Positions 1 to 64,000 of a stretch of 64,000 bases of DNA are shown here, piece by piece. Below the pieces are notes generated by a model that saw only the letters and a program-made list of their open reading frames with translations, did not search any database and was not told where the DNA came from. The stretch covers positions 818,001 to 882,000 of the forward strand of contig NZ_JAFCMM010000003.1 in the NCBI RefSeq assembly GCF_018131225.1, read 5' to 3'. Source of the stretch: Bradyrhizobium sp. U87765 SZCCT0048. GTDB lineage: Bacteria; Pseudomonadota; Alphaproteobacteria; Rhizobiales; Xanthobacteraceae. Position numbers and translations under genes: made by a program. How positions within the stretch are numbered: the first letter of the stretch is position 1; each line of letters begins with the position of its first letter.

Positions 1-69
1 TTCCTTGCCGATGCCGTCGCCGGCGATCACTGCGATCCTGTACTTGCGGTTGCTGCCGGTGCTGGCCAT
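1..69 (-). CDS. Isocitrate/isopropylmalate/tartrate dehydrogenase family protein, N-terminus only
   Basis: The complement of the first 69 bases reads ATG followed by 22 codons: a short polar leader, then KYRIAVIAGDGIGKE. The hydrophobic strand followed by GDGIGKE is the hallmark N-terminus of the decarboxylating beta-hydroxyacid dehydrogenases (isocitrate, 3-isopropylmalate, tartrate dehydrogenase). The lysine after GDGIG and the short leader resemble the tartrate dehydrogenase/decarboxylase (TTUC) branch more than LeuB, but 23 residues cannot settle the substrate. An AGGA Shine-Dalgarno-like stretch lies just upstream. The gene runs out of the window on the left and is divergent from the ABC operon at 372, with which it may share substrate range or regulation (inference). 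Confidence 0.8.
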   Translation of the reverse strand, partial: MASTGSNRKYRIAVIAGDGIGKE

Positions 70-371
70 CTCGTCGATCCTTTTCGGGGGGCAGGTCGGT
101 GCGCCGCGCGAACGAACCGCGCGGCGCGCGCACTATGCGATGCGCGCACGCCATTGGAAACCGTCCCGCTGCCGATGGCAGTCATCCGGATTCGGCGACC
201 GGGCGCAGCCGAACAGGGCGACGCCCCACATAGCGGGTCATTTTCAGACGCACGTGCCGCCTTGTCGGTCCGCCGCTGATATATTAATTTTTGTTGCTCC
301 GCCGCGTTGCCGGCAGGACCCAACAAATCAATCACCGCCGCAACAAGGCGGACTTGAGGGAGGATGATCGG
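70..371. promoter_or_regulatory. Divergent intergenic region between dehydrogenase and ABC operon
   Basis: These 302 bases hold no convincing gene. Most is GC-rich, but an AT-rich patch at about 276-293 (GATATATTAATTTTTGTTG) looks like promoter DNA for the rightward operon. A 7-base inverted repeat, TTGTTGC at 291-297 and GCAACAA at 340-346, flanks 42 bases and could be a split operator, though chance is not excluded. The Shine-Dalgarno of the binding-protein gene (GAGGGAGG, 356-363) closes the region. Confidence 0.5.
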
Positions 372-1721
372 ATGACACGTCTGACCACCGGCCGTAGATC
401 GAGCTTCGGCCCCACCCGCCGCGGCGTCCTGCAGGGCGGCCTCGCCGCCGGCGCGCTTGGCCTCGCCGGCCTGCCCGCGCTGGCCGATCCGCAATGGAAG
501 AAGTACGCCGGCACGATGCTCGAGGCCAACCTGATCAAGGGCCCGCGCGGCGAACTGCTGCAGCGCCACGAGAAGGAGTTCACCGAGCTGACCGGCATCA
601 AGGTATCGTCGGAATTGATCCCGGAACAACAGCAGCGCCAGAAGGCCGTAATCGAGCTGACCTCCGGCAAGCCGAACTTCGACGTCGTGCACCTCAGCTA
701 TCACGTGCAGAAGCGGCAGTTCGACAAGGCGGGCTGGCTCGCCGACTTCTCCGGCTTCATCAAGGATCCCAACCTGACGACGCCGGACCTCACGCCGAGC
801 GACTTCTCGGCGGCCGGGCTGACCTACGCCACCACCGACAAGGGCCAGTTGCGCTCGCTGCCGTGGTCGGTCGACTACTTCATGCTGTACTACAACAAGG
901 AGATCTTCGCGAAGAAGAACGTCCCGTATCCCGAGACGATCGACGACATGATCCGGGCGGCAGAGCTTCTCAACGATCCCAAGGAAGGCATTTCCGGCTT
1001 CGTCGGCCGCGGCCTGCGCAACGCCAACCTGCCGATGTGGGCCAGCATCTATCTCGGCTACGGCCTCGACTTCATCGACGACAAGGGCAACCTGCTCACC
1101 GACAGCCCCGAGGCGATCGAGGCGACCAAGCAGTACCAGTATCTCCTCACCAAGGCCGGCCCTCCCGGCATTGCCGGATTCAACTGGATGGAATCCCAGG
1201 CCGCCTTCATCCAGGGCCGCGCAGCGATGTGGCTCGACGGCATCGGCTGGGCGCCGCCGCTGGAAGACCCGACACGCTCGCGCGTCGTCGGCAAGGTTGG
1301 CTACGGCGTCATGCCCAAGGGCCCCAAGATCCGGGCGTCCGCTACTTATGGCGACGGCATCGGCGTCGCCGAAGCCAGCAAGAACAAGGAGGCCGGCTAT
1401 CTCTACAGCCAGTGGGCGGTGTCCAAGCTGATGGGCGCGCGGCTGCTGCAGGTCGGCGGCGGCGTTCCCTTCCGTAATTCGGTGATCGACGATCCGGACA
1501 CCCGCAAGGGCGTCAAGATGCCGAGCGAGTGGCTCGACTGCGTCATCGGCTCGGCCAAGATCAGCAAGCTCGGCCTGCCGGTGATCGTGCCCGTGGCGGA
1601 ATTCCGCGACGTCATCGGCGCCGCACTGACCGCGACGCTGTCCGGCGCCGACCCGGCCACCGAAATGAAGAAGGCGACCGAGCAGTTCAAGCCGATCCTC
1701 GAGCGCAGCGAGAAGGGGTGA
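372..1721 (+). CDS. ABC transporter extracellular solute-binding protein, family 1 (sugar type)
   Basis: A 449-residue periplasmic binding protein that should capture a carbohydrate or related organic solute and deliver it to the two permeases downstream. The ATG at 372 is chosen because GAGGGAGG sits 8 bases upstream; longer in-frame starts lack this. The N-terminus has twin arginines at 16-17 and a hydrophobic run ending LPALADP (about 34-40), so export by Tat with cleavage near residue 38 is likely. The body has the usual layout of CUT1 binding proteins (KWKKYAGT-like start, DVVHLSYH, LPWSVDYFMLYYNKEIF, aromatic-rich hinge). First gene of an operon with 1983, 2939 and probably 3995. The substrate cannot be read from sequence; the neighbouring lyase suggests a sugar acid or deoxy-sugar. 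Confidence 0.9.
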   Translation: MTRLTTGRRSSFGPTRRGVLQGGLAAGALGLAGLPALADPQWKKYAGTMLEANLIKGPRGELLQRHEKEFTELTGIKVSSELIPEQQQRQKAVIELTSGKPNFDVVHLSYHVQKRQFDKAGWLADFSGFIKDPNLTTPDLTPSDFSAAGLTYATTDKGQLRSLPWSVDYFMLYYNKEIFAKKNVPYPETIDDMIRAAELLNDPKEGISGFVGRGLRNANLPMWASIYLGYGLDFIDDKGNLLTDSPEAIEATKQYQYLLTKAGPPGIAGFNWMESQAAFIQGRAAMWLDGIGWAPPLEDPTRSRVVGKVGYGVMPKGPKIRASATYGDGIGVAEASKNKEAGYLYSQWAVSKLMGARLLQVGGGVPFRNSVIDDPDTRKGVKMPSEWLDCVIGSAKISKLGLPVIVPVAEFRDVIGAALTATLSGADPATEMKKATEQFKPILERSEKG

Positions 1722-1792
1722 GGTGCGCGATCCACCGAGGATCGCGTCCCTTGTCGCGTCCCTTGGTGCCGATACCGGCACAGGCGCCAATC

Positions 1793-1896
1793 CCTCATCC
1801 TGAGGAGCAGGCGCAGCCTGCGTCTCGAAGGATGAGGCCGAGCGTGACGGGCCTCATGGTTCGAGACGCGGCCGTTGGCCGCTCCTCACCATCAGG
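1793..1896. repeat. Dispersed palindromic element, CTCATCCTGAGGAG type
   Basis: Two imperfect palindromes in tandem: CCTCATCCTGAGGAGC with GTCTCGAAGGATGAGG, then CCTCATGGTTCGAGACG with GCTCCTCACCATCAGG. Related copies lie at 28904, 36336 and 41375. It sits in the gap between the binding-protein gene and the first permease, where it could form an mRNA hairpin. Confidence 0.8.
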
Positions 1897-1982
1897 AGCG
1901 AACGCATGGCGACAGCGGGCAAACAACCCCCGTCACACCGAACTCGATTTTTTGATGTTCGCCACATGAGGTCTTGCTGTAC

Positions 1983-2942
1983 ATGGTCGACGCGAACGTC
2001 AAATCCACCCCGCTCATGACTGTCGGCTCCGCCGCGGAGCGCGGCGCTGTGGCGACCGCCGCGCCATGGCGGCCGCCGAGCTACTGGCCGTTCGTCGTGC
2101 CCGCCGTCCTCGTGGTCGGCGGCGTCATCATCTTCCCCTGGGTGTTCACCGTCTGGATGAGCCTGCAGGGCTGGAAGGTCGGCGAGGCGCCGCGCTTTGT
2201 CGGCCTTGCCAACTACGTCCGTCTGCTCACCGACGCCCGCTTTATCGATGCCACCATCCACACCCTCGTCTACACCGTGCTGGCGGTCGTCCTGCCGCTG
2301 GTGCTCGGCGTCGTCGCCGCGCTGATCTTCCATGCCAAATTCCCTGCGCGCGGCCTGCTGCGCGGCCTGTTCGTGATGCCGATGATGGCGACGCCCGTCG
2401 CCATCGCACTGGTGTGGACCATGATGTTCCACCCGCAGCTCGGCGTCATGAACTACCTGCTGTCGCTGGTCGGCATTCCGGCGCAGCTGTGGATCTTCCA
2501 TCCCGCCACCGTCATCCCGTCGCTGGTGCTGGTCGAGACCTGGCAGTGGACGCCGCTGGTGATGCTGATCCTGCTCGGCGGCCTCGCCGCCATTCCGACC
2601 GAGCCCTACGAGAGCGCGCTGATGGACGGCGCCAGCCAGTGGCAGATGTTCCGCTACATCACCCTGCCGCTGCTCGCCCCGTTCATGCTGGTTGCCGCAA
2701 TCATCCGCACCATCGACGCGGTGAAGAGCTTTGACATCATCTTCGCCATGACCCAGGGCGGCCCCGGCACGGCGTCCGAGACCATCAACCTTTATCTCTA
2801 CTCGGTCGCGTTCGTGTACTACGACGTCGGCTACGGCTCGGCGATCGCGCTGGTATTCTTCCTGCTGGTGGTGGCGCTGTCGGTGCTGCTGCTGTATCTG
2901 CGCCGCCGCACCCAGTGGATGGACGTGGGGACATCGGCATGA
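1983..2942 (+). CDS. Sugar ABC transporter permease, MalF type
   Basis: A 319-residue inner-membrane protein with about six hydrophobic helices after a 35-residue cytoplasmic lead. Near the C-terminus, EPYESALMDGASQWQMFRYI matches the EAA loop (EAA---G pattern) that docks on the ATPase in CUT1 carbohydrate importers. The ATG at 1983 is preferred over a TTG at 1974 because GAGG (1968-1971) is 11 bases from the ATG but only 2 from the TTG. The stop overlaps the start of the next permease (ATGA at 2939-2942), so the two are translationally coupled. It would form a heterodimeric channel with the 2939 product. Confidence 0.92.
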   Translation: MVDANVKSTPLMTVGSAAERGAVATAAPWRPPSYWPFVVPAVLVVGGVIIFPWVFTVWMSLQGWKVGEAPRFVGLANYVRLLTDARFIDATIHTLVYTVLAVVLPLVLGVVAALIFHAKFPARGLLRGLFVMPMMATPVAIALVWTMMFHPQLGVMNYLLSLVGIPAQLWIFHPATVIPSLVLVETWQWTPLVMLILLGGLAAIPTEPYESALMDGASQWQMFRYITLPLLAPFMLVAAIIRTIDAVKSFDIIFAMTQGGPGTASETINLYLYSVAFVYYDVGYGSAIALVFFLLVVALSVLLLYLRRRTQWMDVGTSA

Positions 2943-3760
2943 TCCGGATCGTCCTGCAGCGTATCGGGCTCGTCTTCGCCGCCATCGTGCTGGTGTCGCC
3001 GGCGATCCTGTTCTTCATCTGGATGTTGTCGCTGTCGCTGAAATACGAGGTCGACAACTCCGCCTATCCGCCGATCCTGATCCCGACCACCGTCACCTTC
3101 GACAATTATGTCCAGGTGATGCAGTCCAACCGCTTCGTGCAGTATTTCTTCAACAGCCTGATCGTCACGGGATCGGCGACGCTGCTCGGTCTCATCGTCG
3201 GCGTCCCCGCGGGTTACGGCATCGCTCGCATGAAGGCGATGAAGTCGGCGTTCGTGGTGCTGATCGCGCGCATGACGCCGGGCCTGTCCTACCTGATCCC
3301 ACTATTCCTGCTGTTCCAGTGGCTGGGCCTGATGGGCACGCTGCTGCCGCAGATCCTGATCCATCTCGTCATCACCGTGCCGATCGTGATCTACATCATG
3401 ATCAACTACTTCGACACTACGCCGATGGAGCTGGAGGAGGCCGCGATCATCGACGGCGCCAGCCGCTGGCAGGTGTTTCGCCATGTCGCGCTGCCGATCG
3501 CCAAACCAGGCATCGCGGTGTCGTTCATCCTCGCCGTGATCTTCTCCTGGAACAATTTCGCCTTCGGCATCGTACTCGCCGGCCGCGAGACCCGCACGCT
3601 GCCGGTCGCGGTCTACAACATGATCTCGTTCGACCAGCTGAGCTGGGGCCCACTCGCCGCCGCCGCACTGGTGGTCACGCTGCCGGTGTTGCTGCTGACC
3701 CTAGTCGCCCAGCGCCAGATCGTCGCCGGCCTCACCGCGGGCGCGGTGAAGGGTGGGTAG
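2939..3760 (+). CDS. Sugar ABC transporter permease, MalG type
   Basis: A 273-residue second permease starting at the ATG inside the ATGA overlap with the previous gene. It shows six predicted membrane helices and the coupling loop MELEEAAIIDGASRWQVFRH, a textbook EAA motif. Partner of the 1983 permease in a CUT1-type importer. No gene for the cognate ATPase (MalK/UgpC type) follows: the next gene is a lyase, and upstream lies a divergent dehydrogenase. The importer must therefore borrow an ATPase encoded elsewhere. Confidence 0.92.
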   Translation: MIRIVLQRIGLVFAAIVLVSPAILFFIWMLSLSLKYEVDNSAYPPILIPTTVTFDNYVQVMQSNRFVQYFFNSLIVTGSATLLGLIVGVPAGYGIARMKAMKSAFVVLIARMTPGLSYLIPLFLLFQWLGLMGTLLPQILIHLVITVPIVIYIMINYFDTTPMELEEAAIIDGASRWQVFRHVALPIAKPGIAVSFILAVIFSWNNFAFGIVLAGRETRTLPVAVYNMISFDQLSWGPLAAAALVVTLPVLLLTLVAQRQIVAGLTAGAVKGG

Positions 3761-3819
3761 CGGGCGATGGCTTGGAGCTTATTTTGGAGCTGATCCAGTA
3801 GCTTCGCGCGTCAACGTAA

Positions 3820-3936
3820 TCCGTCACCCTGAGGTGGCCATGCAAAGCATGGCCCTCGAAGGGCGACGGCCCGAGCAGTAGCTCAGCGGCCGTCCATCCT
3901 TCGAGGCTCGCTCCGCTCGCACCTCAGGATGACGGA
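3820..3936. repeat. Dispersed palindromic element, TCCGTCA-CCTGAGGTG type
   Basis: A 117-base element whose ends are inverted repeats (TCCGTCACCCTGAGGTG at the left, CACCTCAGGATGACGGA at the right) with an internal GCATGGCC..GGCC core. Nearly the same sequence occurs at 20453-20569, and variants at 25314, 33063 and 38538. It lies between the permease and the DapA-like gene. Confidence 0.85.
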
Positions 3937-3994
3937 TAACCTTTCGCCCGAACTCATCAGATCTCGGCGTGCTTGATAAGAAACGGGACATTCC

Positions 3995-4894
3995 ATGATG
4001 GACGCTAGCGCCTTCCACGGCATTCACGGCATCGTCTACGCGCTGTTCGACGCCGACGAGAAGCTCAACCGCGCCGCGATGCGGCGGCAGGTACAGTGCT
4101 GCCTCGCCTCCGGCGTTCATGGCATGGCCGCGCTCGGCCTCGCCACCGAGGTGTTAAAGTTGTCCTTCGACGAGCGTGTCGCAGTGATGGAATGGACGGC
4201 GGAAGATGTCGCCGGCCGCGTGCCGCTGGGCTTCACCATCTTCGGCGGCTCGGTCGCCGAGCAGATCGCGCAGGTGCGCGCGGCCGAACAGAACCGCGCC
4301 GACTGGGTGATCCTGCAGCCGCCGATGGTCGGCAGCTTCGCCGCCGGCGAATACATCGCGTTCTTCGGCCGGGTCGCAGAGGCGACGCGGCTGCCGGTCG
4401 GCATCCAGAACGCGCCGGCCTATATGGGCCGCGGCCTCACCGCCGACGAGATCGCCGAACTCGTGACGCGCTATCCCAACATCCGCCTGCTCAAGGGCGA
4501 GGGGCCCGCCACCGACATCCGCGGCGTCATCGAGCGCACGAAAGGCCGTGTGCCGGTGTTCAACGGCCGCGGCGGCCTCGAGCTGATCGATAACCTGCGC
4601 GCCGGCTGCGCCGGGCTCATTCTCGCGCCCGATGTCATCGACCATGCGGTGCGCGCCTACGACGCCTTCCGCGTCGGCAATGAGGCCGAGGCCGAGCGCA
4701 TCTACCAGAGCATCCTGCCGGCCATCGTGTTCGTGATGCAGTCGGTCGAGAGCCTGATCTGCTATGGCAAGCGCCTGTTCGCCGCCCGCGCCGGCCTCGC
4801 CGTCCACGACCGCGGCCCGGCGCTACGGCCGACCGCGTTCGGACTGGAGCTGGTGGCGAGGTTTGCGTACGAGCTCGGGCCGCTCGGCCGCTGA
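3995..4894 (+). CDS. Dihydrodipicolinate synthase (DapA/NanA) family lyase or aldolase
   Basis: A 299-residue class I aldolase-type TIM barrel. The Schiff-base lysine is K167 in RLLKGEG. Two active-site landmarks of true DapA are altered: the GTTGE loop reads GLATE (48-52), and the tyrosine of the YNxP motif is glutamine (IQNAPAYMG, Q138). It is therefore unlikely to make dihydrodipicolinate; a sugar-acid dehydratase or aldolase of the same fold is more plausible. It follows the transporter genes after a palindromic repeat and may be co-transcribed, acting on what the transporter brings in (inference). A weak GGGA precedes the ATG; the second ATG (3998) could also be used. Confidence 0.85.
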   Translation: MMDASAFHGIHGIVYALFDADEKLNRAAMRRQVQCCLASGVHGMAALGLATEVLKLSFDERVAVMEWTAEDVAGRVPLGFTIFGGSVAEQIAQVRAAEQNRADWVILQPPMVGSFAAGEYIAFFGRVAEATRLPVGIQNAPAYMGRGLTADEIAELVTRYPNIRLLKGEGPATDIRGVIERTKGRVPVFNGRGGLELIDNLRAGCAGLILAPDVIDHAVRAYDAFRVGNEAEAERIYQSILPAIVFVMQSVESLICYGKRLFAARAGLAVHDRGPALRPTAFGLELVARFAYELGPLGR

Positions 4895-4930
4895 GCACCT
4901 TGCACCGGGACCCGCTTCGAGGCAAAAATA

Positions 4931-4954
4931 GAAACCATTGAATCTCATCGTTTC
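4931..4954. promoter_or_regulatory. Operator-like inverted repeat upstream of the LysR gene
   Basis: GAAACC and CGTTTC arms separated by 12 bases, inside the context TAGAAACC..CTCAT.GTTTC.GATC. The same arrangement with perfect arms occurs at 6568-6591. It ends 9 bases before the LysR start codon, a position suited to autoregulation. Confidence 0.6.
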
Positions 4955-4963
4955 GGATCACCC

Positions 4964-5923
4964 ATGTCAAAACTGCCCGATCTCGAAGGCCTCGCGATTT
5001 TCGCCAAGGTGGTGGAGATGCGCTCCTTCGTCGGCGCCGCCAGCGAGCTTGGGCTGTCCAAGGCCACGGTGTCCAAGGCGATCAGCCGGGTCGAGGCGCG
5101 GCTCGGCACGCGGCTGTTCAACCGCACGTCGCGCCGCTTCGCGCTGACGGACGCCGGCAAGATGCTGGCGGAGCGCGCAGCGCAGCTCCTGGCCGACGGC
5201 GAGGCGATCGAGAACGATGCGCTGGCGCAGTCAGCGACGCCGCGCGGCCGCATCCGCCTTGCGGTGCCGATGTCGTTCGGCGTGCGCCATGTCGGCGCGC
5301 TGCTGCCGGACTTCCTGGCGATGTATCCGGAGGTGTCGGTCGACCTGCATCTCAGCGACGCACCGGTCGACCTCGTCGGCGAAGGCTTCGACGCAGCGCT
5401 GCGCATCGCGGTGATGCCGGATTCATCGCTGGTGGCGCGGCGTCTGTGCGCGATCGCGCGCTATGTGCTGGCGGCGCCGTCCTATCTCGAACGCCATGGC
5501 CGGCCGCGGCATCCACTCGACCTCGCGACGCATCAATGTCTCGGCTATGCGTATCTGTCGACCGCCGACACCTGGCACTTCACCAACAGCGCGGGCGAGC
5601 ATGCCAGCGTGCGACCGAATGGTCCCCTGCGGGTCAACAACAGCGACGCGCTGATGCCGGCGCTGCTCGCGGGCCTTGGCGTCGCGGAGCTGCCTGAGTT
5701 CATCGCCGCCGACGCGCTCGCCGAGCGGCGGCTGGAGATCATCCTGGAGGACTGGCAGATCCCGCAGGCGGCGCTGCATTTCGTCACGCCGTCGGCGGGG
5801 CCGCGGCCAGCGCGCATCGACGCGCTGGCCGAATTTCTCGCCAGGCGGCTGTCGAAGCCGTCCTGGGTGACCTGTCAGGAAAAGAAGGCCGAGCTCAAGC
5901 TCAGGCGCGCACGCGCGCGATGA
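4964..5923 (+). CDS. LysR-family transcriptional regulator
   Basis: A 319-residue regulator: winged helix-turn-helix at about residues 5-65 (FVGAASELGLSKATVSKAIS) followed by a periplasmic-binding-protein-like effector domain. The style (RLFNRTSRRFALTDAG, RIRLAVPMSFGVRHV) is that of the AaeR/DsdC-like group common beside oxidoreductases. It converges on the FMN reductase at 5901, and the two stop regions overlap by 23 bases. An inverted repeat upstream of this gene recurs upstream of the reductase, so the reductase is its likely target. Effector unknown. Confidence 0.92.
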   Translation: MSKLPDLEGLAIFAKVVEMRSFVGAASELGLSKATVSKAISRVEARLGTRLFNRTSRRFALTDAGKMLAERAAQLLADGEAIENDALAQSATPRGRIRLAVPMSFGVRHVGALLPDFLAMYPEVSVDLHLSDAPVDLVGEGFDAALRIAVMPDSSLVARRLCAIARYVLAAPSYLERHGRPRHPLDLATHQCLGYAYLSTADTWHFTNSAGEHASVRPNGPLRVNNSDALMPALLAGLGVAELPEFIAADALAERRLEIILEDWQIPQAALHFVTPSAGPRPARIDALAEFLARRLSKPSWVTCQEKKAELKLRRARAR

Positions 5924-6458
5924 ACTTGCCGAACGCCTCGAGCTGCTGGGCGACGATCTTGCGGGTCGGCTCGTCGGTCAGCTCGAGCTTGTCGTTGAAC
6001 TTGGTGTGCGCCGAGCCGACGAAGATCTCCGGCGTGTTGAACGTGAAGGCATTGAGGAACACCAGGATCGAGCGCAGGTGATACTGCATGCGGGCGCCGC
6101 CGAGCGGACCGCCTGTCGCCGACTGGATCGCCACCGGCTTGTCCTTGAACGGCTGGTGCTCGAGACGCGACACCCAGTCGATCGCGTTCTTGAGCGCGCC
6201 GGGCACCGAGTAGTTGTACTCCGGGGAGATGATGATGATGCCATCGGCGGCGCGCAGCGCGTCGGCGAAGGTCTTGACCGCCTCGGGGAAGCCGGAGCCG
6301 TTCTGGATATCGGCGTTGTACAGCGGGAAGCTGTCATAGGCGGGGGCTTCGGTCAGCGTCATGCCGGCCGGCGCCAGCGCCGGGAGCGCGCGCTGTAAGG
6401 CGGAGTTGAACGAGCCTTTGCGCAGGCTGCCACTGATGGTGACCACGTTGATCGTCAT
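5901..6458 (-). CDS. NADPH-dependent FMN reductase (flavodoxin-like)
   Basis: A 185-residue flavodoxin-fold enzyme that should reduce flavin or small electrophiles (quinones, azo or chromate type) with NAD(P)H in the cytoplasm. The FMN phosphate loop is SGSLRKGSFNS (9-19), and SPEYNYSVPGALKNAIDW (79-96) is the second flavin-binding motif of the family. The ATG at 6458 is preceded by an AGAGG; a longer in-frame start adds 12 residues without a good ribosome site. Tail-to-tail with the LysR regulator. Confidence 0.92.
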   Translation of the reverse strand: MTINVVTISGSLRKGSFNSALQRALPALAPAGMTLTEAPAYDSFPLYNADIQNGSGFPEAVKTFADALRAADGIIIISPEYNYSVPGALKNAIDWVSRLEHQPFKDKPVAIQSATGGPLGGARMQYHLRSILVFLNAFTFNTPEIFVGSAHTKFNDKLELTDEPTRKIVAQQLEAFGKFIARVRA

Positions 6459-6567
6459 TGTCCGAAAACCTCTGTCAGGAAAACCGCTTGCCACAGCCCG
6501 CCGGGCATCCCTCGATCACCCGCGGCCTGCAATGCAACATACCCTGCCAGCGTGACTTTAAAATATA

Positions 6568-6591
6568 GAAACCTTGGAAACTCATGGTTTC
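6568..6591. promoter_or_regulatory. Operator-like inverted repeat upstream of the FMN reductase
   Basis: Perfect arms GAAACC and GGTTTC around 12 bases, matching the element before the LysR gene at 4931-4954 over about 30 positions. A TATATT -10-like box for the leftward reductase gene lies directly next to it (complement of 6562-6567), so a bound LysR protein would sit at the promoter. Confidence 0.62.
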
Positions 6592-6797
6592 CGATCCGGG
6601 CAGACGGCCCCGACACGACCCTGATGCCCCGCGACGGCCGCTGTCCCCGCCACCCCAGCCGTGGCGAGCATGGGCCTGCCGTCTGGGCCTGCTGTCCGGC
6701 CTGCCCCGAATCGCCCAGCGTCCGCCAAGCCCCGCAATCCACCAAACCCACTGTCGCCCGTTGCAGCCCCGCACCGGCCGCCCTGATAGGTGGGAAG
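6592..6797. other. Non-coding stretch before the GH26 gene
   Basis: The 382 bases between the reductase start and the GH26 start hold, from left to right, the reductase leader, the operator at 6568-6591, this GC-rich segment, and a terminator-like hairpin at 6798. No gene with good codon bias was seen in this segment; it presumably carries the promoter and 5' leader of the GH26 gene. Confidence 0.4.
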
Positions 6798-6824
6798 ACG
6801 CCGCGCCGATGAGCGCGGCGTTTT
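6798..6824 (+). terminator. Terminator-like hairpin in the leader of the GH26 gene
   Basis: ACGCCGCGC and GCGCGGCGT form a perfect 9-base stem around CGATGA and are followed by TTTT. This has the form of an intrinsic terminator but lies only 16 bases before the GH26 start and directly before its GGAGG (6828-6832). It could end an upstream leader RNA, or act as an attenuator for the glycosidase gene. Confidence 0.7.
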
Positions 6825-6840
6825 CGCGGAGGCTCAGCCC

Positions 6841-8409
6841 ATGCCGACCAGTCCGATCACCGCCGACCTCACCATCGCCGACCGCACGCTCGTCGCCCCC
6901 GGCGGCATCATCACCGTGACCGCATGGTTCACCATCCATCTGGCGCTCGGCATCACGGCGTTCAACGTCCAGCTCTATAACGTCGCCAGCAACCAGCAGA
7001 TCGGCGGCTGGACCGAGGCCTTCAACGCCGCGCAGCTCACCCCCGGGGCGAGCGTGATGGTCTATCACAGCTTCCCGATCGCCTCGACCGCGCCGCTCGG
7101 CGCGACCAAGGTGGTGCTCACGGCCAACACCGCCGACAGCAACTGGACGCTGCTGTTCGACGACCCCGATGCCTTCGACTTCGCCGTCGCGCCCGCGCCG
7201 ATGACCGCCGGCGTCACGACATCGAGCGCGCTCACCGTCGCGCCCGGCAGCACCGTGACCCTTACGACGTCGTTCACGATCACCCAGGCGCTCGGCAGCT
7301 CCGCGTTCAACATCCAGCTGTTCAATGTCGCGAGCAGCGAGCAGATCGGCATCTTCACCAAGGCGATCGACGCCAGCCAGCTCGGCGTCGGCGCCGTCGT
7401 GCCGCTGTCCCACACCTTCACCATTCCCGCCAATGCGCCGACGGGCCCGACGCGGGTGGCGCTGACCGTCAACACCGCCGACAACAGCTGGACGCCGCTG
7501 TTCCAGTTGCCGAATGCCCTGGCCATCGCCGTGCAGAGCAGTACGCCGTCGCTGTTTCCGGCCAAAGCCGGCGCGTTCGTCAACTGGGGCACCAATGGCC
7601 GCGAGAGCAACATGGCGATCTGGGAGAGCTGGCTCCACCAGACACCATCGTCGGTGCGAGCGATGGACTTCTACGGCTGGTCGACCTGGTCGGACTACAC
7701 CGCCAACGACTGGCTTCCGGGCTTCTGGCACAACGCCAATCCGCAGCGCAAGCTGGTGTGGAGCATCGGCCTCAATGTGCCGGGCACGCCGCTCGCCGAT
7801 GTCGCGACCGGTCTGCACGATAGCGCCTTCGAGGACATCGCCATCAAGATCGCCGCCGCACAGCCGGACGCGATCATCCGCATCGGCTGGGAGATGAACA
7901 TCGCCGGCACGCCGTCGAGCGCCATCGGCCAGACCGAGGACTACATCGGCGCCTATCGCCGCGTCGTCGGCATCTTCCGCGCCCAGTCGGCGGCGTTCAC
8001 CTTCGATTGGTGCCCGGCGTGGGGCGCGCAGGACGGCCCCGCCGACGTGGCCTATCCCGGCGACGACGTCGTCGACTACATCGGCCTCGATGTCTACGAC
8101 TACACCGGCGGCACCAGCGTGCAGCAGCGCTGGATGGACAACACCCTCAACGCGCCATTCGGCCTGAACTGGCAGCAGGCATTCGCGTCCGCCCACGGCA
8201 AGCTGATGAGCTATCCGGAATGGGGGGTCGGGCAGGCCGGCGACAATCCCTACTTCATCCAGAAGATGCACGACTGGTTCGTCGTCAACGCCTCGCAGAT
8301 CGCCTACGCCTGCTACTTCGACGTCAACGGCGCGTGGCCGACCCGCATCGACGACGGCGAGTTCCCGCAGTCCCAGGCCCTGTTCGCCTCGCTGTTCCAC
8401 AAGCCGTAG
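6841..8409 (+). CDS. GH26-like glycoside hydrolase with two N-terminal beta-sandwich repeats
   Basis: A 522-residue protein. Residues about 4-117 and 118-235 are two tandem copies of one domain (shared TVAPG..TVT..FTI..ALG..FN.QL.NVAS..QIG and NTAD..WT.LF), likely carbohydrate-binding or spacer beta-sandwiches. The rest resembles family 26 glycosidases (mannanase, lichenase type): the acid/base is probably E351 in RIGWEMN and the nucleophile E460 in SYPEWG, at a spacing usual for the family. The ATG at 6841 has GGAGG 8 bases upstream. No signal peptide is visible, which is odd for a polysaccharide hydrolase. It is monocistronic. It may process an exopolysaccharide; the substrate is unknown. 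Confidence 0.82.
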   Translation: MPTSPITADLTIADRTLVAPGGIITVTAWFTIHLALGITAFNVQLYNVASNQQIGGWTEAFNAAQLTPGASVMVYHSFPIASTAPLGATKVVLTANTADSNWTLLFDDPDAFDFAVAPAPMTAGVTTSSALTVAPGSTVTLTTSFTITQALGSSAFNIQLFNVASSEQIGIFTKAIDASQLGVGAVVPLSHTFTIPANAPTGPTRVALTVNTADNSWTPLFQLPNALAIAVQSSTPSLFPAKAGAFVNWGTNGRESNMAIWESWLHQTPSSVRAMDFYGWSTWSDYTANDWLPGFWHNANPQRKLVWSIGLNVPGTPLADVATGLHDSAFEDIAIKIAAAQPDAIIRIGWEMNIAGTPSSAIGQTEDYIGAYRRVVGIFRAQSAAFTFDWCPAWGAQDGPADVAYPGDDVVDYIGLDVYDYTGGTSVQQRWMDNTLNAPFGLNWQQAFASAHGKLMSYPEWGVGQAGDNPYFIQKMHDWFVVNASQIAYACYFDVNGAWPTRIDDGEFPQSQALFASLFHKP

Positions 8410-8758
8410 GGCCGGGACGCGCCAGTCCTACGGTTCGTTGTTCTGCACATCATCTGGCACGAGCACATCGGCATTTGCAGCGTCATCACCGGGCCGGCGC
8501 GCAGCGCCGACGCCCGGTGATCCAGCTTTCCAGACTTGCCGTTTGTGGTGATCAAGCTGGATTGCGGGGTCAAGTCCGCAATGACACTGCGAGTGTGGCC
8601 AGCGCTGAAATTTAAACCGGGCCGCCTCGGCTGGATGCAGGACAAGCCCGCGGGCAACGCATTGGGGGTGGCCTGTGCATGGCACCAGTATCGATCCCGG
8701 GCTGGACCATCAGCCGCGACCGCAATAAGCTGCCCCTCGGATCAGAAAATCTGATGTC
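8410..8758. other. Intergenic region before oxyR
   Basis: These 349 bases carry no gene with support. They contain a dispersed palindromic element (8481-8587) and presumably the oxyR promoter in the last 100 bases. No clear terminator for the GH26 gene was found. Confidence 0.5.
8481..8587. repeat. Dispersed palindromic element, CACCGGGCCGGCGC type
   Basis: Contains GTCATCACCGGGCCGGCGC and a mirrored CCCGGTGATCCAGC, followed by a second half with AAGCTGGAT and GTCAAGTCCGCAATGACA. Close relatives are at 36441 and 38635. Confidence 0.75.
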
Positions 8759-9673
8759 ATGATCTCGCTGAAGCAGCTCAGGTATTTCGACGCGGTGGTA
8801 AAGACCGGGCATTTTGGCCGGGCCGCGGAGCAATGCGAGGTGACCCAGCCGGCGCTGTCGATGCAGATCCAGGATCTCGAGAAGCTGCTCGGCGCGCAAT
8901 TGCTGGAGCGCGGCCGCAAAGGCGTGATCCTGACCGACACCGGCCGCGAACTCGCCGTCCGCGCCGCCCAGGTGCTGACCGACATCCGCGACATGGTCGA
9001 GCTCGCCCGCCGTCATGGCACCGTGCTCGCGGGCTCCTTGCATCTCGGCGTCATTCCGACCGTCGCGCCCTATATTCTGCCGCCGCTGCTGCCCAAGCTG
9101 CGTGATGCCTATCCGCAGATCGACCTGCATCTGCGCGAGACCCAGACCCAGCACCTCGTCGAGGAACTGCTGGACGGCCAGCTCGATCTCCTTCTGCTCG
9201 GCCTGCCGGTCGACGACCCCAACATCGAGACCATCCGCCTGTTCGACGACCGATTTCTGCTGGCCACCTCGCAGGCCCAGCCGATCGGCAAGAATGTGCG
9301 CGCCACGGCCGAGCTGCTGAAGCAGGATCGCCTGCTGCTGCTCGAGGAGGGACATTGCCTGCGCGACCAGGCGCTGACCTTCTGCAACCTGCAGCGCGCC
9401 GGCAACATCGACACATCGGGCGCGTCCAGCCTGTCCACCATCGTGCAGATGGTCGCCAACGGCCTCGGCATCACGCTGCTGCCGGAGCTCAGCCTGAACG
9501 TCGAGACGCGGCAGGGCGCGATCCGCCTGATCCGTTTCGGCGAACCCGAGCCGCGGCGGGTGATCGGCCTCGCCTGGCGGCGCAGCTCGCCGCGCAAGCG
9601 TCACTTCATCGAGCTCGGCAAGCTCATAACGACGGTCGCGTCCGAACAGCTGCGCCGGGCGCGCGGCGGATGA
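8759..9673 (+). CDS. oxyR: Hydrogen peroxide-sensing regulator OxyR
   Basis: A 304-residue LysR-family protein. Residues 1-60 hold the helix-turn-helix (GRAAEQCEVTQPALSMQI). The redox switch is present: EEGHCLRDQALTFC places cysteines at 200 and 209, matching the pair (C199, C208) that forms a disulfide on peroxide exposure in the E. coli protein. SLSTIVQMVANGLGITLLP matches the C-terminal part of the sensor domain. It would activate peroxide-defence genes. No catalase or peroxidase gene adjoins it here, so its targets lie elsewhere; the efflux gene downstream is on the same strand but 270 bases away. Confidence 0.95.
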   Translation: MISLKQLRYFDAVVKTGHFGRAAEQCEVTQPALSMQIQDLEKLLGAQLLERGRKGVILTDTGRELAVRAAQVLTDIRDMVELARRHGTVLAGSLHLGVIPTVAPYILPPLLPKLRDAYPQIDLHLRETQTQHLVEELLDGQLDLLLLGLPVDDPNIETIRLFDDRFLLATSQAQPIGKNVRATAELLKQDRLLLLEEGHCLRDQALTFCNLQRAGNIDTSGASSLSTIVQMVANGLGITLLPELSLNVETRQGAIRLIRFGEPEPRRVIGLAWRRSSPRKRHFIELGKLITTVASEQLRRARGG

Positions 9674-9870
9674 CGCGATCACAAGGCGGCGAGCAGCCGC
9701 GGCCATTCCCCGTGCAGCAGCGCCGTTCCGGATGGCGCGCCACAGCAGTACATTCGCGCTGCGGATCGGCGGCATGACAGCAAATCCATCTTCGTGCGCG
9801 CAGCGGTGTCCTGCCATGCATGGCTCGGGATGGCGCATGCGACGACATCCCTGCCGCACGCGGCCGGATT

Positions 9871-9895
9871 GGACTATTTGTCGCAAGACAAGTCC
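9871..9895. promoter_or_regulatory. Hairpin or operator between oxyR and the MFS gene
   Basis: GGAC, a TAT bulge, TTGTC, GCAA, GACAA, GTCC: two matched arms around a GCAA tetraloop. In RNA this is a GNRA-capped hairpin; in DNA the TTGTCGCAAGACAA core is a palindrome suited to a dimeric regulator. It lies in the likely leader of the efflux gene. Confidence 0.45.
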
Positions 9896-9946
9896 GGTCG
9901 CCGTGACCGCATCCGACACCCCTCGCAAGCCGCCGATGGACGCCAC

Positions 9947-11401
9947 GTGGACGCCAAGTCTCCGCAGGAAAAGAAGTCTCCGCAGGAAAGCCAGTCCCCG
10001 CACGACGCCCGGTCTCCACGGCCACGCGTGACATCCGCGGCCGCGCCGGCGCCCGATGGGCTGCCCCCGGAGCGGCGGCGCCTCGCCATTCTCGCCATCT
10101 TCACCGCGCTGGCGATGGCATCGCTCGACACCGCGATCGCCAATGTCGCGCTGCCGGCGATCGCCAGCGACCTGCATGTCACCCCCGCCGACGTCGTCTG
10201 GGTGGTCAACATCTACCAGATCGCGATGGTCGCGACGCTGCTGCCGCTCGCCGCTCTCGGCGAGATCGTCGGCCACCAGCGCGTCTATCTCGGCGGACTC
10301 GTGCTGTTCACCCTGGCATCGCTGCTGTGCGCATTCGCGTGGTCGCTGCCCACGCTGCTGGTGGCGCGGCTGCTGCAAGGCCTCGGCGCCAGCGGCATCA
10401 TGAGCGTCAACACCGCGCTGGTCCGCTTCGTCTATCCCCGGCGCCTGCACGGCCACGGCTTCGGCATGAACGCGCTGGTGGTCGCCACCGCGTTCACGAT
10501 CGGACCGACGGTCGCCTCCAGCCTGCTGTCGGTCGGCCCGTGGACGTGGCTGTTCGGCGTCAACGTGCCGTTTGGCATCGCCGCGGTGCTGGTCGGGATG
10601 CGCACGCTGCCGCAGACGCCACGCCTGGACCACGCTTTCGATCTTCCCGGTGCGCTGCTGACCACCGCCTGCCTCGGCCTGTTCATCACGGCGATCGGCA
10701 GCGGCGCCCATGACGCCGACCTGCGCTATGTCGCGCTGCTGCTCGCCGGTGCCATCCTGCTCGGCCTGTTACTGATGCGCCGGCAGGCCGGCCACCCTGC
10801 GCCGATGCTGCCGATCGACCTGTTCCGCCGCCCGATGTTCGCACTGTCGGCCGTCACCGCGATGTGCTCGTTCGCGTGTCAGGGCCTCGCCTTCGTGTCG
10901 CTGCCGTTCTATTTCGAGCACAATCTCGGTCTGACGGCCGTCGCCACCGGCTTTCTGATCACCCCATGGTCCCTGACGGTCGGCATCATGGCGCCGATCG
11001 CGGGGCGGCTGTCCAACCATTATCCTGCCGGCGTGCTCGGCGGCATCGGGCTCGTGGTGCTGGCGATCGGCATGGCGCTGCTCGCCACCCTTCCCGAGGC
11101 CCCCCGCGTCATCGACATCGTCTGGCGCATGGTGGTGTGCGGTATGGGCTTCGGCTTCTTCCAGTCGCCGAACATGCAGGCCTTGATGTCGAGCGCACCG
11201 TCCGGACGCAGCGGCGGCGCCAGCGGCATCGTCGCGACGGCGCGGCTGACGGGGCAGACCACCGGCGCGGCGCTCGCCGCGCTGTGCTTCGGCCTGTTCG
11301 CCGCCCACGGGCCAACCGTTGCGCTGGCGCTCGGTGCCGGCTTCGCCGCGGTCGGATCGGTGATGAGCTTCCTGCGCCTGGTGGCGACACGGCCGGCGTG
11401 A
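9947..11401 (+). CDS. MFS efflux transporter, DHA2 (EmrB/QacA) type
   Basis: A multi-helix inner-membrane drug:proton antiporter. The first helix (LAILAIFTALAMASLDTAIA) contains the D-T-A-I-A-N-V-A-L-P signature of the 14-helix DHA2 family, followed by LLPLAALGEIVGHQRVYL (motif A-like) and LLQGLGASG (motif C-like). Start uncertain: the open frame reaches back to 9794, with an ATG at 9830, but the segment before 9947 holds a hairpin and does not look coding; GTG at 9947 or 10028 fit better. From 9947 the N-terminus has four 6-residue repeats of type (K/Q/R)SP. Substrate unknown. Confidence 0.85.
   Translation: MDAKSPQEKKSPQESQSPHDARSPRPRVTSAAAPAPDGLPPERRRLAILAIFTALAMASLDTAIANVALPAIASDLHVTPADVVWVVNIYQIAMVATLLPLAALGEIVGHQRVYLGGLVLFTLASLLCAFAWSLPTLLVARLLQGLGASGIMSVNTALVRFVYPRRLHGHGFGMNALVVATAFTIGPTVASSLLSVGPWTWLFGVNVPFGIAAVLVGMRTLPQTPRLDHAFDLPGALLTTACLGLFITAIGSGAHDADLRYVALLLAGAILLGLLLMRRQAGHPAPMLPIDLFRRPMFALSAVTAMCSFACQGLAFVSLPFYFEHNLGLTAVATGFLITPWSLTVGIMAPIAGRLSNHYPAGVLGGIGLVVLAIGMALLATLPEAPRVIDIVWRMVVCGMGFGFFQSPNMQALMSSAPSGRSGGASGIVATARLTGQTTGAALAALCFGLFAAHGPTVALALGAGFAAVGSVMSFLRLVATRPA
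9955..10026 (+). repeat. Four 18-base tandem repeats in the MFS N-terminus
   Basis: Four consecutive 18-base units beginning AAGTCTCCGCAGGAA encode KSPQEK, KSPQES, QSPHDA and RSPRPR. The first two are nearly identical and the last two have decayed. The period is a multiple of three, so copy number can change without a frameshift. Confidence 0.75.
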
Positions 11402-11425
11402 CGGCACCGCGCGCGGCGGCCGTCA
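11399..11425. terminator. Possible bidirectional terminator between convergent genes
   Basis: TGACGGC and GCCGTCA form a 7-base stem with a 13-base GC-rich loop between the stop of the MFS gene and the stop of the leftward cytochrome gene. There is no T-tract, so an intrinsic terminator is doubtful. Confidence 0.3.
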
Positions 11426-11438
11426 CGATCCCTCCAGA

Positions 11439-11759
11439 TCAGTAGGTCTGCGACAGGTAGTCGACGATCTTGCCGGCGTCGGCATCGTCGATCGGCGCGC
11501 CGAACACTTTGATCATCTTGGTGACCTCCGCCTGCCAGAAGTCCTTCTTGAACTTCGGACCACGCGGCTGTGTCTTGATATAGTCGACCGAATGGCAGGC
11601 GGTGCAGTTGTTCTGCACCACCTCGACATTGGGGCCCGGCTTCAGCGTCGCGGTTTCGTCGGGCAGCTTGTAGGATACCGGCTTCGCGCTGGCGGGTAGG
11701 AGACCGAGCACAACCGCCATCACCGCGACCAGTACAGCGGAACGAATCGTCGGAGCCAT
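11439..11759 (-). CDS. sorB: Sulfite dehydrogenase cytochrome c subunit
   Basis: A 106-residue periplasmic monohaem cytochrome c. Signal peptide about 1-25 (hydrophobic run ending LLPASAKP); haem motif CTACH at 52-56; a likely axial methionine at 82 (KMIKVFG). It follows the molybdenum subunit by 14 bases on the same strand, the standard sorAB arrangement, and would accept electrons from sulfite oxidation and pass them to a soluble cytochrome c or oxidase. Confidence 0.9.
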   Translation of the reverse strand: MAPTIRSAVLVAVMAVVLGLLPASAKPVSYKLPDETATLKPGPNVEVVQNNCTACHSVDYIKTQPRGPKFKKDFWQAEVTKMIKVFGAPIDDADAGKIVDYLSQTY

Positions 11760-11773
11760 GATGATGCTCTCCC

Positions 11774-12985
11774 TCAGACCGCGGTCACGGACGTGGTTTC
11801 GATGACATTGCGCATGTAGCCCGGCGGATTCCAGGTGGCGGTCGCCGGCTGCACCTGCCCGGCATTGTTGGTGGCCCGCACCTTGATCTGCTGCGCGCCG
11901 GCGGCGAACGTCACCGGCAGCTGCCATTCCCGGAACGAGTACTTGCCAAGATCCTTGCCGAGCTTCGCGGCAGTCCAGGTCTTGCCGCCGTCGGTCGAGA
12001 CGCTGACCTCCTTGATGCCCTTGCCGCCGTCGAAGGCGATGCCCTTCACCACCGTCGGCTTGCCCGCCCGGACCTTGGCACCGTTGACGAGGCTGGTGAC
12101 AAAGGAGCGGACATTGAAGCGATTGATCGGCACCGTCGCCTTCGGCGCCGTGCCCGGCTCGACACAGGCGCAATCGGTATCCGGAATACGATAGGCGCTC
12201 TTCATCCAGAAGCCATCGAACGTGCCGTCGATCACCGTGATTTCGTTGAGGTGCTTGATCCAGTAGGTGCCGTAATAGCCGGGCACCACGAGGCGCAGCG
12301 GAAAGCCGTTCAGCACCGGCAGGTCATGGCCGTTCATGGCATAGGCCAGCATCACCTCGCCGTCGCGGGCGTGATCGATGTCGAGCGCCTTGACGAAATC
12401 CGGCGTCTTGTCGCTGACCGGCCCGTCCATGCCGTTGAACGTGACCTGCCTGGCGCCCGCCTGAGCGCCGGCCTTGTCGAGCACAGCCTTCAGCGGCACG
12501 CCACGCCAGCGCGCATTGCCCATGGCGCCGTTGCCGAGCTGGCCGCCGGCGACGCGCGGATCGGAGAAGCCGCGGCTGTTGCCCGAGCACTGGTTGACCG
12601 CCACGATCTCGACCGCCGGCATCTTGCGGATCTCGGCCATGGAGAGCTTCAGCGGCTTGTCGACCTTGCCCTTGATCTCGACGCTGAACGTGTAGGGATC
12701 GATGTCGAGCGGCACGTCGGCAAGGTGATAGCGCACGAAGAACGCGTCGTTCGGCGTGATGACGCCTTCGTTGAACACCGAGAACGGTGTTTCGAGTTGC
12801 GGCGGGCGGCTGGTCAGGCCGATCATCGCCCGCTTCTGCGGATACCTGACCAGCGGCCGCTCGCCATTGTCGAACGGCAGCGTCACGGTGTCGGCGAATG
12901 CGAAGCGTGAACCAAAGGCAGACGCGGTCCCGAGCGCAGCGAACATGGCTCCGGACCGCACAATGAGGCGGCGTCGATCGATCAC
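11774..12985 (-). CDS. sorA: Sulfite:cytochrome c oxidoreductase, molybdenum subunit
   Basis: A 403-residue periplasmic molybdoenzyme of the sulfite oxidase family that oxidises sulfite to sulfate. The N-terminus has a Tat-type signal (DRRRLIVRSG, then AALGTASAFGS), as expected for a cofactor-loaded protein. The molybdenum-ligating cysteine is C133 in VNQCSGNSRGF. The C-terminal third (from about residue 290, VSVSTDGGKTWTAA) is the dimerisation domain of the family. It forms an operon with sorB. The role is detoxification or use of sulfite from organosulfonate or thiosulfate metabolism. Confidence 0.93.
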   Translation of the reverse strand: MIDRRRLIVRSGAMFAALGTASAFGSRFAFADTVTLPFDNGERPLVRYPQKRAMIGLTSRPPQLETPFSVFNEGVITPNDAFFVRYHLADVPLDIDPYTFSVEIKGKVDKPLKLSMAEIRKMPAVEIVAVNQCSGNSRGFSDPRVAGGQLGNGAMGNARWRGVPLKAVLDKAGAQAGARQVTFNGMDGPVSDKTPDFVKALDIDHARDGEVMLAYAMNGHDLPVLNGFPLRLVVPGYYGTYWIKHLNEITVIDGTFDGFWMKSAYRIPDTDCACVEPGTAPKATVPINRFNVRSFVTSLVNGAKVRAGKPTVVKGIAFDGGKGIKEVSVSTDGGKTWTAAKLGKDLGKYSFREWQLPVTFAAGAQQIKVRATNNAGQVQPATATWNPPGYMRNVIETTSVTAV

Positions 12986-13419
12986 GGTGTCCTCCCGTTA
13001 CCTCGCGTCCATATGACGCTCGGCTGTCGTCGTCCGGATGTCCGCGATCCCATCGCGGCCGCCGGGACGGCTCCAAATCAGCCTGAGGATGGCGCGGCGT
13101 CCATCATGGCGCAAGAGCAACTCGTCGCCAGCTTTCGCCCCGTTTGAAGGGGGAGGGCCGCCACGCCACAAAGCAAGGTGAGCCGTCAGGCTGTGGTGAA
13201 ATGACCTCGCTTTCGGCTTCCCTCTGTCGTGGCCGGGCTTGTCCCGGCCACCCCGCTCAGGGACGCAGTGCCTTCCTTCTCGGGGTCGCCGGGAGACCTT
13301 CGTCCTGGCGATCCGTCAAAGACGGATCGCGCTGCCCGGCGACGACAAACACTGAGGTCGGCGGTTGCATTTTCAGCCAATTCTCACGATGACAGAGCGT
13401 CGCTGCTCGCGCGCGGCAA
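12986..13419. other. Intergenic region upstream of sorA
   Basis: 434 bases with no supported gene. The part next to sorA must carry its promoter. A dispersed palindromic element occupies 13226-13346. Short open frames here lack ribosome sites and codon bias. Confidence 0.5.
13226..13346. repeat. Dispersed palindromic element, GTCGTGGCCGGGC type
   Basis: Holds GGCCGGGCTTGTCCCGGCC (a near-perfect hairpin) and GCGATCCGTCAAAGACGGATCGC (a second hairpin). A relative with both hairpin types lies at 39909-40031. Confidence 0.75.
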
Positions 13420-13833
13420 TCACACCAGCTCGAAGCGGACCTTCTGCGCGCCCTTCCACAGCACGGTCTTGCCGAGCTCGGGCAGGCGTTCGAGGCCGGA
13501 GGTCAGGGTGATGAAGTGGTTGCCGGCGAGTTGACCGACCTTGCTGGCGAACTGCACCCCGCCATAGGCGAGCAGAATCTCGGTCTCGCTGATGCCGCCG
13601 GGATAGAGGATGATCTGGCCGGGCGCCGGATAGCTGGTGTGGTTCTCGTAGCCGACGCCGAAGCTGAGGTCGCCGAGCGGCAGCCACACCCCTTCGCCGC
13701 TCCAGCGCACATGGATCATGTGGCTCTCGAACGGCATCGCCTTGCGGAACGCCTCGCAGGTCTTGGGGGCCAATTGATCCTCGAAACGGGCATCGAACAC
13801 GAAGTCTCCGGCACGGATCACAAGCTGGCTCAT
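13420..13833 (-). CDS. DUF3830 (cyclophilin-like fold) protein
   Basis: A 137-residue cytoplasmic protein. Sequence features (LAPKTCEAFRKAMPFE, HVRWSGEGVWLPLGD, YPAPGQIILYPGG, LAYGGVQFAS, GLERLPELGKTVLWKGAQKV) match the DUF3830 family, whose members have a cyclophilin-like barrel and no proven activity. The ATG at 13833 is chosen as the point where family similarity begins; a longer frame upstream runs through the metE terminator. It lies downstream of metE on the same strand but is separated by that strong terminator, so it is likely transcribed on its own. In other genomes such proteins sit near amino-acid or amide catabolic genes (from memory). Confidence 0.8.
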   Translation of the reverse strand: MSQLVIRAGDFVFDARFEDQLAPKTCEAFRKAMPFESHMIHVRWSGEGVWLPLGDLSFGVGYENHTSYPAPGQIILYPGGISETEILLAYGGVQFASKVGQLAGNHFITLTSGLERLPELGKTVLWKGAQKVRFELV

Positions 13834-13926
13834 GGCAGCCTCACAGGGTTGGCAGCATACAACGTCGGGCACCTCGCATGCCCGCTGGTCCGACAGCATG
13901 CCGCAGCGGCCCAACGGGCGCAATTC

Positions 13927-13957
13927 GGAAAAGGGTGACGCCGACGGCGTCACCCTT
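13927..13957 (-). terminator. Intrinsic terminator of metE
   Basis: AAGGGTGACGCC and GGCGTCACCCTT form a perfect 12-base stem around GAC (13931-13957). On the leftward strand the stem is followed by TTTTCC. It starts 10 bases beyond the metE stop codon. Confidence 0.88.
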
Positions 13958-13966
13958 CCGTCGTCT

Positions 13967-16342
13967 TCAGCGCGGAAGGGCACGAACCTCCCGGGCCGCC
14001 GCAACCATGTTGACCAGCGCCGGCTCGACCTCTTCCCAGCGGCGGGTCTTGAGGCCGCAGTCAGGGTTGATCCAGAGCTGGTCGTCGGCGAGCCGCTGGC
14101 GCGCCAGTGTCAGCAGTTCGGTCATCTCGCTGACATCCGGCACCCGCGGCGAGTGGATATCGTAGACGCCCGGGCCGATCTCGTTCGGGTAACGATAGGT
14201 GCGGAACGCCTCCAGCAGCTCCATGCGCGACCGCGAGGTCTCGATCGAGATCACGTCGGCATCCATCGCGCCGATGGCGCCGATGATGTCGTTGAACTCG
14301 GAGTAGCACATGTGGGTGTGGATCTGGGTGTCGTCGCGCACGCCCGATGCGGCGATGCGGAAGCATTCGACCGCCCAGTCGAGATAGGCGGCCCACTCGT
14401 CCCGGCGCAACGGCAGACCCTCGCGCAGCGCCGCCTCGTCGATCTGGATCATGGCGGCGCCCGCCTTCTCGAGATCGACGACCTCGTCGCGGATCGCCAG
14501 CGCGATCTGACGGCACGCCGCGCTGCGCGGCACGTCGTCACGCACGAACGACCAGTTGAGGATGGTCACCGGGCCGGTGAGCATGCCCTTGACCGGACGC
14601 GTGGTCAGCGACTGGGCGAACGTCCACCACGCGACGGTCATCGGCGCGGGACGCGAGACGTCGCCGAACAGGATCGGCGGCCGCACGCAACGCGAGCCGT
14701 AGCTCTGCACCCAGCCGTAACGGGTGAAAGCGAAACCGGCGAGCTGCTCGCCGAAGTACTGCACCATGTCGTTGCGCTCGAACTCGCCATGCACCAGCAC
14801 GTCGAGGCCGATGTCCTCCTGCCAGCGGATGGTGCGCGCCGTCTCGTCCTGCAGGAACTTGTGGTAGGACGCATCGTCGAGCTGGCCCTTGTCGTGGGCC
14901 GCGCGCGCCTTGCGCACCTCTGCGGTCTGCGGGAACGAACCGATAGTGGTGGTGGGGAACGCCGGCAGCTGGAATCGCGCCCGCTGAACCGCAGCGCGCG
15001 CCGCGAAGGCGCTGGTGCGGCCGCCCATCGCCGCCGTGGCCGCAGCGACGCGGTCGGCGACCGCCTGGCTGTGCACCTTCGGCGACGCACGGCGCGCGGC
15101 GGCGGCAGCCCCCGACGCCGCGATCGCCTCGCTGACGCCAGCGCGATCACCCGCAAGCGCCCGGCCGAGCACGGAGAGCTCGTCCATCTTCTGCACGGCG
15201 AAGGCGAGCCAGCTCTTGAGGTCGGTATCGAAACTGGTCTCGAGCGACAGGTCGATCGGCACATGCAGCAGCGAGCACGACGGCGCGATCTGCACGCCGG
15301 CAGCGCCCCGGGCTGCGACGACAGGCGCGAGCCGATCGAGCAGCGCCGGCAGGTTGCTGCGCCAGATGTTGCGACCGTCGATGACGCCGAGCGACAATAC
15401 GATCTGCGACGGCGCCCTGGCGAGGACCGTGTCGAGCTGCCGCGGCGCGCGGACGAGATCGAGATGCAGTCCGGCGACGGGCAGCGACAGCACTGTGGCG
15501 GCGTTGTCACCGAGACCGCCGAAATAGGTCGTCAGCATGATCTTGATCTGCGGCACCTCGCGGGCGAACGCCGCGTAAGCGTCGCTCAGCACGGCCCTGG
15601 CGGCATCGTCGAAATCGAGAACGAGGCAGGGCTCGTCGAGCTGCACCCACTCGGCGCCTTCCGCCGCAAGGCGGCGCAGCACGTCGACATACACCGGCAG
15701 CAACGCCGGGAGCAGCGACAGCACGTCGACCTTTTCATCCTCGCTCTTGCCGAGACGCAGGTAAGTCACCGGGCCCAGCAGCACCGGGCGGGTCTGGTAG
15801 CCGAGCGCGCGGGCCTCACGATACTCGTCGATCGGCTTGTGCGACGACAGCGCAAACGTCTGGCCGCGGCGGAACTCCGGCACCATGTAGTGATAGTTGG
15901 TGTCGAACCACTTGGTCATCTCCTGCGCCGGCACGCCATGATCATGACCATGATGGCCATGGGTACAGGCCTGCTCCTGCGCCTCGGGCCGCGAGCCGCG
16001 TGCCATGGCGAAGTAGGTCGCCAGCGGCACGTCGCCGCCCGTCCAGCCGTAGCGCGCCGGAATGGCGCCGACCATCACGCTGGTGTCGAGCACCTGGTCG
16101 TAGAGCGAGAAGTCGTTCGACGGAATCACGTTGACGCCGCGCGCCGCCTGGCGTGCCCAGTTGGCCGCACGCAGGCCGCTGGCCGCCTCCAGAAGCGTCT
16201 TCTCGTCGGACTTGCCGGCCCAGAAGCTCTCCAGCGCGGTCTTCAGCTCGCGCCGCGGACCGATCCGCGGCGTGCCGAGCGTCGCGACCGCCAATGATGG
16301 ATGTGTGGAATGTGGATTTGTGGAAGTTGCAGACTTAGTCAT
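13967..16342 (-). CDS. metE: Cobalamin-independent methionine synthase
   Basis: A 791-residue cytoplasmic enzyme that transfers the methyl group of methyl-tetrahydrofolate polyglutamate to homocysteine. Two homologous barrels are visible; the C-terminal one carries the zinc ligands H677 and C679 (HTHMCYSEF), a glutamate near 701 (ISIETSRS) and C762 (NPDCGLKTR). Length is a little above the usual 750-760 because of a Ser/Thr-rich lead and an HGHHGHDHG insertion near residue 125, which may hold metal. A cobalamin riboswitch lies in its leader, so it should be made only when B12 is short, with a B12-dependent MetH elsewhere (inference). Confidence 0.96.
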   Translation of the reverse strand: MTKSATSTNPHSTHPSLAVATLGTPRIGPRRELKTALESFWAGKSDEKTLLEAASGLRAANWARQAARGVNVIPSNDFSLYDQVLDTSVMVGAIPARYGWTGGDVPLATYFAMARGSRPEAQEQACTHGHHGHDHGVPAQEMTKWFDTNYHYMVPEFRRGQTFALSSHKPIDEYREARALGYQTRPVLLGPVTYLRLGKSEDEKVDVLSLLPALLPVYVDVLRRLAAEGAEWVQLDEPCLVLDFDDAARAVLSDAYAAFAREVPQIKIMLTTYFGGLGDNAATVLSLPVAGLHLDLVRAPRQLDTVLARAPSQIVLSLGVIDGRNIWRSNLPALLDRLAPVVAARGAAGVQIAPSCSLLHVPIDLSLETSFDTDLKSWLAFAVQKMDELSVLGRALAGDRAGVSEAIAASGAAAAARRASPKVHSQAVADRVAAATAAMGGRTSAFAARAAVQRARFQLPAFPTTTIGSFPQTAEVRKARAAHDKGQLDDASYHKFLQDETARTIRWQEDIGLDVLVHGEFERNDMVQYFGEQLAGFAFTRYGWVQSYGSRCVRPPILFGDVSRPAPMTVAWWTFAQSLTTRPVKGMLTGPVTILNWSFVRDDVPRSAACRQIALAIRDEVVDLEKAGAAMIQIDEAALREGLPLRRDEWAAYLDWAVECFRIAASGVRDDTQIHTHMCYSEFNDIIGAIGAMDADVISIETSRSRMELLEAFRTYRYPNEIGPGVYDIHSPRVPDVSEMTELLTLARQRLADDQLWINPDCGLKTRRWEEVEPALVNMVAAAREVRALPR

Positions 16343-16349
16343 GGCTTAA

Positions 16350-16365
16350 CCCCAAAAGATTGGGG
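16350..16365 (-). promoter_or_regulatory. Hairpin over the metE ribosome site
   Basis: CCCCAA and TTGGGG pair around a 4-base loop. In the metE mRNA the second arm is UUGGGG, the best Shine-Dalgarno candidate, ending 7 bases before the ATG. It may be the expression platform of the upstream riboswitch, hiding the ribosome site when B12 is bound (inference). Confidence 0.5.
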
Positions 16366-16459
16366 GCAAAGGCCAAGGTGACACGTGTCGAACGCGCGCG
16401 ACCGATGGCCGGGCGAATCCGCACCGCACCACCGGGACACCCCGCCCGAGGACGTTTAT

Positions 16460-16650
16460 GTTGTCGAGGCAGGTCTCCTGGCTCGCGGGTCATCGCTGCT
16501 GTCCGCCTTCCCGAAACCTTGCGGTTTCAGTGACATCAATGGACAGCGGCTCGCCGCTTACAGTTGCGGGGGCAGCTCCGGCATTGGCTTGCGCCGCACC
16601 GGCTTCCCTCTTAGCTCCGGCGCGAGAGTGCCCGGAGAACCACGACAGCA
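16460..16650 (-). ncRNA. Cobalamin (B12) riboswitch upstream of metE
   Basis: On the leftward strand the leader contains the conserved blocks of the AdoCbl aptamer in order: GAGGGAAGCCGGTG, GCCGGAGCTGCC, CCCCGCAACTGTAAGCGG (complement of 16554-16571), a CACTGAAACCGCAAGGTTTC hairpin, and the B12 box AGCCAGGAGACCTGCC (complement of 16468-16483). Short helix P1 can form between TGTCG at the 5' end and CGACA after the box. The element ends about 120 bases before metE and should switch the gene off when cobalamin is plentiful. Confidence 0.95.
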
Positions 16651-16659
16651 CCAGTTAAG

Positions 16660-16968
16660 AGCAGATGCACCGCTCGTCAATCAGGTCGTCTGCGGCATGA
16701 CGTCGGGGATGACGGTCTGAACGGCCGCGGTATACCGCCCTCGCGGTCCCACGACGGCATGCCCCTCGCTGCGGCAGGGGACGGAAGAACCGGTGTGACG
16801 CGGCATCGATCCCGCCGTGCTGCGGCGCGCAATCGCCGCTGGCAAATCCTTTCGCTAGGCCGCCGGGAATGAAAGCTTGTTGCGGAACGCAAACGGCCGC
16901 CGCCCACTTTGGCAAACTCCACCACGCCATGGCGCTAGACTCATCCCAAAGTCAGGGGAGACAACGCC
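16660..16968. other. Intergenic region between riboswitch and indolepyruvate oxidoreductase
   Basis: About 309 bases without a gene. It must carry the leftward promoter of the riboswitch-metE transcript and the rightward promoter of the oxidoreductase. The Shine-Dalgarno of the latter (GGGGAGA) lies at 16953-16959. Nothing else was recognised. Confidence 0.5.
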
Positions 16969-19900
16969 ATGAAGCACACAGCTTCGCAATTCCTCGGAAA
17001 CGGCGACTACCGCCTGGAGGACCGCTACACCCGGGAGAATGGCCGCGTCTTTCTCACCGGCACCCAGGCCATCGTCCGCATCGCCCTTGACCAGGCGCGG
17101 CGCGACCGCGCCGCCGGCCGCAACACCGCGGGCTTCGTCTCCGGTTATCGCGGCTCCCCGCTCGGCGGCGTCGATCTCGAATTCTGGCGCGCCAGGGATC
17201 TCGCTGAGGTCAACAACATCGCCTTTGTGCCGGCGGTGAACGAAGATCTCGCGGCGACCGCCGTGCTCGGATCGCAGCAAGTCGAGACCCAGGCCGGCCG
17301 CGAGGTCGAAGGCGTGTTCGGTCTGTGGTACGGCAAGGGCCCCGGCGTCGACCGCGCCGGCGACGCCCTCAAGCACGGCAACGCCTATGGTTCCTCGCCC
17401 CATGGCGGCGTGCTGGTGGTCGCCGGCGACGACCATGGCTGCGTGTCGTCGTCGATGCCGCACCAGTCCGACGTCGCGTTCATGACCTTCTTCATGCCGA
17501 CGCTGAACCCGGCCTCCGTATCGGAGTATCTCGCCTTCGGCGAATACGGCTACGCGCTGTCGCGCTACTCCGGCATGTGGGTCGGCTTCAAGGCGATCTC
17601 CGAGACCGTCGAGTCCGGCGCCTCGGTGGAGCTGCAACCGGACCGGATCTTCAACACTCCCGACTTCACGCCGCCGCCCGGCGGCCTGCATTACCGCTGG
17701 CCCGACCTGCCGGGGCCGCAGATCGAGCAACGCCTCGTCGCCAAGAAGAAAGCCGTGCAGGCCTTCGCCGACGCCAACCCGATCGACCGCCATATCTATG
17801 AACTCGACCATGCCAGCTACGGCATCGTCACCACCGGCAAGGGCCATCTCGACCTGATGGAGGCGCTGCGGCTGCTCGGCCTCGACGAAGCCGTGTGCCG
17901 CGAGCTCGGCATCGACATCTACAAGATCGGCATGGTCTGGCCACTCGCCGTGCGCGACACCCTCGCCTTCATCCAGGGCAAGCAGGAAGTGCTGGTGATC
18001 GAGGAGAAGCGCGGCATCATCGAGAGCCAGCTCAAGGAATATTTCTACGACTTCCCGGGCTCCAAGCCCGAGCGCATGGTCGGCAAGACCGACGAGAACG
18101 GCGACGACCTGATCCCCTGGACCGGCGAGCTGTCGCCGCGTCTGCTGGCGCCGATCGTCGCCGCGCGGCTGCACCCGTTCTTTCCCGAACTCGACCTGCC
18201 GGCACGCGCGCAAGCGCTGAAGGCTGCCGACGACCGCGTCATCCAGCTGCCGGGCACGACCCGCACGCCGTACTTCTGCTCCGGCTGTCCGCACAACACC
18301 TCGACCAGGGTGCCGGAGGGCTCCAAGGCGCTCGCCGGCATCGGCTGCCACTTCATGGCAAGCTGGATGGACCGCGACACCTCCTCGCTGATCCAGATGG
18401 GTGGCGAAGGCGTCAACTGGACCGCGTCGTCACTGTTCACCGGCAAGGGCCACGTGTTCCAGAACCTTGGCGAGGGCACCTACTACCACTCCGGCTCGAT
18501 GGCGATCCGCCAGGCGATCGCGGCAAGAACCAACATCACGTACAAGATCCTCTACAACGACGCGGTCGCCATGACCGGCGGCCAGCCGGTCGATGGCCCG
18601 ATCAGCGTGCAGGCGATCGCCCACGCCGTGCGCGCCGAAGGCGTGGCGCGCATCGCTCTTGTCTCCGACGATCCCGACAAGTTCAGGCTTCGCGATTTTC
18701 CGCCCGGCGTGACGTTGCATCACCGCCGCGACCTCGATGCCGTGCAGCGCGAGCTGCGCGCCATCCCCGGCGTCACCGTGCTGATCTACGAGCAGACCTG
18801 CGCCACCGAGAAGCGCCGCCGCCGCAAGCGCGGCACCATGCAGGATGCCCAGCGCTTCGCGGTCATCAACGACCTCGTATGCGAGGGCTGTGGCGATTGT
18901 TCGACCGCCTCGAACTGTCTCAGCGTCGAGCACAGGGAAACGGAATTCGGCCGCAAGCGCCGCATCAACCTCTCCACCTGCAACAAGGACTTCTCCTGCG
19001 TCGACGGTTTCTGCCCGAGCTTCGTCACCGTGGAAGGAGCAACGCGGCGCCGCCGCACCGTCGATGTCTCCGGCGTCGTCGCCCGCGCCGATGCGCTGGC
19101 GTCACCCGCCCTGGCCGATGCGCCGCTCGACAAGCCCTACGATCTGCTGGTCACCGGCGTCGGCGGCACCGGCGTCATCACCGTCGGCGCGCTGATCGCC
19201 ATGGCGGCGCATCTCGAAGGCAAGGGCGCGAGCGTGCTCGACTTCACCGGCTTCGCCCAGAAATTCGGCCCGGTGCTCTGCTACTTGCGGATCGCCGCCC
19301 ACCCACAGGACATCCATCAGATGCGCATCGACGAAGGCGCCGCCGACGCGCTGATCGGCTGCGACGTCGTGGTGTCGTCCTCGCCCAAGGCGTCGACCAC
19401 CTACCGCATGGGTATGCACGCCGTCGTCAACACCGCCGAGATGCCGACCGGGGATATCGTGCGCCAGCGCGAAGCCGATCTTGCCGTCAGCGACCGCCTC
19501 GCTGCGCTGCGCCGGACCATCGGCGAGCCCAGCCTCTCGACCCTCGACGCCAACGCCCTCGCCGAGCGGCTGTGCGGCGACAGCGTTTACGCCAACATGA
19601 TCATGCTCGGCGCGGCCTGGCAGCTCGGCCTCGTCCCGGTGTCGCTGGCGGCGCTGACGCAGGCGATCACGCTCAACAAGGTCGAGATCGACCGCAACAA
19701 GGCGGCGTTCGCGATCGGCCGCGTCGCGGCGATCGATCCGCAGGCGCTTGCGCCGGCCGACGACACGCCCGCGCCGGAGAGCCTCGACGATCTCATCGCA
19801 CGCCGGGTGGCTTTCCTCACCGACTACCAGAATGCCGCCTGGGCCCAGCGCTATCGCACGACGGTCAATCGCGTCCGCGCCGCCGAGCAGCCGCTGGGCA

Positions 19901-20430
19901 CGCAGACGCTGACCGAGACCGTGGCGCGATCGCTGTTCAAGCTGATGTCCTACAAGGACGAGTACGAGGTCGCGCGGCTGCATCTCGCCGACAGTTTCGC
20001 TGATATGCTGAAGCGCGAATTCGAGGGCGACGTCCGCCTCAATTACCATCTCGCACCGCCGCTGCTGCCGCTCGGCAAGGACGCCCGCGGCCGCCCGCGC
20101 AAGATCCGGATTGGCGGCTGGCTGCGTGGGCCATTCCGCCTGCTCGCAGGCTTGAAGGGTCTGCGCGGCACCGCGCTCGATCCGTTCGGCTATACTGCCG
20201 AGAGGAAGATGGAGCGTGCGCTCATCGCCTGGTACGACGACCTGATCGCACTGATGCTGCGCGAGCTGCCGCGGCATGGCGCGGCGGCGCTGCTGCCACT
20301 GGCGACCGCAGCGATGGACATCCGTGGCTATGGCCCGGTCAAGGACCAGGCCGTGCAAGACGTGCGCGTGCGGGTCGAGCGACTGCTCGCAGCCCTCGCG
20401 ACCAACGACACGCCGCGGCGCGCCGCGTAG
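16969..20430 (+). CDS. Indolepyruvate ferredoxin oxidoreductase, fused alpha/beta subunits
   Basis: An 1153-residue cytoplasmic enzyme that oxidatively decarboxylates aryl-pyruvates (indolepyruvate, phenylpyruvate) to aryl-acetyl-CoA and reduces ferredoxin. The N-terminal part is the pyrimidine-binding domain (GYRGSPLGGVDLEFW, GDDHGCVSSSMPHQSD); the middle holds the TPP domain (YFCSGCPHNTSTRVPEGS, GGEGVNWTASSLF); from about 638 come clustered cysteines for Fe-S binding (CEGCGDCSTASNC, then STCNKDFSCVDGFCPSF); then the gamma domain (VTGVGGTGVITVGAL) that is separate (IorB) in archaea. The single-chain form is typical of proteobacteria. It stands alone, but its phenylacetyl-CoA product would feed the paa pathway 10 kb away (inference). 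Confidence 0.95.
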   Translation: MKHTASQFLGNGDYRLEDRYTRENGRVFLTGTQAIVRIALDQARRDRAAGRNTAGFVSGYRGSPLGGVDLEFWRARDLAEVNNIAFVPAVNEDLAATAVLGSQQVETQAGREVEGVFGLWYGKGPGVDRAGDALKHGNAYGSSPHGGVLVVAGDDHGCVSSSMPHQSDVAFMTFFMPTLNPASVSEYLAFGEYGYALSRYSGMWVGFKAISETVESGASVELQPDRIFNTPDFTPPPGGLHYRWPDLPGPQIEQRLVAKKKAVQAFADANPIDRHIYELDHASYGIVTTGKGHLDLMEALRLLGLDEAVCRELGIDIYKIGMVWPLAVRDTLAFIQGKQEVLVIEEKRGIIESQLKEYFYDFPGSKPERMVGKTDENGDDLIPWTGELSPRLLAPIVAARLHPFFPELDLPARAQALKAADDRVIQLPGTTRTPYFCSGCPHNTSTRVPEGSKALAGIGCHFMASWMDRDTSSLIQMGGEGVNWTASSLFTGKGHVFQNLGEGTYYHSGSMAIRQAIAARTNITYKILYNDAVAMTGGQPVDGPISVQAIAHAVRAEGVARIALVSDDPDKFRLRDFPPGVTLHHRRDLDAVQRELRAIPGVTVLIYEQTCATEKRRRRKRGTMQDAQRFAVINDLVCEGCGDCSTASNCLSVEHRETEFGRKRRINLSTCNKDFSCVDGFCPSFVTVEGATRRRRTVDVSGVVARADALASPALADAPLDKPYDLLVTGVGGTGVITVGALIAMAAHLEGKGASVLDFTGFAQKFGPVLCYLRIAAHPQDIHQMRIDEGAADALIGCDVVVSSSPKASTTYRMGMHAVVNTAEMPTGDIVRQREADLAVSDRLAALRRTIGEPSLSTLDANALAERLCGDSVYANMIMLGAAWQLGLVPVSLAALTQAITLNKVEIDRNKAAFAIGRVAAIDPQALAPADDTPAPESLDDLIARRVAFLTDYQNAAWAQRYRTTVNRVRAAEQPLGTQTLTETVARSLFKLMSYKDEYEVARLHLADSFADMLKREFEGDVRLNYHLAPPLLPLGKDARGRPRKIRIGGWLRGPFRLLAGLKGLRGTALDPFGYTAERKMERALIAWYDDLIALMLRELPRHGAAALLPLATAAMDIRGYGPVKDQAVQDVRVRVERLLAALATNDTPRRAA

Positions 20431-20452
20431 AGCATAATTCCAAGCTCGATTA

Positions 20453-20569
20453 TCCGTCACCCTGAGGTGGCCATGCAAAGCATGGCCCTCGAAGGGCGAC
20501 GGCCCGGGCAGTGGCTCAGGGGCCGTTCATCCTTCGAGGCTCGCTTTGCTCGCACCTCAGGATGACGGA
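20453..20569. repeat. Dispersed palindromic element, TCCGTCA-CCTGAGGTG type
   Basis: Nearly identical to the copy at 3820-3936, including the core GGCCATGCAAAGCATGGCC. It lies between the convergent oxidoreductase and GntR genes. Confidence 0.85.
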
Positions 20570-20609
20570 TTTTAACTCGACCTCAATTCATCACGCACGA
20601 CTGCGCACC

Positions 20610-21287
20610 TCAACCCGCCACCACCGCAAAGCCCCGCGCCCGCAGGCCGCGACGGTCGTCGTGCAGAGATGCGATCAGGCGATCGCGGCTGCCGCCGATA
20701 TGGGCGCTCAGGAGCGCCGCTGCGCGATCGGCTTCCCCCGCCTTCACGGCGGCGAGAATGTCGCGATGCTCGGCCCAGGCGCGGTCCCGCGCCGGCGCCT
20801 CGCGCACCTCCAGCCAGCGCGCGCGCGACAGCCGCAGCATGGCGTCGCGCACCGCCCGCGCCAGGAACTCGTTGCCGCAGATGCGCGCCAGTTCGATGTG
20901 GAAGTCATTGCCGACACGGTGCCACTCCTCGCGCGTGGTTTCGGCGTCGCAGGACTCCAGCAGTCCCTCGATCGCCTCCAGGCCGCCCTCGAAGCCGCCG
21001 CGATCGGGCAGCGCGCAGGTCAGTCGCACCGCGGCCACCTCGACGGCCTCGCGATAGACCGACACCTGCTCGAGCTCGACGAGATTGATCGGCGCCACCG
21101 TCCAGCCGCGACCGTCACGCCCGACCAGCCCCTCGGTCTCCAGCCGCAGCAGCGCGGCGCGGATCGGCGTGCGCGAGGCATCGAACCGCGCCTCGATCCA
21201 GCGCTCGGTCAGGCGCTCGCCGGGGGCGATCTCGAGGCCGAGGATCATGTCGCGGAGCTGCTGCTCCACCTGCTGCATCTGAGACAT
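20610..21287 (-). CDS. GntR-family transcriptional regulator (FCD type)
   Basis: A 225-residue regulator with a winged helix-turn-helix at 1-70 (ERWIEARFDASRTPIRAALLRLETEGLV) and a C-terminal all-helical FCD ligand domain; a likely metal/ligand-binding set is visible in FHIELARICGN and the second histidine of AEHRDILAAV. It is divergent from the MFS transporter at 21400, which it probably controls. Ligand unknown, likely a small carboxylate. Confidence 0.92.
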   Translation of the reverse strand: MSQMQQVEQQLRDMILGLEIAPGERLTERWIEARFDASRTPIRAALLRLETEGLVGRDGRGWTVAPINLVELEQVSVYREAVEVAAVRLTCALPDRGGFEGGLEAIEGLLESCDAETTREEWHRVGNDFHIELARICGNEFLARAVRDAMLRLSRARWLEVREAPARDRAWAEHRDILAAVKAGEADRAAALLSAHIGGSRDRLIASLHDDRRGLRARGFAVVAG

Positions 21288-21340
21288 GCGTCCGCCCCGG
21301 TGCTCTGCGCGTTGACAAGCCGATGGCTTGGTGATGAATG

Positions 21341-21361
21341 TATCCCAATCTGGTATCCCAA
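21341..21361. promoter_or_regulatory. Direct repeat in the GntR/MFS divergent promoter region
   Basis: TATCCCAA occurs at 21341-21348 and again at 21354-21361 in the 112-base gap between the divergent genes. The second copy lies in TGGTATCCCA, which has the TGG..CCA symmetry seen in operators of the FadR/FCD subfamily. Probable binding site for the GntR protein. Confidence 0.4.
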
Positions 21362-21399
21362 ACCGAACCAGACTTCAAGCGACTGAAAGAACAGCGAAA

Positions 21400-22650
21400 A
21401 TGACTGCGGCGGTGTCCGAACCAGCCTCTCCTCCTGACGCGGCGGCGTCCGGCGCCCGCTACTGGCGGCAGAACCTCGTGGTGGTGCTGCTGGGCTCCTT
21501 CACCACCATTGTCGCGATGACGCTGCTGCTGCCGTTCCTGCCGCTCTATGTCGAGCAGCTCGGTGTCACCGACCGCGCTGCGATCGCGCAGTGGTCGGGC
21601 GCCGCCTATGGCGCGACCTTCTTCGCCGCCGCGCTGGTAGCACCGGTGTGGGGCCATCTCGCCGACCGCTACGGCCGCAAGCTGATGCTGATCCGTGCCA
21701 GCCTTGGCATGGCGATTGCCATGCCGTTGATCGGCATGGCGGGCAATGTCTGGCAACTGGTGGCGCTGCGGCTGTTCGTCGGCCTTGCCGGCGGTTACGC
21801 CTCCGGGTCGATGATCCTGGTGGCGACGCAGACGCCAAAAGATCGCTCCGGCTGGGCGCTCGGCGTGCTGTCGTCAGGCATCATGGCCGGCAACCTGGTC
21901 GGGCCGCTGATCGGCGGCGCGCTGCCGCCGCTGATCGGCATCCGCAACACTTTCTGGCTGTGCGGCGCGGTCATCTTCGTGACGTTTCTCGCCACCTGCG
22001 TCTTCATTCGCGAGGACGCCCGGCCGAAGGGCGCGAGGGCCGCTGCCGCGAGCGGCGGCTGGCGCAGCATCCCCGACAAAGGCCCGGTGCTGGCGATGCT
22101 GACCACCGGCCTGCTGCTGATGGTCGCCAACATGTCGATCGAGCCGATCATCACGGTGTATGTCGCCGAACTCGTGAGCGACGCCAGCCGCATCACCATC
22201 GTTGCGGGCGTCGTGATGTCGGCCGCCGCGCTCGGCAGTATCCTGTCCGCGTCGCGCCTCGGCAAGCTCGCCGACCGCATCGGCCACTGGTACGTGATCG
22301 TCGGCGCACTGGCGACGGCGGCGCTGCTGCTGATTCCGCAGGCCTTCGTCACCGACAGCTGGCAACTGATCGCGTTGCGTTTCCTGATGGGCATCGCGCT
22401 CGGCGGCCTCTTGCCATGTATCGCGGCGGTCATCCGCCACAACGTGCCCGACAATGTCAGCGGCGCGGCGCTCGGCTATTCCACCTCGTCGCAATACGCC
22501 GGCCAGGTGGTGGGGCCGCTGCTCGGTGGCTTTGTCGGCGGCCATATCGGCATGCGCGCGGTGTTCCTCGGCACCTGCGTGCTGATGGCGCTCGGCGCGC
22601 TTTATAATTTCGTCGTGCTGCGCCGTCGCCGTGCGCAGGCGGGCAACTGA
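21400..22650 (+). CDS. MFS transporter (12-helix, DHA1/multidrug-like)
   Basis: A 416-residue inner-membrane transporter with twelve hydrophobic segments. Motif A is GHLADRYGRKLML (about 85-97), and PLIGGALPPLIG lies in the motif C region. The second half repeats the architecture (SRLGKLADRIG). The ATG at 21400 is chosen because upstream in-frame starts would run through the putative operator. Paired with the GntR regulator; it could import or export the regulator's ligand. Substrate unknown. Confidence 0.9.
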   Translation: MTAAVSEPASPPDAAASGARYWRQNLVVVLLGSFTTIVAMTLLLPFLPLYVEQLGVTDRAAIAQWSGAAYGATFFAAALVAPVWGHLADRYGRKLMLIRASLGMAIAMPLIGMAGNVWQLVALRLFVGLAGGYASGSMILVATQTPKDRSGWALGVLSSGIMAGNLVGPLIGGALPPLIGIRNTFWLCGAVIFVTFLATCVFIREDARPKGARAAAASGGWRSIPDKGPVLAMLTTGLLLMVANMSIEPIITVYVAELVSDASRITIVAGVVMSAAALGSILSASRLGKLADRIGHWYVIVGALATAALLLIPQAFVTDSWQLIALRFLMGIALGGLLPCIAAVIRHNVPDNVSGAALGYSTSSQYAGQVVGPLLGGFVGGHIGMRAVFLGTCVLMALGALYNFVVLRRRRAQAGN

Positions 22651-22779
22651 CCGCCATTTCGCGCCGCAGCGACGATACAAGCCACAATTGAAACGTCTGG
22701 CAACACATCGCAACGCCTGTTAGCGTTCAGCGCCTCACATTTTTCCGAGGCGAAGTTGTCTTTGCCGGAGTCATTTTCA

Positions 22780-22920
22780 ATGCGTCAATTTCTGATCCTT
22801 GCCGCCGCCCTCGCCTGCGTCGCCGTCACCACTGCCGAAGCCTTCGCCCAGCGCACCTGCACCACCAACTGCAGCAGCAGCCCGTCGAGCGGGCGCACCT
22901 GTACGCGGGTCTGCTACTGA
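22780..22920 (+). CDS. Small secreted four-cysteine peptide
   Basis: A 46-codon gene. GGAG (22767-22770) lies 9 bases before the ATG. Residues 1-23 form a classic signal peptide (Met, Arg, long Ala/Leu/Val core, AFA end), so cleavage should leave a 23-residue peptide. That peptide has four cysteines in the pattern C-x3-C, nine residues rich in Ser, C-x3-C, then Tyr at the end, and no acidic residue. Two disulfides could form in the periplasm or outside. The function is unknown; alternatives are a structural or toxin-like peptide or a degenerate remnant. No neighbour suggests a role. Confidence 0.7.
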   Translation: MRQFLILAAALACVAVTTAEAFAQRTCTTNCSSSPSSGRTCTRVCY

Positions 22921-22984
22921 TCGCGCTATCTCACGTCAATTGAGCTACGGCGCCTCCGCTGCCAACATAGCGGATCTGTCGACG

Positions 22985-23407
22985 CTATGACGTCACGATC
23001 TTTGGCGCTGCCATCTTGGCTGTCGTCCGCGACGACGGCCTTTTTGGTGTTGCCGGCGCGCTCATGCCATTGGCGGAGGACGATGCGACGGGCTTTGTCG
23101 CCTCGGTGATATCGTTCATCGCGCCGATCACGGTATCGAGCGTACTGGTGTACTGCGGAGCCGCGCCGGAAGCATCCTTCACGCGCCGGACTGCCGTGTG
23201 CTTCGCTTTCACCCGCTCGACGGCATTCGGATCAAAGCGAACGCGATGAAAGGCATCGCCGACGAACCAGACACAACTCACGCCGGTGACTTTGCTGTCG
23301 TCGAACACACTGGTGTTGACGGCGTCCACCGTCATCACCGGGCCGCCGGACCTGAGCACCACCAGATCGCCTTCCTTGAGGCGAGCCATTTCCTTGTGAC
23401 GGACCAT
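22985..23407 (-). CDS. DUF2158 (YodC-like) family protein
   Basis: A 140-residue protein. Its first 70 residues match the small DUF2158 module (FKEGDLVVLRSGGPVMTV-like start, then VSCVWFVGD..HRVRFDPNAVE), a compact beta fold of unknown function. The tail (about 85-140) is rich in Ser, Ala, Thr, Pro and Lys and probably disordered. The ATG at 23407 is favoured by GGGAAGG 7 bases upstream; the ATG six codons later also has an AAGGAA. Not in an obvious operon. Confidence 0.8.
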   Translation of the reverse strand: MVRHKEMARLKEGDLVVLRSGGPVMTVDAVNTSVFDDSKVTGVSCVWFVGDAFHRVRFDPNAVERVKAKHTAVRRVKDASGAAPQYTSTLDTVIGAMNDITEATKPVASSSANGMSAPATPKRPSSRTTAKMAAPKIVTS

Positions 23408-23593
23408 GGCGAGACCTTCCCGGTGTGCAGGCGCGAATCGCGACCTGCCGCAGTGCAACACTAGCAAATCGCTGCAGCGCAAGCACGCGGCACGATGTCG
23501 GGATTGACACCGACAGACCCCTCGATCGGGTCAGCCTTCGCACCTGTCGCCGGTATCGCGGCTTGTTCCGCGAACCGCGGCGGGAATCCGATC

Positions 23594-24118
23594 CTAGGTC
23601 GCCCCTCCCGCCAGCGCACCGGCCAGCGCGTCAAGCTGGTCCATCGCCTCGCGCATGCCGTGCTCCATTCCCGACGCCAGCGCTGCTTCACGCGCTTCCG
23701 GCGAGGGATAGATTTCGTGCGACACCAGATGCGTCTTGCCGGCCCGCTCCTCGAACGTCACCGCCACTGTCACGGCGCCTGCGTCCGCCATCGGCTCGAA
23801 CACCTGGGTATAGACGAGACGGCTATGCGGCGTCACTTCCGTGTACTGCCCCGAGAAGCCGATTTCCTCGTCTTTCGTCGTGCGCAGAACGTAGCGATAG
23901 CGGCCACCAACCCGCACGTCAGCTTCACAGACGACGATCGACAGGCCATGGGATTTTGGCGCCCACCAGCGCTTGACCAGTTCGGGTCTGGTCCAGGCCT
24001 CGAACACGATGCGCGCGGGAGCATCGAAGGTCCGTGCGATGATGATCTCGCGATCGGATTTGAGGTTCATTGTGGTGAGATTCATGGCGCTGGCTTCATG
24101 TTTTGCTTTTGCGTCCAC
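23594..24118 (-). CDS. SRPBCC/AHSA1-family protein
   Basis: A 174-residue START/Bet v1-like protein (FDAPARIVFEAWTRPELVKRWWAPK, YTEVTPHSRLVYTQVFE, GMREAMDQL), the family typified by the C-terminal half of Aha1. Bacterial members are cytoplasmic, with a hydrophobic cavity. The GTG at 24118 has AGGAG 8 bases upstream and overlaps the ArsR gene by 23 bases, so both are made from one message. ArsR-AHSA1 pairs are very common in bacteria; the role is thought to be ligand binding or stress-related and is unproven. Confidence 0.9.
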   Translation of the reverse strand: MDAKAKHEASAMNLTTMNLKSDREIIIARTFDAPARIVFEAWTRPELVKRWWAPKSHGLSIVVCEADVRVGGRYRYVLRTTKDEEIGFSGQYTEVTPHSRLVYTQVFEPMADAGAVTVAVTFEERAGKTHLVSHEIYPSPEAREAALASGMEHGMREAMDQLDALAGALAGGAT

Positions 24119-24437
24119 CGGGTTTCTCCTGAGCCTTGAGTTCCTCGATCAGTGAATCCAGCCCGTCGAAGCGTGCGTCCCAGAGCTGGCGATAGCGTTC
24201 GAGCCAGTCGTGCAGCTTGCGCAACTGCTGCGGCCGCAATTCATAAAGCCGCTGCTGGGCGCGCGGCTGTGCATCGACGAGCCCGGCGTCCTTGAGCACG
24301 CGCAGATGCTTCGATACCTGCGGCTGGCTGAGCCGCAGCCGTTCGCCGATGTCGTTCACCGGACAAGGACCGGCGCGCAGCAGCTCGACGATGCGAAAGC
24401 GCGTGGGCTCGGCGAGGGCTGCGAAGGTTTCGATCAT
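24096..24437 (-). CDS. ArsR-family transcriptional regulator
   Basis: A 113-residue winged-helix repressor: FAALAEPTRFRIVELLRAGPCPVNDIGERLRLSQPQVSKHLRVLKDAGLV spans the HTH. Cysteine is scarce (one, in GPCPV), so the metal-sensing ELCVCDL motif of classical ArsR is absent and another signal is expected. The ATG at 24437 lies just inside a long palindrome (24440-24483), which is probably its operator. Translationally coupled to the AHSA1 gene. Confidence 0.92.
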   Translation of the reverse strand: MIETFAALAEPTRFRIVELLRAGPCPVNDIGERLRLSQPQVSKHLRVLKDAGLVDAQPRAQQRLYELRPQQLRKLHDWLERYRQLWDARFDGLDSLIEELKAQEKPGGRKSKT

Positions 24438-24439
24438 GC

Positions 24440-24483
24440 TTTTATATGCCAATAAAGGAATATACCTGTCAAGGCATATAAAA
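24440..24483. promoter_or_regulatory. Long palindrome at the ArsR promoter
   Basis: TTTTATATGCC (24440-24450) and GGCATATAAAA (24473-24483) are perfect 11-base inverted repeats 22 bases apart; the centre holds AGGAATATACCT, itself a near-palindrome. It is the most AT-rich stretch nearby and ends 3 bases before the ArsR start codon, as expected for an autoregulatory operator. Confidence 0.7.
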
Positions 24484-24531
24484 GCCAGCAGATCGGCGCG
24501 GCGCCATCGCCCTCGCGATGTCGACCGGCGG

Positions 24532-25221
24532 TTATCGCGAAGGAGACGCCGGCCGCGTCGCCAGCCAGATGTGGTGGCGCGCGCCCTTACGGGCACCGGT
24601 CGCCCGCACCATGATGTCTTCGGCCACGAAACCCGCGCGGCTCAGCCGCCGGGTGAAGTCATCGTCCGCACCGCCCGACCACACCGCCAGCACCCCGCCG
24701 GGACGCAGGGCGGTATAGGCTTCCGCAAGACCGGCCGCGTGATACAGCCGATCGTTCGCCGAACGGGTCAACCCTTCCGGACCGTTGTCGACGTCGAGCA
24801 GGATCGCATCATAGAACGACTTCTTCGCACGAATGACGTCGGTCACGTCGGCCTGCTGGAGATCGACGCGCTGATCGCTCAGCGCATCCCCGAACAGGCC
24901 GGACAGCGGCCCCTTCGCCCAGGCGATCACCGCCGGCACCAGTTCGGCGACGACGATCGTCGCCTTGTCGCCGGCGACCTTGAGCGCCGCGCGCAACGTG
25001 AAGCCCATGCCGAGCCCGCCGATCAGAATCCGGCGCGTCGTGCGCCCTTCGGTGCGCGCGCAGGCGAGCGTGGCCAGCGCCACTTCAGAACCGCTGAGGC
25101 GACTGTTCATCAGTTGATTGCCGCCGAGCATGATCGAGAACTCGGTGCCACGCTGCATCAGTTTCAGCGTGTCCTCGGTTCCGGGAATGTTGCCGGTGTC
25201 GATCAGGGTCCAGGGAATCAT
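24532..25221 (-). CDS. Spermidine synthase-like SAM-dependent methyltransferase
   Basis: A 229-residue Rossmann-fold protein. RRILIGGLGMGFTLRAAL is the nucleotide-binding glycine loop and YDAILLDVDNGPEGLT corresponds to the post-loop IV region of spermidine synthases, but the polyamine-binding signature is not evident. Proteins of this type are annotated as spermidine synthase-like or spermine/spermidine-family methyltransferases without known substrate. The ATG at 25221 is preferred (AAGG upstream); a GTG at 25272 would add 17 residues. It lies upstream of the ArsR gene on the same strand. Confidence 0.75.
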   Translation of the reverse strand: MIPWTLIDTGNIPGTEDTLKLMQRGTEFSIMLGGNQLMNSRLSGSEVALATLACARTEGRTTRRILIGGLGMGFTLRAALKVAGDKATIVVAELVPAVIAWAKGPLSGLFGDALSDQRVDLQQADVTDVIRAKKSFYDAILLDVDNGPEGLTRSANDRLYHAAGLAEAYTALRPGGVLAVWSGGADDDFTRRLSRAGFVAEDIMVRATGARKGARHHIWLATRPASPSR

Positions 25222-25313
25222 GACGCCTTGGTATCGCGCCAGAGGAGCCGGCGCAAACGGCAGCGGCAGCACACGCCTTTTGAAGGCAATGAATCCCGAT
25301 TGAAGCCGCGAAA

Positions 25314-25485
25314 TCCGTCACCCTGCATAGCCCCGGCTTTAGCCGGGGCGTTCTTTAAAAGCCACCAGTCGGGCGAGCCCGACTGGTGGTGCGAAGCATG
25401 GCCCTCGAAGGGCGACGGCCCCAGCAGTGACTCAGGGGCCGTTCATCCTTCGAGGCTCGCTTCGCTCGCACCTCAGCATGACGGA
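25314..25485. repeat. Palindromic element interrupted by two perfect hairpins
   Basis: The outer parts match the elements at 3820 and 20453 (TCCGTCACCCTG at left, AAGCATGGCCCTCGAAGGGC and CACCTCAGCATGACGGA at right). About 13 bases of the normal left arm are replaced by some 70 bases carrying hairpin 1 (GCCCCGGCT, TT, AGCCGGGGC; 25330-25349) and hairpin 2 (CCACCAGTCGGGC, GA, GCCCGACTGGTGG; 25362-25389). Confidence 0.8.
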
Positions 25486-25516
25486 GTACGTCGACCTCAG
25501 GCCAAATCGTCATGCT

Positions 25517-26213
25517 CTAATCCGCCCCGAGATAGGCCGCCTTCACCTTCGGGTCCGACAGCAGCGCTGCGCCCGTGCCGCTCGACGCGATGGAGCCGGT
25601 CTCAAGCACGTAGCCGCGATCGGCGATCTCGAGCGCAGCGGTGGCGTTCTGCTCGACCAGAAGCACCGTGATGCCCTCCGCCTTGAGGGCAACGATGGCG
25701 GCGAGGATCTGGTCGACCAGCAGCGGAGAGAGCCCCAGCGATGGCTCGTCGAGCAGCAGCAGCTTGGGCCGCCCCATCAGCGCGCGGCCGATCGCCAGCA
25801 TCTGCTGCTGGCCACCGGAGAGGCCGCCGGCAGCGAGATGACGTTTCTCACGCAGGATCGGAAACATGCCGAACACGCGCTCGCGATCGGCCTCGATACC
25901 ATCGTCGCGGCGCATGTAGGCGCCGAGCCGCAGATTGTCGTCGACGGTGAGCGGGCCGAACACCTGGCGGCCCTCGGGGGACTGGGTCATGCCGCGCTCG
26001 ACGCGGCGGTGCGGCGGCAGGCGGTCAATGCGCTCGCCACGAAAACTGATCTCTCCGCCGCAGATCGGCTGCACGCCGGACAGCGCGCGCAACAGCGTGG
26101 TCTTGCCGGCGCCGTTGGAGCCGATCAGCGCGACGACCTCACCGGGGTCGACCCTGAGGCTGACGCCCTTGAGCACGACGATGCGCCCATAGGCGCTGTG
26201 CAAATCTCTGACC

Positions 26214-26221
<8 letters not shown>
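25517..26221 (-). CDS. livF: Branched-chain-type ABC transporter ATP-binding protein LivF
   Basis: A 234-residue ATPase: Walker A GSNGAGKTT, Q-loop region TQSPEGRQVFGPL, signature GGLSGGQQQM, Walker B LLLLDEPSLGLSP, H-loop replaced by the LivF-typical Q (LLVEQN). The GTG at 26221 is preferred because GGGAGG lies 6 bases upstream; it overlaps the end of livG. Last gene of livKHMGF. The system belongs to the HAAT family, which also carries aromatic acids; location and operator suggest phenylacetate or a related acid as substrate (inference). Confidence 0.93.
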
Positions 26222-26992
<771 letters not shown>

Positions 26993-26996
<4 letters not shown>

Positions 26997-27937
26997 GCGC
27001 GCGCCCTCCGCGCCAGCCAATGGGCCGCGGTCGGCACGATGCCGTCGCGCATGAAGATCATCGAGACGATGATGATCGCGCCGAGCAGCAGGTGCTCGTA
27101 GTCCTGGAACACGGTCAGCACCTGCGGCAGGGTGATCAGCACCGCCGCGCCGATGACCGCGCCCGCGACCGAGCCGAGCCCGCCCAGCACCACCATGGTG
27201 ACGAGTTCGACCGAATGCAGGAAGCCGGCCTGGTCGGGATTGGTGAAGCCGTTCATCAGCGCCAGCATCGAGCCGGCGAGCGCGGCATAGACCGCGGCGA
27301 TGACGAAGGCGCGCAGCTTGAAGCGCGCGACATTGACGCCGGCGACACGGGCAGCGACCTCGCTGTCATGCAGCGCGCGGAAGGCACGTCCGGTCGGCGT
27401 GTTGCCGAGGTTGAGCGCGATCCAGGCGCCGGCCAGCAGCATGCCGCCGCTGATCCAGTACCAGGTCGTCGAGCCGCTGGCGCGCCAGCCAAACAGCGCC
27501 AGTTTCGCCACCGGCATGCCGTCGGGGCCACCCGTCCAGCGACTCTCCGTGGTGAGCACCATGGCGACGAGCACGCCGAGGCCGAGGGTCGCGATGGCGA
27601 GGTAGTGCCCCTTCAGCCGCAGGATGGGTCGGCCCACGAGATAGGCGAGCAGCGCCGACACCACGGCACCAAGCAGCAGCGCCAGCCATGACGGCAGGCC
27701 GAGATGCGCCGGCCCGATCGCCACCGCATAGGCGCCGATGCCAAAGAATCCGGCATGGCCGAGGCTGACCTGCCCGGCCTGGCCCATCAGGATGTTGAGG
27801 CCGATGGCGGCAAAGCCCGACACCCACACCAGCGAGGCGACGCGGATGTAGTAGGTCGACGGCAGCACGAACGGCAGCACGCCGACGACAAGGGCGAGCA
27901 CCAGCAGCGTCGCGACGCGTGGATCGGATCGCAGCAT
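26993..27937 (-). CDS. livM: Branched-chain-type ABC transporter permease LivM
   Basis: A 314-residue inner-membrane protein with about ten hydrophobic helices. LNILMGQAGQVSLGHAGFFGIGAYA is the signature of LivM permeases and RAFRALHDSEVAARVAGVNVARFKL is the ATPase-coupling region. It follows livH by two bases and overlaps livG, so the membrane and ATPase genes form one unit. Confidence 0.94.
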
Positions 27938-27939
27938 GA

Positions 27940-28812
27940 TCAGACCCTTTCCACCGCGCGACGGCCGAACAGGCCCTGCGGCATCGCAAACAGCACCACC
28001 AGGATGACGATGAAGGCGAAGGCATCCTTGTAGGTCGAGGAGATATAGCCGGCGGCGAGCGCTTCCAGAAGGCCGAGCAGGAGGCCGCCGGCGACGGCGC
28101 CGAGCGGATTGCCCATGCCGCCGAGCATGGCGGCGGCAAAGCCCTTGAGCGCCAGCAGGGTGCCTGCATCATAGCTTGTCAGGGTGATCGGCGTGATCAG
28201 GATGCCGGCGATGGCGCCGATCGCCGCCGAGCCGCCGAATGCCAGCGCCATCACGGTCGTGGTGTTGATGCCGACAAGGCGCGCCGCGAGGCGGTTGGCG
28301 GCGGTGGCGAGCACCGCCTTGCCGAGCACGGTGCGCTCCAGGAAGGCATAGAGCAGCAGCACGATCACTGCCGCGCCGCCCAGCACCCAGAAGCTCTGCG
28401 GCTGCACCGCGGCGCCGAGCACGTTGACCGGCGTATCGCCGGAGAACGACGGCAGCTTGTGGAACTGCTTGTCGAACAGCACCTGCGCCGCGCCGCGCAG
28501 CAGAATCGACGCGCCAATGGTGATGATGATCAGCGTCACCGGCGACGCGCCACGCGCCGGCGCGATGGCAAGCGCGTAGAGCAGCAGGCCGACGCCGATG
28601 GTCGCCGCGACAGCGACCAGCGCGGCGAGCGGCAGCGGCACGCCGGCGGCGGACACGAACACCGTGACCATGCCGCCAAGCATCACGAACTCGCCCTGGG
28701 CGAAGTTGACGACGTCGGATGCGTTGTAGATCAGCGTGAAGCCGAGCGCGACCAGCGCATAAACCGCGCCCACCGTCAGTCCGGACATCAGGAATTGGAC
28801 AAGCTCGGCCAT
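27940..28812 (-). CDS. livH: Branched-chain-type ABC transporter permease LivH
   Basis: A 290-residue inner-membrane permease, eight or so helices, with the family motifs LTVGAVYALVALGFTLIYN at the N-terminus and ANRLAARLVGINTTTVMAL in the coupling loop. Partner of LivM. It is separated from the livK binding-protein gene by 274 bases that contain a palindromic repeat. Confidence 0.94.
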   Translation of the reverse strand: MAELVQFLMSGLTVGAVYALVALGFTLIYNASDVVNFAQGEFVMLGGMVTVFVSAAGVPLPLAALVAVAATIGVGLLLYALAIAPARGASPVTLIIITIGASILLRGAAQVLFDKQFHKLPSFSGDTPVNVLGAAVQPQSFWVLGGAAVIVLLLYAFLERTVLGKAVLATAANRLAARLVGINTTTVMALAFGGSAAIGAIAGILITPITLTSYDAGTLLALKGFAAAMLGGMGNPLGAVAGGLLLGLLEALAAGYISSTYKDAFAFIVILVVLFAMPQGLFGRRAVERV

Positions 28813-28903
28813 GCTGTCGTCGGAATGCCTCTGTTATCGGGTCTGCGAGAGTAATGTCGCCGCACATATGCGACGGTCGGTGAACCCGCGTCATGCGCCT
28901 TGG

Positions 28904-29062
28904 CCTCATCCTTCGAGACGGCGCTGCGCGCCTCCTCAGGATGAGGGAAAGGCTCCCAGCCTCGCGAGGACCATCCTCCGCGTGACGGCTACCGCTCCCC
29001 GCGGGAGGCAGTCCTCCTCATGGTGAGGAGCGCGGCAACGCCGCGCGTCTCGAACCATGAGG
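28904..29062. repeat. Dispersed palindromic element, CTCATCCT-GAGGAG type, tandem
   Basis: Two hairpin units: CCTCATCCTTCGAGACG with GCCTCCTCAGGATGAGG, then CCTCCTCATGGTGAGGAGC with CGTCTCGAACCATGAGG. It fills the livK-livH gap and could separate expression of the binding protein from that of the channel. Confidence 0.8.
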
Positions 29063-29086
29063 CCCCCCTGCTGCGAAACGCGATCC

Positions 29087-30250
29087 TCACGTGCCCGGTG
29101 CGAGCAGCACCCAGTCGCCGTTCCTGATCTCGAGCATGCGGAACGCAGTGAGATCGAGCCCGAGGTGGTCCGTCGGCGACATGTTGACCACGCCGCCGGT
29201 GCCGACGAAGCCCTTGGTCGCCTCGATGGCGTCGCGAATCTTCTTCGGATCGGTGGACTGCGCCCGCTTGATGGCATCGACCAGGATGAACAGGCCGTCA
29301 TAGGCATGACCGCCGAAGGTCGAGACCGGCTGCTTGGTCGCGTCCTCGTAGGTCTTTTTGTAGTCGACCACGATCTTCTTCTGCGGGTCAGAGTCCGGCA
29401 GCTTGTCACCGACCAGCAGCGCCGCGGCCGGCAACCGCACACCTTCCGCTGCCGGCCCGGCGAGCTCGATGAAGCTCTTGGAGGCGACGCCGTGGCTCTG
29501 GTACAGCGGCGTACTGCTCATGCCGAGCTGGGCATAATTGCGGGTGACGATCGCCGGGCCCTGGCCGAAACCCGGATTGACCACCGCCTGCACGCCCGCG
29601 GTGTTCTTGATCTTGGTGAGCTGCGCCGTCATGTCGCTGTCGCGCGGACCGTAGCTCTCCTCGGTGACGACCTGCAGGCCGTAGTTCGGCGCCACCTTGA
29701 CGCATTGCGCCCGCATCGAGGCACCGAAGCCGTCGGTGCCGGAGATCAGCGCGATCTTGGTGAGGCTGCGCTGCTTGAGATTCTCGAAGATCTTCTCACA
29801 GGCCATCTTGTCGGTGTGCGGCGTCTTGAACGTGTACTTGCGCACCGGATCGATGATCTCGATGGCGCCGCCGAGCGAAATGAACGGCACCTGCGCTTCC
29901 TCGAACACCGGGATCATCGCCATCGACGTGCCGGTGGTGGAGCCGCCGACCATGGCAACGACCTTGTCGTCCTCGATCAGGCGGGTGGCGAAGGTGCGCG
30001 CCTTGTTGGCGTCGCCGCCATCATCATAGACGACCAGCTCGAGCTTCTTGCCGTCGACACCGCCCGCGCCGTTGATCCTGTCGACATACATCCGCAGCGT
30101 CTTGTCCTCGGGCTCGCCAAGGAACGAGGCGGGGCCCGTGGATGACAGGATCGAGCCGATCTTGATGGTCTGCTGCGCGGATGCGCCCTGACCGAGAGCG
30201 AGACTGAGCACGCCGGCCGCGACAAGACTCTTCACCGAAAGTGGCGTCAT
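29087..30250 (-). CDS. livK: Branched-chain-type ABC transporter substrate-binding protein LivK
   Basis: A 387-residue periplasmic binding protein (Leu/Ile/Val-type). Signal peptide about 1-25 ending GQGASAQQ; then IKIGSILSSTGPASFLGEPEDKT, the ligand-cleft region of the family. The ATG at 30250 has GGAGG 8 bases upstream. First gene of livKHMGF, divergent from paaG across a shared palindromic operator, hence probably the binding protein for phenylacetate or another aromatic acid rather than for amino acids (inference). Confidence 0.92.
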   Translation of the reverse strand: MTPLSVKSLVAAGVLSLALGQGASAQQTIKIGSILSSTGPASFLGEPEDKTLRMYVDRINGAGGVDGKKLELVVYDDGGDANKARTFATRLIEDDKVVAMVGGSTTGTSMAMIPVFEEAQVPFISLGGAIEIIDPVRKYTFKTPHTDKMACEKIFENLKQRSLTKIALISGTDGFGASMRAQCVKVAPNYGLQVVTEESYGPRDSDMTAQLTKIKNTAGVQAVVNPGFGQGPAIVTRNYAQLGMSSTPLYQSHGVASKSFIELAGPAAEGVRLPAAALLVGDKLPDSDPQKKIVVDYKKTYEDATKQPVSTFGGHAYDGLFILVDAIKRAQSTDPKKIRDAIEATKGFVGTGGVVNMSPTDHLGLDLTAFRMLEIRNGDWVLLAPGT

Positions 30251-30356
30251 CGTTTCCTCCTGGTTTCGGGGATACTCTTTTTGATGAGCTTGCCCGGCGC
30301 GGTCGCCCGGCCCCGATGGCCACATCAGACGCGATCCGCTTTCTCTCGTCAATATA

Positions 30357-30386
30357 ATTGACCGAACGGTTGGTCAATAGTACGAT
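30357..30386. promoter_or_regulatory. Shared operator and divergent promoters of livK and paaG
   Basis: ATTGACC (30357-30363) and GGTCAAT (30372-30378) are inverted repeats around GAACGGTT; ACCGNNCGGT symmetry is typical of TetR-family sites. Rightwards, TTGACC at 30358-30363, 17 bases, then TACGAT at 30381-30386 make a good sigma-70 promoter for paaG. Leftwards, the other arm also reads TTGACC and is followed at 17 bases by TATTGA. One bound repressor would cover both -35 boxes. Confidence 0.72.
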
Positions 30387-30433
30387 TGGTCGCAATGGCG
30401 CCCATGGAAGGATGCGCCCGACGGGAGGACAAG

Positions 30434-31225
30434 GTGACCGACGATCTGGTTCTGACCGATATGCGCGACGGTTATCGCGTACTCACCCTCAACCGCCCCG
30501 ACCGCCTCAACGCGTTCAGCGCCGCGCTGCACGGAGCGTTGATGGCGGCGCTGGAAGCGGCCGATGCCGACAAGAGCTGTCGCGCCCTGATCCTCACCGG
30601 CGCGGGCCGCGGCTTCTGCGCCGGGCAGGACCTGTCCGACGGCGTGTTCACGCCCGGCGAGACGCCCGATCTCTCCATCACCATCGCGCGCCATTACAAT
30701 CCGCTGATGCGCAAGCTGCGCGACCTGCCGATGCCGGTGATCTGCGCCGTCAACGGTGTCGCCGCCGGCGCCGGCGCCAACATCGCGCTGGGCTGCGACA
30801 TCGTGCTCGCGGCGCGTTCCGCCAAGTTCATCCAGTCGTTCGCCAGGCTCGGCCTGGTGCCGGATTCCGGCGGATCGTGGCTGCTGCCGCGCCTCGCCGG
30901 CCGCGCCCGCGCGCGCGGCCTCGCTCTGCTGGGGGAGCCTATCAGCGCCGAGCAGGCGGAAGCCTGGGGCCTGATCTGGAAGGTGCTCGACGACGCCGCG
31001 CTGATGACTGAGGCCCACCGCCTCGGCACCCACTTCGCGGCCCAGCCGACCATCGGCCTCTCGCTGATGAAGCAGGCGCTCGATGCCGCCGAGACCAACG
31101 ACTTCGACGCCCAGCTCGATCTCGAATGCCAGTTGCAAGGCGATGCCGGGCGCACGCCGGACTACAGCGAGGGCGTCACCGCTTTCTTCGAGAAGCGGCC
31201 GGCAAAATTCAGGGGACGGCAGTAA
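30434..31225 (+). CDS. paaG: Enoyl-CoA hydratase/isomerase, probable 1,2-epoxyphenylacetyl-CoA isomerase
   Basis: A 263-residue crotonase-fold enzyme. The oxyanion-hole segment GRGFCAGQDLSD with DGVFTPGE and the AVNGVAAGAGANIALGCDI motif fit PaaG, which converts the ring epoxide of phenylacetyl-CoA to the seven-membered oxepin-CoA. The GTG at 30434 is chosen because GGGAGG lies 5 bases upstream. First rightward gene of the paa region; its stop overlaps the start of paaI by one base (TAATG). PaaF (enoyl hydratase) is a possible alternative, but the GQDLSD signature favours PaaG. Confidence 0.88.
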   Translation: MTDDLVLTDMRDGYRVLTLNRPDRLNAFSAALHGALMAALEAADADKSCRALILTGAGRGFCAGQDLSDGVFTPGETPDLSITIARHYNPLMRKLRDLPMPVICAVNGVAAGAGANIALGCDIVLAARSAKFIQSFARLGLVPDSGGSWLLPRLAGRARARGLALLGEPISAEQAEAWGLIWKVLDDAALMTEAHRLGTHFAAQPTIGLSLMKQALDAAETNDFDAQLDLECQLQGDAGRTPDYSEGVTAFFEKRPAKFRGRQ

Positions 31226-31677
31226 TGGATCAGCATGACGCAAACGCCGCTGCCACCGCACGGGCCGAGGCCGATGCGATGTGGGCGCAGGACCGCGCCA
31301 GCCGCGGGCTCGGCATGGAGCTGAAGCGCGTGGCGCCCGGCGAGGCCGAGCTGAGCATGACGGTGCGGCCCGACATGGTGAATGGCCACGGCATCTGCCA
31401 TGGCGGATTCATCTTCACGCTCGCCGATTCGACTTTCGCCTTCGCCTGCAACACTCATGGCCAGCCGACCGTGGCGCAGCAGTGCGCCGTGACATTCATC
31501 CATGCGGTCCGTCAGGGCGACGTGCTGACCGCCCATGCGATCGAACGCTCGCGGGTCGGCCGCGGCGGCATCTATGACGTCACCGTGCGCGACCACACCG
31601 GCAAGGTGGTCGCGGAATTCCGCGGACATTCACGCACCATCGCCCGCCGGTCGCCCGACGACACGGCGCGCGCCTGA
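31225..31677 (+). CDS. paaI: Phenylacetyl-CoA thioesterase
   Basis: A 150-residue hot-dog-fold thioesterase. VNGHGICHGGFIFTLADSTFAFACN carries the catalytic aspartate and HGG motif of PaaI, which hydrolyses dead-end CoA thioesters of the pathway and frees CoA. Start fixed by the one-base overlap with paaG. Confidence 0.93.
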   Translation: MDQHDANAAATARAEADAMWAQDRASRGLGMELKRVAPGEAELSMTVRPDMVNGHGICHGGFIFTLADSTFAFACNTHGQPTVAQQCAVTFIHAVRQGDVLTAHAIERSRVGRGGIYDVTVRDHTGKVVAEFRGHSRTIARRSPDDTARA

Positions 31678-31704
31678 TCAAGAAACCACCTCCGGGAGGA
31701 CGAA

Positions 31705-33039
31705 TTGCTGCAGATCCCACTTCGCAAGCTCACCGAGCTGAGCCCCGCGCCGACGGCCCTCGACCACTTCGAGCGCGCCTCGCGCGACGAGCTGCGCGCC
31801 CATCAGCGCGACCGCCTCGCCTGGTCGCTGCGCCACGCCTATGACAACGTGCCGCACTACCGCAAGGCGTTCGACACAGCTGGCGTCCGCCCCGATGACT
31901 TCAAAAGCCTCGAGGATCTCGCGAAATTCCCGTTCACGGCCAAGGCGGACCTGCGCGCCAACTATCCGTTCGGCATGTTCGCGGTGCCGCAGTCACAGGT
32001 CGCGCGCATCCACGCCTCGTCCGGCACCACCGGCAAGCCCACCGTCGTCGGCTACACCAAACGCGACATCGAGGTATGGAGCGACTGCATGGCGCGCTCC
32101 ATCCGCGCCTCGGGCGGCCGCCCCGGCATGAAGGTGCATGTCGCCTATGGCTACGGCCTGTTCACCGGCGGCCTCGGCGCGCATTACGGCGCCGAACGTC
32201 TCGGCTGTACCGTGATTCCGATGTCCGGCGGCATGACCGAGCGGCAGGTGCAGTTGATCACCGACTTCCAGCCGGAAGTCATCATGGTGACGCCGTCCTA
32301 CATGCTGGCGATTCTCGACGAGTTCAGGAAGCAGGGGCTCGATCCCCGCAAGTCGTCGCTGCGGGTCGGCATCTTCGGTGCCGAGCCCTGGACCAACGCC
32401 ATGCGCGAGGAGATCGAGGAGGCATTCGATCTCCATGCGGTCGATATCTACGGCCTGTCCGAGGTGATGGGCCCCGGCGTCGCCAACGAGTGCGTCGAGA
32501 CCAAGGATGGCCTCCACATCTGGGAGGACCACTTCTATCCGGAGATCGTCGACCCGGTGACCGGCCAGGTGCTGCCCGACGGCGAGAAGGGCGAACTGGT
32601 GTTCACCTCGCTGTCCAAGGAGGCGATGCCGGTGATCCGCTATCGCACCCGTGACCTGACGCGGCTGCTGCCGGGCACCGCCCGGGCCATGCGGCGGATG
32701 GAGAAGATCACCGGCCGCTCCGACGACATGATGATCGTGCGCGGCGTCAACGTATTCCCGACCCAGATCGAGGAAAAGCTGCTGACCATTCCGGCGCTGT
32801 CGGCGCACTACCAGATCATCCTGACCCGCGACGGCCGCATGGACCAGATGGAGATCCAGGTCGAGGCGCGCCCCGAAGCCCGTACCGCCGACGTGCGCGA
32901 GGCAGCAGCCAACCGGCTGGAGCAGTCGATCAAGGACACCATCGGCATCACCGCCCGTGTCAACGTGCGCGATCCCGAGACCATCGAGCGCTCGCTGGGC
33001 AAGGCTCGGCGCATCATCGACCGGCGACCGAAGGAATGA
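31705..33039 (+). CDS. paaK: Phenylacetate-CoA ligase
   Basis: A 444-residue adenylate-forming enzyme that activates phenylacetate with ATP and CoA, the first step of the pathway. SSGTTGKPTVVGY (105-117) is the phosphate-binding loop; GAEPWTNAMREEIE and DIYGLSEVMGPGV shape the adenylate site; KITGRSDDMMIVRGVNVFPTQIE begins the mobile C-terminal domain. Translation starts at TTG 31705, 6 bases after GGGAGG. Directly downstream of paaI. Confidence 0.96.
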   Translation: MLQIPLRKLTELSPAPTALDHFERASRDELRAHQRDRLAWSLRHAYDNVPHYRKAFDTAGVRPDDFKSLEDLAKFPFTAKADLRANYPFGMFAVPQSQVARIHASSGTTGKPTVVGYTKRDIEVWSDCMARSIRASGGRPGMKVHVAYGYGLFTGGLGAHYGAERLGCTVIPMSGGMTERQVQLITDFQPEVIMVTPSYMLAILDEFRKQGLDPRKSSLRVGIFGAEPWTNAMREEIEEAFDLHAVDIYGLSEVMGPGVANECVETKDGLHIWEDHFYPEIVDPVTGQVLPDGEKGELVFTSLSKEAMPVIRYRTRDLTRLLPGTARAMRRMEKITGRSDDMMIVRGVNVFPTQIEEKLLTIPALSAHYQIILTRDGRMDQMEIQVEARPEARTADVREAAANRLEQSIKDTIGITARVNVRDPETIERSLGKARRIIDRRPKE

Positions 33040-33062
33040 TAGGTCGCGGGCACATCACCTGC

Positions 33063-33181
33063 TCCGTCATCCTGAGGTGTTTGCAAAGCGGGTCTCGAAG
33101 GATGAACGGCCCGTGTCGCGCATGGCCCGGGCTGCCGTCCTTCGAGGTCCGCGCAATGCACGGCCACCTCAGGACGACGAG
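33063..33181. repeat. Dispersed palindromic element, TCCGTCATCCTGAGGTG type
   Basis: Left end TCCGTCATCCTGAGGTG, right end CACCTCAGGACGACGAGA, with GTCTCGAAGGATG internally. It lies between paaK and the TetR gene. Confidence 0.8.
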
Positions 33182-33220
33182 ATACACTGAACGACTCTGA
33201 CGAAACGGAACACCATCTAA

Positions 33221-33856
33221 ATGGCACGCAGCCGCGCCAGTGACTACGACGACAAGCGACGGGCAATCCTCAACCGTTCGGCGGAACTGTTCTCCGAGCA
33301 CGGCTACGACCGTGCCTCGATGAACAGGATCGCCGACGCGTGCGGCGTGTCGAAGGCGAATCTCTATCACTACTACAAGGACAAGGAAGAACTGCTGTTC
33401 GACGTCATCCGCTTTCACCTCGAGGAACTGCTCGAGACGGTGGAGGCTGCGGACCGGCCCGGCGATGCACCGGAAGCACGCCTGCGCGGCCTCGCGGGCG
33501 CGCTGCTCGAGGCCTATCGCGACGCCGACGCGCAGCACAATGTGCAGATCAACAGCATGCGTTTCCTCCCGGACGACCGCCAGACCGAACTCAAGGGCAT
33601 GGAGCGTGAGCTCGTGCGCATCTTCTCCGACGCGGTCGCCGGCGTCGCGCCGCAGCTCAAGGGCACGAAGATGCTGAAGCCCGTGACCATGTCGCTGTTC
33701 GGCATGCTCAACTGGCACTACCTCTGGTTCAAGAGCGGTGGCGAGGTCACCCGCGCCGACTATGCCGACCTCGTCACCCGTCTGATTGCTGACGGCACGC
33801 GCGAGCTGCGCGCGCCGGCGACCTCCGCCAGCCGGCGCACCGCTGCGGCGGAATGA
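33221..33856 (+). CDS. paaR: TetR-family regulator, PaaR-like
   Basis: A 211-residue repressor: HTH at about 12-58 (RASMNRIADACGVSKANLYHYYKDKEELLFDVI) and a C-terminal effector domain. Its position between paaK and paaZ, and the TetR-type palindrome in front of paaG and livK, make it the likely phenylacetyl-CoA-responsive regulator called PaaR in other proteobacteria. The symbol is by context and not by signature residues. Confidence 0.8.
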   Translation: MARSRASDYDDKRRAILNRSAELFSEHGYDRASMNRIADACGVSKANLYHYYKDKEELLFDVIRFHLEELLETVEAADRPGDAPEARLRGLAGALLEAYRDADAQHNVQINSMRFLPDDRQTELKGMERELVRIFSDAVAGVAPQLKGTKMLKPVTMSLFGMLNWHYLWFKSGGEVTRADYADLVTRLIADGTRELRAPATSASRRTAAAE

Positions 33857-33887
33857 TGATGTTCACCTCCAACCACAGAGTGCTGCC

Positions 33888-35921
33888 ATGAAACTCGAAA
33901 GCTTCGTCCGCGGACACTGGGCGGCTCCCGGCCGCGACCTCATCGATATTCGCAGCGCCGTGACCGGCGACGTGGTGGCGGACGCCAATGTCGGCGGCCT
34001 CGACATGGCCGAGATCCTGAACTACGCGCGCAGCGTCGGCGGGCCGGCGCTGCGGCGGCTCACCTTCCACCAGCGCGCCGACCTCCTCAAGCGCCTCGCC
34101 CAATACCTCACCGAGCGCAAGGACGAACTCTACAAGCTGTCGTTCCAGACCGGCGCGACGCGCACCGACAACATGATCGACATCGACGGTGGCATCGGCA
34201 CGCTGTTCGTCTATGCCAGCAAGGGCCGCCGCGAACTCCCCAACAGCACCTTCCTGCTCGACGGCGCCGTCGAGCCATTGGGCAAGACCGGTGCTTTCGC
34301 CGGCCAGCACATCGTGACCTCGCTGCAGGGCGTCGCCGTCCACATCAACGCCTTCAACTTCCCGTGCTGGGGCCTGCTGGAGAAATTCGCCCCCGCGCTG
34401 CTCGCCGGCGTGCCGGTGGTCACCAAGCCGGCGACGGTGACCGCGTATGTGGCGCATGCGCTGGTCCGCATGATCCAGGCCTCCGGCATCCTCCCCGGCG
34501 GCGCGCTGCAGTTCGTCGTCGGCCCGACCGGCGACCTGTTCGACCACCTGACCTGCCAGGACGCGGTGTCGTTCACGGGCTCGGCGGCAACCTCCGAGAT
34601 GCTGCAGCGCCATCCGGTGATCGCGCGCGAGGCGGTACGCTTCGTCGCCGAACGAGACTCACTCAACGCCGCCATCCTCGCGCCGGATGCGGCCCCCGGC
34701 ACGCCCGAGTTCGACCTCTTCATCAAGGAGGTTGCGAAGGAGATGACGGTCAAGGCCGGCCAGAAGTGCACGGCGATCCGCCGCGCGCTGGCGCCGGCTG
34801 GCCATGTTTCCGCTGTGATCGACGCCCTGCGCGAGCGCCTCGCCAAGATCCAGATCGGCAACCCCGAGCTGGAGACGGTGCGGATGGGCCCGGTGGTCGG
34901 CCAGTCGCAGCGCCGCGACGTGCTCGCCCATGTGGCGAAGCTGCGCCAGGAGGCGGAGCTGGTCGCCGGCGATCCCGACAACTTCGCGGTCGAGGGGGCG
35001 GACAAGGTGCGCGGCGCCTTCATCCCGCCGCTGCTGCTGCATTGCGCCGACCCGGTGCGCGCGCAGGCCGTGCATTCCGTCGAGGCGTTCGGCCCGGTCG
35101 CGACCGTGATGGGCTATGACGGCCTCGACCAGGCGATCACCCTTGCCAATCGCGGCGGCGGCAGCCTTGTCGCCTCCGTCTACACCCACGATCCGCGCGT
35201 CGCCTCCGACCTCGTGTTCGGCATCGGCGCATTCCACGGCCGCCTGGTGCTGATCGATCGCGACTGCGCCAAGGAGCAGACCGGCCACGGCTCGCCAATG
35301 CCGCACATGGTGCATGGCGGCCCCGGCCGCGCCGGCGGCGGCGAAGAGCTCGGCGGTGTGCGCAGCCTCAGCCACTACATGCAGCGCACCGCGCTGCAGG
35401 GTTCGCCGCGGATGCTGACCGGCGTCACCGGCAGCTGGATCAAGGGCGCGCCGCAGGTTACGCAGGAGCGACATCCGTTCCGCTACCATTTCGAGGATCT
35501 TGCTATCGGCCAGACCTTCATCTCGAAGGACCGCACCGTCACCCTCGACGACATCGAGCATTTCGCCCACTTCACTGGCGACACCTTCTATGCCCACATG
35601 GACGAGGAGGCGACCAGGGGCCATCCGTTCTTCCCCGGACGCGTCGCCCATGGCTATCTCCTGCTGTCGTTCGCCGCCGGCCTGTTCGTCGATCCCGATC
35701 CGGGCCCGGTGCTCGCCAATTACGGCCTCGACTCGCTGCGCTTCCTCAAGCCGATCCAGCCAGGCGAAGCTATCCGTGTGCGGCTCACCGCCAAGGACAA
35801 GTCGCCGCGCAACAAGCAGTATGGCGAGGTGCGCTGGGACGTCGAGATCACGACCGACAAGGGCGAGACGGCGGCGACCTACGAGCTGCTGACCATGAAC
35901 GCGGTGCGCCCGCAGGCGTAA
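33888..35921 (+). CDS. paaZ: Bifunctional oxepin-CoA hydrolase / 3-oxo-5,6-dehydrosuberyl-CoA semialdehyde dehydrogenase
   Basis: A 677-residue fusion (E. coli PaaZ is of similar length). Residues about 1-520 are an aldehyde dehydrogenase with catalytic C294 ([12 protein letters not shown]) and a glutamate in AERDSLNAA; residues about 525-677 are a MaoC-type hot-dog hydratase with D565 and H570 ([13 protein letters not shown]). The enzyme opens the oxepin ring and oxidises the resulting aldehyde before it can react. The ATG at 33888 matches the family N-terminus ([11 protein letters not shown]). Confidence 0.96.
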
Positions 35922-36007
35922 CCCTCACACCGCTGCCGGCCTATGGGCCGGCCGCGGCCCCCATCCACGGCCCGACCCCACGACAACAAGAACAATGGAG
36001 GAAGCAG

Positions 36008-36319
36008 ATGATTACTGTCACCGTGATGTATCCCGCCGGCAGCGACGCGACGTTCGACCACGACTACTATCTGCAGAAACACATTCCGCTGGTGCGGGAG
36101 CGCTGGACGCCCTACGGCCTCAAGAGTGCACAGGTGCTGCGCGGCGCCGGCAAGCCCGACGGCAGCGCCGCCGACTACCAGATGATGGCGCTGCTGACCT
36201 TCGGCTCGCTCGACGACTTCAAGGCCGCCGGCAAGGCCCATGGCCGCGAGATCTTCGCCGACATCCCGAAGTTCACGAACACCCAGGCCGTGGTGCAGAT
36301 CAACAACGTGGTGGAATAG
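36008..36319 (+). CDS. EthD-family protein
   Basis: A 103-residue dimeric alpha-beta-barrel protein (MITVTVMYPAGSDATFDHDYYLQKHIPLV, FADIPKFTNTQAVVQINNVV). GGAGG lies 7 bases before the ATG. EthD proteins were named for an ether-degradation cluster that also encodes a P450, and relatives include methylmuconolactone isomerases. Here too a P450 gene follows at 36639. Role in the paa region unproven. Confidence 0.88.
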   Translation: MITVTVMYPAGSDATFDHDYYLQKHIPLVRERWTPYGLKSAQVLRGAGKPDGSAADYQMMALLTFGSLDDFKAAGKAHGREIFADIPKFTNTQAVVQINNVVE

Positions 36320-36335
36320 CGCCGCTGCGATTCCT

Positions 36336-36382
36336 CCTCATCCTGAGGAGCGGCACTCTGCGCCGCGTCTCGAAGGATGAGG
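36336..36382. repeat. Dispersed palindromic element, CTCATCCTGAGGAG type
   Basis: A single unit: CCTCATCCTGAGGAGC with GTCTCGAAGGATGAGG. Confidence 0.75.
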
Positions 36383-36440
36383 CCGAGGCCTGATTTCACT
36401 TGCCAAGCTTCACTTGGCCTCGAAGCGCCTCACACCCTCT

Positions 36441-36550
36441 GCGTCATTGCCGGACTTGATCCGGCAATCCAGCTTGCTCACAGTGGCGCGGAGTGTTTGA
36501 AGCTGGATCACCGGGTCACGGCGCTCCGCGCCGGCCCGGTGATGACGCCG
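36441..36550. repeat. Dispersed palindromic element, TTGATCCGGCAATCCAGC and CACCGGGTCACGG type
   Basis: GTCATTGCCGGACTTGATCC with its mirrored GGCAATCCAGC, then AAGCTGGATCACCGGGTCA and GCCCGGTGATGAC. Related to 8481 and 38635. Confidence 0.75.
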
Positions 36551-36638
36551 AAGATGTGGAACGACTCCGGCGTCACGACGAACCCCGACGTGGCGTTCGG
36601 CAAAATCGCCTGAACATCATTTGGAAGGAGCTGGCAGG

Positions 36639-37907
36639 ATGACCGCCTTGGAATCTCCCTCTCTTCAGACCCCATCCACCGTGGTCGGTACCAACGCAGC
36701 CGCCCTCGTCCGCGACTTCTCGCTGCAGCGCCTGCCCGATTCATTCTACGACGATCCCTACCCGACCTATCGCGCGCTGCAGGACCTCGATCCGGTCCAC
36801 CGCATGCCGGACGGCTCGCTGTTCCTGACCCGCCACCGCGATCTCGAGGCGATCTACAAGGACACCACGCGCTACAGCTCCGACAAGAAGGTGGAGTTCG
36901 CGCCGAAGTACGGCACGTCGTCCCTGCTGTTCCAGCACCACACCACCAGCCTCGTGTTCAATGATCCGCCGCTGCACACCCGCGTCCGTCGGCTGATCGC
37001 GGGAGCGCTCAACCCGCGCGCCATCGCCGAGATGGAGCCGGCGCTGGTCGCGCTGGTCGACAAGCTGCTCGACCGCATGCAGGCGAAGGGCGAGGCCGAC
37101 CTCGTCGAGGACTTTGCTTCCGCGATCCCCGTCGAGGTGATCGGCAATCTTCTGGCGGTGCCGCATGCCGACCGCGATCCGCTGCGTGGCTGGTCGCTCG
37201 CGATCCTCGGCGCGCTGGAGCCGGTGCTGTCGCCGCAGATGCAGCAGACCGGCGAGCAGGCCGTTGCCGACTTCCTCGCCTATCTCCGCGATCTCGTCGC
37301 CGACCGCCGGCAGAATCCTGGCAATCCCGAACATGACGTGCTCACCCGCCTGATCCAGGGCGAGGCCAGCGGTGAGCGGCTCAGCGAGATCGAGTTGCTG
37401 CAGAACTGCATCTTCATCCTCAACGCCGGCCACGAGACCACTACCAATCTCATCGCCAACGGCCTCGAACTGCTGATGCGATTCCCGGACGAGCAGCAGC
37501 GCCTGCGCGACGATCCCTCGTTGATCAGGACCGCGGTCGAGGAATTCCTGCGCTTCGAGAGCTCCAACCAGATCGGCAACCGCCGCGTGGTGCAGCCCGC
37601 CGAGATCGATGGCGTCACCCTGCCGGAAGGCACGCTCGTCACGCTGTGCATCGGCGCCGCCAACCGCGATCCCGAACAGTTCTCCGACCCCGATCGCCTC
37701 GATGTCGGCCGCTCGCCCAACCGCCATCTCGCCTTCGCCACCGGCGCCCACGCCTGTGCCGGCCTCGCCCTGGCGCGGCTCGAAGGACGGATCGCGATCG
37801 GTCGATTCCTCGCCCGTTTCCCGACCTTCTCCGCCAACGGCCCAGCCCACCGCGCCCGCCGTGCCCGCTTCCGCGGCTTCACCACGCTGCCGGTGCGGCT
37901 GGGGTGA
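36639..37907 (+). CDS. Cytochrome P450
   Basis: A 422-residue soluble bacterial P450. The oxygen-activation helix is NAGHETTTNLIANG (from N262), the K-helix ExxR is in EEFLRFE, and the haem ligand is C373 in FATGAHACAGLALARLEGR. GGAAGGAG lies 8 bases before the ATG. No ferredoxin gene adjoins it; electrons might come from a housekeeping ferredoxin or from a reductase such as PaaE 1 kb away (inference). It sits among phenylacetate genes, so an aromatic acid or a precursor is a reasonable substrate guess. Confidence 0.94.
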   Translation: MTALESPSLQTPSTVVGTNAAALVRDFSLQRLPDSFYDDPYPTYRALQDLDPVHRMPDGSLFLTRHRDLEAIYKDTTRYSSDKKVEFAPKYGTSSLLFQHHTTSLVFNDPPLHTRVRRLIAGALNPRAIAEMEPALVALVDKLLDRMQAKGEADLVEDFASAIPVEVIGNLLAVPHADRDPLRGWSLAILGALEPVLSPQMQQTGEQAVADFLAYLRDLVADRRQNPGNPEHDVLTRLIQGEASGERLSEIELLQNCIFILNAGHETTTNLIANGLELLMRFPDEQQRLRDDPSLIRTAVEEFLRFESSNQIGNRRVVQPAEIDGVTLPEGTLVTLCIGAANRDPEQFSDPDRLDVGRSPNRHLAFATGAHACAGLALARLEGRIAIGRFLARFPTFSANGPAHRARRARFRGFTTLPVRLG

Positions 37908-37927
37908 ACCTGGCCCTCACAGGCAAG

Positions 37928-37961
37928 ACCAAGCTGGATGCGCGGGTCACGCCTGCGCATG
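37928..37961. repeat. Short dispersed palindrome AAGCTGGATGCGCGGGTCA
   Basis: AAGCTGGATGCGCGGGTCA followed by CGCCTGCGCATGACG; the same unit closes the element at 38635-38744. Confidence 0.6.
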
Positions 37962-38077
37962 ACGCAAGATGCGGCGATACGTCGTGAGACGCACTTCGTC
38001 AGAAGCGGCCCATCATCGCTTCCACGGGAATGCACGACCACCCGTATTGGCCACCACCCGCAACCAGGAAACGCCCG

Positions 38078-38503
38078 ATGCCCACCTTCGACAAGGCCGC
38101 CGCCACCACCCTGCTCCAGACCGTGTTTGCCTCCTGGGTCAGGGATCTCGACCTGTCGATCGAGACCCTTTCGCCCGAAGGCGCGACCTTGCGGATGCGG
38201 TTCTTGGACAAGCTCTGCCGCGACAATGGCGTCGTCTGCGGCCAGGCGCTGATGAGCCTCGCCGACACCTCCATGGTATTCGCTGTGTCGGCCGCCGCGG
38301 GCGGCTACCTGCCGATGACGACCGTCGACCAGACCATCCATTTCATGCGCCCGGCCATGCGCGCCGATGTGCTGGCGGAAGCGAAGGTGGTGCGGCTCGG
38401 CCGCACCATGGCCTATGGCAGCATCACTCTCCATACCGACGGCGATGCCCGCCCGGTCGCGATGGCGCAGACGGCTTACGCACTGATGCGGGATGGGAAG
38501 TGA
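38078..38503 (+). CDS. PaaI-like hot-dog thioesterase (second copy)
   Basis: A 141-residue hot-dog-fold protein (RDNGVVCGQALMSLADTSMVFAVSAAAGG, VDQTIHFMRPAMRADVLAEAKVVRLGRTM). The usual HGG of PaaI is CGQ here, while the aspartate of LADTS is kept. The ATG at 38078 has AGGAAA upstream; another at 38030 lacks spacing. It is distinct from the PaaI at 31225 and may clear a different CoA thioester, perhaps linked to the P450 (inference). Confidence 0.85.
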   Translation: MPTFDKAAATTLLQTVFASWVRDLDLSIETLSPEGATLRMRFLDKLCRDNGVVCGQALMSLADTSMVFAVSAAAGGYLPMTTVDQTIHFMRPAMRADVLAEAKVVRLGRTMAYGSITLHTDGDARPVAMAQTAYALMRDGK

Positions 38504-38537
38504 AAGGGCTGCGTCGAGACAGGACGCCGTGAATTAA

Positions 38538-38586
38538 TCCGTCATCCTGAGGTGCGAGCGCAGCGAGCCTCGAAGGATGGACGGCC
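38538..38586. repeat. Half copy of the TCCGTCATCCTGAGGTG element
   Basis: Starts TCCGTCATCCTGAGGTGCG and ends with the internal CCTCGAAGGATGGACGGCC; the right half is missing. Confidence 0.7.
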
Positions 38587-38634
38587 ACATTGCAAGCCGA
38601 GCCTCGGCCTTAGCCTGCAACGCTCATTTTTCGG

Positions 38635-38744
38635 CGTCATCACCGGGCCGGCGCGAAGCGCCGTGACCCGGTGATCCATCTTGAAGACTTCAACAAGAAC
38701 GAGGCGCCGCAAGCTGGATGCGCGGGTCAAGCCCGCGCATGACG
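38635..38744. repeat. Dispersed palindromic element, CACCGGGCCGGCGC type
   Basis: CGTCATCACCGGGCCGGCGC with GTGACCCGGTGATCCATC, then AAGCTGGATGCGCGGGTCA with GCCCGCGCATGACG. It lies between convergent genes, next to the half copy at 38538. Confidence 0.75.
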
Positions 38745-38793
38745 ATGGTGGATGTCGAAGCGCAGCGTCCATTGCGGCGCACCGGCGCGCCCC

Positions 38794-39873
38794 TCACATC
38801 TGGTCGTAATCCACCACCACGCGCTCCGACACCGGATGAGCCTGGCAGGTCAGCACGAAGCCGGCCTTCAGCTCCCACGGCTCCAGCGAGTAGTTGACGT
38901 CCATCTGCACCTCGCCCTCGACGATCTTGGCGCGGCAGGTGCTGCACATGCCGCCCTTGCAGGCGTAGGGCAGGTCCATGCCGGCGCGCAGCGCGGCGTC
39001 GAGGATGGCTTCGCCGTCCGCCACCGGCACATCCTTGCGCTTGCCGTCGACGATCAGCGCAGCCACCGCCTTCGGCGGCGCTTCCGGCGCGATCACGGGC
39101 TTGGGCCGCGGCTTGCCGCCGAACTCGGAGACGAAGCGCTCGACATGCACCCGCTCCCGCGCGATGCCGAGGCCGTGGCAGGCCGCCTCGATCTCCTCGC
39201 TCATGGCGACCGGACCGCAGATGAAGACATGATCGACACTTGCCGCCGGCACCATGGCACGCAGCAGCACCTCGACCTTGGCGCGGTCGAGCCGGCCATG
39301 CAGGATCGGCAGGTCCTGCTCCTCCTGCGACAGCACATGGAACACAGAGAGGCGGCCCATGAAACGGTCCTTCAACTCTTCCAGCGCCTCGCGGAACAGA
39401 ATGCCGTTGGTGGCGCGGTTGCCGTAGAACAGGAAGAAGCGGCTGTTTGGCTCGCGCGCCAGGATGCCGCGCACGATGGAGAGGATCGGCGTGATGCCGG
39501 AGCCGGCGGCGAAGCCGACATGGACACGGGCCTCGCCCGGCGCATGAGCGACGCCGAAGCGGCCGGTCGGCGTCATCACGTCGAGCTCATCGCCGCTCTT
39601 GAGTTCCTCGATGGCATAGGACGAGAACGCGCCGCCGTCGACGCGCTTCACTGCGATGCGCAGCTCATGATCATCGGGCCCCGAGCAGATCGAGTAGGAG
39701 CGCCGGACTTCATCGCCGTCCATTGTGGTGCGCAACGTGAGGTACTGACCCGGCGCGAACGCGTAGTCGGCGGAGAGCTCATCCGGAATGGCAAAGGTCA
39801 TCGAGACCGCGTCAGCGGTTTCGCGGCGCAGGTCACGGACGGCGAGACGGTGGAATTTCGGTGCATGGGACAT
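38794..39873 (-). CDS. paaE: Phenylacetyl-CoA epoxidase reductase subunit
   Basis: A 359-residue flavo-iron-sulfur reductase. FAD-binding RRSYSICSGP and NAD-binding GFAAGSGITPILSI in the first 230 residues; a plant-type [2Fe-2S] domain at the C-terminus with cysteines at 305, 310, 313 and 343 (YACKGGMCSTC ... LTC). It passes NADPH electrons to the PaaA diiron centre. It is leftward but separated from paaD by 162 bases containing a palindromic repeat. Confidence 0.95.
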   Translation of the reverse strand: MSHAPKFHRLAVRDLRRETADAVSMTFAIPDELSADYAFAPGQYLTLRTTMDGDEVRRSYSICSGPDDHELRIAVKRVDGGAFSSYAIEELKSGDELDVMTPTGRFGVAHAPGEARVHVGFAAGSGITPILSIVRGILAREPNSRFFLFYGNRATNGILFREALEELKDRFMGRLSVFHVLSQEEQDLPILHGRLDRAKVEVLLRAMVPAASVDHVFICGPVAMSEEIEAACHGLGIARERVHVERFVSEFGGKPRPKPVIAPEAPPKAVAALIVDGKRKDVPVADGEAILDAALRAGMDLPYACKGGMCSTCRAKIVEGEVQMDVNYSLEPWELKAGFVLTCQAHPVSERVVVDYDQM

Positions 39874-39908
39874 CGGCTACCTACCTCGTATCGACTGTCG
39901 TTTCTTTC

Positions 39909-40031
39909 GTCATGGCCGGGCAGCGCGATCCGTCTTCGACGGATCGCTAGGACTAAGGTCTCCCGGCCATCCACGTCTTTCCTGTTGAAGCAACGTGAAG
40001 ACGTGGATGCCCGCGACAAGCGCGGGCATGA
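39909..40031. repeat. Dispersed palindromic element in the paaD-paaE gap
   Basis: CGTCATGGCCGGGCAGCGCGATCCGTC with GACGGATCGC, CTCCCGGCCATCCACGTC, then GACGTGGATGCCCGCGACAAGCGCGGGCATGACG in parts. Related to 13226-13346. Confidence 0.7.
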
Positions 40032-40035
40032 CGAA

Positions 40036-40539
40036 TTAATGGCACTTGAAGTAATCGAACGGCTCGCGGCAGCTCTTGCAGCGCCACAGCGCCTTGCACG
40101 ACGTCGAGCCGAATTCGGACAGAACCTCGGTGTCGGTCGAGCCGCACTGCGGGCAGGCTACCTGCTGCTCGCCGAACAGCGCGCGGCGGCCGCCACCGGC
40201 CTGCGGCGGTGCGATGCCGTAGGCCTTGAGCTTGGCGCGGCCCTCCTCGCTCATCCAGTCGGTGGTCCAGGCCGGCGACAACACCGTGTTGATCTTGGCG
40301 TTGCGAATGCCGGCCTTTGCCAGCGCGACCTCGATCTCCAGCGCGATCATGTTCATGGCCGGACAGCCGGAATAGGTCGGCGTGATCGACACCTCGACGG
40401 CATCGTCGTGAACAATCACGTCGCGCAGCACACCGAGATCGGCGATCGTCAGCACTGGAATCTCCGGATCGACCACGCGCGCCGCCGCGTCCCAGGCGAT
40501 CTGGCGCAGGCTGGCAGCATGGTCGGCCGCGTTCACCAT
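40036..40539 (-). CDS. paaD: Phenylacetyl-CoA epoxidase accessory protein PaaD
   Basis: A 167-residue protein: MIP18/DUF59 domain at about 10-105 (VVDPEIPVLTIADLGVL, TPTYSGCPAMNMI) and a C-terminal zinc-like cysteine cluster (CPQCGS ... CKALWRCKSCREPFDYFKCH). PaaD is thought to help assemble or protect the iron-sulfur or diiron centres of the epoxidase. It overlaps paaC by 7 bases. Confidence 0.94.
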   Translation of the reverse strand: MVNAADHAASLRQIAWDAAARVVDPEIPVLTIADLGVLRDVIVHDDAVEVSITPTYSGCPAMNMIALEIEVALAKAGIRNAKINTVLSPAWTTDWMSEEGRAKLKAYGIAPPQAGGGRRALFGEQQVACPQCGSTDTEVLSEFGSTSCKALWRCKSCREPFDYFKCH

Positions 40540-41309
40540 GTGGCGTTCGGAAACGTGCGCTGCATCGACTGCAGTTCGCTGAGGAGATGTCCCAGATGCT
40601 CGCTGTGGCTGCCGGAGCGGCCGCCTTTCTGCATCCAGCTTCCGGTCGGCAGCTTCAGCGTGGCGGTGCCGATCACCCCGGCGACCGTCTGCTCCCAGCG
40701 CGTGCGCAGGGTCTCGGGATCAATCGCGATGCCGCTGGCGATCAGTCCAGCGTCGCTATCGTCGGCGTGGAACAGTTCGCCCGTGAACGCCCAGAGATCA
40801 TCGACCGCGGTCTGCGCACGGCGATGGCTTTCCTCGGTGCCGTCGCCGAGACGGATCACCCATTCCGAAGCGTGGCGCAGGTGATAGGCGCTTTCCTTCT
40901 CGGACTTGGCGGCGATCGCCGCCAGCGTCGCGTCCTTCGAGGCCATCATGGCGCGCCAGTAGGGATCGGCGAAGGCGGAGTAGAACAGCTGGCGCACGAT
41001 GGTACGGGCGAAATCGCCGTTCGGCTGCTCGACCAGCAGCAGGTTGCGATACTGCCTGACGTCGCGCAGGTAAGCGAGCTTGTCCTCGTCGTTGCCGGCG
41101 TTCTCGACCTCGGCGGCATAGGTGTAGAGCTCGCGCGCCTGGCCGATCAGGTCGAGGCCCATATTGGCGAGCGCCATGTCCTCTTCCAGCATCGGCGCAT
41201 GACCGCACCACTCCGACAGGCGATGGCCGAGGATCAGCGCATCATCGGCGCGGCGCAACGCGTAGAGCACCAGCGGGCTTTCTGTGACGAAAATGGAGGC
41301 GGCAGCCAT
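40533..41309 (-). CDS. paaC: Phenylacetyl-CoA epoxidase structural subunit PaaC
   Basis: A 258-residue ferritin-like helical protein, the non-catalytic partner of PaaA in the 1,2-epoxidase complex (LYALRRADDALILGHRLSEWCGHAPMLEEDMALANMGLDLIGQA). AGGG precedes the ATG at a usual distance. Separated from paaB by 185 bases with a palindromic repeat. Confidence 0.95.
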   Translation of the reverse strand: MAAASIFVTESPLVLYALRRADDALILGHRLSEWCGHAPMLEEDMALANMGLDLIGQARELYTYAAEVENAGNDEDKLAYLRDVRQYRNLLLVEQPNGDFARTIVRQLFYSAFADPYWRAMMASKDATLAAIAAKSEKESAYHLRHASEWVIRLGDGTEESHRRAQTAVDDLWAFTGELFHADDSDAGLIASGIAIDPETLRTRWEQTVAGVIGTATLKLPTGSWMQKGGRSGSHSEHLGHLLSELQSMQRTFPNATW

Positions 41310-41374
41310 GGAAGATCCCTGTGCGTTGTATGATCACCGTAGCTCGGATGAGCGCAGCTCGATGCTCAACTCTG

Positions 41375-41479
41375 CCTCATCCTGAGGAGCCCGCGAAGCG
41401 GGCGTCTCGAAGGATGGCTGTAAAGCGATACCGGGCCTCATGGTTCGAGACGGCGCTTGCGCGCCTCCTCACCATGAGG
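41375..41479. repeat. Dispersed palindromic element between paaB and paaC
   Basis: CCTCATCCTGAGGAGC with GCGTCTCGAAGGATGG, then CCTCATGGTTCGAGACG with CCTCCTCACCATGAGG. It splits what is otherwise a tight paaABCDE operon. Confidence 0.8.
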
Positions 41480-41494
41480 GTCTCGTTCGCAAGA

Positions 41495-41782
41495 TCACAT
41501 GTGCCCGACTTCGTCTGGCACGTCGTAGAAGGTCGGGTGGCGATAGATCTTGGACATCGCCGGCTCGAACATCATGTCCTTCTCGGCGGGATCGGACGCG
41601 ATGATGGCGTTCGACGGCACCACCCAGATCGACAGACCTTCGCCGCGGCGGGTGTAGATGTCGCGCGCCGCCTGCAACGCCAGCGTCGCATCGGTCGCGT
41701 GCAGCGAACCGACATGCTTGTGGGCAAGGCCGTTGCGGCTGCGGATGAACACTTCCCAGAGCTGGATATTCTGCACGGTCAT
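41495..41782 (-). CDS. paaB: Phenylacetyl-CoA epoxidase subunit PaaB
   Basis: A 95-residue protein (WEVFIRSRNGLAHKHVGSLHA, ARDIYTRRGEGLSIWVVPS) that bridges PaaA/PaaC heterodimers in the epoxidase. GGAGG lies 8 bases before the ATG, and the gene follows paaA by 14 bases. Confidence 0.95.
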   Translation of the reverse strand: MTVQNIQLWEVFIRSRNGLAHKHVGSLHATDATLALQAARDIYTRRGEGLSIWVVPSNAIIASDPAEKDMMFEPAMSKIYRHPTFYDVPDEVGHM

Positions 41783-41796
41783 CGGTGTTTCCTCCC

Positions 41797-42795
41797 TCAC
41801 GCGGCCACGGCTGCGGCGGCTTTGCGGGCGCGCTGCTTCTCGGCATAGGCGAGCGCGGCCTCGCGCACCCAGGCCCCCTCGTCGTGGGCCTTGCGCCGCG
41901 CCGCCATGCGATCGCGGTTGCACGGACCGTTGCCCGACAGCACCTCCCGGAATTCATCCCAGTCGATGGTGCCGTAATCCCAATGGCCCGTCGCCTCGTT
42001 CCACTTCAGATCCGGGTCCGGCATGGTCAGACCGAGGTACTGCGCCTGCGGCACGGTGGCGTCGACGAACTTCTGGCGCAACTCGTCGTTGGAGAAGCGC
42101 TTGATCTTCCAGCGCGTCGACTGATCGCCGTGCTGGCTGTGCTGGTCCGGCGGGCCGAACATCATCAGACACGGCCACCACCAGCGATCGAGTGCGTTCT
42201 GCGCCATCGCCTTCTGGTCCGCGGTGCCGCGCGACAACGTCAGCATGATCTCGTAGCCCTGGCGCTGATGGAACGACTCTTCCTTGCAGACGCGGATCAT
42301 CGCGCGCGCATAGGGGCCGTAGGAGCAGCGGCACAGCGGGATCTGGTTCATGATCGCCGCGCCATCGACGAGCCAGCCGATCGCGCCGATATCGGCCCAG
42401 GTCAGGGTCGGATAATTGAAGATCGAGGAATACTTGGCCTTGCCGCTGAGCATCTGGTCGACCAGCTCTTCGCGCGAGGTGCCGAGCGTCTCGGCCGCGG
42501 CGTAGAGATAGAGGCCATGGCCGCACTCGTCCTGCACCTTGGCCAGCAGCGCGGCCTTGCGGCGCAGCGTCGGCGCGCGGGTGATCCAGTTGCCCTCCGG
42601 CAGCATGCCGACGATCTCGGAATGGGCGTGCTGGGAAATCTGCCGCGTCAACGTCTTGCGATAGGCCGCGGGCATCCAGTCATTGGGTTCGATGCGCTCT
42701 TCGGCATCGATGCGGGCCTGGAACGCGGCCGACTTGGCGGCGTCTTCAACGTGGCGGTCATCGCTCTGCGGCGCATTCAGCGCTTGCGTGTACAT
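41797..42795 (-). CDS. paaA: Phenylacetyl-CoA epoxidase catalytic subunit PaaA
   Basis: A 332-residue diiron oxygenase that epoxidises the ring of phenylacetyl-CoA. Iron-ligand helices are [15 protein letters not shown] and [14 protein letters not shown]. The ATG at 42795 has AGGGAGA 8 bases upstream and matches the family start; a longer frame runs through the promoter. First gene of paaABCDE. Confidence 0.96.
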
Positions 42796-42822
42796 GGCCG
42801 TCTTCTCCCTGGAGGCAGTCTT

Positions 42823-42850
42823 AATATATGACAAAAATTTCTACATGCAA
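42823..42850 (-). promoter_or_regulatory. Probable sigma-70 promoter of paaA
   Basis: On the leftward strand, TTGCAT (complement of 42845-42850), 16 bases, then TATATT (complement of 42823-42828). The -35 box touches the paaX stop codon and the start point would lie about 20 bases before paaA. The stretch is far more AT-rich than its surroundings. Confidence 0.6.
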
Positions 42851-42851
42851 T

Positions 42852-43733
42852 CTATTTCTGTAACATATCGGCGAACCGCCGCCGCAACTCCGCGCCTGGC
42901 GGTGGCAGCGGACCGGCGGGGCTTTCGCCATGGGAATCCAGCCATTTTTCCGACGGCCCGAGCAGCGCGCGGTAGAGCCGGGCGCACAGTGCGCGCGCCT
43001 CGGCCGCGGGCCACGCGGCCGGCAGCAGTTCCCCCGGCAGTAGCGGATCGTGCAGGATCACTCGCCGGTACTGGTGGATCAGCAGCACCCGCGCCAGCAT
43101 TGCGTCCGACGGCGCCAACGCGTCCTGCGCCGCGATCCAGGCGTCGAGCGGCGCGAACGTCGCCGTGAACGCGCGATAGGACTCAGCCATGCGGTCCAGC
43201 GCCCAGCTCGCGCTGATCAGACGCCGCCCCATGTCGCCGGCGGCTGCGACATCGAGGCGGATCGCGCTCGCCGCGGCGGACGGCACCGCGACGCCGTTCG
43301 GCGCCACCCACACCCCCGGCAGCGGATTGCCGAAGCCGGCTTCGGTCAGTGCCGCGCGGGCGCTATCGCGATCGGAACCGTTCTCGATCAGCAGCAGCTC
43401 GAAACGGCCGGCCGCGTCGGAAACATGAGGATTGTAGAGATGCTCGATCGCCGCCTCGAACCGCTCACGCCCGGTCGGCGCCAGGCGATAGAAGCTCTTG
43501 CGGCCGACCTTGTCGCGATCGAACCAGCCATCGGCCGCGAGGCGCGACACCGCGGTCCGCACCACGCCGCCGTCGATCTCCAGGAGCTCCAGAAACTGCA
43601 GCAGCGTTCCCAGCCACACCGACCCGCCGCGCGGCAGGATCGCGTCGCCATGGAAGGTGATGATGAGCGAGCCGGTGCGCGAGGGTTCGCGCTTGAACTG
43701 GCTGACGATGCGGGCGAGCGGATGAGAGGCCAT
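42852..43733 (-). CDS. paaX: Phenylacetate operon repressor PaaX
   Basis: A 293-residue PaaX-family repressor with an N-terminal winged-helix region (FLELLEIDGGVVRTAVSRLAADGWFDRDKVGRKSFYRL) and the long PaaX-specific C-terminal domain (WVAPNG, HQYRRVILHDPLLP). It binds phenylacetyl-CoA in studied bacteria. It is upstream of paaA on the same strand, with the paaA promoter starting at its stop codon. The window thus has two candidate regulators, PaaX and the TetR at 33221. The ATG at 43733 is preferred over 43772 by family length. Confidence 0.92.
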   Translation of the reverse strand: MASHPLARIVSQFKREPSRTGSLIITFHGDAILPRGGSVWLGTLLQFLELLEIDGGVVRTAVSRLAADGWFDRDKVGRKSFYRLAPTGRERFEAAIEHLYNPHVSDAAGRFELLLIENGSDRDSARAALTEAGFGNPLPGVWVAPNGVAVPSAAASAIRLDVAAAGDMGRRLISASWALDRMAESYRAFTATFAPLDAWIAAQDALAPSDAMLARVLLIHQYRRVILHDPLLPGELLPAAWPAAEARALCARLYRALLGPSEKWLDSHGESPAGPLPPPGAELRRRFADMLQK

Positions 43734-43798
43734 GCGTCCCGCTATATTCCACGGTTCGCCCACCCCTGTCATCAGGGGCAGCGACCGCTCGCGGGCCG

Positions 43799-44989
43799 TT
43801 ACCGCCGCTGGTTGTAGACGTCCAGGCAGACGGCGCCGAGCAGCACCAGCCCCTTGATGACCTGCTGGTAGTCGATGCCGATCCCGAGGATCGACATGCC
43901 GTTGTTCATCACCCCCATGATCAGCGCGCCGATCACCGCCCCGGCGACCCGGCCGACACCGCCATAGGCGGACGCCCCGCCGATGAAGCAGGCGGCGATG
44001 ACGTCAAGCTCGAAGCCGAGACCCGCCTTGGGCGTCGCCGTGTTGAGGCGGGCCGCGAATACCAGCCCGGCGAGCGCGGCGAGCACGCCCATGTTGACGA
44101 AGGTCAGGAAGGTCAGACGCTCGGTCTTGATGCCGGACAGCTTGGCCGCCTTCTCGTTGCCGCCGACGGCATAGATCTGCCGGCCAATGGTGGTACGCGC
44201 GGTGACGAAGCCATAGAGCGCGATCAGCGCGATCATGATCACCAGCACGTTCGGCAGGCCGCGATGGGAGGCGATCAGATAGGTAAAATAGAGGACCACG
44301 CCGAACAGAATGGCGTTTTTGAGCACGAAGAACCCGGCGGGCTCGACGTCGACGCCGTGGCTGGCGCGACGGGCGCGAGTCTTGACGCTGACATAGACGA
44401 GGCCCAGCGCCAGCACCGCGCCGATCAGCAGGGACGTCGGATACAATGCGCCAGCGGCAGGGAACAGCTCCGGAATGAAGCCGGAAGACAGCTTCTGGAA
44501 TGTCGGCGAGAACGGCCCGACGGATTGCCCCTGCAGCACCGCGAGCGCCAGCCCCTTGAACACCAGCATGCCGGCCAGGGTGACGATGAAGGACGGAATC
44601 TTGAAATAGGCCACCCAGTAGCCCTGCGCCGCGCCGATCAGCGCGCCGAGCACCAGGCAGATGATCGTCGCCGGGATGAAGTGCATGCCATAGCGCACCA
44701 TCAGCACGGCCGCGATCGCGCCGACGAAGCCGGACACCGAGCCCACCGACAGATCGATATGCCCGGTGACGATCACCAGCAGCATGCCCAGCGCCATGAT
44801 CACGATGTAGCTGTTCTGCAGCACGAGGTTGGTGAGGTTGAGTGGCCGCAGCAGCGTGCCGTCGGTGACCACCTCGAAGAATGCCATGATCGCAAACAGC
44901 GACAACAGCATGCCATACTCGCGCAGGTTCGCCTTGATGAAGCCGGTGTGCTTGCGCGCTTCGGGAAGCGCCACGGTCTTGTCGCTCAT
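43799..44989 (-). CDS. gguB: Multiple-sugar ABC transporter permease GguB
   Basis: A 396-residue inner-membrane permease of the ribose/xylose (CUT2) class. DLSVGSVSGFVGAIAAVL and GGNEKAAKLSGIKTERLTFL are family signatures, the latter being the ATPase-coupling loop. Start overlaps the gguA stop (44986-44989). Length and partner genes match GguB/MmsB of the ChvE system. Last gene of the sugar cluster. Confidence 0.92.
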   Translation of the reverse strand: MSDKTVALPEARKHTGFIKANLREYGMLLSLFAIMAFFEVVTDGTLLRPLNLTNLVLQNSYIVIMALGMLLVIVTGHIDLSVGSVSGFVGAIAAVLMVRYGMHFIPATIICLVLGALIGAAQGYWVAYFKIPSFIVTLAGMLVFKGLALAVLQGQSVGPFSPTFQKLSSGFIPELFPAAGALYPTSLLIGAVLALGLVYVSVKTRARRASHGVDVEPAGFFVLKNAILFGVVLYFTYLIASHRGLPNVLVIMIALIALYGFVTARTTIGRQIYAVGGNEKAAKLSGIKTERLTFLTFVNMGVLAALAGLVFAARLNTATPKAGLGFELDVIAACFIGGASAYGGVGRVAGAVIGALIMGVMNNGMSILGIGIDYQQVIKGLVLLGAVCLDVYNQRR

Positions 44990-46584
44990 GAATGGACCTC
45001 CACCGGGAATTCGTCGCCGCCGTCCTGCGCCCGCTCCCTCACACCCGGATCGACCAGACGCTCGCTCCGGCGCACGATGGCGCGCATGATCCGTTCCTGC
45101 GTCGCGTCGGCGCGATCGAACTCGCCGACAAAGCTTCCCTCGTTCATGACGCAGATGCGATCGCAGATGCCGAGCAGCTCCGGCATCTCCGACGAGATCA
45201 TGATCACCGCCTTGCCGGCATCGGCAAGGTCGTTGATGATGCAGTAAATCTCGTACTTGGCGCCGATATCGATGCCGCGGGTCGGCTCGTCGAGGATCAG
45301 GATGTCCGGATTCGTGAACAGCCACTTCGACAGCACGACCTTCTGCTGGTTGCCGCCGGAGAGATGGCCCGACGCCTGATAAACATCGGCGCAGCGGATG
45401 CGCAGGCGATTGCGGTGCTCATTGGCGACCTGCAATTCCTTGAGATCGTCGATGATACGACCGGTCGCGACGCCGTCGAGATTGGCGAGCGTGATGTTCT
45501 TGCGGACATCGTCAGCGAGCAGCAACCCCAGCTGCTTGCGATCTTCGGTGACATAGGCAAGGCCGGCATCGATCGCCCGGCTGACGGTCGACAGATCGAC
45601 CTCGCGACCGTGCAACAGGGCGCGCCCGGTGATCCCGCGCCCCCACGACCGGCCGAACAGGCTCATCGCGAACTCGGTGCGGCCGGCGCCCATCAGGCCG
45701 GCGATGCCGACAATCTCGCCGCGGCGCACCTGGAAATCGACGTTGCGGATGACCTGCCGCTCGGCATGCTGGGGATGATAGACCGACCAGTTCTCGACCC
45801 TGAACACCGGCTCGCCGATGTTCGGCTGCCGCTTCGGATAGCGATGCTCGAGGTCGCGGTCGACCATCTTGCGAATGATGCGGTCTTCCTCGATCTCGCC
45901 GGCGCGACAATCCAGGGTGTCGACTGTGCGGCCATCGCGCAGCACCGTGATGCGGTCGGCGACGCGCGATACCTCGTTGAGCTTGTGGGAAATCAGCACC
46001 GCCGACATGCCCTGGTCGCGAAACTCCACCAGCAGGTCCAGCAGCGCCGCGCTGTCGCTCTCGTTGAGGCTCGCCGTCGGCTCGTCGAGGATCAGCAGGC
46101 GAACCTCCTTGGACAGCGCCTTGGCGATCTCGACCAGTTGCTGCTTGCCGACGCCAATGTCGGTGACGAGGGTGTCCGGGGCCTCGTTGAGGCCGACCTT
46201 GGCCAGCAGCCGCCGCGCACGTGCATCGACCTCGTCGCGGTCGATCACCCCGAAGCGCGACGGTGGATTGGCGATGAAGATGTTTTCCGCGATCGACAGC
46301 AGCGGGATCAGCGCCAGTTCCTGATGAATGATGATGATGCCGAGCGCCTCGGAATCGTTGATGTCGCGAAACCGCCGCTCCTCGCCGTCATAAACGATGC
46401 TGCCATCGTAGCTGCCGTGCGGATAGACGCCGCTCAGCACCTTCATCAGCGTCGACTTGCCAGCGCCGTTTTCGCCGACCAGCGCATGGATCTCGCCAGG
46501 TCTCACCGTGAAACTGACGTCGCTCAGCGCCTTCACGCCGGCGAAGGCCTTGCCGATCCCGCGCATCTCCAGCAGGTTGGTCAT
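44986..46584 (-). CDS. gguA: Multiple-sugar ABC transporter ATP-binding protein GguA
   Basis: A 532-residue double ATPase of the CUT2 class. First domain: Walker A GENGAGKSTLMKVLSGVYPHG, Walker B LLILDEPTASL. Second domain: GLMGAGRTEFAMSLFG (degenerate Walker A, as usual), signature LSGGNQQKVVLSKWL, Walker B ILILDEPTRGIDIGAK. The insert PHGSYDGSIVYDGEE is characteristic of the GguA/MmsA group. Pairs with GguB and ChvE. Confidence 0.93.
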   Translation of the reverse strand: MTNLLEMRGIGKAFAGVKALSDVSFTVRPGEIHALVGENGAGKSTLMKVLSGVYPHGSYDGSIVYDGEERRFRDINDSEALGIIIIHQELALIPLLSIAENIFIANPPSRFGVIDRDEVDARARRLLAKVGLNEAPDTLVTDIGVGKQQLVEIAKALSKEVRLLILDEPTASLNESDSAALLDLLVEFRDQGMSAVLISHKLNEVSRVADRITVLRDGRTVDTLDCRAGEIEEDRIIRKMVDRDLEHRYPKRQPNIGEPVFRVENWSVYHPQHAERQVIRNVDFQVRRGEIVGIAGLMGAGRTEFAMSLFGRSWGRGITGRALLHGREVDLSTVSRAIDAGLAYVTEDRKQLGLLLADDVRKNITLANLDGVATGRIIDDLKELQVANEHRNRLRIRCADVYQASGHLSGGNQQKVVLSKWLFTNPDILILDEPTRGIDIGAKYEIYCIINDLADAGKAVIMISSEMPELLGICDRICVMNEGSFVGEFDRADATQERIMRAIVRRSERLVDPGVRERAQDGGDEFPVEVHS

Positions 46585-46628
46585 GACGGCTCCCCTGTTC
46601 AGGGCTTGGAGCGAGCGCTTTGAGCCAC

Positions 46629-46652
46629 CCTGGCCGGGCGTCCCCGGCCAGG
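46629..46652 (-). promoter_or_regulatory. Strong hairpin between chvE and gguA
   Basis: CCTGGCCGGG, CGTC, CCCGGCCAGG: a perfect 10-base GC stem in the 82-base gap. It lacks a T-tract. It probably protects the chvE message from 3' decay, giving more binding protein than channel. Confidence 0.6.
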
Positions 46653-46666
46653 ACGGCGCTCCGCCT

Positions 46667-47731
46667 TCAGTTGAACTGCTCTTTCTTGTAGTAGCCGCTG
46701 CCGATCAGCACCTGCTCCCAGTTGCTCTTGTCGACCACCACGGGCTTGAGCAGATAGGACGGCACCACCTTGACGCCGTTGTTGTAGGTCTTGGTGTCGT
46801 TGACCGTCACCGTCTTGCCGCTCAGCGCCGCGTCGACCATATCAGCGGTGACACGGGCGAGATCGCGGGTGTCCTTGAAGATCGTGGAATACTGCTCGCC
46901 GCGCAGCATCGACTTGATCGAGGGCACCTCGGCATCCTGACCGCTAACGATCGGCATCGGCATGTTGCCGCTGCCGTAGCCGACCCCCTTGAGGGACGAC
47001 AGGATGCCGATGGACAGCCCGTCATAGGGCGACAGCACGGCATCGACCCGCTTGGTGGTGTAGAACGCGCTGAGCAGGTTATCCATGCGGGCCTGCGCCG
47101 TGGCACCGTCCCAGCGCAGCGTCGAGACCTTGTCCATGCCCATCTGCTTGCTGGCCACGACGAGCTTGCCGCTGTCGATATCGGGCTGCAGCACCGACAT
47201 CGCGCCGTTGTAGAAGAAGTAGGCGTTGTTGTCGTCGGGCGAGCCGCCGAACAATTCGATGTTGAACGGCCCCTTGCTCTCCTTCAACTTCAGCCCCTGC
47301 TCGATCGACTGGGCCTGCAACACACCGACCTGAAAGTTATCGAACGTGGCGTAGTAATCGACATTGGGCGTGTCGCGGATCAGGCGGTCGTAGGCGATGA
47401 TGGTGATGCCCTTGTCCTTCGCCTGCTTGAGCACATCCGACAGCGTCGTGCCGTCGATCGACGCAATCACCAGCACCTTGGCACCCTTGGTGACCATGTT
47501 CTCGATCTGCGACAGCTGATTTGGAATATCGTCCTCGGCGTATTGCAGGTCGGTGTTGTAGCCGCGCTCCTGCAATACCTTGACGATGTTGTTGCCGTCA
47601 TCGATCCAGCGCGCCGAGGCCTTTGTCGGCATCGCGATGCCCACGGTGGGCTTGGTCTGTGCCTGGGCCCCGCCGGCGAAAAGCAGCGAGCCCAGAGCGA
47701 CAATGGAAAGCATCGATTTGAACGACGTCAT
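46667..47731 (-). CDS. chvE: Sugar-binding periplasmic protein ChvE
   Basis: A 354-residue periplasmic binding protein, signal peptide about 1-24 ([14 protein letters not shown]). [56 protein letters not shown] and [13 protein letters not shown] match ChvE, which in Agrobacterium binds arabinose, galactose and other aldoses and also informs the VirA sensor. Here it is next to aldose-oxidising enzymes, fitting the same sugars. Confidence 0.93.
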
Positions 47732-47917
47732 GTTTCACTCCCACAGCGTTGAACGTTGATCGCCGCGTTGGTCGCGGTCTTGCAGTTCCTGGCGCCGGCG
47801 CTCCTGGCGCGGGATGCCGATTCCATCGGTCGCATCCATGGCCGGCCGCGATGATCGGCCACGCCCTGCAGCTGCGCAAGGGGCCGCGGACAACCGCACG
47901 AAATGATGATGCGCCGC

Positions 47918-48823
47918 TCATGACGGCCCCAGCCTGACACGCGGCTCCGGCCGCCCCCGTGCCTGCACATCGAGCACGAACGTCCGGCCGTGATCCGGAT
48001 CGACCGCCCGCCCCGCGGCATCCATCCCCTCATGGGCCGACGTCACCAGCAGACGGCTGAAATCTCTGCCGACGAAGGCCGGACAGCTCGCCTGCTTCGC
48101 CGGCACCCGCACGGTGCGCAGCCGGACGCCGTCAGCCGAATAGGCATCGACGCATCCGCCGCCCCAGCGCGCGTTCCAGATCACGCCGTCGGCATCGACC
48201 ACCGCGCCGTCGAGGCTTCCCGCACCGCGATGCACGAGCAGCTCGGACGGTGCCGCGACCGGCAGGCCCGTCGCCGGATCGAGCGCGACACGGCAAAGTA
48301 CGTTGGTGCGGCTGTCCGCAAAGTATCCGGTAGCGCCGTCCGGCGCGAAACAGATCGCATTGGGAATGCTGATGTCAGCGAATAGCCGGATCAGCTCGCC
48401 ATTGTGCAGCGCATAAATTGCCCCGGCGCCACGCTCGGCGTTGCGCCCCATGGTGCCGATCCAGAACGTGCCGCAGGGATGAACGCGGGCATCGTTCGAG
48501 CGGGTCGCCGGATCGTCGGCTTCGAGCGGCAGATAACGGCTCAGCCGGCCGTCACTGACGCTGCGGACATAAAGACCGTCGTCGGCGACCAACAACTGGT
48601 GAGCGTCGTCGATCATCGCCAGGGCGCTCGCCATCACCGGCAGGCGATGAAAGACGACCTCGCCCGATGCGACGCGCGCCTCGAACAGCCGGCGCTCGAG
48701 AATGTCGAACCACCAGGCCGTGTCGCTGGCAGCATCATAGGTCGGCCCTTCGCCGAGATGACAGCGCGCACCACTGAGGATCATGGTCGGCACGTCCTCG
48801 CGGTTGTCGTCAGGACCGGTCAC
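47918..48823 (-). CDS. SMP-30/gluconolactonase family sugar lactonase
   Basis: A 301-residue six-bladed beta-propeller. The metal-binding glutamate lies in CHLGEGPTYD (about 20-29), and NDARVHPCGTFWIGTM, ISIPNAICFAPDG and GSLDGAVVDADG supply further ligands. It should open the galactono- or arabinono-lactone made by the dehydrogenase two genes upstream. Starts at GTG 48823 with GGAG about 9 bases upstream. Confidence 0.92.
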   Translation of the reverse strand: MTGPDDNREDVPTMILSGARCHLGEGPTYDAASDTAWWFDILERRLFEARVASGEVVFHRLPVMASALAMIDDAHQLLVADDGLYVRSVSDGRLSRYLPLEADDPATRSNDARVHPCGTFWIGTMGRNAERGAGAIYALHNGELIRLFADISIPNAICFAPDGATGYFADSRTNVLCRVALDPATGLPVAAPSELLVHRGAGSLDGAVVDADGVIWNARWGGGCVDAYSADGVRLRTVRVPAKQASCPAFVGRDFSRLLVTSAHEGMDAAGRAVDPDHGRTFVLDVQARGRPEPRVRLGPS

Positions 48824-48865
48824 GATGGTGCTCTCCAGTACGCGATTGCGCGCGGCGAAGTTCCC

Positions 48866-49930
48866 CTACTCGGCAAAAAAGCGATACAGCGTGCGATGGC
48901 GATAGGTCTGGCCGGGTTCGAGGCGCGCCGAGGGAAAATCGGGTCGGTTGGGCGCGTCGGGCCAAGCCTGCGGCTCGAGGCAGACGGCGTCAGACTGGCG
49001 ATACAGCCGTCCGGATTTGCCGGCGACCGAACCATCGAGATAGTTGCCGGAATAGAGCTGCACGCCGGGCTGGTCGGTGTGCAGCTCCATCACCCGGCCC
49101 GAGCGAGGCGCCGCGAGCCGCGCGGCCAGCTGCGGGCCCGCGCCGGGCGCGAGACAGAAGGTGTGGTCGTAGCCCCGCCCGCGCTGCAGCTGCTCCTCGG
49201 CGGTCCGGATCCGGCTGCCGATTTCGTGCGCCTCGCGGAAATCGAACGGCGTGCCGGCAACACGGCGCGGCGGCCCGGGCAGCGGGATCGCCGTGGCATC
49301 GGTGGCCAGGAAGTGATCCGCCGGAATGTGCAGACGATGGCGCAGGATCGTCTCGTCGGCACCAACGCCTTCGAGATTGAAGAAGCTGTGGTTTGTGAGA
49401 TTGATCACCGTCGGTCGGTCGGTGGTCGCCTCGAAGGCAAGCGACAATTCGCCGGGCCCCGAGATCCGGCAGGTCAGACGAACATCGAGCGCGCCGGGGT
49501 AGCCTTCCTCACCATCCGCACTGTGATAGGCGAGCGTCACCGCGGGACTGGCGCCCTCGTCCAGCGCCGTGATCTGCCACAGCCGGCAGTCGAAGCCTGC
49601 AAGACCGCCATGCAGCGCATGGGGACCGTTGTTGGCCGCGAGCCGAACGACCGCACCGTCGAGGTCGAACCGCGCGCCGGCAATGCGGTTGGCGAAGCGC
49701 CCGACGGTGGCGCCGAAGAACTTGCGCGCCCCGGCATAGCCGTCGAGATCGTCATGCCCCAGCACGACGTCGCCGATGACGCCATGGCGATCCGGGACGA
49801 GCAGCGCCTGCAGCGTGGCGCCAAAGGTGATGATCGATGTCTCGAAGCCGCCGTCGCCGCGCAATCTTACCCGCTCGACCGGGGCGCCATCCGCCAGAGT
49901 TCCGAACATCTCGCGCGAGGCCTTGGCCAT
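48866..49930 (-). CDS. galM: Aldose 1-epimerase
   Basis: A 354-residue galactose mutarotase fold. Catalytic residues are visible: NGPHALHGG and NLTNHSFFNLEG carry the histidines, VCLEPQAWPDAPNRPDFP the glutamate. It interconverts alpha and beta anomers, supplying the form the dehydrogenase takes. Begins 2 bases after the dehydrogenase stop. Confidence 0.94.
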   Translation of the reverse strand: MAKASREMFGTLADGAPVERVRLRGDGGFETSIITFGATLQALLVPDRHGVIGDVVLGHDDLDGYAGARKFFGATVGRFANRIAGARFDLDGAVVRLAANNGPHALHGGLAGFDCRLWQITALDEGASPAVTLAYHSADGEEGYPGALDVRLTCRISGPGELSLAFEATTDRPTVINLTNHSFFNLEGVGADETILRHRLHIPADHFLATDATAIPLPGPPRRVAGTPFDFREAHEIGSRIRTAEEQLQRGRGYDHTFCLAPGAGPQLAARLAAPRSGRVMELHTDQPGVQLYSGNYLDGSVAGKSGRLYRQSDAVCLEPQAWPDAPNRPDFPSARLEPGQTYRHRTLYRFFAE

Positions 49931-49932
49931 GA

Positions 49933-50859
49933 TCAATCCTCGAACGGCTCGACGACGACGCGCCGGCCGAGCATGAATGCGTCGGCAACATGCGCGAGCG
50001 GCGCGAGGTCGACATCGGATTCGCTGCGCGCGATGAGGTCGACGAACCGCCGGTAGATCAGCGGATAGGCCACCTTCTTCTCGTCTATCAGCAGCTGTCC
50101 GTCATGACTGAGCCGGGCGCCGCCCGCCGACAGCGTCAAGCGGCCGTGGTCGGTATCCACCTCGATCGCCCAGGTCTGCTCGCCGGTCTGGCGGAAATCG
50201 AAATCGGCCTCGATCGCCAGCCCGCCGGCATCCGAGAAAGCAAGGCGCGCCGCGATCGGCGCAGCACGATTGTCCGGAAACGACAGCTCTGCGTCAGTCA
50301 GGAAGAACGGTCGCGGCAGGACGCGGGTCAGGATCGAGAGCGCATTGATGCCGGGATCGAACACGCCGAAGCCGCCTGCCTCCCAGATCCACGCCTGGCC
50401 CGGATGCCAGACACGGACGTCCTCCTTCCAGATCACCCGCACCGCCCGGATCTCGCGCGATGCCAGCCATGTGCGCGCCGGCTCGACCGCGGGTGCGAAG
50501 CGCGCATGCCATGTCGCGAACAGTGTCAGGCCCGCGGCTCCGGCGACCCCGACCAGCGGCCCGATCGCGCTGATGGTCGCGGCCGGCGGCTTTTCCAACA
50601 GCACATGTTTGCCGGCGGCGAGCGCGATGGCCGCCTGCGTGCCGCGCATCTGTGGCGGCGTGCACAGCGCGACCGCATCGACCGGCGGCCCGTTCCGCAG
50701 CAACTCCTCGAGCGAGGCGAAGGCGGGAACGCCGGCCAGCGTGACGTGGGGATCGGCGACGGCGGCGAGCTTGACGGCCGGCAGGGCAGCGATCGTCGGC
50801 AGGTGTTGATCCCGCGCGATCTTGCCAAGACCAATCACGGCGAGGCGAAGCCCAGTCAT
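49933..50859 (-). CDS. Gfo/Idh/MocA-type L-arabinose / D-galactose 1-dehydrogenase
   Basis: A 308-residue NAD(P)-dependent dehydrogenase. Rossmann motif VIGLGKIARDQHLPTI, catalytic lysine in VLLEKPPAA, then LFATWHARFAPAVEPARTWL and KEDVRVWHPGQAWIWEAGGFGVFDPGINAL. This series closely follows, from memory, the Azospirillum L-arabinose 1-dehydrogenase, whose relatives also oxidise D-galactose. It makes the 1,4- or 1,5-lactone, the first step of non-phosphorylative sugar oxidation. The start overlaps the GntR stop by 4 bases. Confidence 0.92.
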   Translation of the reverse strand: MTGLRLAVIGLGKIARDQHLPTIAALPAVKLAAVADPHVTLAGVPAFASLEELLRNGPPVDAVALCTPPQMRGTQAAIALAAGKHVLLEKPPAATISAIGPLVGVAGAAGLTLFATWHARFAPAVEPARTWLASREIRAVRVIWKEDVRVWHPGQAWIWEAGGFGVFDPGINALSILTRVLPRPFFLTDAELSFPDNRAAPIAARLAFSDAGGLAIEADFDFRQTGEQTWAIEVDTDHGRLTLSAGGARLSHDGQLLIDEKKVAYPLIYRRFVDLIARSESDVDLAPLAHVADAFMLGRRVVVEPFED

Positions 50860-51641
50860 GTTGTGATGTCCCTGTTGTCCTTGCCACGCACGGGCGGCCC
50901 GGCCGGCTCCCCCGTCGGGCCGGTGCGTTCGCCGGTGTGGCGCAGGCCGTCGAGAATGACTCTTTTCATCGCCTCCTCGGCGACATCCGGCTGCTGCTGC
51001 GCGATGGCGTCAACGATTTGCTGATGGAACAGGACGGTGTCGTCGCGCTCCCGCTCTTCCGCCGGCGCGCTGAGCAGGAACGAGGCGCGCAGCGCTGCCT
51101 CGATGACGCCGCCGATTGAGCGCATGAACGGATTGCCGGAGGCATTGGCGACGGCAAGATGCAGGGCAAGATCGGCGTCGGCAAAGCCGACGGAATCGTA
51201 GGCCTCGCGCCGCATCCACGCCATACTGCGCTGCAGCTCCGCGAGATCGGCCTCCGAGCGGCCAATCGCAGCCAGCGCCGCCGCGCGCGGCTCCACCGCG
51301 AGCCGGATCTCGGCGAGATCGCGCACGAAACGCATGTCGATGCCGACGTCGAGATGCCAGGCCAGAACATCCGTATCGAACATGTTCCAGGCGGCGCGCT
51401 CGCGCACCACCGTGCCGATCCGCACCTTGGTGCTGAGCAGTCCCTTCGCCACCAGCGTCTTGACACTCTCGCGCAGCACCGGGCGCGACACGCCGAAGAT
51501 CACCGTCAGCTCGGGATCGCCCGGCAGCTTGGCGCCCTCCGCATAGCGGCCGGAGATGATGTCGATGCCGATGGTACGGGCGACCTCGGCATGGTTGGAA
51601 TGCGCGCGGCGGGTGGGAATGACGACGAGATGGGACGTCAT
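50856..51641 (-). CDS. GntR/FadR-family regulator of the sugar cluster
   Basis: A 261-residue regulator: HTH at about 25-85 (GRYAEGAKLPGDPELTVIFGVSRPVLRESVKTLVAKGLL) and an FCD ligand domain. It is embedded in the operon, overlapping YjfF and the dehydrogenase by 4 bases on each side, so it is made together with what it controls. A probable operator lies before ytfQ. Confidence 0.92.
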   Translation of the reverse strand: MTSHLVVIPTRRAHSNHAEVARTIGIDIISGRYAEGAKLPGDPELTVIFGVSRPVLRESVKTLVAKGLLSTKVRIGTVVRERAAWNMFDTDVLAWHLDVGIDMRFVRDLAEIRLAVEPRAAALAAIGRSEADLAELQRSMAWMRREAYDSVGFADADLALHLAVANASGNPFMRSIGGVIEAALRASFLLSAPAEERERDDTVLFHQQIVDAIAQQQPDVAEEAMKRVILDGLRHTGERTGPTGEPAGPPVRGKDNRDITT

Positions 51642-52621
51642 GGCAACGCGACCTCCGTGGTCCGGCGGCGGGACCGCTTGGCGAGACCGACCAGGGCCTG
51701 CTGCAGGACGATGAACGCAAACAGCAGGATACCCGTCACGATCTTGGTCCACCAGCTCGACAGCGTGCCGTCGAAGCTGATGTAGGTCTGGATCAGCCCC
51801 TGGATCAGCACGCCGACAAAGGTGCCGAACAGGTAGCCATAGCCGCCGGTCAGCAACGTGCCGCCGATCACCACGGCGGCGATCGTGTCAAGTTCGACGC
51901 CAACCGCCGACAGCGAATACCCTGCGGATGTGTAGAACGAGAACACGATGCCCGACAGCCCCGCGAGCACGCTCGACAGCAGGTAGATGCCGATGGTTGT
52001 CGGCGCGACCCGCACGCCCATCAGCGCGGTGGAGGTGCGGCTGCCGCCGAGCGCATAGACGTTGGCGCCGAAGCGGGTGAAGTGCAGCAACACGATGCCT
52101 CCGGCGAACACCCCAAGCATGATCATGGCGATCACCGACAGCCGCCCGCCGCCCGGCAGCACGATAGCGTGGTCAGCGAGGCCAGCGTAGAGCGGCGCGT
52201 TGATCGGGATCGACTCCGTCGACATCAGGAAACTTGCGCCCCGCGCCAGAAACATCCCCGCCAGGGTGACGATGAACGGTGGCATGTCGAAATACTGGAT
52301 CATCGCTCCCATCGCCGCGCCGAACAGCGCGCAGATGATCAGGACCAGGGCAAAGGCGGCGAACGGCGGCATGCCATGCCGCTCGATCGCCAGCGCCAGG
52401 AACACCGTGGTGAATCCGATCACCGAGCCGACCGACAGATCGATGCCCCCGGAAATGATGACAAAGGTCATGCCGGTCGCGACGATGCCGAGAAACGCAT
52501 TGTCCGTCAGAAGATTGGCGACCACCCGTGACGAAGCGAGGTTCGGAAACTGGATTGCACAGCCCGCGAAGCCGACAATGAACACCGTCGTAGTCACCAG
52601 CACCGGAAGCAGCCGCCTCAT
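51638..52621 (-). CDS. yjfF: Galactofuranose-type ABC transporter permease YjfF
   Basis: A 327-residue CUT2 permease. SGGIDLSVGSVIGFTTVF and ALGGSRTSTALMGVRVAPT are the class signatures, and STESIPINAPLYAGLAD matches YjfF. Second permease of the YtfQRT-YjfF transporter. Overlaps ytfT by 4 bases. Confidence 0.92.
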   Translation of the reverse strand: MRRLLPVLVTTTVFIVGFAGCAIQFPNLASSRVVANLLTDNAFLGIVATGMTFVIISGGIDLSVGSVIGFTTVFLALAIERHGMPPFAAFALVLIICALFGAAMGAMIQYFDMPPFIVTLAGMFLARGASFLMSTESIPINAPLYAGLADHAIVLPGGGRLSVIAMIMLGVFAGGIVLLHFTRFGANVYALGGSRTSTALMGVRVAPTTIGIYLLSSVLAGLSGIVFSFYTSAGYSLSAVGVELDTIAAVVIGGTLLTGGYGYLFGTFVGVLIQGLIQTYISFDGTLSSWWTKIVTGILLFAFIVLQQALVGLAKRSRRRTTEVALP

Positions 52622-53598
52622 TTGCGCACCTTCGACAGCAGCACGCGCACATCGAGGCGCGGTGACTGCAACAACAGCACCACCAGCACGACCACCGCCT
52701 TGACCACGAGGTTGAACTCCGGCGGAAAGCCGGACAGCAGGATGCCGGTGTTCATCGCCTGGATGATCAGCGCACCGAGCACAGCCAGCACCAGGCTGAA
52801 GCGTCCGCCCAACAGCGAGGTGCCGCCTACCACCACGGCCAGAATGGCATCGAGTTCGAGCCATAGGCCTGCATTGTTGGCGTCGGCGCCGAGAATGTCG
52901 GCCGCCGCGATCAGCCCCGCCAGTGCGGCACACAGGCTGCACCAGACATAGACCGCCATGATCATGGCGCGAGTGCCGACGCCGGCGAGCGCGCTGGCCC
53001 GGGCATTGCCGCCGGTCGCCTCGATCATCAGGCCAAGCGCCGTGCCGCGCACCAGCGTGATGGTCAGCAGCAGCATGGCGGCGGCGATCGCGACCGCGGC
53101 CGGAATTCCGCCCACCGAACCGCCGCCGAGCCAGGCCAGCGCGGGCGACGTGAAGGTGACAATGCGCCCTTCGGTGATGAGCTGGGCGATGCCGCGGCCG
53201 GCCACCATCAGGATCAGTGTCGCGACGATGGGCTGGATGCCGAGCACCGCCACCAGAAAGCCGTTCCACAGCCCGCACAACAGGCCGGCACCGAGCGCAG
53301 CGGCGAGCACAAGCGGAAGCGGGTGTGTATCGGCAAGGCTCGCCGCGATCGCGCCGGAGATCGCCATGACAGCACCAACCGACAGATCGATGCCGCGCGT
53401 GGCGATCACCAGCACCATGCCCAGCGACAGCAGCGCCACCGGTGCGCCGCGGTTGAAGACGTCGATCAGGCTGCCGAACAGCCGGCCGTCCTGCAGCCGC
53501 AGGTCGAAGAACTGCGGCGACACCGTCCAGTTGATCGCCAGGATGGTCAGAAAGGCGAGCACCTGGGGCAGCCCGGCACGCGGCAGACGGATCGCCAT
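52618..53598 (-). CDS. ytfT: Galactofuranose-type ABC transporter permease YtfT
   Basis: A 326-residue CUT2 permease (TRGIDLSVGAVMAISGAIAA, ATGGNARASALAGVGTRAMI). The ATG at 53598 is chosen because GGAGG lies 7 bases upstream; a GTG at 53604 would overlap the ytfR stop. Forms the channel with YjfF. Confidence 0.92.
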   Translation of the reverse strand: MAIRLPRAGLPQVLAFLTILAINWTVSPQFFDLRLQDGRLFGSLIDVFNRGAPVALLSLGMVLVIATRGIDLSVGAVMAISGAIAASLADTHPLPLVLAAALGAGLLCGLWNGFLVAVLGIQPIVATLILMVAGRGIAQLITEGRIVTFTSPALAWLGGGSVGGIPAAVAIAAAMLLLTITLVRGTALGLMIEATGGNARASALAGVGTRAMIMAVYVWCSLCAALAGLIAAADILGADANNAGLWLELDAILAVVVGGTSLLGGRFSLVLAVLGALIIQAMNTGILLSGFPPEFNLVVKAVVVLVVLLLQSPRLDVRVLLSKVRK

Positions 53599-53600
53599 CG

Positions 53601-55139
53601 TCACGCCTCCGGTCCGGGACGCACCCCATCGGCGGCAATCGCCGCGACGATCGCGCTGACGTTGATGGCCTCGCCCTGCAGCGTCTCGACATGGGCGCGG
53701 TCGCGCAGCACGATCACCTCGTCAGCATAGGCGACAATCTCCTCCAGTTCCGACGACACCACGAGCAGCGCCAGCCCGTCGGCGCACAGCTGGCGGATGA
53801 GCCGGATGATCTCCGCATGGGCGCCGACATCGATGCCGCGGGTCGGCTCGTCGAGGATCAGCAGCCTTGGCTGCGTCGCCAGCCAGCGCGCCAGCAGCGC
53901 CTTCTGCTGGTTGCCGCCGGACAGCAGGCCGATCGGACGCTCCGGATCGGCCGGGCGGATGTCCAGCAGCGTGATGAAACGTCGCGCGATATCGTCCTGC
54001 TCGCGCCGCGACAACGGGCGAAGCAGGCCGCGGCGCGCCTGCAGCGCCAGCACGATGTTCTCACGCACCGTCAGCTCGGCGACGATGCCCTCCGTCTTGC
54101 GCTCCTCGGGGCAATAGCCGAAGCCATGGCGCACCGCGTCGCGCGGCGAGCGCAACCGCGCGGCCTTCCCTTCGACCTCGACCGTGCCGCCATCGGCACG
54201 CTCGGCCCCGAACACCAGACGTGCCGTTTCCGTCCGTCCCGAGCCGAGCAGGCCGGCGAGGCCGACCACCTCGCCGCTGCGCAGCGCGAGATCGAACGGC
54301 GCGAGATAGCCGGACTTGCCGAACGCGGAAAACGTCGCGTAGGCCGGTCGCACCGGCGCGGCCGACGACCGCGCGCGCGCCGTCGTGGCGTCGCCGAGCT
54401 CGCGCCCCAGCATCATGTGAATGAGCTCGATCCGCGGCAGCTCCGCAGTCCTGCGCTCGCCGACCAGGCGGCCGTTGCGCAGCACGGTGATCCGATCGCA
54501 GACCGCATAGACCTGTTCAAGGAAGTGAGTCACGAACAGGATGCCGATGCCGCGCGCGGCAAGCTGGCGCATGACCGAGAACAGGATCTCGACCTCGTGC
54601 TTGTCGAGGCTGGCGGTCGGCTCGTCGAGGATCAGCACCCGCGCGGACATGTCGACGGCGCGGGCGATGGCAGTGATATGCTGCACGGCAACCGCATAAT
54701 CGCCGAGCGGCGCGGCGACGTCGATGTGCAGCCCGAAGCCGTCCAGCAGAGCCGACGCACGACGCCGCATCTCGCGCTCGCGCACCAGGCCGAAGCGGGT
54801 GGGCTGTCGCCCGAGAAACAGGTTCTGCGCCACCGAGAGATTCGGCAGCAGATTGACCTCCTGGTAGACCGTGGCGATGCCGACCTTGAGCGCCGCCTCG
54901 GCCGAGCGCGGCGCGATCTCGACGCCGGCGAGATTCACGGTCCCAGCGTCGCGAGACAGCGCGCCGGTGATCGTCTTGATCAGCGTCGACTTGCCGGCGC
55001 CGTTCTCGCCGAGCAAGGCATGGATCTCGCCGGCCCGCAGGCTGAAGTCGACCGCGTCGAGGGCGCGGACCCCGGCAAAACTCTTGCTGAGGCCGCGCAC
55101 GTCGAGCAGCGGGATGTCGCGGTCGACAACCTCAGGCAT
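53601..55139 (-). CDS. ytfR: Galactofuranose-type ABC transporter ATP-binding protein YtfR
   Basis: A 512-residue double ATPase. First domain: Walker A GENGAGKSTLIKTITG, QEVNLLPNLSVAQNLF, Walker B LILDEPTASL. Second: GLLGSGRTETARLVFG, PEERKTEGIVAEL, LLSGGNQQKALLARWLA, LILDEPTRGIDVGAH. QEVNL is typical of YtfR. The ATG at 55139 fits family length; upstream in-frame codons run into ytfQ. Confidence 0.93.
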   Translation of the reverse strand: MPEVVDRDIPLLDVRGLSKSFAGVRALDAVDFSLRAGEIHALLGENGAGKSTLIKTITGALSRDAGTVNLAGVEIAPRSAEAALKVGIATVYQEVNLLPNLSVAQNLFLGRQPTRFGLVREREMRRRASALLDGFGLHIDVAAPLGDYAVAVQHITAIARAVDMSARVLILDEPTASLDKHEVEILFSVMRQLAARGIGILFVTHFLEQVYAVCDRITVLRNGRLVGERRTAELPRIELIHMMLGRELGDATTARARSSAAPVRPAYATFSAFGKSGYLAPFDLALRSGEVVGLAGLLGSGRTETARLVFGAERADGGTVEVEGKAARLRSPRDAVRHGFGYCPEERKTEGIVAELTVRENIVLALQARRGLLRPLSRREQDDIARRFITLLDIRPADPERPIGLLSGGNQQKALLARWLATQPRLLILDEPTRGIDVGAHAEIIRLIRQLCADGLALLVVSSELEEIVAYADEVIVLRDRAHVETLQGEAINVSAIVAAIAADGVRPGPEA

Positions 55140-55171
55140 GGGTCCGGCGCTCCCGCCGTCCCTGCCTGACC

Positions 55172-56146
55172 TCAATAGCCCTGGTCCTTCTTGCTGTCGT
55201 AAATCTTCTGCGGATTGTCCGCCGCGGTGTAGAGCCTGGACTCCGTCTGGATCCACTTCGGCGGCACGGTGCCCTTGGTCTTGTAGGCGATGATCGCGTC
55301 GAACGCCGGCCCGGACATGTTCGGCGTCAATTCGACCGTGGCATTGGCCTCGCCAGCCACCATCGCCTTGAAGATATCAGGCACCGAGTCGATCGACACG
55401 GTAAGGATGTCCTTGCCGGGCTTGAGGCCGGCTTCCTTCATCGCCTGGATGGCGCCCACCATCATGTCGTCGTTATGGGCATAGACTGCGCAGATGCTCT
55501 TGCCGCCGCCTTCGGCCTTGATGAAGCTCTCCATCACTTCCTTGCCCTTGGCGCGGGTGAAGTCACCGGTCTGGCTGCGCACGACCTTGATGTTGGGATG
55601 CTTGGCGACCGCGGTGTCGAACCCCTTCTTGCGGTTGACCGCGACGCTGGCGCCCACGGTGCCCTGCAGTTCGACCACGTTGCAGGCCTTGTCGCCGACG
55701 CTCTTGGCGAGCCAGTCGCCGGCGACCTCGCCTTCGTGCACGCTGTCGGAGGTCACGGCCGTAAGATAGAGGTCCTTGCCCGACGGATCGATGTCGCGGT
55801 CGAGCAGCACGACTGGAATTTTCGCTTCCTTCGCTTCCTTGAGCACCGCATCCCATCCCGTCGCCACCACCGGCGCGAGGAAGATGGCGTCGACGCCCTG
55901 CGCAATGAAGGAGCGGATCGCCTTGATCTGGTTCTCCTGCTTCTGCTGGGCGTCGGCGATCTTGAAGTTGATGTTGCGCTTCTTGGCTTCGGTCTTGGCG
56001 ACCGATGTCTCGGCCGCGCGCCAGCCGGATTCGGAGCCGATCTGCGAAAATCCGATGGTCAGTTCGGCAGCGTGAGCGTTGGGGACGAACGCCGGGGCGG
56101 TCATGACCGCGGCAGCGAGCAGGGACTTCAGGAACGAACGTGGCAT
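55172..56146 (-). CDS. ytfQ: Galactofuranose-type binding protein YtfQ
   Basis: A 324-residue periplasmic protein with signal peptide about 1-26 (VPNAHAAE). LTIGFSQIGSESGWRAAETSVAKTEA and LAPVVATGWDAVLKEAKEAKIPVVLLDRDID are the YtfQ hallmarks. E. coli YtfQ binds galactofuranose; relatives bind arabinofuranose or galactose. First gene of the eleven-gene leftward cluster. Confidence 0.94.
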   Translation of the reverse strand: MPRSFLKSLLAAAVMTAPAFVPNAHAAELTIGFSQIGSESGWRAAETSVAKTEAKKRNINFKIADAQQKQENQIKAIRSFIAQGVDAIFLAPVVATGWDAVLKEAKEAKIPVVLLDRDIDPSGKDLYLTAVTSDSVHEGEVAGDWLAKSVGDKACNVVELQGTVGASVAVNRKKGFDTAVAKHPNIKVVRSQTGDFTRAKGKEVMESFIKAEGGGKSICAVYAHNDDMMVGAIQAMKEAGLKPGKDILTVSIDSVPDIFKAMVAGEANATVELTPNMSGPAFDAIIAYKTKGTVPPKWIQTESRLYTAADNPQKIYDSKKDQGY

Positions 56147-56231
56147 CGCGTTTCTCCCGATTTTTTTGGCTGCACCGCTTCTGTGAGCGTGTCAGTGCGC
56201 GGCAGACTGGCATGGAAGGCCCGACCTGACG

Positions 56232-56248
56232 AGTCATATTATTTGACT
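56232..56248. promoter_or_regulatory. Probable GntR operator before ytfQ
   Basis: AGTCA, TATTATT, TGACT: 5-base arms around an AT-rich centre, about 86 bases before the ytfQ start, in the only AT-rich part of the 279-base gap. Likely site for the cluster's GntR regulator. Confidence 0.5.
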
Positions 56249-56425
56249 ATTTTTCTTCCCACGTTGTGGGTCGATCGCTGCACGGCCTGGAACTCACATC
56301 CCCCGGAGCGGTGCGACGCGACAGCGGCGACGCACAATGCGAAAGCCCGCAGCATATCGCTGGACGATCACCTGCCGGCCACTCGCCGACAATGCCCGGT
56401 GACGCTTGCCGGCGAATGACACGGC

Positions 56426-56869
56426 TTATGAATCGGGACCGAATCCCACCGTGGCACTGGCGCCGAAGCGGCCGAGCAGATCACGCAACGTCACCATCTC
56501 CGCACGCGTGAAGCGGCGATCGAGGTCACGATCGAAACTCATCGCCCCCTGCCGCAGCTTGTGAAATGTCGCCCGCCCCTTCGCGGTGAGCGCCACCACC
56601 TGCACCCGCCGGTTCTCCGGCAGGCGTTTGCGCGTCAGCAGACCATCGCGCTCCATGCCACCGAGATGATGGGTCAGTGTCGGGCCGCGCACGCCGATCG
56701 CCGCGGCAAGGTCGGCCTGGGTGCGATGGGCGCCATCCATCAGCGCCAGCAGGATCAGCCACACCGGCCGCGAGCCGCCTCTGGCTGCCAGTTCGTCCTC
56801 GAAGGCGCGGCTGACCGCCTTGGCGGTCTGCACCAGCAGCAGTCCGATCGGCTTGCCTTCCCGCATCAT
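56426..56869 (-). CDS. MarR-family transcriptional regulator
   Basis: A 147-residue winged-helix repressor (THRTQADLAAAIGVRGPTLTHHLGGMERDGLLTRKRLPENRRVQVVALT region, HTH about 50-100). Divergent from the small membrane protein at 56959; the 89-base gap contains a duplicated palindrome that is its probable operator. A second ATG follows the first and either may be used. Ligand unknown. Confidence 0.92.
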   Translation of the reverse strand: MMREGKPIGLLLVQTAKAVSRAFEDELAARGGSRPVWLILLALMDGAHRTQADLAAAIGVRGPTLTHHLGGMERDGLLTRKRLPENRRVQVVALTAKGRATFHKLRQGAMSFDRDLDRRFTRAEMVTLRDLLGRFGASATVGFGPDS

Positions 56870-56881
56870 CGCCTCAATTGA

Positions 56882-56906
56882 TAGACATCTAACAGTTAGA
56901 CATCTA
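56882..56906. promoter_or_regulatory. Twin MarR operator
   Basis: TAGACATCTA occurs twice (56882-56891 and 56897-56906). Each copy is near-palindromic (TAGA..TCTA), and their centres are 15 bases apart. They lie between the divergent MarR and membrane-protein genes. Confidence 0.7.
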
Positions 56907-56958
56907 TGATTATATCAGCCCGGCGGCATCCCGCCATCACCTCCTGAAAGGCTTTTCC

Positions 56959-57309
56959 ATGACCACAGCCATCATCATCCTGATCGCATTGCACGCCCTG
57001 TCCGGCACGTTCTGGGTCGGCTCGACCTTTGCGCTGGCGCGCCAGGGCGGTGCCGGCAGCGAGGCCCTGTTCCGCCCGCAGATGGGCGCCGCCGTCGTTG
57101 CCGTGCTGACCGGCGCGGGCCTGTGGCATCTGCTGCATTCCGCCGGCTTCGGCGCCATGGAGAAGGTGCTGGTGACCGGCGCGCTCGCCGCCATCGCGGC
57201 CGCCGGCGTGCAGGGCGCGTTGAAGAAAAAGCCGGCGGTGGCGCAGCGCATCGCCGCCGTCCTGCTCGCGATCACCGTGGTGTGCATGGTGACGGCGCGT
57301 TACGTCTGA
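56959..57309 (+). CDS. Small four-helix membrane protein
   Basis: A 116-residue protein made almost entirely of hydrophobic segments (AIIILIALHALSGTFWVGSTFALA, VVAVLTGAGLWHLL, VTGALAAIAAAGVQGAL, IAAVLLAITVVCMVTARYV), about four helices. HxxxGTFWVG in the first helix and H-rich GLWHLLH in the second resemble CopD/DUF2214-like haem or copper membrane proteins, but identity is not clear. Under probable MarR control. Confidence 0.8.
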   Translation: MTTAIIILIALHALSGTFWVGSTFALARQGGAGSEALFRPQMGAAVVAVLTGAGLWHLLHSAGFGAMEKVLVTGALAAIAAAGVQGALKKKPAVAQRIAAVLLAITVVCMVTARYV

Positions 57310-57402
57310 CGTCCTTCGCGCTCCGCCGCATGACGATAGAGGCGCGGCCGGCTCTGCCGATCGCGCCTTGTTGCTATCCGATAGTCGGGGGCCGCTTCGC
57401 CG

Positions 57403-57541
57403 TCAGTCGCTGTTGAGACGGCGGCGCTCCTCGGGCGTCAGTATCTGCTGCTGCGCCTCACTGAGGCGGCCGTAGCCGGCGATCTGCACGGCGCTGCCGT
57501 CGCGGTAGTCCGGCGCGGCGATCGCGCTTCCCGGGCTGCGA
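57403..57541 (-). pseudogene. Out-of-frame coding tail downstream of the small secreted protein
   Basis: On the leftward strand, immediately after the stop of the 58012 gene, a different frame reads about 46 codons with strong GC bias at third positions: DDRSPGSAIAAPDYRDG, then GYGRLSEAQQQILTPEERR, ending NSD and TGA. No start codon with a ribosome site precedes it. A one-base change near 57543 would join it to the upstream gene. It is either the cut-off C-terminus of that protein or a fragment of another. Confidence 0.5.
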
Positions 57542-58012
57542 TCATCGGCCGACGGGTGGCGCGTAGACAGGCGCTGAGGGACGATAGGGATAGACCGATA
57601 CGCCGAAATTTCGGCCATACTGCTGCTGGACGCCGGGAATGTTGACCACACCGATCTTGGGATCGGCCGACTTGGCATCGAGCGGCGGAATGTTTGCCGT
57701 CGGATTGACCTTGTCGACTTCTTTCTTGAGCTTGTCGTTGAGACAGCCGAAAGAGCGATCGTTACCGATGGTCACATCGACGCAGCGCTCGTGCGACCGG
57801 CCAGGGCCGGAGCGGCGGCTGGCATCGGCTTCCTGGGACGGCCCACCGATCGTGAAGGGCGTGGGCGCTGGAGGCGCCGGCGGCTCCAGCACCGACGCGG
57901 GCGGGCCGGGCGGCGGTGCGCCGACGACAATCCCCGGCAGCGGCGTGCGCTCCTGCGCCATCGCTGCAGTTGCAGCCAGCAGCGAAAACATCGCGACGAT
58001 CGACGCCCTCAT
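57542..58012 (-). CDS. Small secreted Pro-rich protein of unknown function
   Basis: A 156-residue protein with signal peptide about 1-19 (MFSLLAATAAMAQ), a proline-rich segment (about 25-60), and a conserved-looking part, HERCVDVTIGNDRSFGCLNDKLKKEVDKVNP, with two cysteines likely in a disulfide. The end, YGRNFGVSVYPYRPSAPVYAPP, is followed by an out-of-frame coding tail. It follows the lytic transglycosylase by 26 bases. I recognise the general style from Nitrobacteraceae genomes but no assigned function. Confidence 0.8.
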   Translation of the reverse strand: MRASIVAMFSLLAATAAMAQERTPLPGIVVGAPPPGPPASVLEPPAPPAPTPFTIGGPSQEADASRRSGPGRSHERCVDVTIGNDRSFGCLNDKLKKEVDKVNPTANIPPLDAKSADPKIGVVNIPGVQQQYGRNFGVSVYPYRPSAPVYAPPVGR

Positions 58013-58038
58013 CTGTCACTCCCCCGCGATAGGCGCGC

Positions 58039-58842
58039 TCATGGCCCGCGCCGGACGGCCTGTCCACCATGCACCTGGATCACGATCGCATTCAGACGGG
58101 TGTTGAGAGCCGCGAGATCCACGCGCCCGATCTGCGCACCGGCGAGGCACTTGCGCCCGCAGGCGCCGCCGCCAGCGCCACCGAAGCGCCCGCGCACGGG
58201 ATCGCCGAACGTGGCGACGGGCACCGTCCCCGCGACGGCGAAGCCGCGCGCCATCAGCTTGCCGCGCACCGCCACGCAATAGGCGACCGACAGATGCGAG
58301 AAACGCGTCTCGCCGTGACCGGCGCGATACTTCATCGTCGCCGTGCAGAGATCGCCGCCGGCAAGCTGCCAGGCTCGCGACAGATACTTCACGCCATAGT
58401 GGATATTGGTTTCCGGCACCGCGAGATCAGCGAGCGTTCCGGAGAAGCCGAGCATGCGCGCGGTCGACGGCAGCAGCTGCATCAGCCCGATCTCGCCGAC
58501 GCCGCCGATCACAGCCGGGTTGTAGCCGCTCTCCACGGCCATGACGGCCTCAGCGATCTCCGGAGCGAGGCCCGTACGCGCGGTTTCCTTCTCGATCAGC
58601 GTGCGGTAGTAGGCGCGCGCATCGGCCGGGCGCTGGGCCGGCACATCGGGCTTGGCCATGACGTTCTTGGGCGGCTCGGCTGCTGGCTCGGCGGGAGCCT
58701 GAGCCTGCTGCTGTTCCGGCAGCTCGACCGCGGCGAAGCGCGGCGCAAACGGCGGCTGCGGCGTCTCGGCATGCAACGGCGCCGCCGCCAGGACGCTCCC
58801 CAGCGCGGCCACCATTCGCAACCTGCCGGCCCACGGCCGCAT
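58039..58842 (-). CDS. Lytic transglycosylase (SLT domain)
   Basis: A 267-residue periplasmic peptidoglycan-cleaving enzyme. Signal peptide about 1-25; a Pro/Ala/Gln-rich linker to about 80; SLT domain about 85-200 with the catalytic glutamate in EAVMAVESGYNP, GEIGLMQLLPSTARMLG, NIHYGVKYLSRA and the tail KYRAGHGE. It could open the wall for assembly of the envelope complex encoded upstream. Starts one base after the previous stop. Confidence 0.92.
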   Translation of the reverse strand: MRPWAGRLRMVAALGSVLAAAPLHAETPQPPFAPRFAAVELPEQQQAQAPAEPAAEPPKNVMAKPDVPAQRPADARAYYRTLIEKETARTGLAPEIAEAVMAVESGYNPAVIGGVGEIGLMQLLPSTARMLGFSGTLADLAVPETNIHYGVKYLSRAWQLAGGDLCTATMKYRAGHGETRFSHLSVAYCVAVRGKLMARGFAVAGTVPVATFGDPVRGRFGGAGGGACGRKCLAGAQIGRVDLAALNTRLNAIVIQVHGGQAVRRGP

Positions 58843-58843
58843 G

Positions 58844-59326
58844 CTAGTGCTCCTGCGATTCCCTGGGCTGAAGCGACAGCCGCAAATGCAGTGGCTGCAG
58901 CATGTCTGCCGGCGGCGCCCCGACATTGTCGCGCGCCAGCAGCGCACGCAGCGGCGCTGCGACATCGGGCTCTAGACCATCGAAGTCGACACGCTCGACA
59001 CGGCCACTCGGCAGGATCCAGGTCCGCACCACCACACTGGAAGGCCGACCGCTCTCGACCACGGCCTGTCCCGCAATGCCGTCCCGCACCTGCCGTGCCA
59101 CCGTGTCATCGGCGGCGAGCTGCTGCTGGAACTGACTTTGCAATTGCCTGGCGAACGCCTGCCAGGCAGCTGGCGCCGCTGTCGCTGACTGGAAATCGGC
59201 GCGCTGGGCGACGGCCGGCGCAGCCGTACTGCCAAGCCCGACCGTGATCAGCCCGGTGGCCGCACCGAGCCAGCGCACGACGCGTCGTGCAAGGCTGTCA
59301 CCGTTACCAGCGGAATCGACACTCAT
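58844..59326 (-). CDS. TonB-C-like periplasmic protein
   Basis: A 160-residue protein with one hydrophobic segment at about 16-40 (VVRWLGAATGLITVGLGSTAAPAVA) as anchor or signal. The C-terminal part (AFARQLQSQFQQQL ... VVVRTWILPSGRVERVDFDG ... LQPLHLRLSL) follows the same pattern as the TonB C-terminal domain of the gene at 63471 (QSQIETALRS, VQIRLWADSTGRVSKIQLV, PMPVVTRVT). It lacks the long proline-rich spacer of a true TonB. Function in the operon unknown. Confidence 0.72.
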   Translation of the reverse strand: MSVDSAGNGDSLARRVVRWLGAATGLITVGLGSTAAPAVAQRADFQSATAAPAAWQAFARQLQSQFQQQLAADDTVARQVRDGIAGQAVVESGRPSSVVVRTWILPSGRVERVDFDGLEPDVAAPLRALLARDNVGAPPADMLQPLHLRLSLQPRESQEH

Positions 59327-59383
59327 CGAACACTCGAAAATTTGGGAGCGGCGCAGGGACGATCCCTGCGCCACCGGATCATG

Positions 59384-59908
59384 TCACTGGATGGTCGCTG
59401 CGTTGGCTTCCGCCGAGGCATCGCGCACCGGCGCATCGGTCGTCGCGGTAGGGTTCTGGACGGTCTGGGACTGGGCAGCGCCAAGTTTCTGCAGTTCATC
59501 ACGCAGATAGGCGATCAGCTCCTGCACGAGGCGATCCCAGATCTCGACCTGGCCGCGCAGGTAGTTCGGCGCGACGCCACCGGCGACCGAAACGTCGAGG
59601 CAGAACACAAGGAAGGGCTGGCTGAGCTGCAGACGGCCGAAGCGACGGGTCACGTTCCAGCGGTTGACGATGTCGAGCGGCAGTTCGCCCTGCACCTGAA
59701 GCGCGGCGACGAACGCGACGTCGGCAAAGCCCTGGTCCTCGCCGACGAAGCGGTTGCCCGGACGCACATCGAAGGCAAGGCCCGCCGTCGCCGACCGCAG
59801 GTACGGCACGTTGGCGACCGGATCGGTCAACTGCTCGACGCGATAGCCGGAAGCCTGCAGGGTCTCGCGCAGGGCGTCGAGGGTCAGCGTGGTGACGATA
59901 TCGGACAT
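59384..59908 (-). CDS. YbjN-domain protein
   Basis: A 174-residue protein without signal peptide. LTLDALRETLQASGYRVEQLTD, FVAALQVQGELPLDIVNRWNVTRRFGRL and VFCLDVSVAGGV match the YbjN (type III chaperone-like) fold, linked to regulation or chaperoning. The tail from about 140 is low complexity. In an envelope operon it could chaperone a secreted partner in the cytoplasm (inference). Confidence 0.85.
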   Translation of the reverse strand: MSDIVTTLTLDALRETLQASGYRVEQLTDPVANVPYLRSATAGLAFDVRPGNRFVGEDQGFADVAFVAALQVQGELPLDIVNRWNVTRRFGRLQLSQPFLVFCLDVSVAGGVAPNYLRGQVEIWDRLVQELIAYLRDELQKLGAAQSQTVQNPTATTDAPVRDASAEANAATIQ

Positions 59909-59955
59909 GGAAACTCCAAGAGGTTTACGCGTGGATCTAACGCGATGCGGAAAGC

Positions 59956-61002
59956 TTACTTACGCGATGTTTCGAGCAGATTCGACAGCGCCAGCTCATT
60001 GAGCACCGGCGGATGCTGCTTCAGCAGCTCCGCGAGATAGGCCCGGCGCATCATGTTGGCGCGCTCGGAGCGGATCTGCTGCACCAGCTGGTCGCGCACT
60101 TCGGGCAGCGTCCGGGTGTACGACGCCTTGGTGTCGACGAGCTTGAGGATGTGCCAGCCATCGTCGAGCCGGATCGGCTCGGACACCGCGTTCTTGGCAA
60201 GGCCCATCACCTGCGAGCGGATTTCGGGCCGGATCTGCGTTTCCACGAGCCAGCCGAGGTCGCCGGTATCGGTCTCGGTACGGGCGATCGCCATGAAGTC
60301 GGCGCCCGGCGCCTTGAGCTTGCGCAGCGCTTCGTCGAGCTCCTGCTTGGCCTTGTCTTCGGTCGCCTTGTCGGCATCCTTCGGCGCCGCGATGAAGATC
60401 TGCGCCAGCTGGAACTGGCGCGGCACCAGCAGGGCGGCGCGGTTGGCGTCATAGACCTTCTGCAGCTCGTCCTCGCTCGGAAAGTTCGCGGGCGGCGTCG
60501 ACACCGACTGCAGATAGAGTTCGACCAGCGCACTCTCGCGCACCCGCTCGAGCTGCGCATTCACGCTCGGCTGCTGCTCCCACTTCTTGGCCTGCAGTTC
60601 CTGCAGCACCAGGCGGTTGGCGAGCAGCAGGCGCACTGCCTGACTCAGCAACGCCGGATCCTTGGAGAGAGCCGCCTGCTCGCGCGGGCCGAGCGTCGCA
60701 ATATAGCTGCGCAGGTCGTCGGACGAGATATTGGTGTTGCCGACCTTGGCAACGACATCGTCGCCGGTCGCGCTCTTGCCGGAGGCGAGGCCCTGGGTCA
60801 CCGGGGCCTGCGGCGCGGCGGCAACCGGCTGCGCAGCCGGCTTCGGCCGCGCGGGGACGGGAGCCGGAGCCGGGGCGGCGCGCTGCGCCGGAGCCGGCGC
60901 CATCGTCTGAGCCAGCGCCATCACGGGCATGCCCGCCAGCGCGACGACGGTCGCGACGGTGGCGGTCTGCGCAATCCTGAACATCGAGGGCCTGTGACTC
61001 AT
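59956..61002 (-). CDS. SurA-like peptidyl-prolyl isomerase
   Basis: A 348-residue periplasmic protein: signal peptide about 1-31 (MPVMALAQT), Pro/Ala-rich linker to about 75, SurA N-terminal-like helices (VGNTNISSDDLRSYIATLG to about 180), a parvulin domain about 185-290 (FQLAQIFIAAPKDADK, TGDLGWLVETQIRPEI, EPIRLDDGWHILKLVD) and a C-terminal helix. It probably folds the porin encoded two genes upstream. Overlaps the coiled-coil gene by 4 bases. Confidence 0.92.
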   Translation of the reverse strand: MSHRPSMFRIAQTATVATVVALAGMPVMALAQTMAPAPAQRAAPAPAPVPARPKPAAQPVAAAPQAPVTQGLASGKSATGDDVVAKVGNTNISSDDLRSYIATLGPREQAALSKDPALLSQAVRLLLANRLVLQELQAKKWEQQPSVNAQLERVRESALVELYLQSVSTPPANFPSEDELQKVYDANRAALLVPRQFQLAQIFIAAPKDADKATEDKAKQELDEALRKLKAPGADFMAIARTETDTGDLGWLVETQIRPEIRSQVMGLAKNAVSEPIRLDDGWHILKLVDTKASYTRTLPEVRDQLVQQIRSERANMMRRAYLAELLKQHPPVLNELALSNLLETSRK

Positions 61003-61592
61003 TGGGTTACCTTCTGGTCGAGAAACTTGTCGTAGGTGTCCTGCAGCTGGTTCTGCAGCTCGACGCGGCGCAGCTCGAGCACGGGCTCGCGCGCGACGAT
61101 GGTGTCACCGATGGTGACTTCCTTGTACCGCTGCACCAGTTCCTTGCCGGCCTTGACCAGCAGGGTGTTCTTGGCGACGCAGCTCTTGGTGCTGGCCTTG
61201 TAGGTCGCCGCCTCGCTCTCGAACTTGGCGCGCTCGGCATCCTTGGTCCGCGCGACGGTCGCAGCTTCCTCGTAAGCGGTTTTCCACTTCTCGAGGGTCT
61301 GATCTCGTTCCTCGAGGCGGTGGTTGAACTCGTCCACCGCCTCGCGATGTTCCTTCTCGACCTTCTTGACCTGCGCCTTGGCGGCGTCGATCTCGGCCTT
61401 CATCGCCGCCTTCTCGCGGTCGGCGTCAGCGATCTTGGCCTGGAGGGCCGTGCGCTGGTCTTCCAGCGCACGGGTCTGCATGGTGGCGCTGCGCAACGCC
61501 TCGCGCAGACGATCGGTCTCGTTCTCGGCGAACGCCGCGCTGGACATCAGCGTAGCGGTCACCAGCATGGCTAGCGGGAGGGCGCGGCGCAT
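60999..61592 (-). CDS. Periplasmic coiled-coil protein
   Basis: A 197-residue protein with signal peptide about 1-22 (MSSAAFAEN) and an almost unbroken charged coiled coil at about 25-130 (heptads through EDQRTALQAKIADADREKAAMKAEIDAAK-type sequence). The rest, KSCVAKNTLLVKAGKELVQRYKEV, is helical, with one cysteine. No known domain recognised. It begins 2 bases after the porin stop and overlaps the isomerase gene, so it is tightly tied to both. Confidence 0.82.
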   Translation of the reverse strand: MRRALPLAMLVTATLMSSAAFAENETDRLREALRSATMQTRALEDQRTALQAKIADADREKAAMKAEIDAAKAQVKKVEKEHREAVDEFNHRLEERDQTLEKWKTAYEEAATVARTKDAERAKFESEAATYKASTKSCVAKNTLLVKAGKELVQRYKEVTIGDTIVAREPVLELRRVELQNQLQDTYDKFLDQKVTQ

Positions 61593-61594
61593 GA

Positions 61595-63421
61595 TCAGAA
61601 CCTGGCGTTGAGGTCGACCTGCAGAACGTCGACGTTGTACGGGAAGCCGGCGATGTTGTTGGCGCTCATCCAGCGCAGCGACGCCCAGACGTTCTCGCTG
61701 AGGCCGAGGTTGCCGCCCAGGAAGTAGCCTTTGAGATTGGTGCCGCCGAGACCGAAGTCCGAGTCAGCGAACGCGTCGATGACGGCGTCAGACTCCAGAT
61801 ACTTGTAACCGACATGCACGTTCCAGTCGCCGAGATGCTTGATCTCCTTATTGCCGACGGTTAGGCGCCCCATCCAGCCGGTGTTGCCGCCGTTGTAAGG
61901 ACCGACCACGCCGCTATTGGTGCCGACGCGGTTATTGATGGCGTTCAAGTTCATATAGTTGCGATCAAACGCCGTATTCACCACGTACTCTCCGTCGATC
62001 ACGATGTGATAGGGGTGGAAGTGGCCGAGGTCGAGCTGAGCGCTCGCCACCAGCGGACGGAACTGGCTGGCCAGACCGAAGTACTGGTACTGCAAAGACT
62101 GTCCGAAATTATTATCGAACGTCTGATAGATGCTCCGCAGAACCGTATAACTGTTGCCCTTTTGCGCGAACGACGGGCGCGTCAAATCGGTATCGCAGGT
62201 ATCAGACGCGCTTTTGACATCGCATGGGCTCGAAACCCGTCCCTGCACATTGGTAAAGTCATAGTACGCCACGCCGAGGCGGAAGGAATATTCAGGGCTG
62301 ATCTTCGCAGCCACGCCGACCTGTGCGCCGAACAGCCACTTGTCGTGGCTGGCGAACTTCGTAGTTCCCCCGCCTGACGGAGTAATACCCGCGTTAAAGT
62401 CGGTATTGTAGGTGGGAAATGCACCGGCGACCGCAAACGGCGTGATGCCCTCCCAGACTTCACGCTTGGCCTGAACGGCGAAGCCGTCGAAACCGAGCTC
62501 GCGATACCACACGAGATCCGTCGGCGACCAGAACGGGTTGTCAAAGCGACCGGCGGACAGCGTCAGATCGTCGCCGAAGGTCTGGTATTTCAGGTAGCCA
62601 CGATCAAGCCACAGTGAATACTTCGAGAAGTTGCCACCGCTGTTGCCCATCGTCTGGTTGGTGGACACCGGGGAGTTGCTCTCACCCGTGGCGATGCGCA
62701 GGCCAGCCGTAAATCCGTTGTAGAGATCGGCTTCCATGCCGAGGCGTGCACGCAGGCGGAACTGGTTGCGGTCCTGGGTAGTGTTGTAGGTCGACGGCAG
62801 CGTCTTGTTCGAGTTGGTATAGTCGTACGGCGAGCCGGTGTTGATGCTGTTGAAGTTCCAGGCATCGACCTGGTCGTTACCGCTCGGAAAATAGCTGCCC
62901 TGATACCGAACACGCGCATCGCCATAGAAGCGGATGCGCTGCGCCCACTCGGGATAAGCGCCGGGAGACGCCCAGTTTTCCTTCTGTGCCTTGGCCATCA
63001 CCTCCTTCTTAATCTCGTCACGTAACTGCCGTTTGACGACTTCCGGCACATAGGTGACGTGGCGGGTGCCCGGAGGCTGGGCGGCGGCCGCCGCGGCGCT
63101 CGCGGCCTTGGCGGCATCGTCGGCCTTGGCGGTGGCGTCCTTGGCCGCCTGGCGCGACACATAAGCTTCATCTTCGGCCTGCTTGATCAGCAGCTGGGCC
63201 TGCTCTTCCTTGATCACGCCCTGGCTGACCAGCATGTTGACGAGGTTGATCGTCGCATTGGGGGAGGTCGGCTTGGCCTGGGAAACGGCCGGACGCTTCT
63301 CCTTCTTGGCAGGCGCCGTGTCCGCGGTCTGGCTCATGGCCGGCGTCGCACAGGCGAGCGCGCACAGCGACACCGCGAGCGGGATCGCCTGCCAACCTGC
63401 GTCTGCTTTGCTCTTAAACAT
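61595..63421 (-). CDS. Putative porin (Porin_5-like)
   Basis: A 608-residue outer-membrane protein. Signal peptide about 1-31 (ALACATPAMSQ); helical periplasmic region about 50-150 (LVNMLVSQGVIKEEQAQLL, then Ala-rich); beta-barrel from about 160 with alternating strands (IRFYGDARVRYQGSYF, FRLRARLGMEADLYNGF, DLTLSAGRFDNPFWSP, WLFGAQVGVAAKI) ending in ...NARF, the terminal phenylalanine signal of barrel proteins. Porins of this family are often found with TonB/ExbBD genes (from memory). Substrate unknown. The ATG at 63421 is preferred; a GTG six codons upstream is possible. Confidence 0.88.
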   Translation of the reverse strand: MFKSKADAGWQAIPLAVSLCALACATPAMSQTADTAPAKKEKRPAVSQAKPTSPNATINLVNMLVSQGVIKEEQAQLLIKQAEDEAYVSRQAAKDATAKADDAAKAASAAAAAAQPPGTRHVTYVPEVVKRQLRDEIKKEVMAKAQKENWASPGAYPEWAQRIRFYGDARVRYQGSYFPSGNDQVDAWNFNSINTGSPYDYTNSNKTLPSTYNTTQDRNQFRLRARLGMEADLYNGFTAGLRIATGESNSPVSTNQTMGNSGGNFSKYSLWLDRGYLKYQTFGDDLTLSAGRFDNPFWSPTDLVWYRELGFDGFAVQAKREVWEGITPFAVAGAFPTYNTDFNAGITPSGGGTTKFASHDKWLFGAQVGVAAKISPEYSFRLGVAYYDFTNVQGRVSSPCDVKSASDTCDTDLTRPSFAQKGNSYTVLRSIYQTFDNNFGQSLQYQYFGLASQFRPLVASAQLDLGHFHPYHIVIDGEYVVNTAFDRNYMNLNAINNRVGTNSGVVGPYNGGNTGWMGRLTVGNKEIKHLGDWNVHVGYKYLESDAVIDAFADSDFGLGGTNLKGYFLGGNLGLSENVWASLRWMSANNIAGFPYNVDVLQVDLNARF

Positions 63422-63470
63422 CAGTCCCCCAGTTCTCACTCGTCACGTCTGAAGTTGAAATCAGGACAGC

Positions 63471-64000
63471 TCAGCTCGGCCGCCGCGCGGTAACGCGGGT
63501 GACCACAGGCATCGGCATGTCCTTCGGTGGCGGTTCACGCAACGTCATGCCGCTGAACAGGTCGTTGCGGATGACGGCATCGAGTTCGGCGTCGCCCGTG
63601 GACGACACCAGTTGGATCTTGCTGACGCGACCGGTGCTGTCGGCCCAGAGGCGGATCTGCACTTGCATGATCGCGTTGCGGGTTTTCGGATTGGAGCGCA
63701 GCGCGGTCTCGATCTGCGACTGCACGATGGACGCGTACCAGCCCCAGCGACTGCCGCCGCCTCCGCCGCCGCCATACGGACTGCCGCCCGGCTTACCGCC
63801 GAGATTGAACAGATCGCCCGGACCGGTGGCCTTGGCATCGAGCGACAGCGGGCCCGGCGGCTCGTCGTTCTTGGCATCCTTGGCCGGCTCGTCCTTCGGC
63901 TTGTCGACCGGCTTCTCTTCCTTGAACTCCGGTTCCGCCATCTTCGGCTGCTCGATCATCTTCTGTTCGGGCTGCTGCTGCGGCGGAGGGGGCGGGGGCG
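63471..64000 (-). CDS. TonB energy transducer, C-terminal part
   Basis: The frame is open to the window edge, so the N-terminal membrane anchor is missing. Visible from the right: a polyproline/glutamine stretch, then Pro/Lys/Glu-rich spacer (PVDKPKDEPAKDAKNDEPP), a glycine-rich hinge (PYGGGGGGGSRWGWY) and the TonB C-terminal domain (IQSQIETALRS-like helix, VQIRLWADSTGRVSKIQLV). It would pass inner-membrane proton energy to an outer-membrane partner, here perhaps the porin. The ATG at 63959 is internal. ExbB and ExbD are expected to its right. Confidence 0.88.
   Translation of the reverse strand, partial: PPPPPPQQQPEQKMIEQPKMAEPEFKEEKPVDKPKDEPAKDAKNDEPPGPLSLDAKATGPGDLFNLGGKPGGSPYGGGGGGGSRWGWYASIVQSQIETALRSNPKTRNAIMQVQIRLWADSTGRVSKIQLVSSTGDAELDAVIRNDLFSGMTLREPPPKDMPMPVVTRVTARRPS

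Follow-up and report, generated by a model that had tools for sequence, protein, structure and literature searches.

What might a Ton complex drive when the outer-membrane protein encoded beside it is a porin with no plug? The question is raised by an operon at the end of a 64,000-nt stretch of DNA from Bradyrhizobium sp. U87765 SZCCT0048, the whole of which is called the window (G000:C7:818001-882000), the edge of which cuts the operon inside TonB. From the letters of the window, the original prediction described a leftward set of envelope genes forming an energized machine of unknown cargo. The genes beyond the edge, the loci of other genomes and the remaining two-partner-secretion (TPS) proteins of the same genome suggest what that cargo is.

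An envelope operon equipped with a Ton complex

All genes named in the original prediction are open frames on the minus strand. TonB (63471–64000; Pfam TonB_2) runs past the window edge and is 274 aa at full length (L008:7471-8295). It is followed by a Porin_5 barrel (61595–63439; Pfam Porin_5, E 4e-220) with N-terminal periplasmic helices and no plug, a periplasmic coiled-coil protein (60999–61592; PA0697-like by position and sequence), a PpiC-type peptidyl-prolyl isomerase (59956–61002; PA0699-like) and a YbjN-family protein (59384–59908; PA0698-like). Next come a second protein with a TonB C-terminal domain (58844–59374), a lytic transglycosylase (SLT; 58039–58842) and, as the final operon gene, a small exported protein (57542–58012) with relatives in L062, L066 and L155. 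Matches to the coiled coil, the second TonB-C protein and the small last protein stayed below the Pfam cut-offs. Profile–profile comparison nevertheless matched the second TonB-C protein to the operon's own TonB (96.6%, E 5e-10), upholding its predicted identity, and P. aeruginosa PA7 has a weak match at the corresponding position (L144, E 3e-4). The isomerase had been called SurA-like; it is indeed a rotamase, of PpiC type, with a weak match to SurA_N. The coiled coil was also considered as a Ton part of the Vibrio TtpC/DUF3450 type and rejected, with a DUF3450 score of merely E 0.17.

SLT most likely starts at 58842, ahead of a signal peptide, rather than at the first ATG at 58965, and then overlaps the preceding gene briefly at most. 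With this start, the gaps from TpsB (below) through the final gene run from –4 to 47 bases; the tight leftward set is real. The families were as predicted, except that the ORF at 57403–57678 is no gene (see below) and SLT falls outside the conserved core, since among the loci compared (14 plus the best 80 matches) it was found again only in L062, the locus of the closest relative.

Beyond the edge, the minus-strand genes continue. A 168-aa protein (L008:8292-8798), with no family in Pfam or NCBIfam and its sole relative found in L062, lies between TonB and ExbD (L008:8795-9199). Then come ExbB (L008:9205-11205; 666 aa), with DUF2341 and LamG domains N-terminal to the ExbB part, and TpsB (L008:11205-13013; 602 aa), with POTRA_2 and ShlB domains. 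The original prediction had staked its reading, a dedicated, energized envelope unit, on exbB and exbD lying upstream; both are directly there, on the same strand. In alignment, the proton-path residues are kept: in ExbD the helix retains its Asp, and ExbB has both of the two Thr shared with TolQ. Farther upstream are FecR (L008:13137-14204), an ECF sigma factor (L008:14487-15164), a third TonB-like protein (L008:15266-15976) and an STN/TonB-like protein that spans the L008/L009 boundary (L009 up to 743), all on the minus strand and separated by 101 to 282 bases. The STN label is our reading of sequence and gene position; the C-terminal part of this protein resembles the operon's TonB.

Relation to the pdt and PUMA3 loci

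Judged by sequence, the operon is a known kind of locus, the VreI-regulated pdt locus (PA0690-PA0700) of P. aeruginosa, which it matches gene for gene. It holds the pdt/PUMA3-type set of TpsB, ExbB, ExbD, TonB, a PA0696-like porin and PA0697-, PA0698- and PA0699-like genes, and the TpsAs are of the same type. In P. aeruginosa PA7 (L144) the row reads TpsA end, TpsB, ExbB, ExbD, TonB, porin, coiled coil, YbjN, PpiC. The STN/TonB-like, ECF sigma and FecR genes directly upstream are those of the PUMA3/Vre cell-surface-signaling system (PMC2729926, PMC7035377); their regulatory role here is predicted. In PAO1, sigma VreI raises the counterparts, which are pdtA, pdtB, exbB2, exbD2, tonB4 and PA0696 to PA0699 (PMC2729926; PMC7035377). 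A 2009 paper linked PUMA3 with TPS, ExbBD and PA0696 in further genomes, among them R. palustris, where three clusters have a tpsA and a single one has tpsB-exbBD (PMC2729926). exbB2-exbD2-tonB4 have been called uncharacterized, and the function of PA0696-PA0700 unknown (PMC7035377).

Unlike in pdt, TpsA is unlinked here; 11 potential clients lie scattered through the genome, and every one has a cassette to itself. This operon also adds the 168-aa gene, SLT and the small last gene, and has YbjN and PpiC in swapped order. In this variant of the locus one hub faces 11 scattered potential clients, and strong indirect evidence allows a cargo to be proposed.

Conservation and co-occurrence with DUF3739

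We compared 14 loci of 13 other genomes and, as a second set, the best 80 matches to a Pseudomonas-like query, nearly all from Pseudomonas and Achromobacter because of that query. The order TpsB–ExbB–ExbD–TonB–Porin_5 is nearly always kept, usually with the coiled coil next after Porin_5. Conservation of gene order, as predicted, thus reaches well beyond the family. Two genomes (G360, G019) have no TpsB adjoining the operon and carry a DUF3739 TpsA directly before ExbB instead. In G268 the DUF2341 protein is located on a separate contig.

DUF3739 occurs in 14 of 398 genomes, the same 14 that have full-length Porin_5. These represent 12 genera and seven families. Taken at face value, the probability that two such sets coincide is 4e-26, a figure that is too small because the genomes share kinship. 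Six genomes with a partial Porin_5 match (G154, G237, G286, G310, G344, G356) were not counted as hubs, a choice made post hoc; in all of these but G154, the porins are ~450–480 aa and belong to a different porin family reached by the Porin_5 model.

A tree placed 18 hub TpsBs on one side of a branch (support 100/99) and 23 others on the other side, a few of the latter being picked merely as the longest frame and unsure in placement. L205 (G294:C1:3486500-3488900), from a genome without full-length Porin_5 or DUF3739, has a TpsB that branches beside the hub TpsBs and may represent the state before the Ton genes joined.

Giant TpsA proteins as likely clients

The genome of the window encodes 15 TPS-domain proteins and four TpsBs. 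Three TpsBs adjoin partner TpsAs, and at least three of these TpsAs have a Cys pair at the end. The fourth TpsB, in the operon, has no TpsA adjoining. Eleven giant TpsAs of about 3,800–4,350 aa carry the TPS domain and have no TpsB nearby. Unlike the genome's other TpsAs where their ends were read, they do not end in a Cys pair. Every one of the 11 has DUF3739 (Pfam) near its end, and immediately upstream of every one are STN-like, sigma and FecR genes, in that order. FecR matches (Pfam) number 12 in the genome, 11 before the giants and one in the hub operon. One giant (L031; G000:C3:1-17000) is truncated where contig C3 stops, its tail unread. These client numbers are independent of the TpsA counts of the phylum scan, in which about six candidates were scored per genome.

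Strong indirect evidence thus points to the 11 unlinked giant DUF3739 TpsAs as the cargo of the hub, and we infer that its TpsB exports them. The original prediction had left the kind of cargo unknown. That no longer fits, with a TpsB exporter just past the edge and full-length Porin_5 always accompanied by giant DUF3739 TpsAs in the 398 genomes. Genomes of the window's family that have DUF3739 show 1 to 17 matches each, a few of them split copies. In G543 and G575 several copies lie in short open frames (136 to ~1,500 aa), pointing to TpsA genes in decay or to errors in the sequence.

The genome also holds three self-contained TPS loci (L034, L035 and L036, on contigs C8, C10 and C6), with smaller TpsAs and no signaling cassette. 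Their TpsAs have MBG repeats in the one scanned and Cys-pair ends where read. We regard these as TPS of another kind, present in this genome apart from the hub type. Like FhaB/FhaC, HMW1A/B and CdiA/CdiB, the giants and the operon's TpsB combine an N-terminal TPS domain with a POTRA and ShlB/FhaC-type transporter; unlike the operon, those classical systems have no Ton complex or porin.

A conserved tail strand and the probable trace of a lost client

Past DUF3739, the giants end in ~100 residues without any Pfam model. Within this tail a strand, S-[IV]-x-x-V-x-V-L-G-[FY]-G, is conserved, one Val being invariant in 21 aligned ends. In the reading of TpsA ends locus by locus, L158, L159, L162, L164, L168, L170, L172, L176, L181 and L185, for which the wrong frame was picked, were left aside, and the survey for the strand covers DUF3739 TpsAs, with those lacking DUF3739 covered narrowly. 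The strand resembles a TonB box only loosely. In the predicted structure of one giant's end, a beta-helix extends to about residue 331, and the low-confidence, disordered tail that follows finishes in two short helices. The TpsAs of G019 and G360 terminate at or just past the conserved strand. Among 10 complete clients, both ends are more alike than the middles, as expected if one hub must recognize both ends.

A fragment of such a tail appears to survive at the end of the operon. The last 28 codons of the ORF at 57403–57678 (57403–57489, minus strand; VQIAGYGRLSEAQQQILTPEERRRLNSD) resemble the C-terminal end of a giant TpsA, but their frame lacks a start. We rejected this ORF as an independent gene on both counts, the lack of a start for the tail and its likeness to a TpsA remnant. 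In genome G200 (L062), an STN-sigma-FecR-TpsA cassette begins right after the equivalent last operon gene. This is most simply read as the deletion of a client TpsA once linked to the locus, with a probable remnant left behind.

The porin and the case for uptake

The original prediction noted a porin, and no plugged receptor, beside TonB. Family scans of the operon proteins and the porin model revealed no plug domain, so the plugged outer-membrane receptor of TonB-dependent uptake is missing from the operon, and we rejected the idea that TonB opens the porin as a gate. In the model (mean pLDDT 69), the porin has ~16 to 18 strands and a helical periplasmic extension, and its nearest solved fold is the attachment porin OmpM1. 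A segment around V120-V127, between two helices, is conserved in 26 of 26 aligned porins and is a second candidate for TonB contact. With a TpsB in the operon and the porin co-occurring with DUF3739 exoproteins, an unplugged porin as the part energized for uptake is not supported.

Uptake is still our main rival reading, in which the TpsAs capture a substrate at the surface and the Ton complex energizes Porin_5 or an unlinked receptor for import. TonB is otherwise an uptake device, and HxuA and HxuB, which work with the TonB-dependent receptor HxuC, provide a precedent (PMC5422565, PMC4873976). Phosphate starvation induces the P. aeruginosa locus, and few proteins rise as strongly as its porin PA0696 (PMC9769906). 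Moreover, the match between DUF3739 and Porin_5 is equally expected if the TpsAs serve uptake. Yet the Hxu system, which likewise joins a TPS pair to a TonB-dependent step, has a plugged receptor in HxuC, whereas here there is a plugless Porin_5 with a dedicated ExbBD-TonB (PMC5422565), the porin model resembling ordinary and attachment porins. We consider uptake on the HxuABC pattern unlikely, though a serious contender.

The presence of an STN-sigma-FecR cassette at every client and at the hub, and the match of the STN proteins' C-terminal part to the hub TonB, would also suit a role in signaling or assembly. The Ton parts and STN/TonB-like proteins would then sense TpsA export, with TonB passing the state on to FecR and sigma and not powering transport. 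But most of the pdt-type loci among the best 80 matches keep ExbBD-TonB with no adjoining cassette within 10 kb, and we view this role as improbable. That the TPS, Ton and porin genes are merely co-regulated stress-response neighbors with no joint function is highly improbable, for although the P. aeruginosa sigma factor has a further target in the Hxc type II system, which is unrelated (PMC2729926), the TpsB-ExbB-ExbD-TonB-Porin_5 order persists across distant families and the DUF3739 co-occurrence is complete in the 398-genome sample.

A proposed TPS hub coupled to a Ton complex

We favor, with a probability of roughly 55%, the reading that the operon is a TPS hub coupled to its own Ton complex and serving the 11 giant DUF3739 TpsAs. 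Supporting it are the tight joining of TpsB, ExbB and ExbD in one operon; 11 giants without an adjoining TpsB and one TpsB without an adjoining TpsA; the genome-by-genome match of DUF3739 and Porin_5, the kept gene order and the single group of hub TpsBs; and the retained proton-path residues, the conserved tail strand and the conserved client ends. Counting against it are the missing TpsB beside the operon in G360 and G019, the loose likeness of the tail strand to a TonB box and the report that type V secretion needs no external energy (PMC5422565).

Under this hub reading, TpsB would export giant TpsAs encoded elsewhere, with Porin_5 as its outer-membrane partner and the PpiC isomerase and coiled coil as periplasmic helpers. 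Each of the 11 TpsAs would be controlled by its own STN-sigma-FecR cassette. Export would begin at the N-terminal TPS domain, so that the C-terminal tail is the last part to remain in the periplasm; the C terminus of some TpsAs does stay there (PMC5422565). The conserved tail strand is the likely TonB handle. By acting on it or on the porin, ExbBD-TonB would spend proton-motive force on finishing export, holding the exoprotein or releasing it; contact with tail or porin, and energy spent on secretion or release, are what we infer. In each client's STN protein, the TonB-like domain could also recognize this tail, giving feedback on that client's sigma factor. The arrangement shares ExbB/TolQ, ExbD/TolR and TonB/TolA-like parts with Ton and Tol-Pal; unlike them, it has an ExbB with N-terminal DUF2341 and LamG and an operon without a plugged receptor, TolB or Pal.

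A bolder version, which we hold tentatively and think doubtful, is a proton-gradient-driven TPS in which TonB pulls the tail strand while the TonB-like domain of the client's sensor reads that tail as well. A genome with as many as 17 such exoproteins would in this way control which of them is displayed by the hub.

What drives the export of very large exoproteins is still an open question (PMC5422565), and this locus offers a concrete, testable case of energized TPS. In the sample searched, one class of giant exoprotein always goes with a porin, a full Ton complex and one group of transporters. The exbB2-exbD2-tonB4-PA0696 genes thereby gain a proposed cargo, and DUF3739 is placed in a context. 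One hub with many clients, each under its own signaling cassette, suggests cue-controlled surface display.
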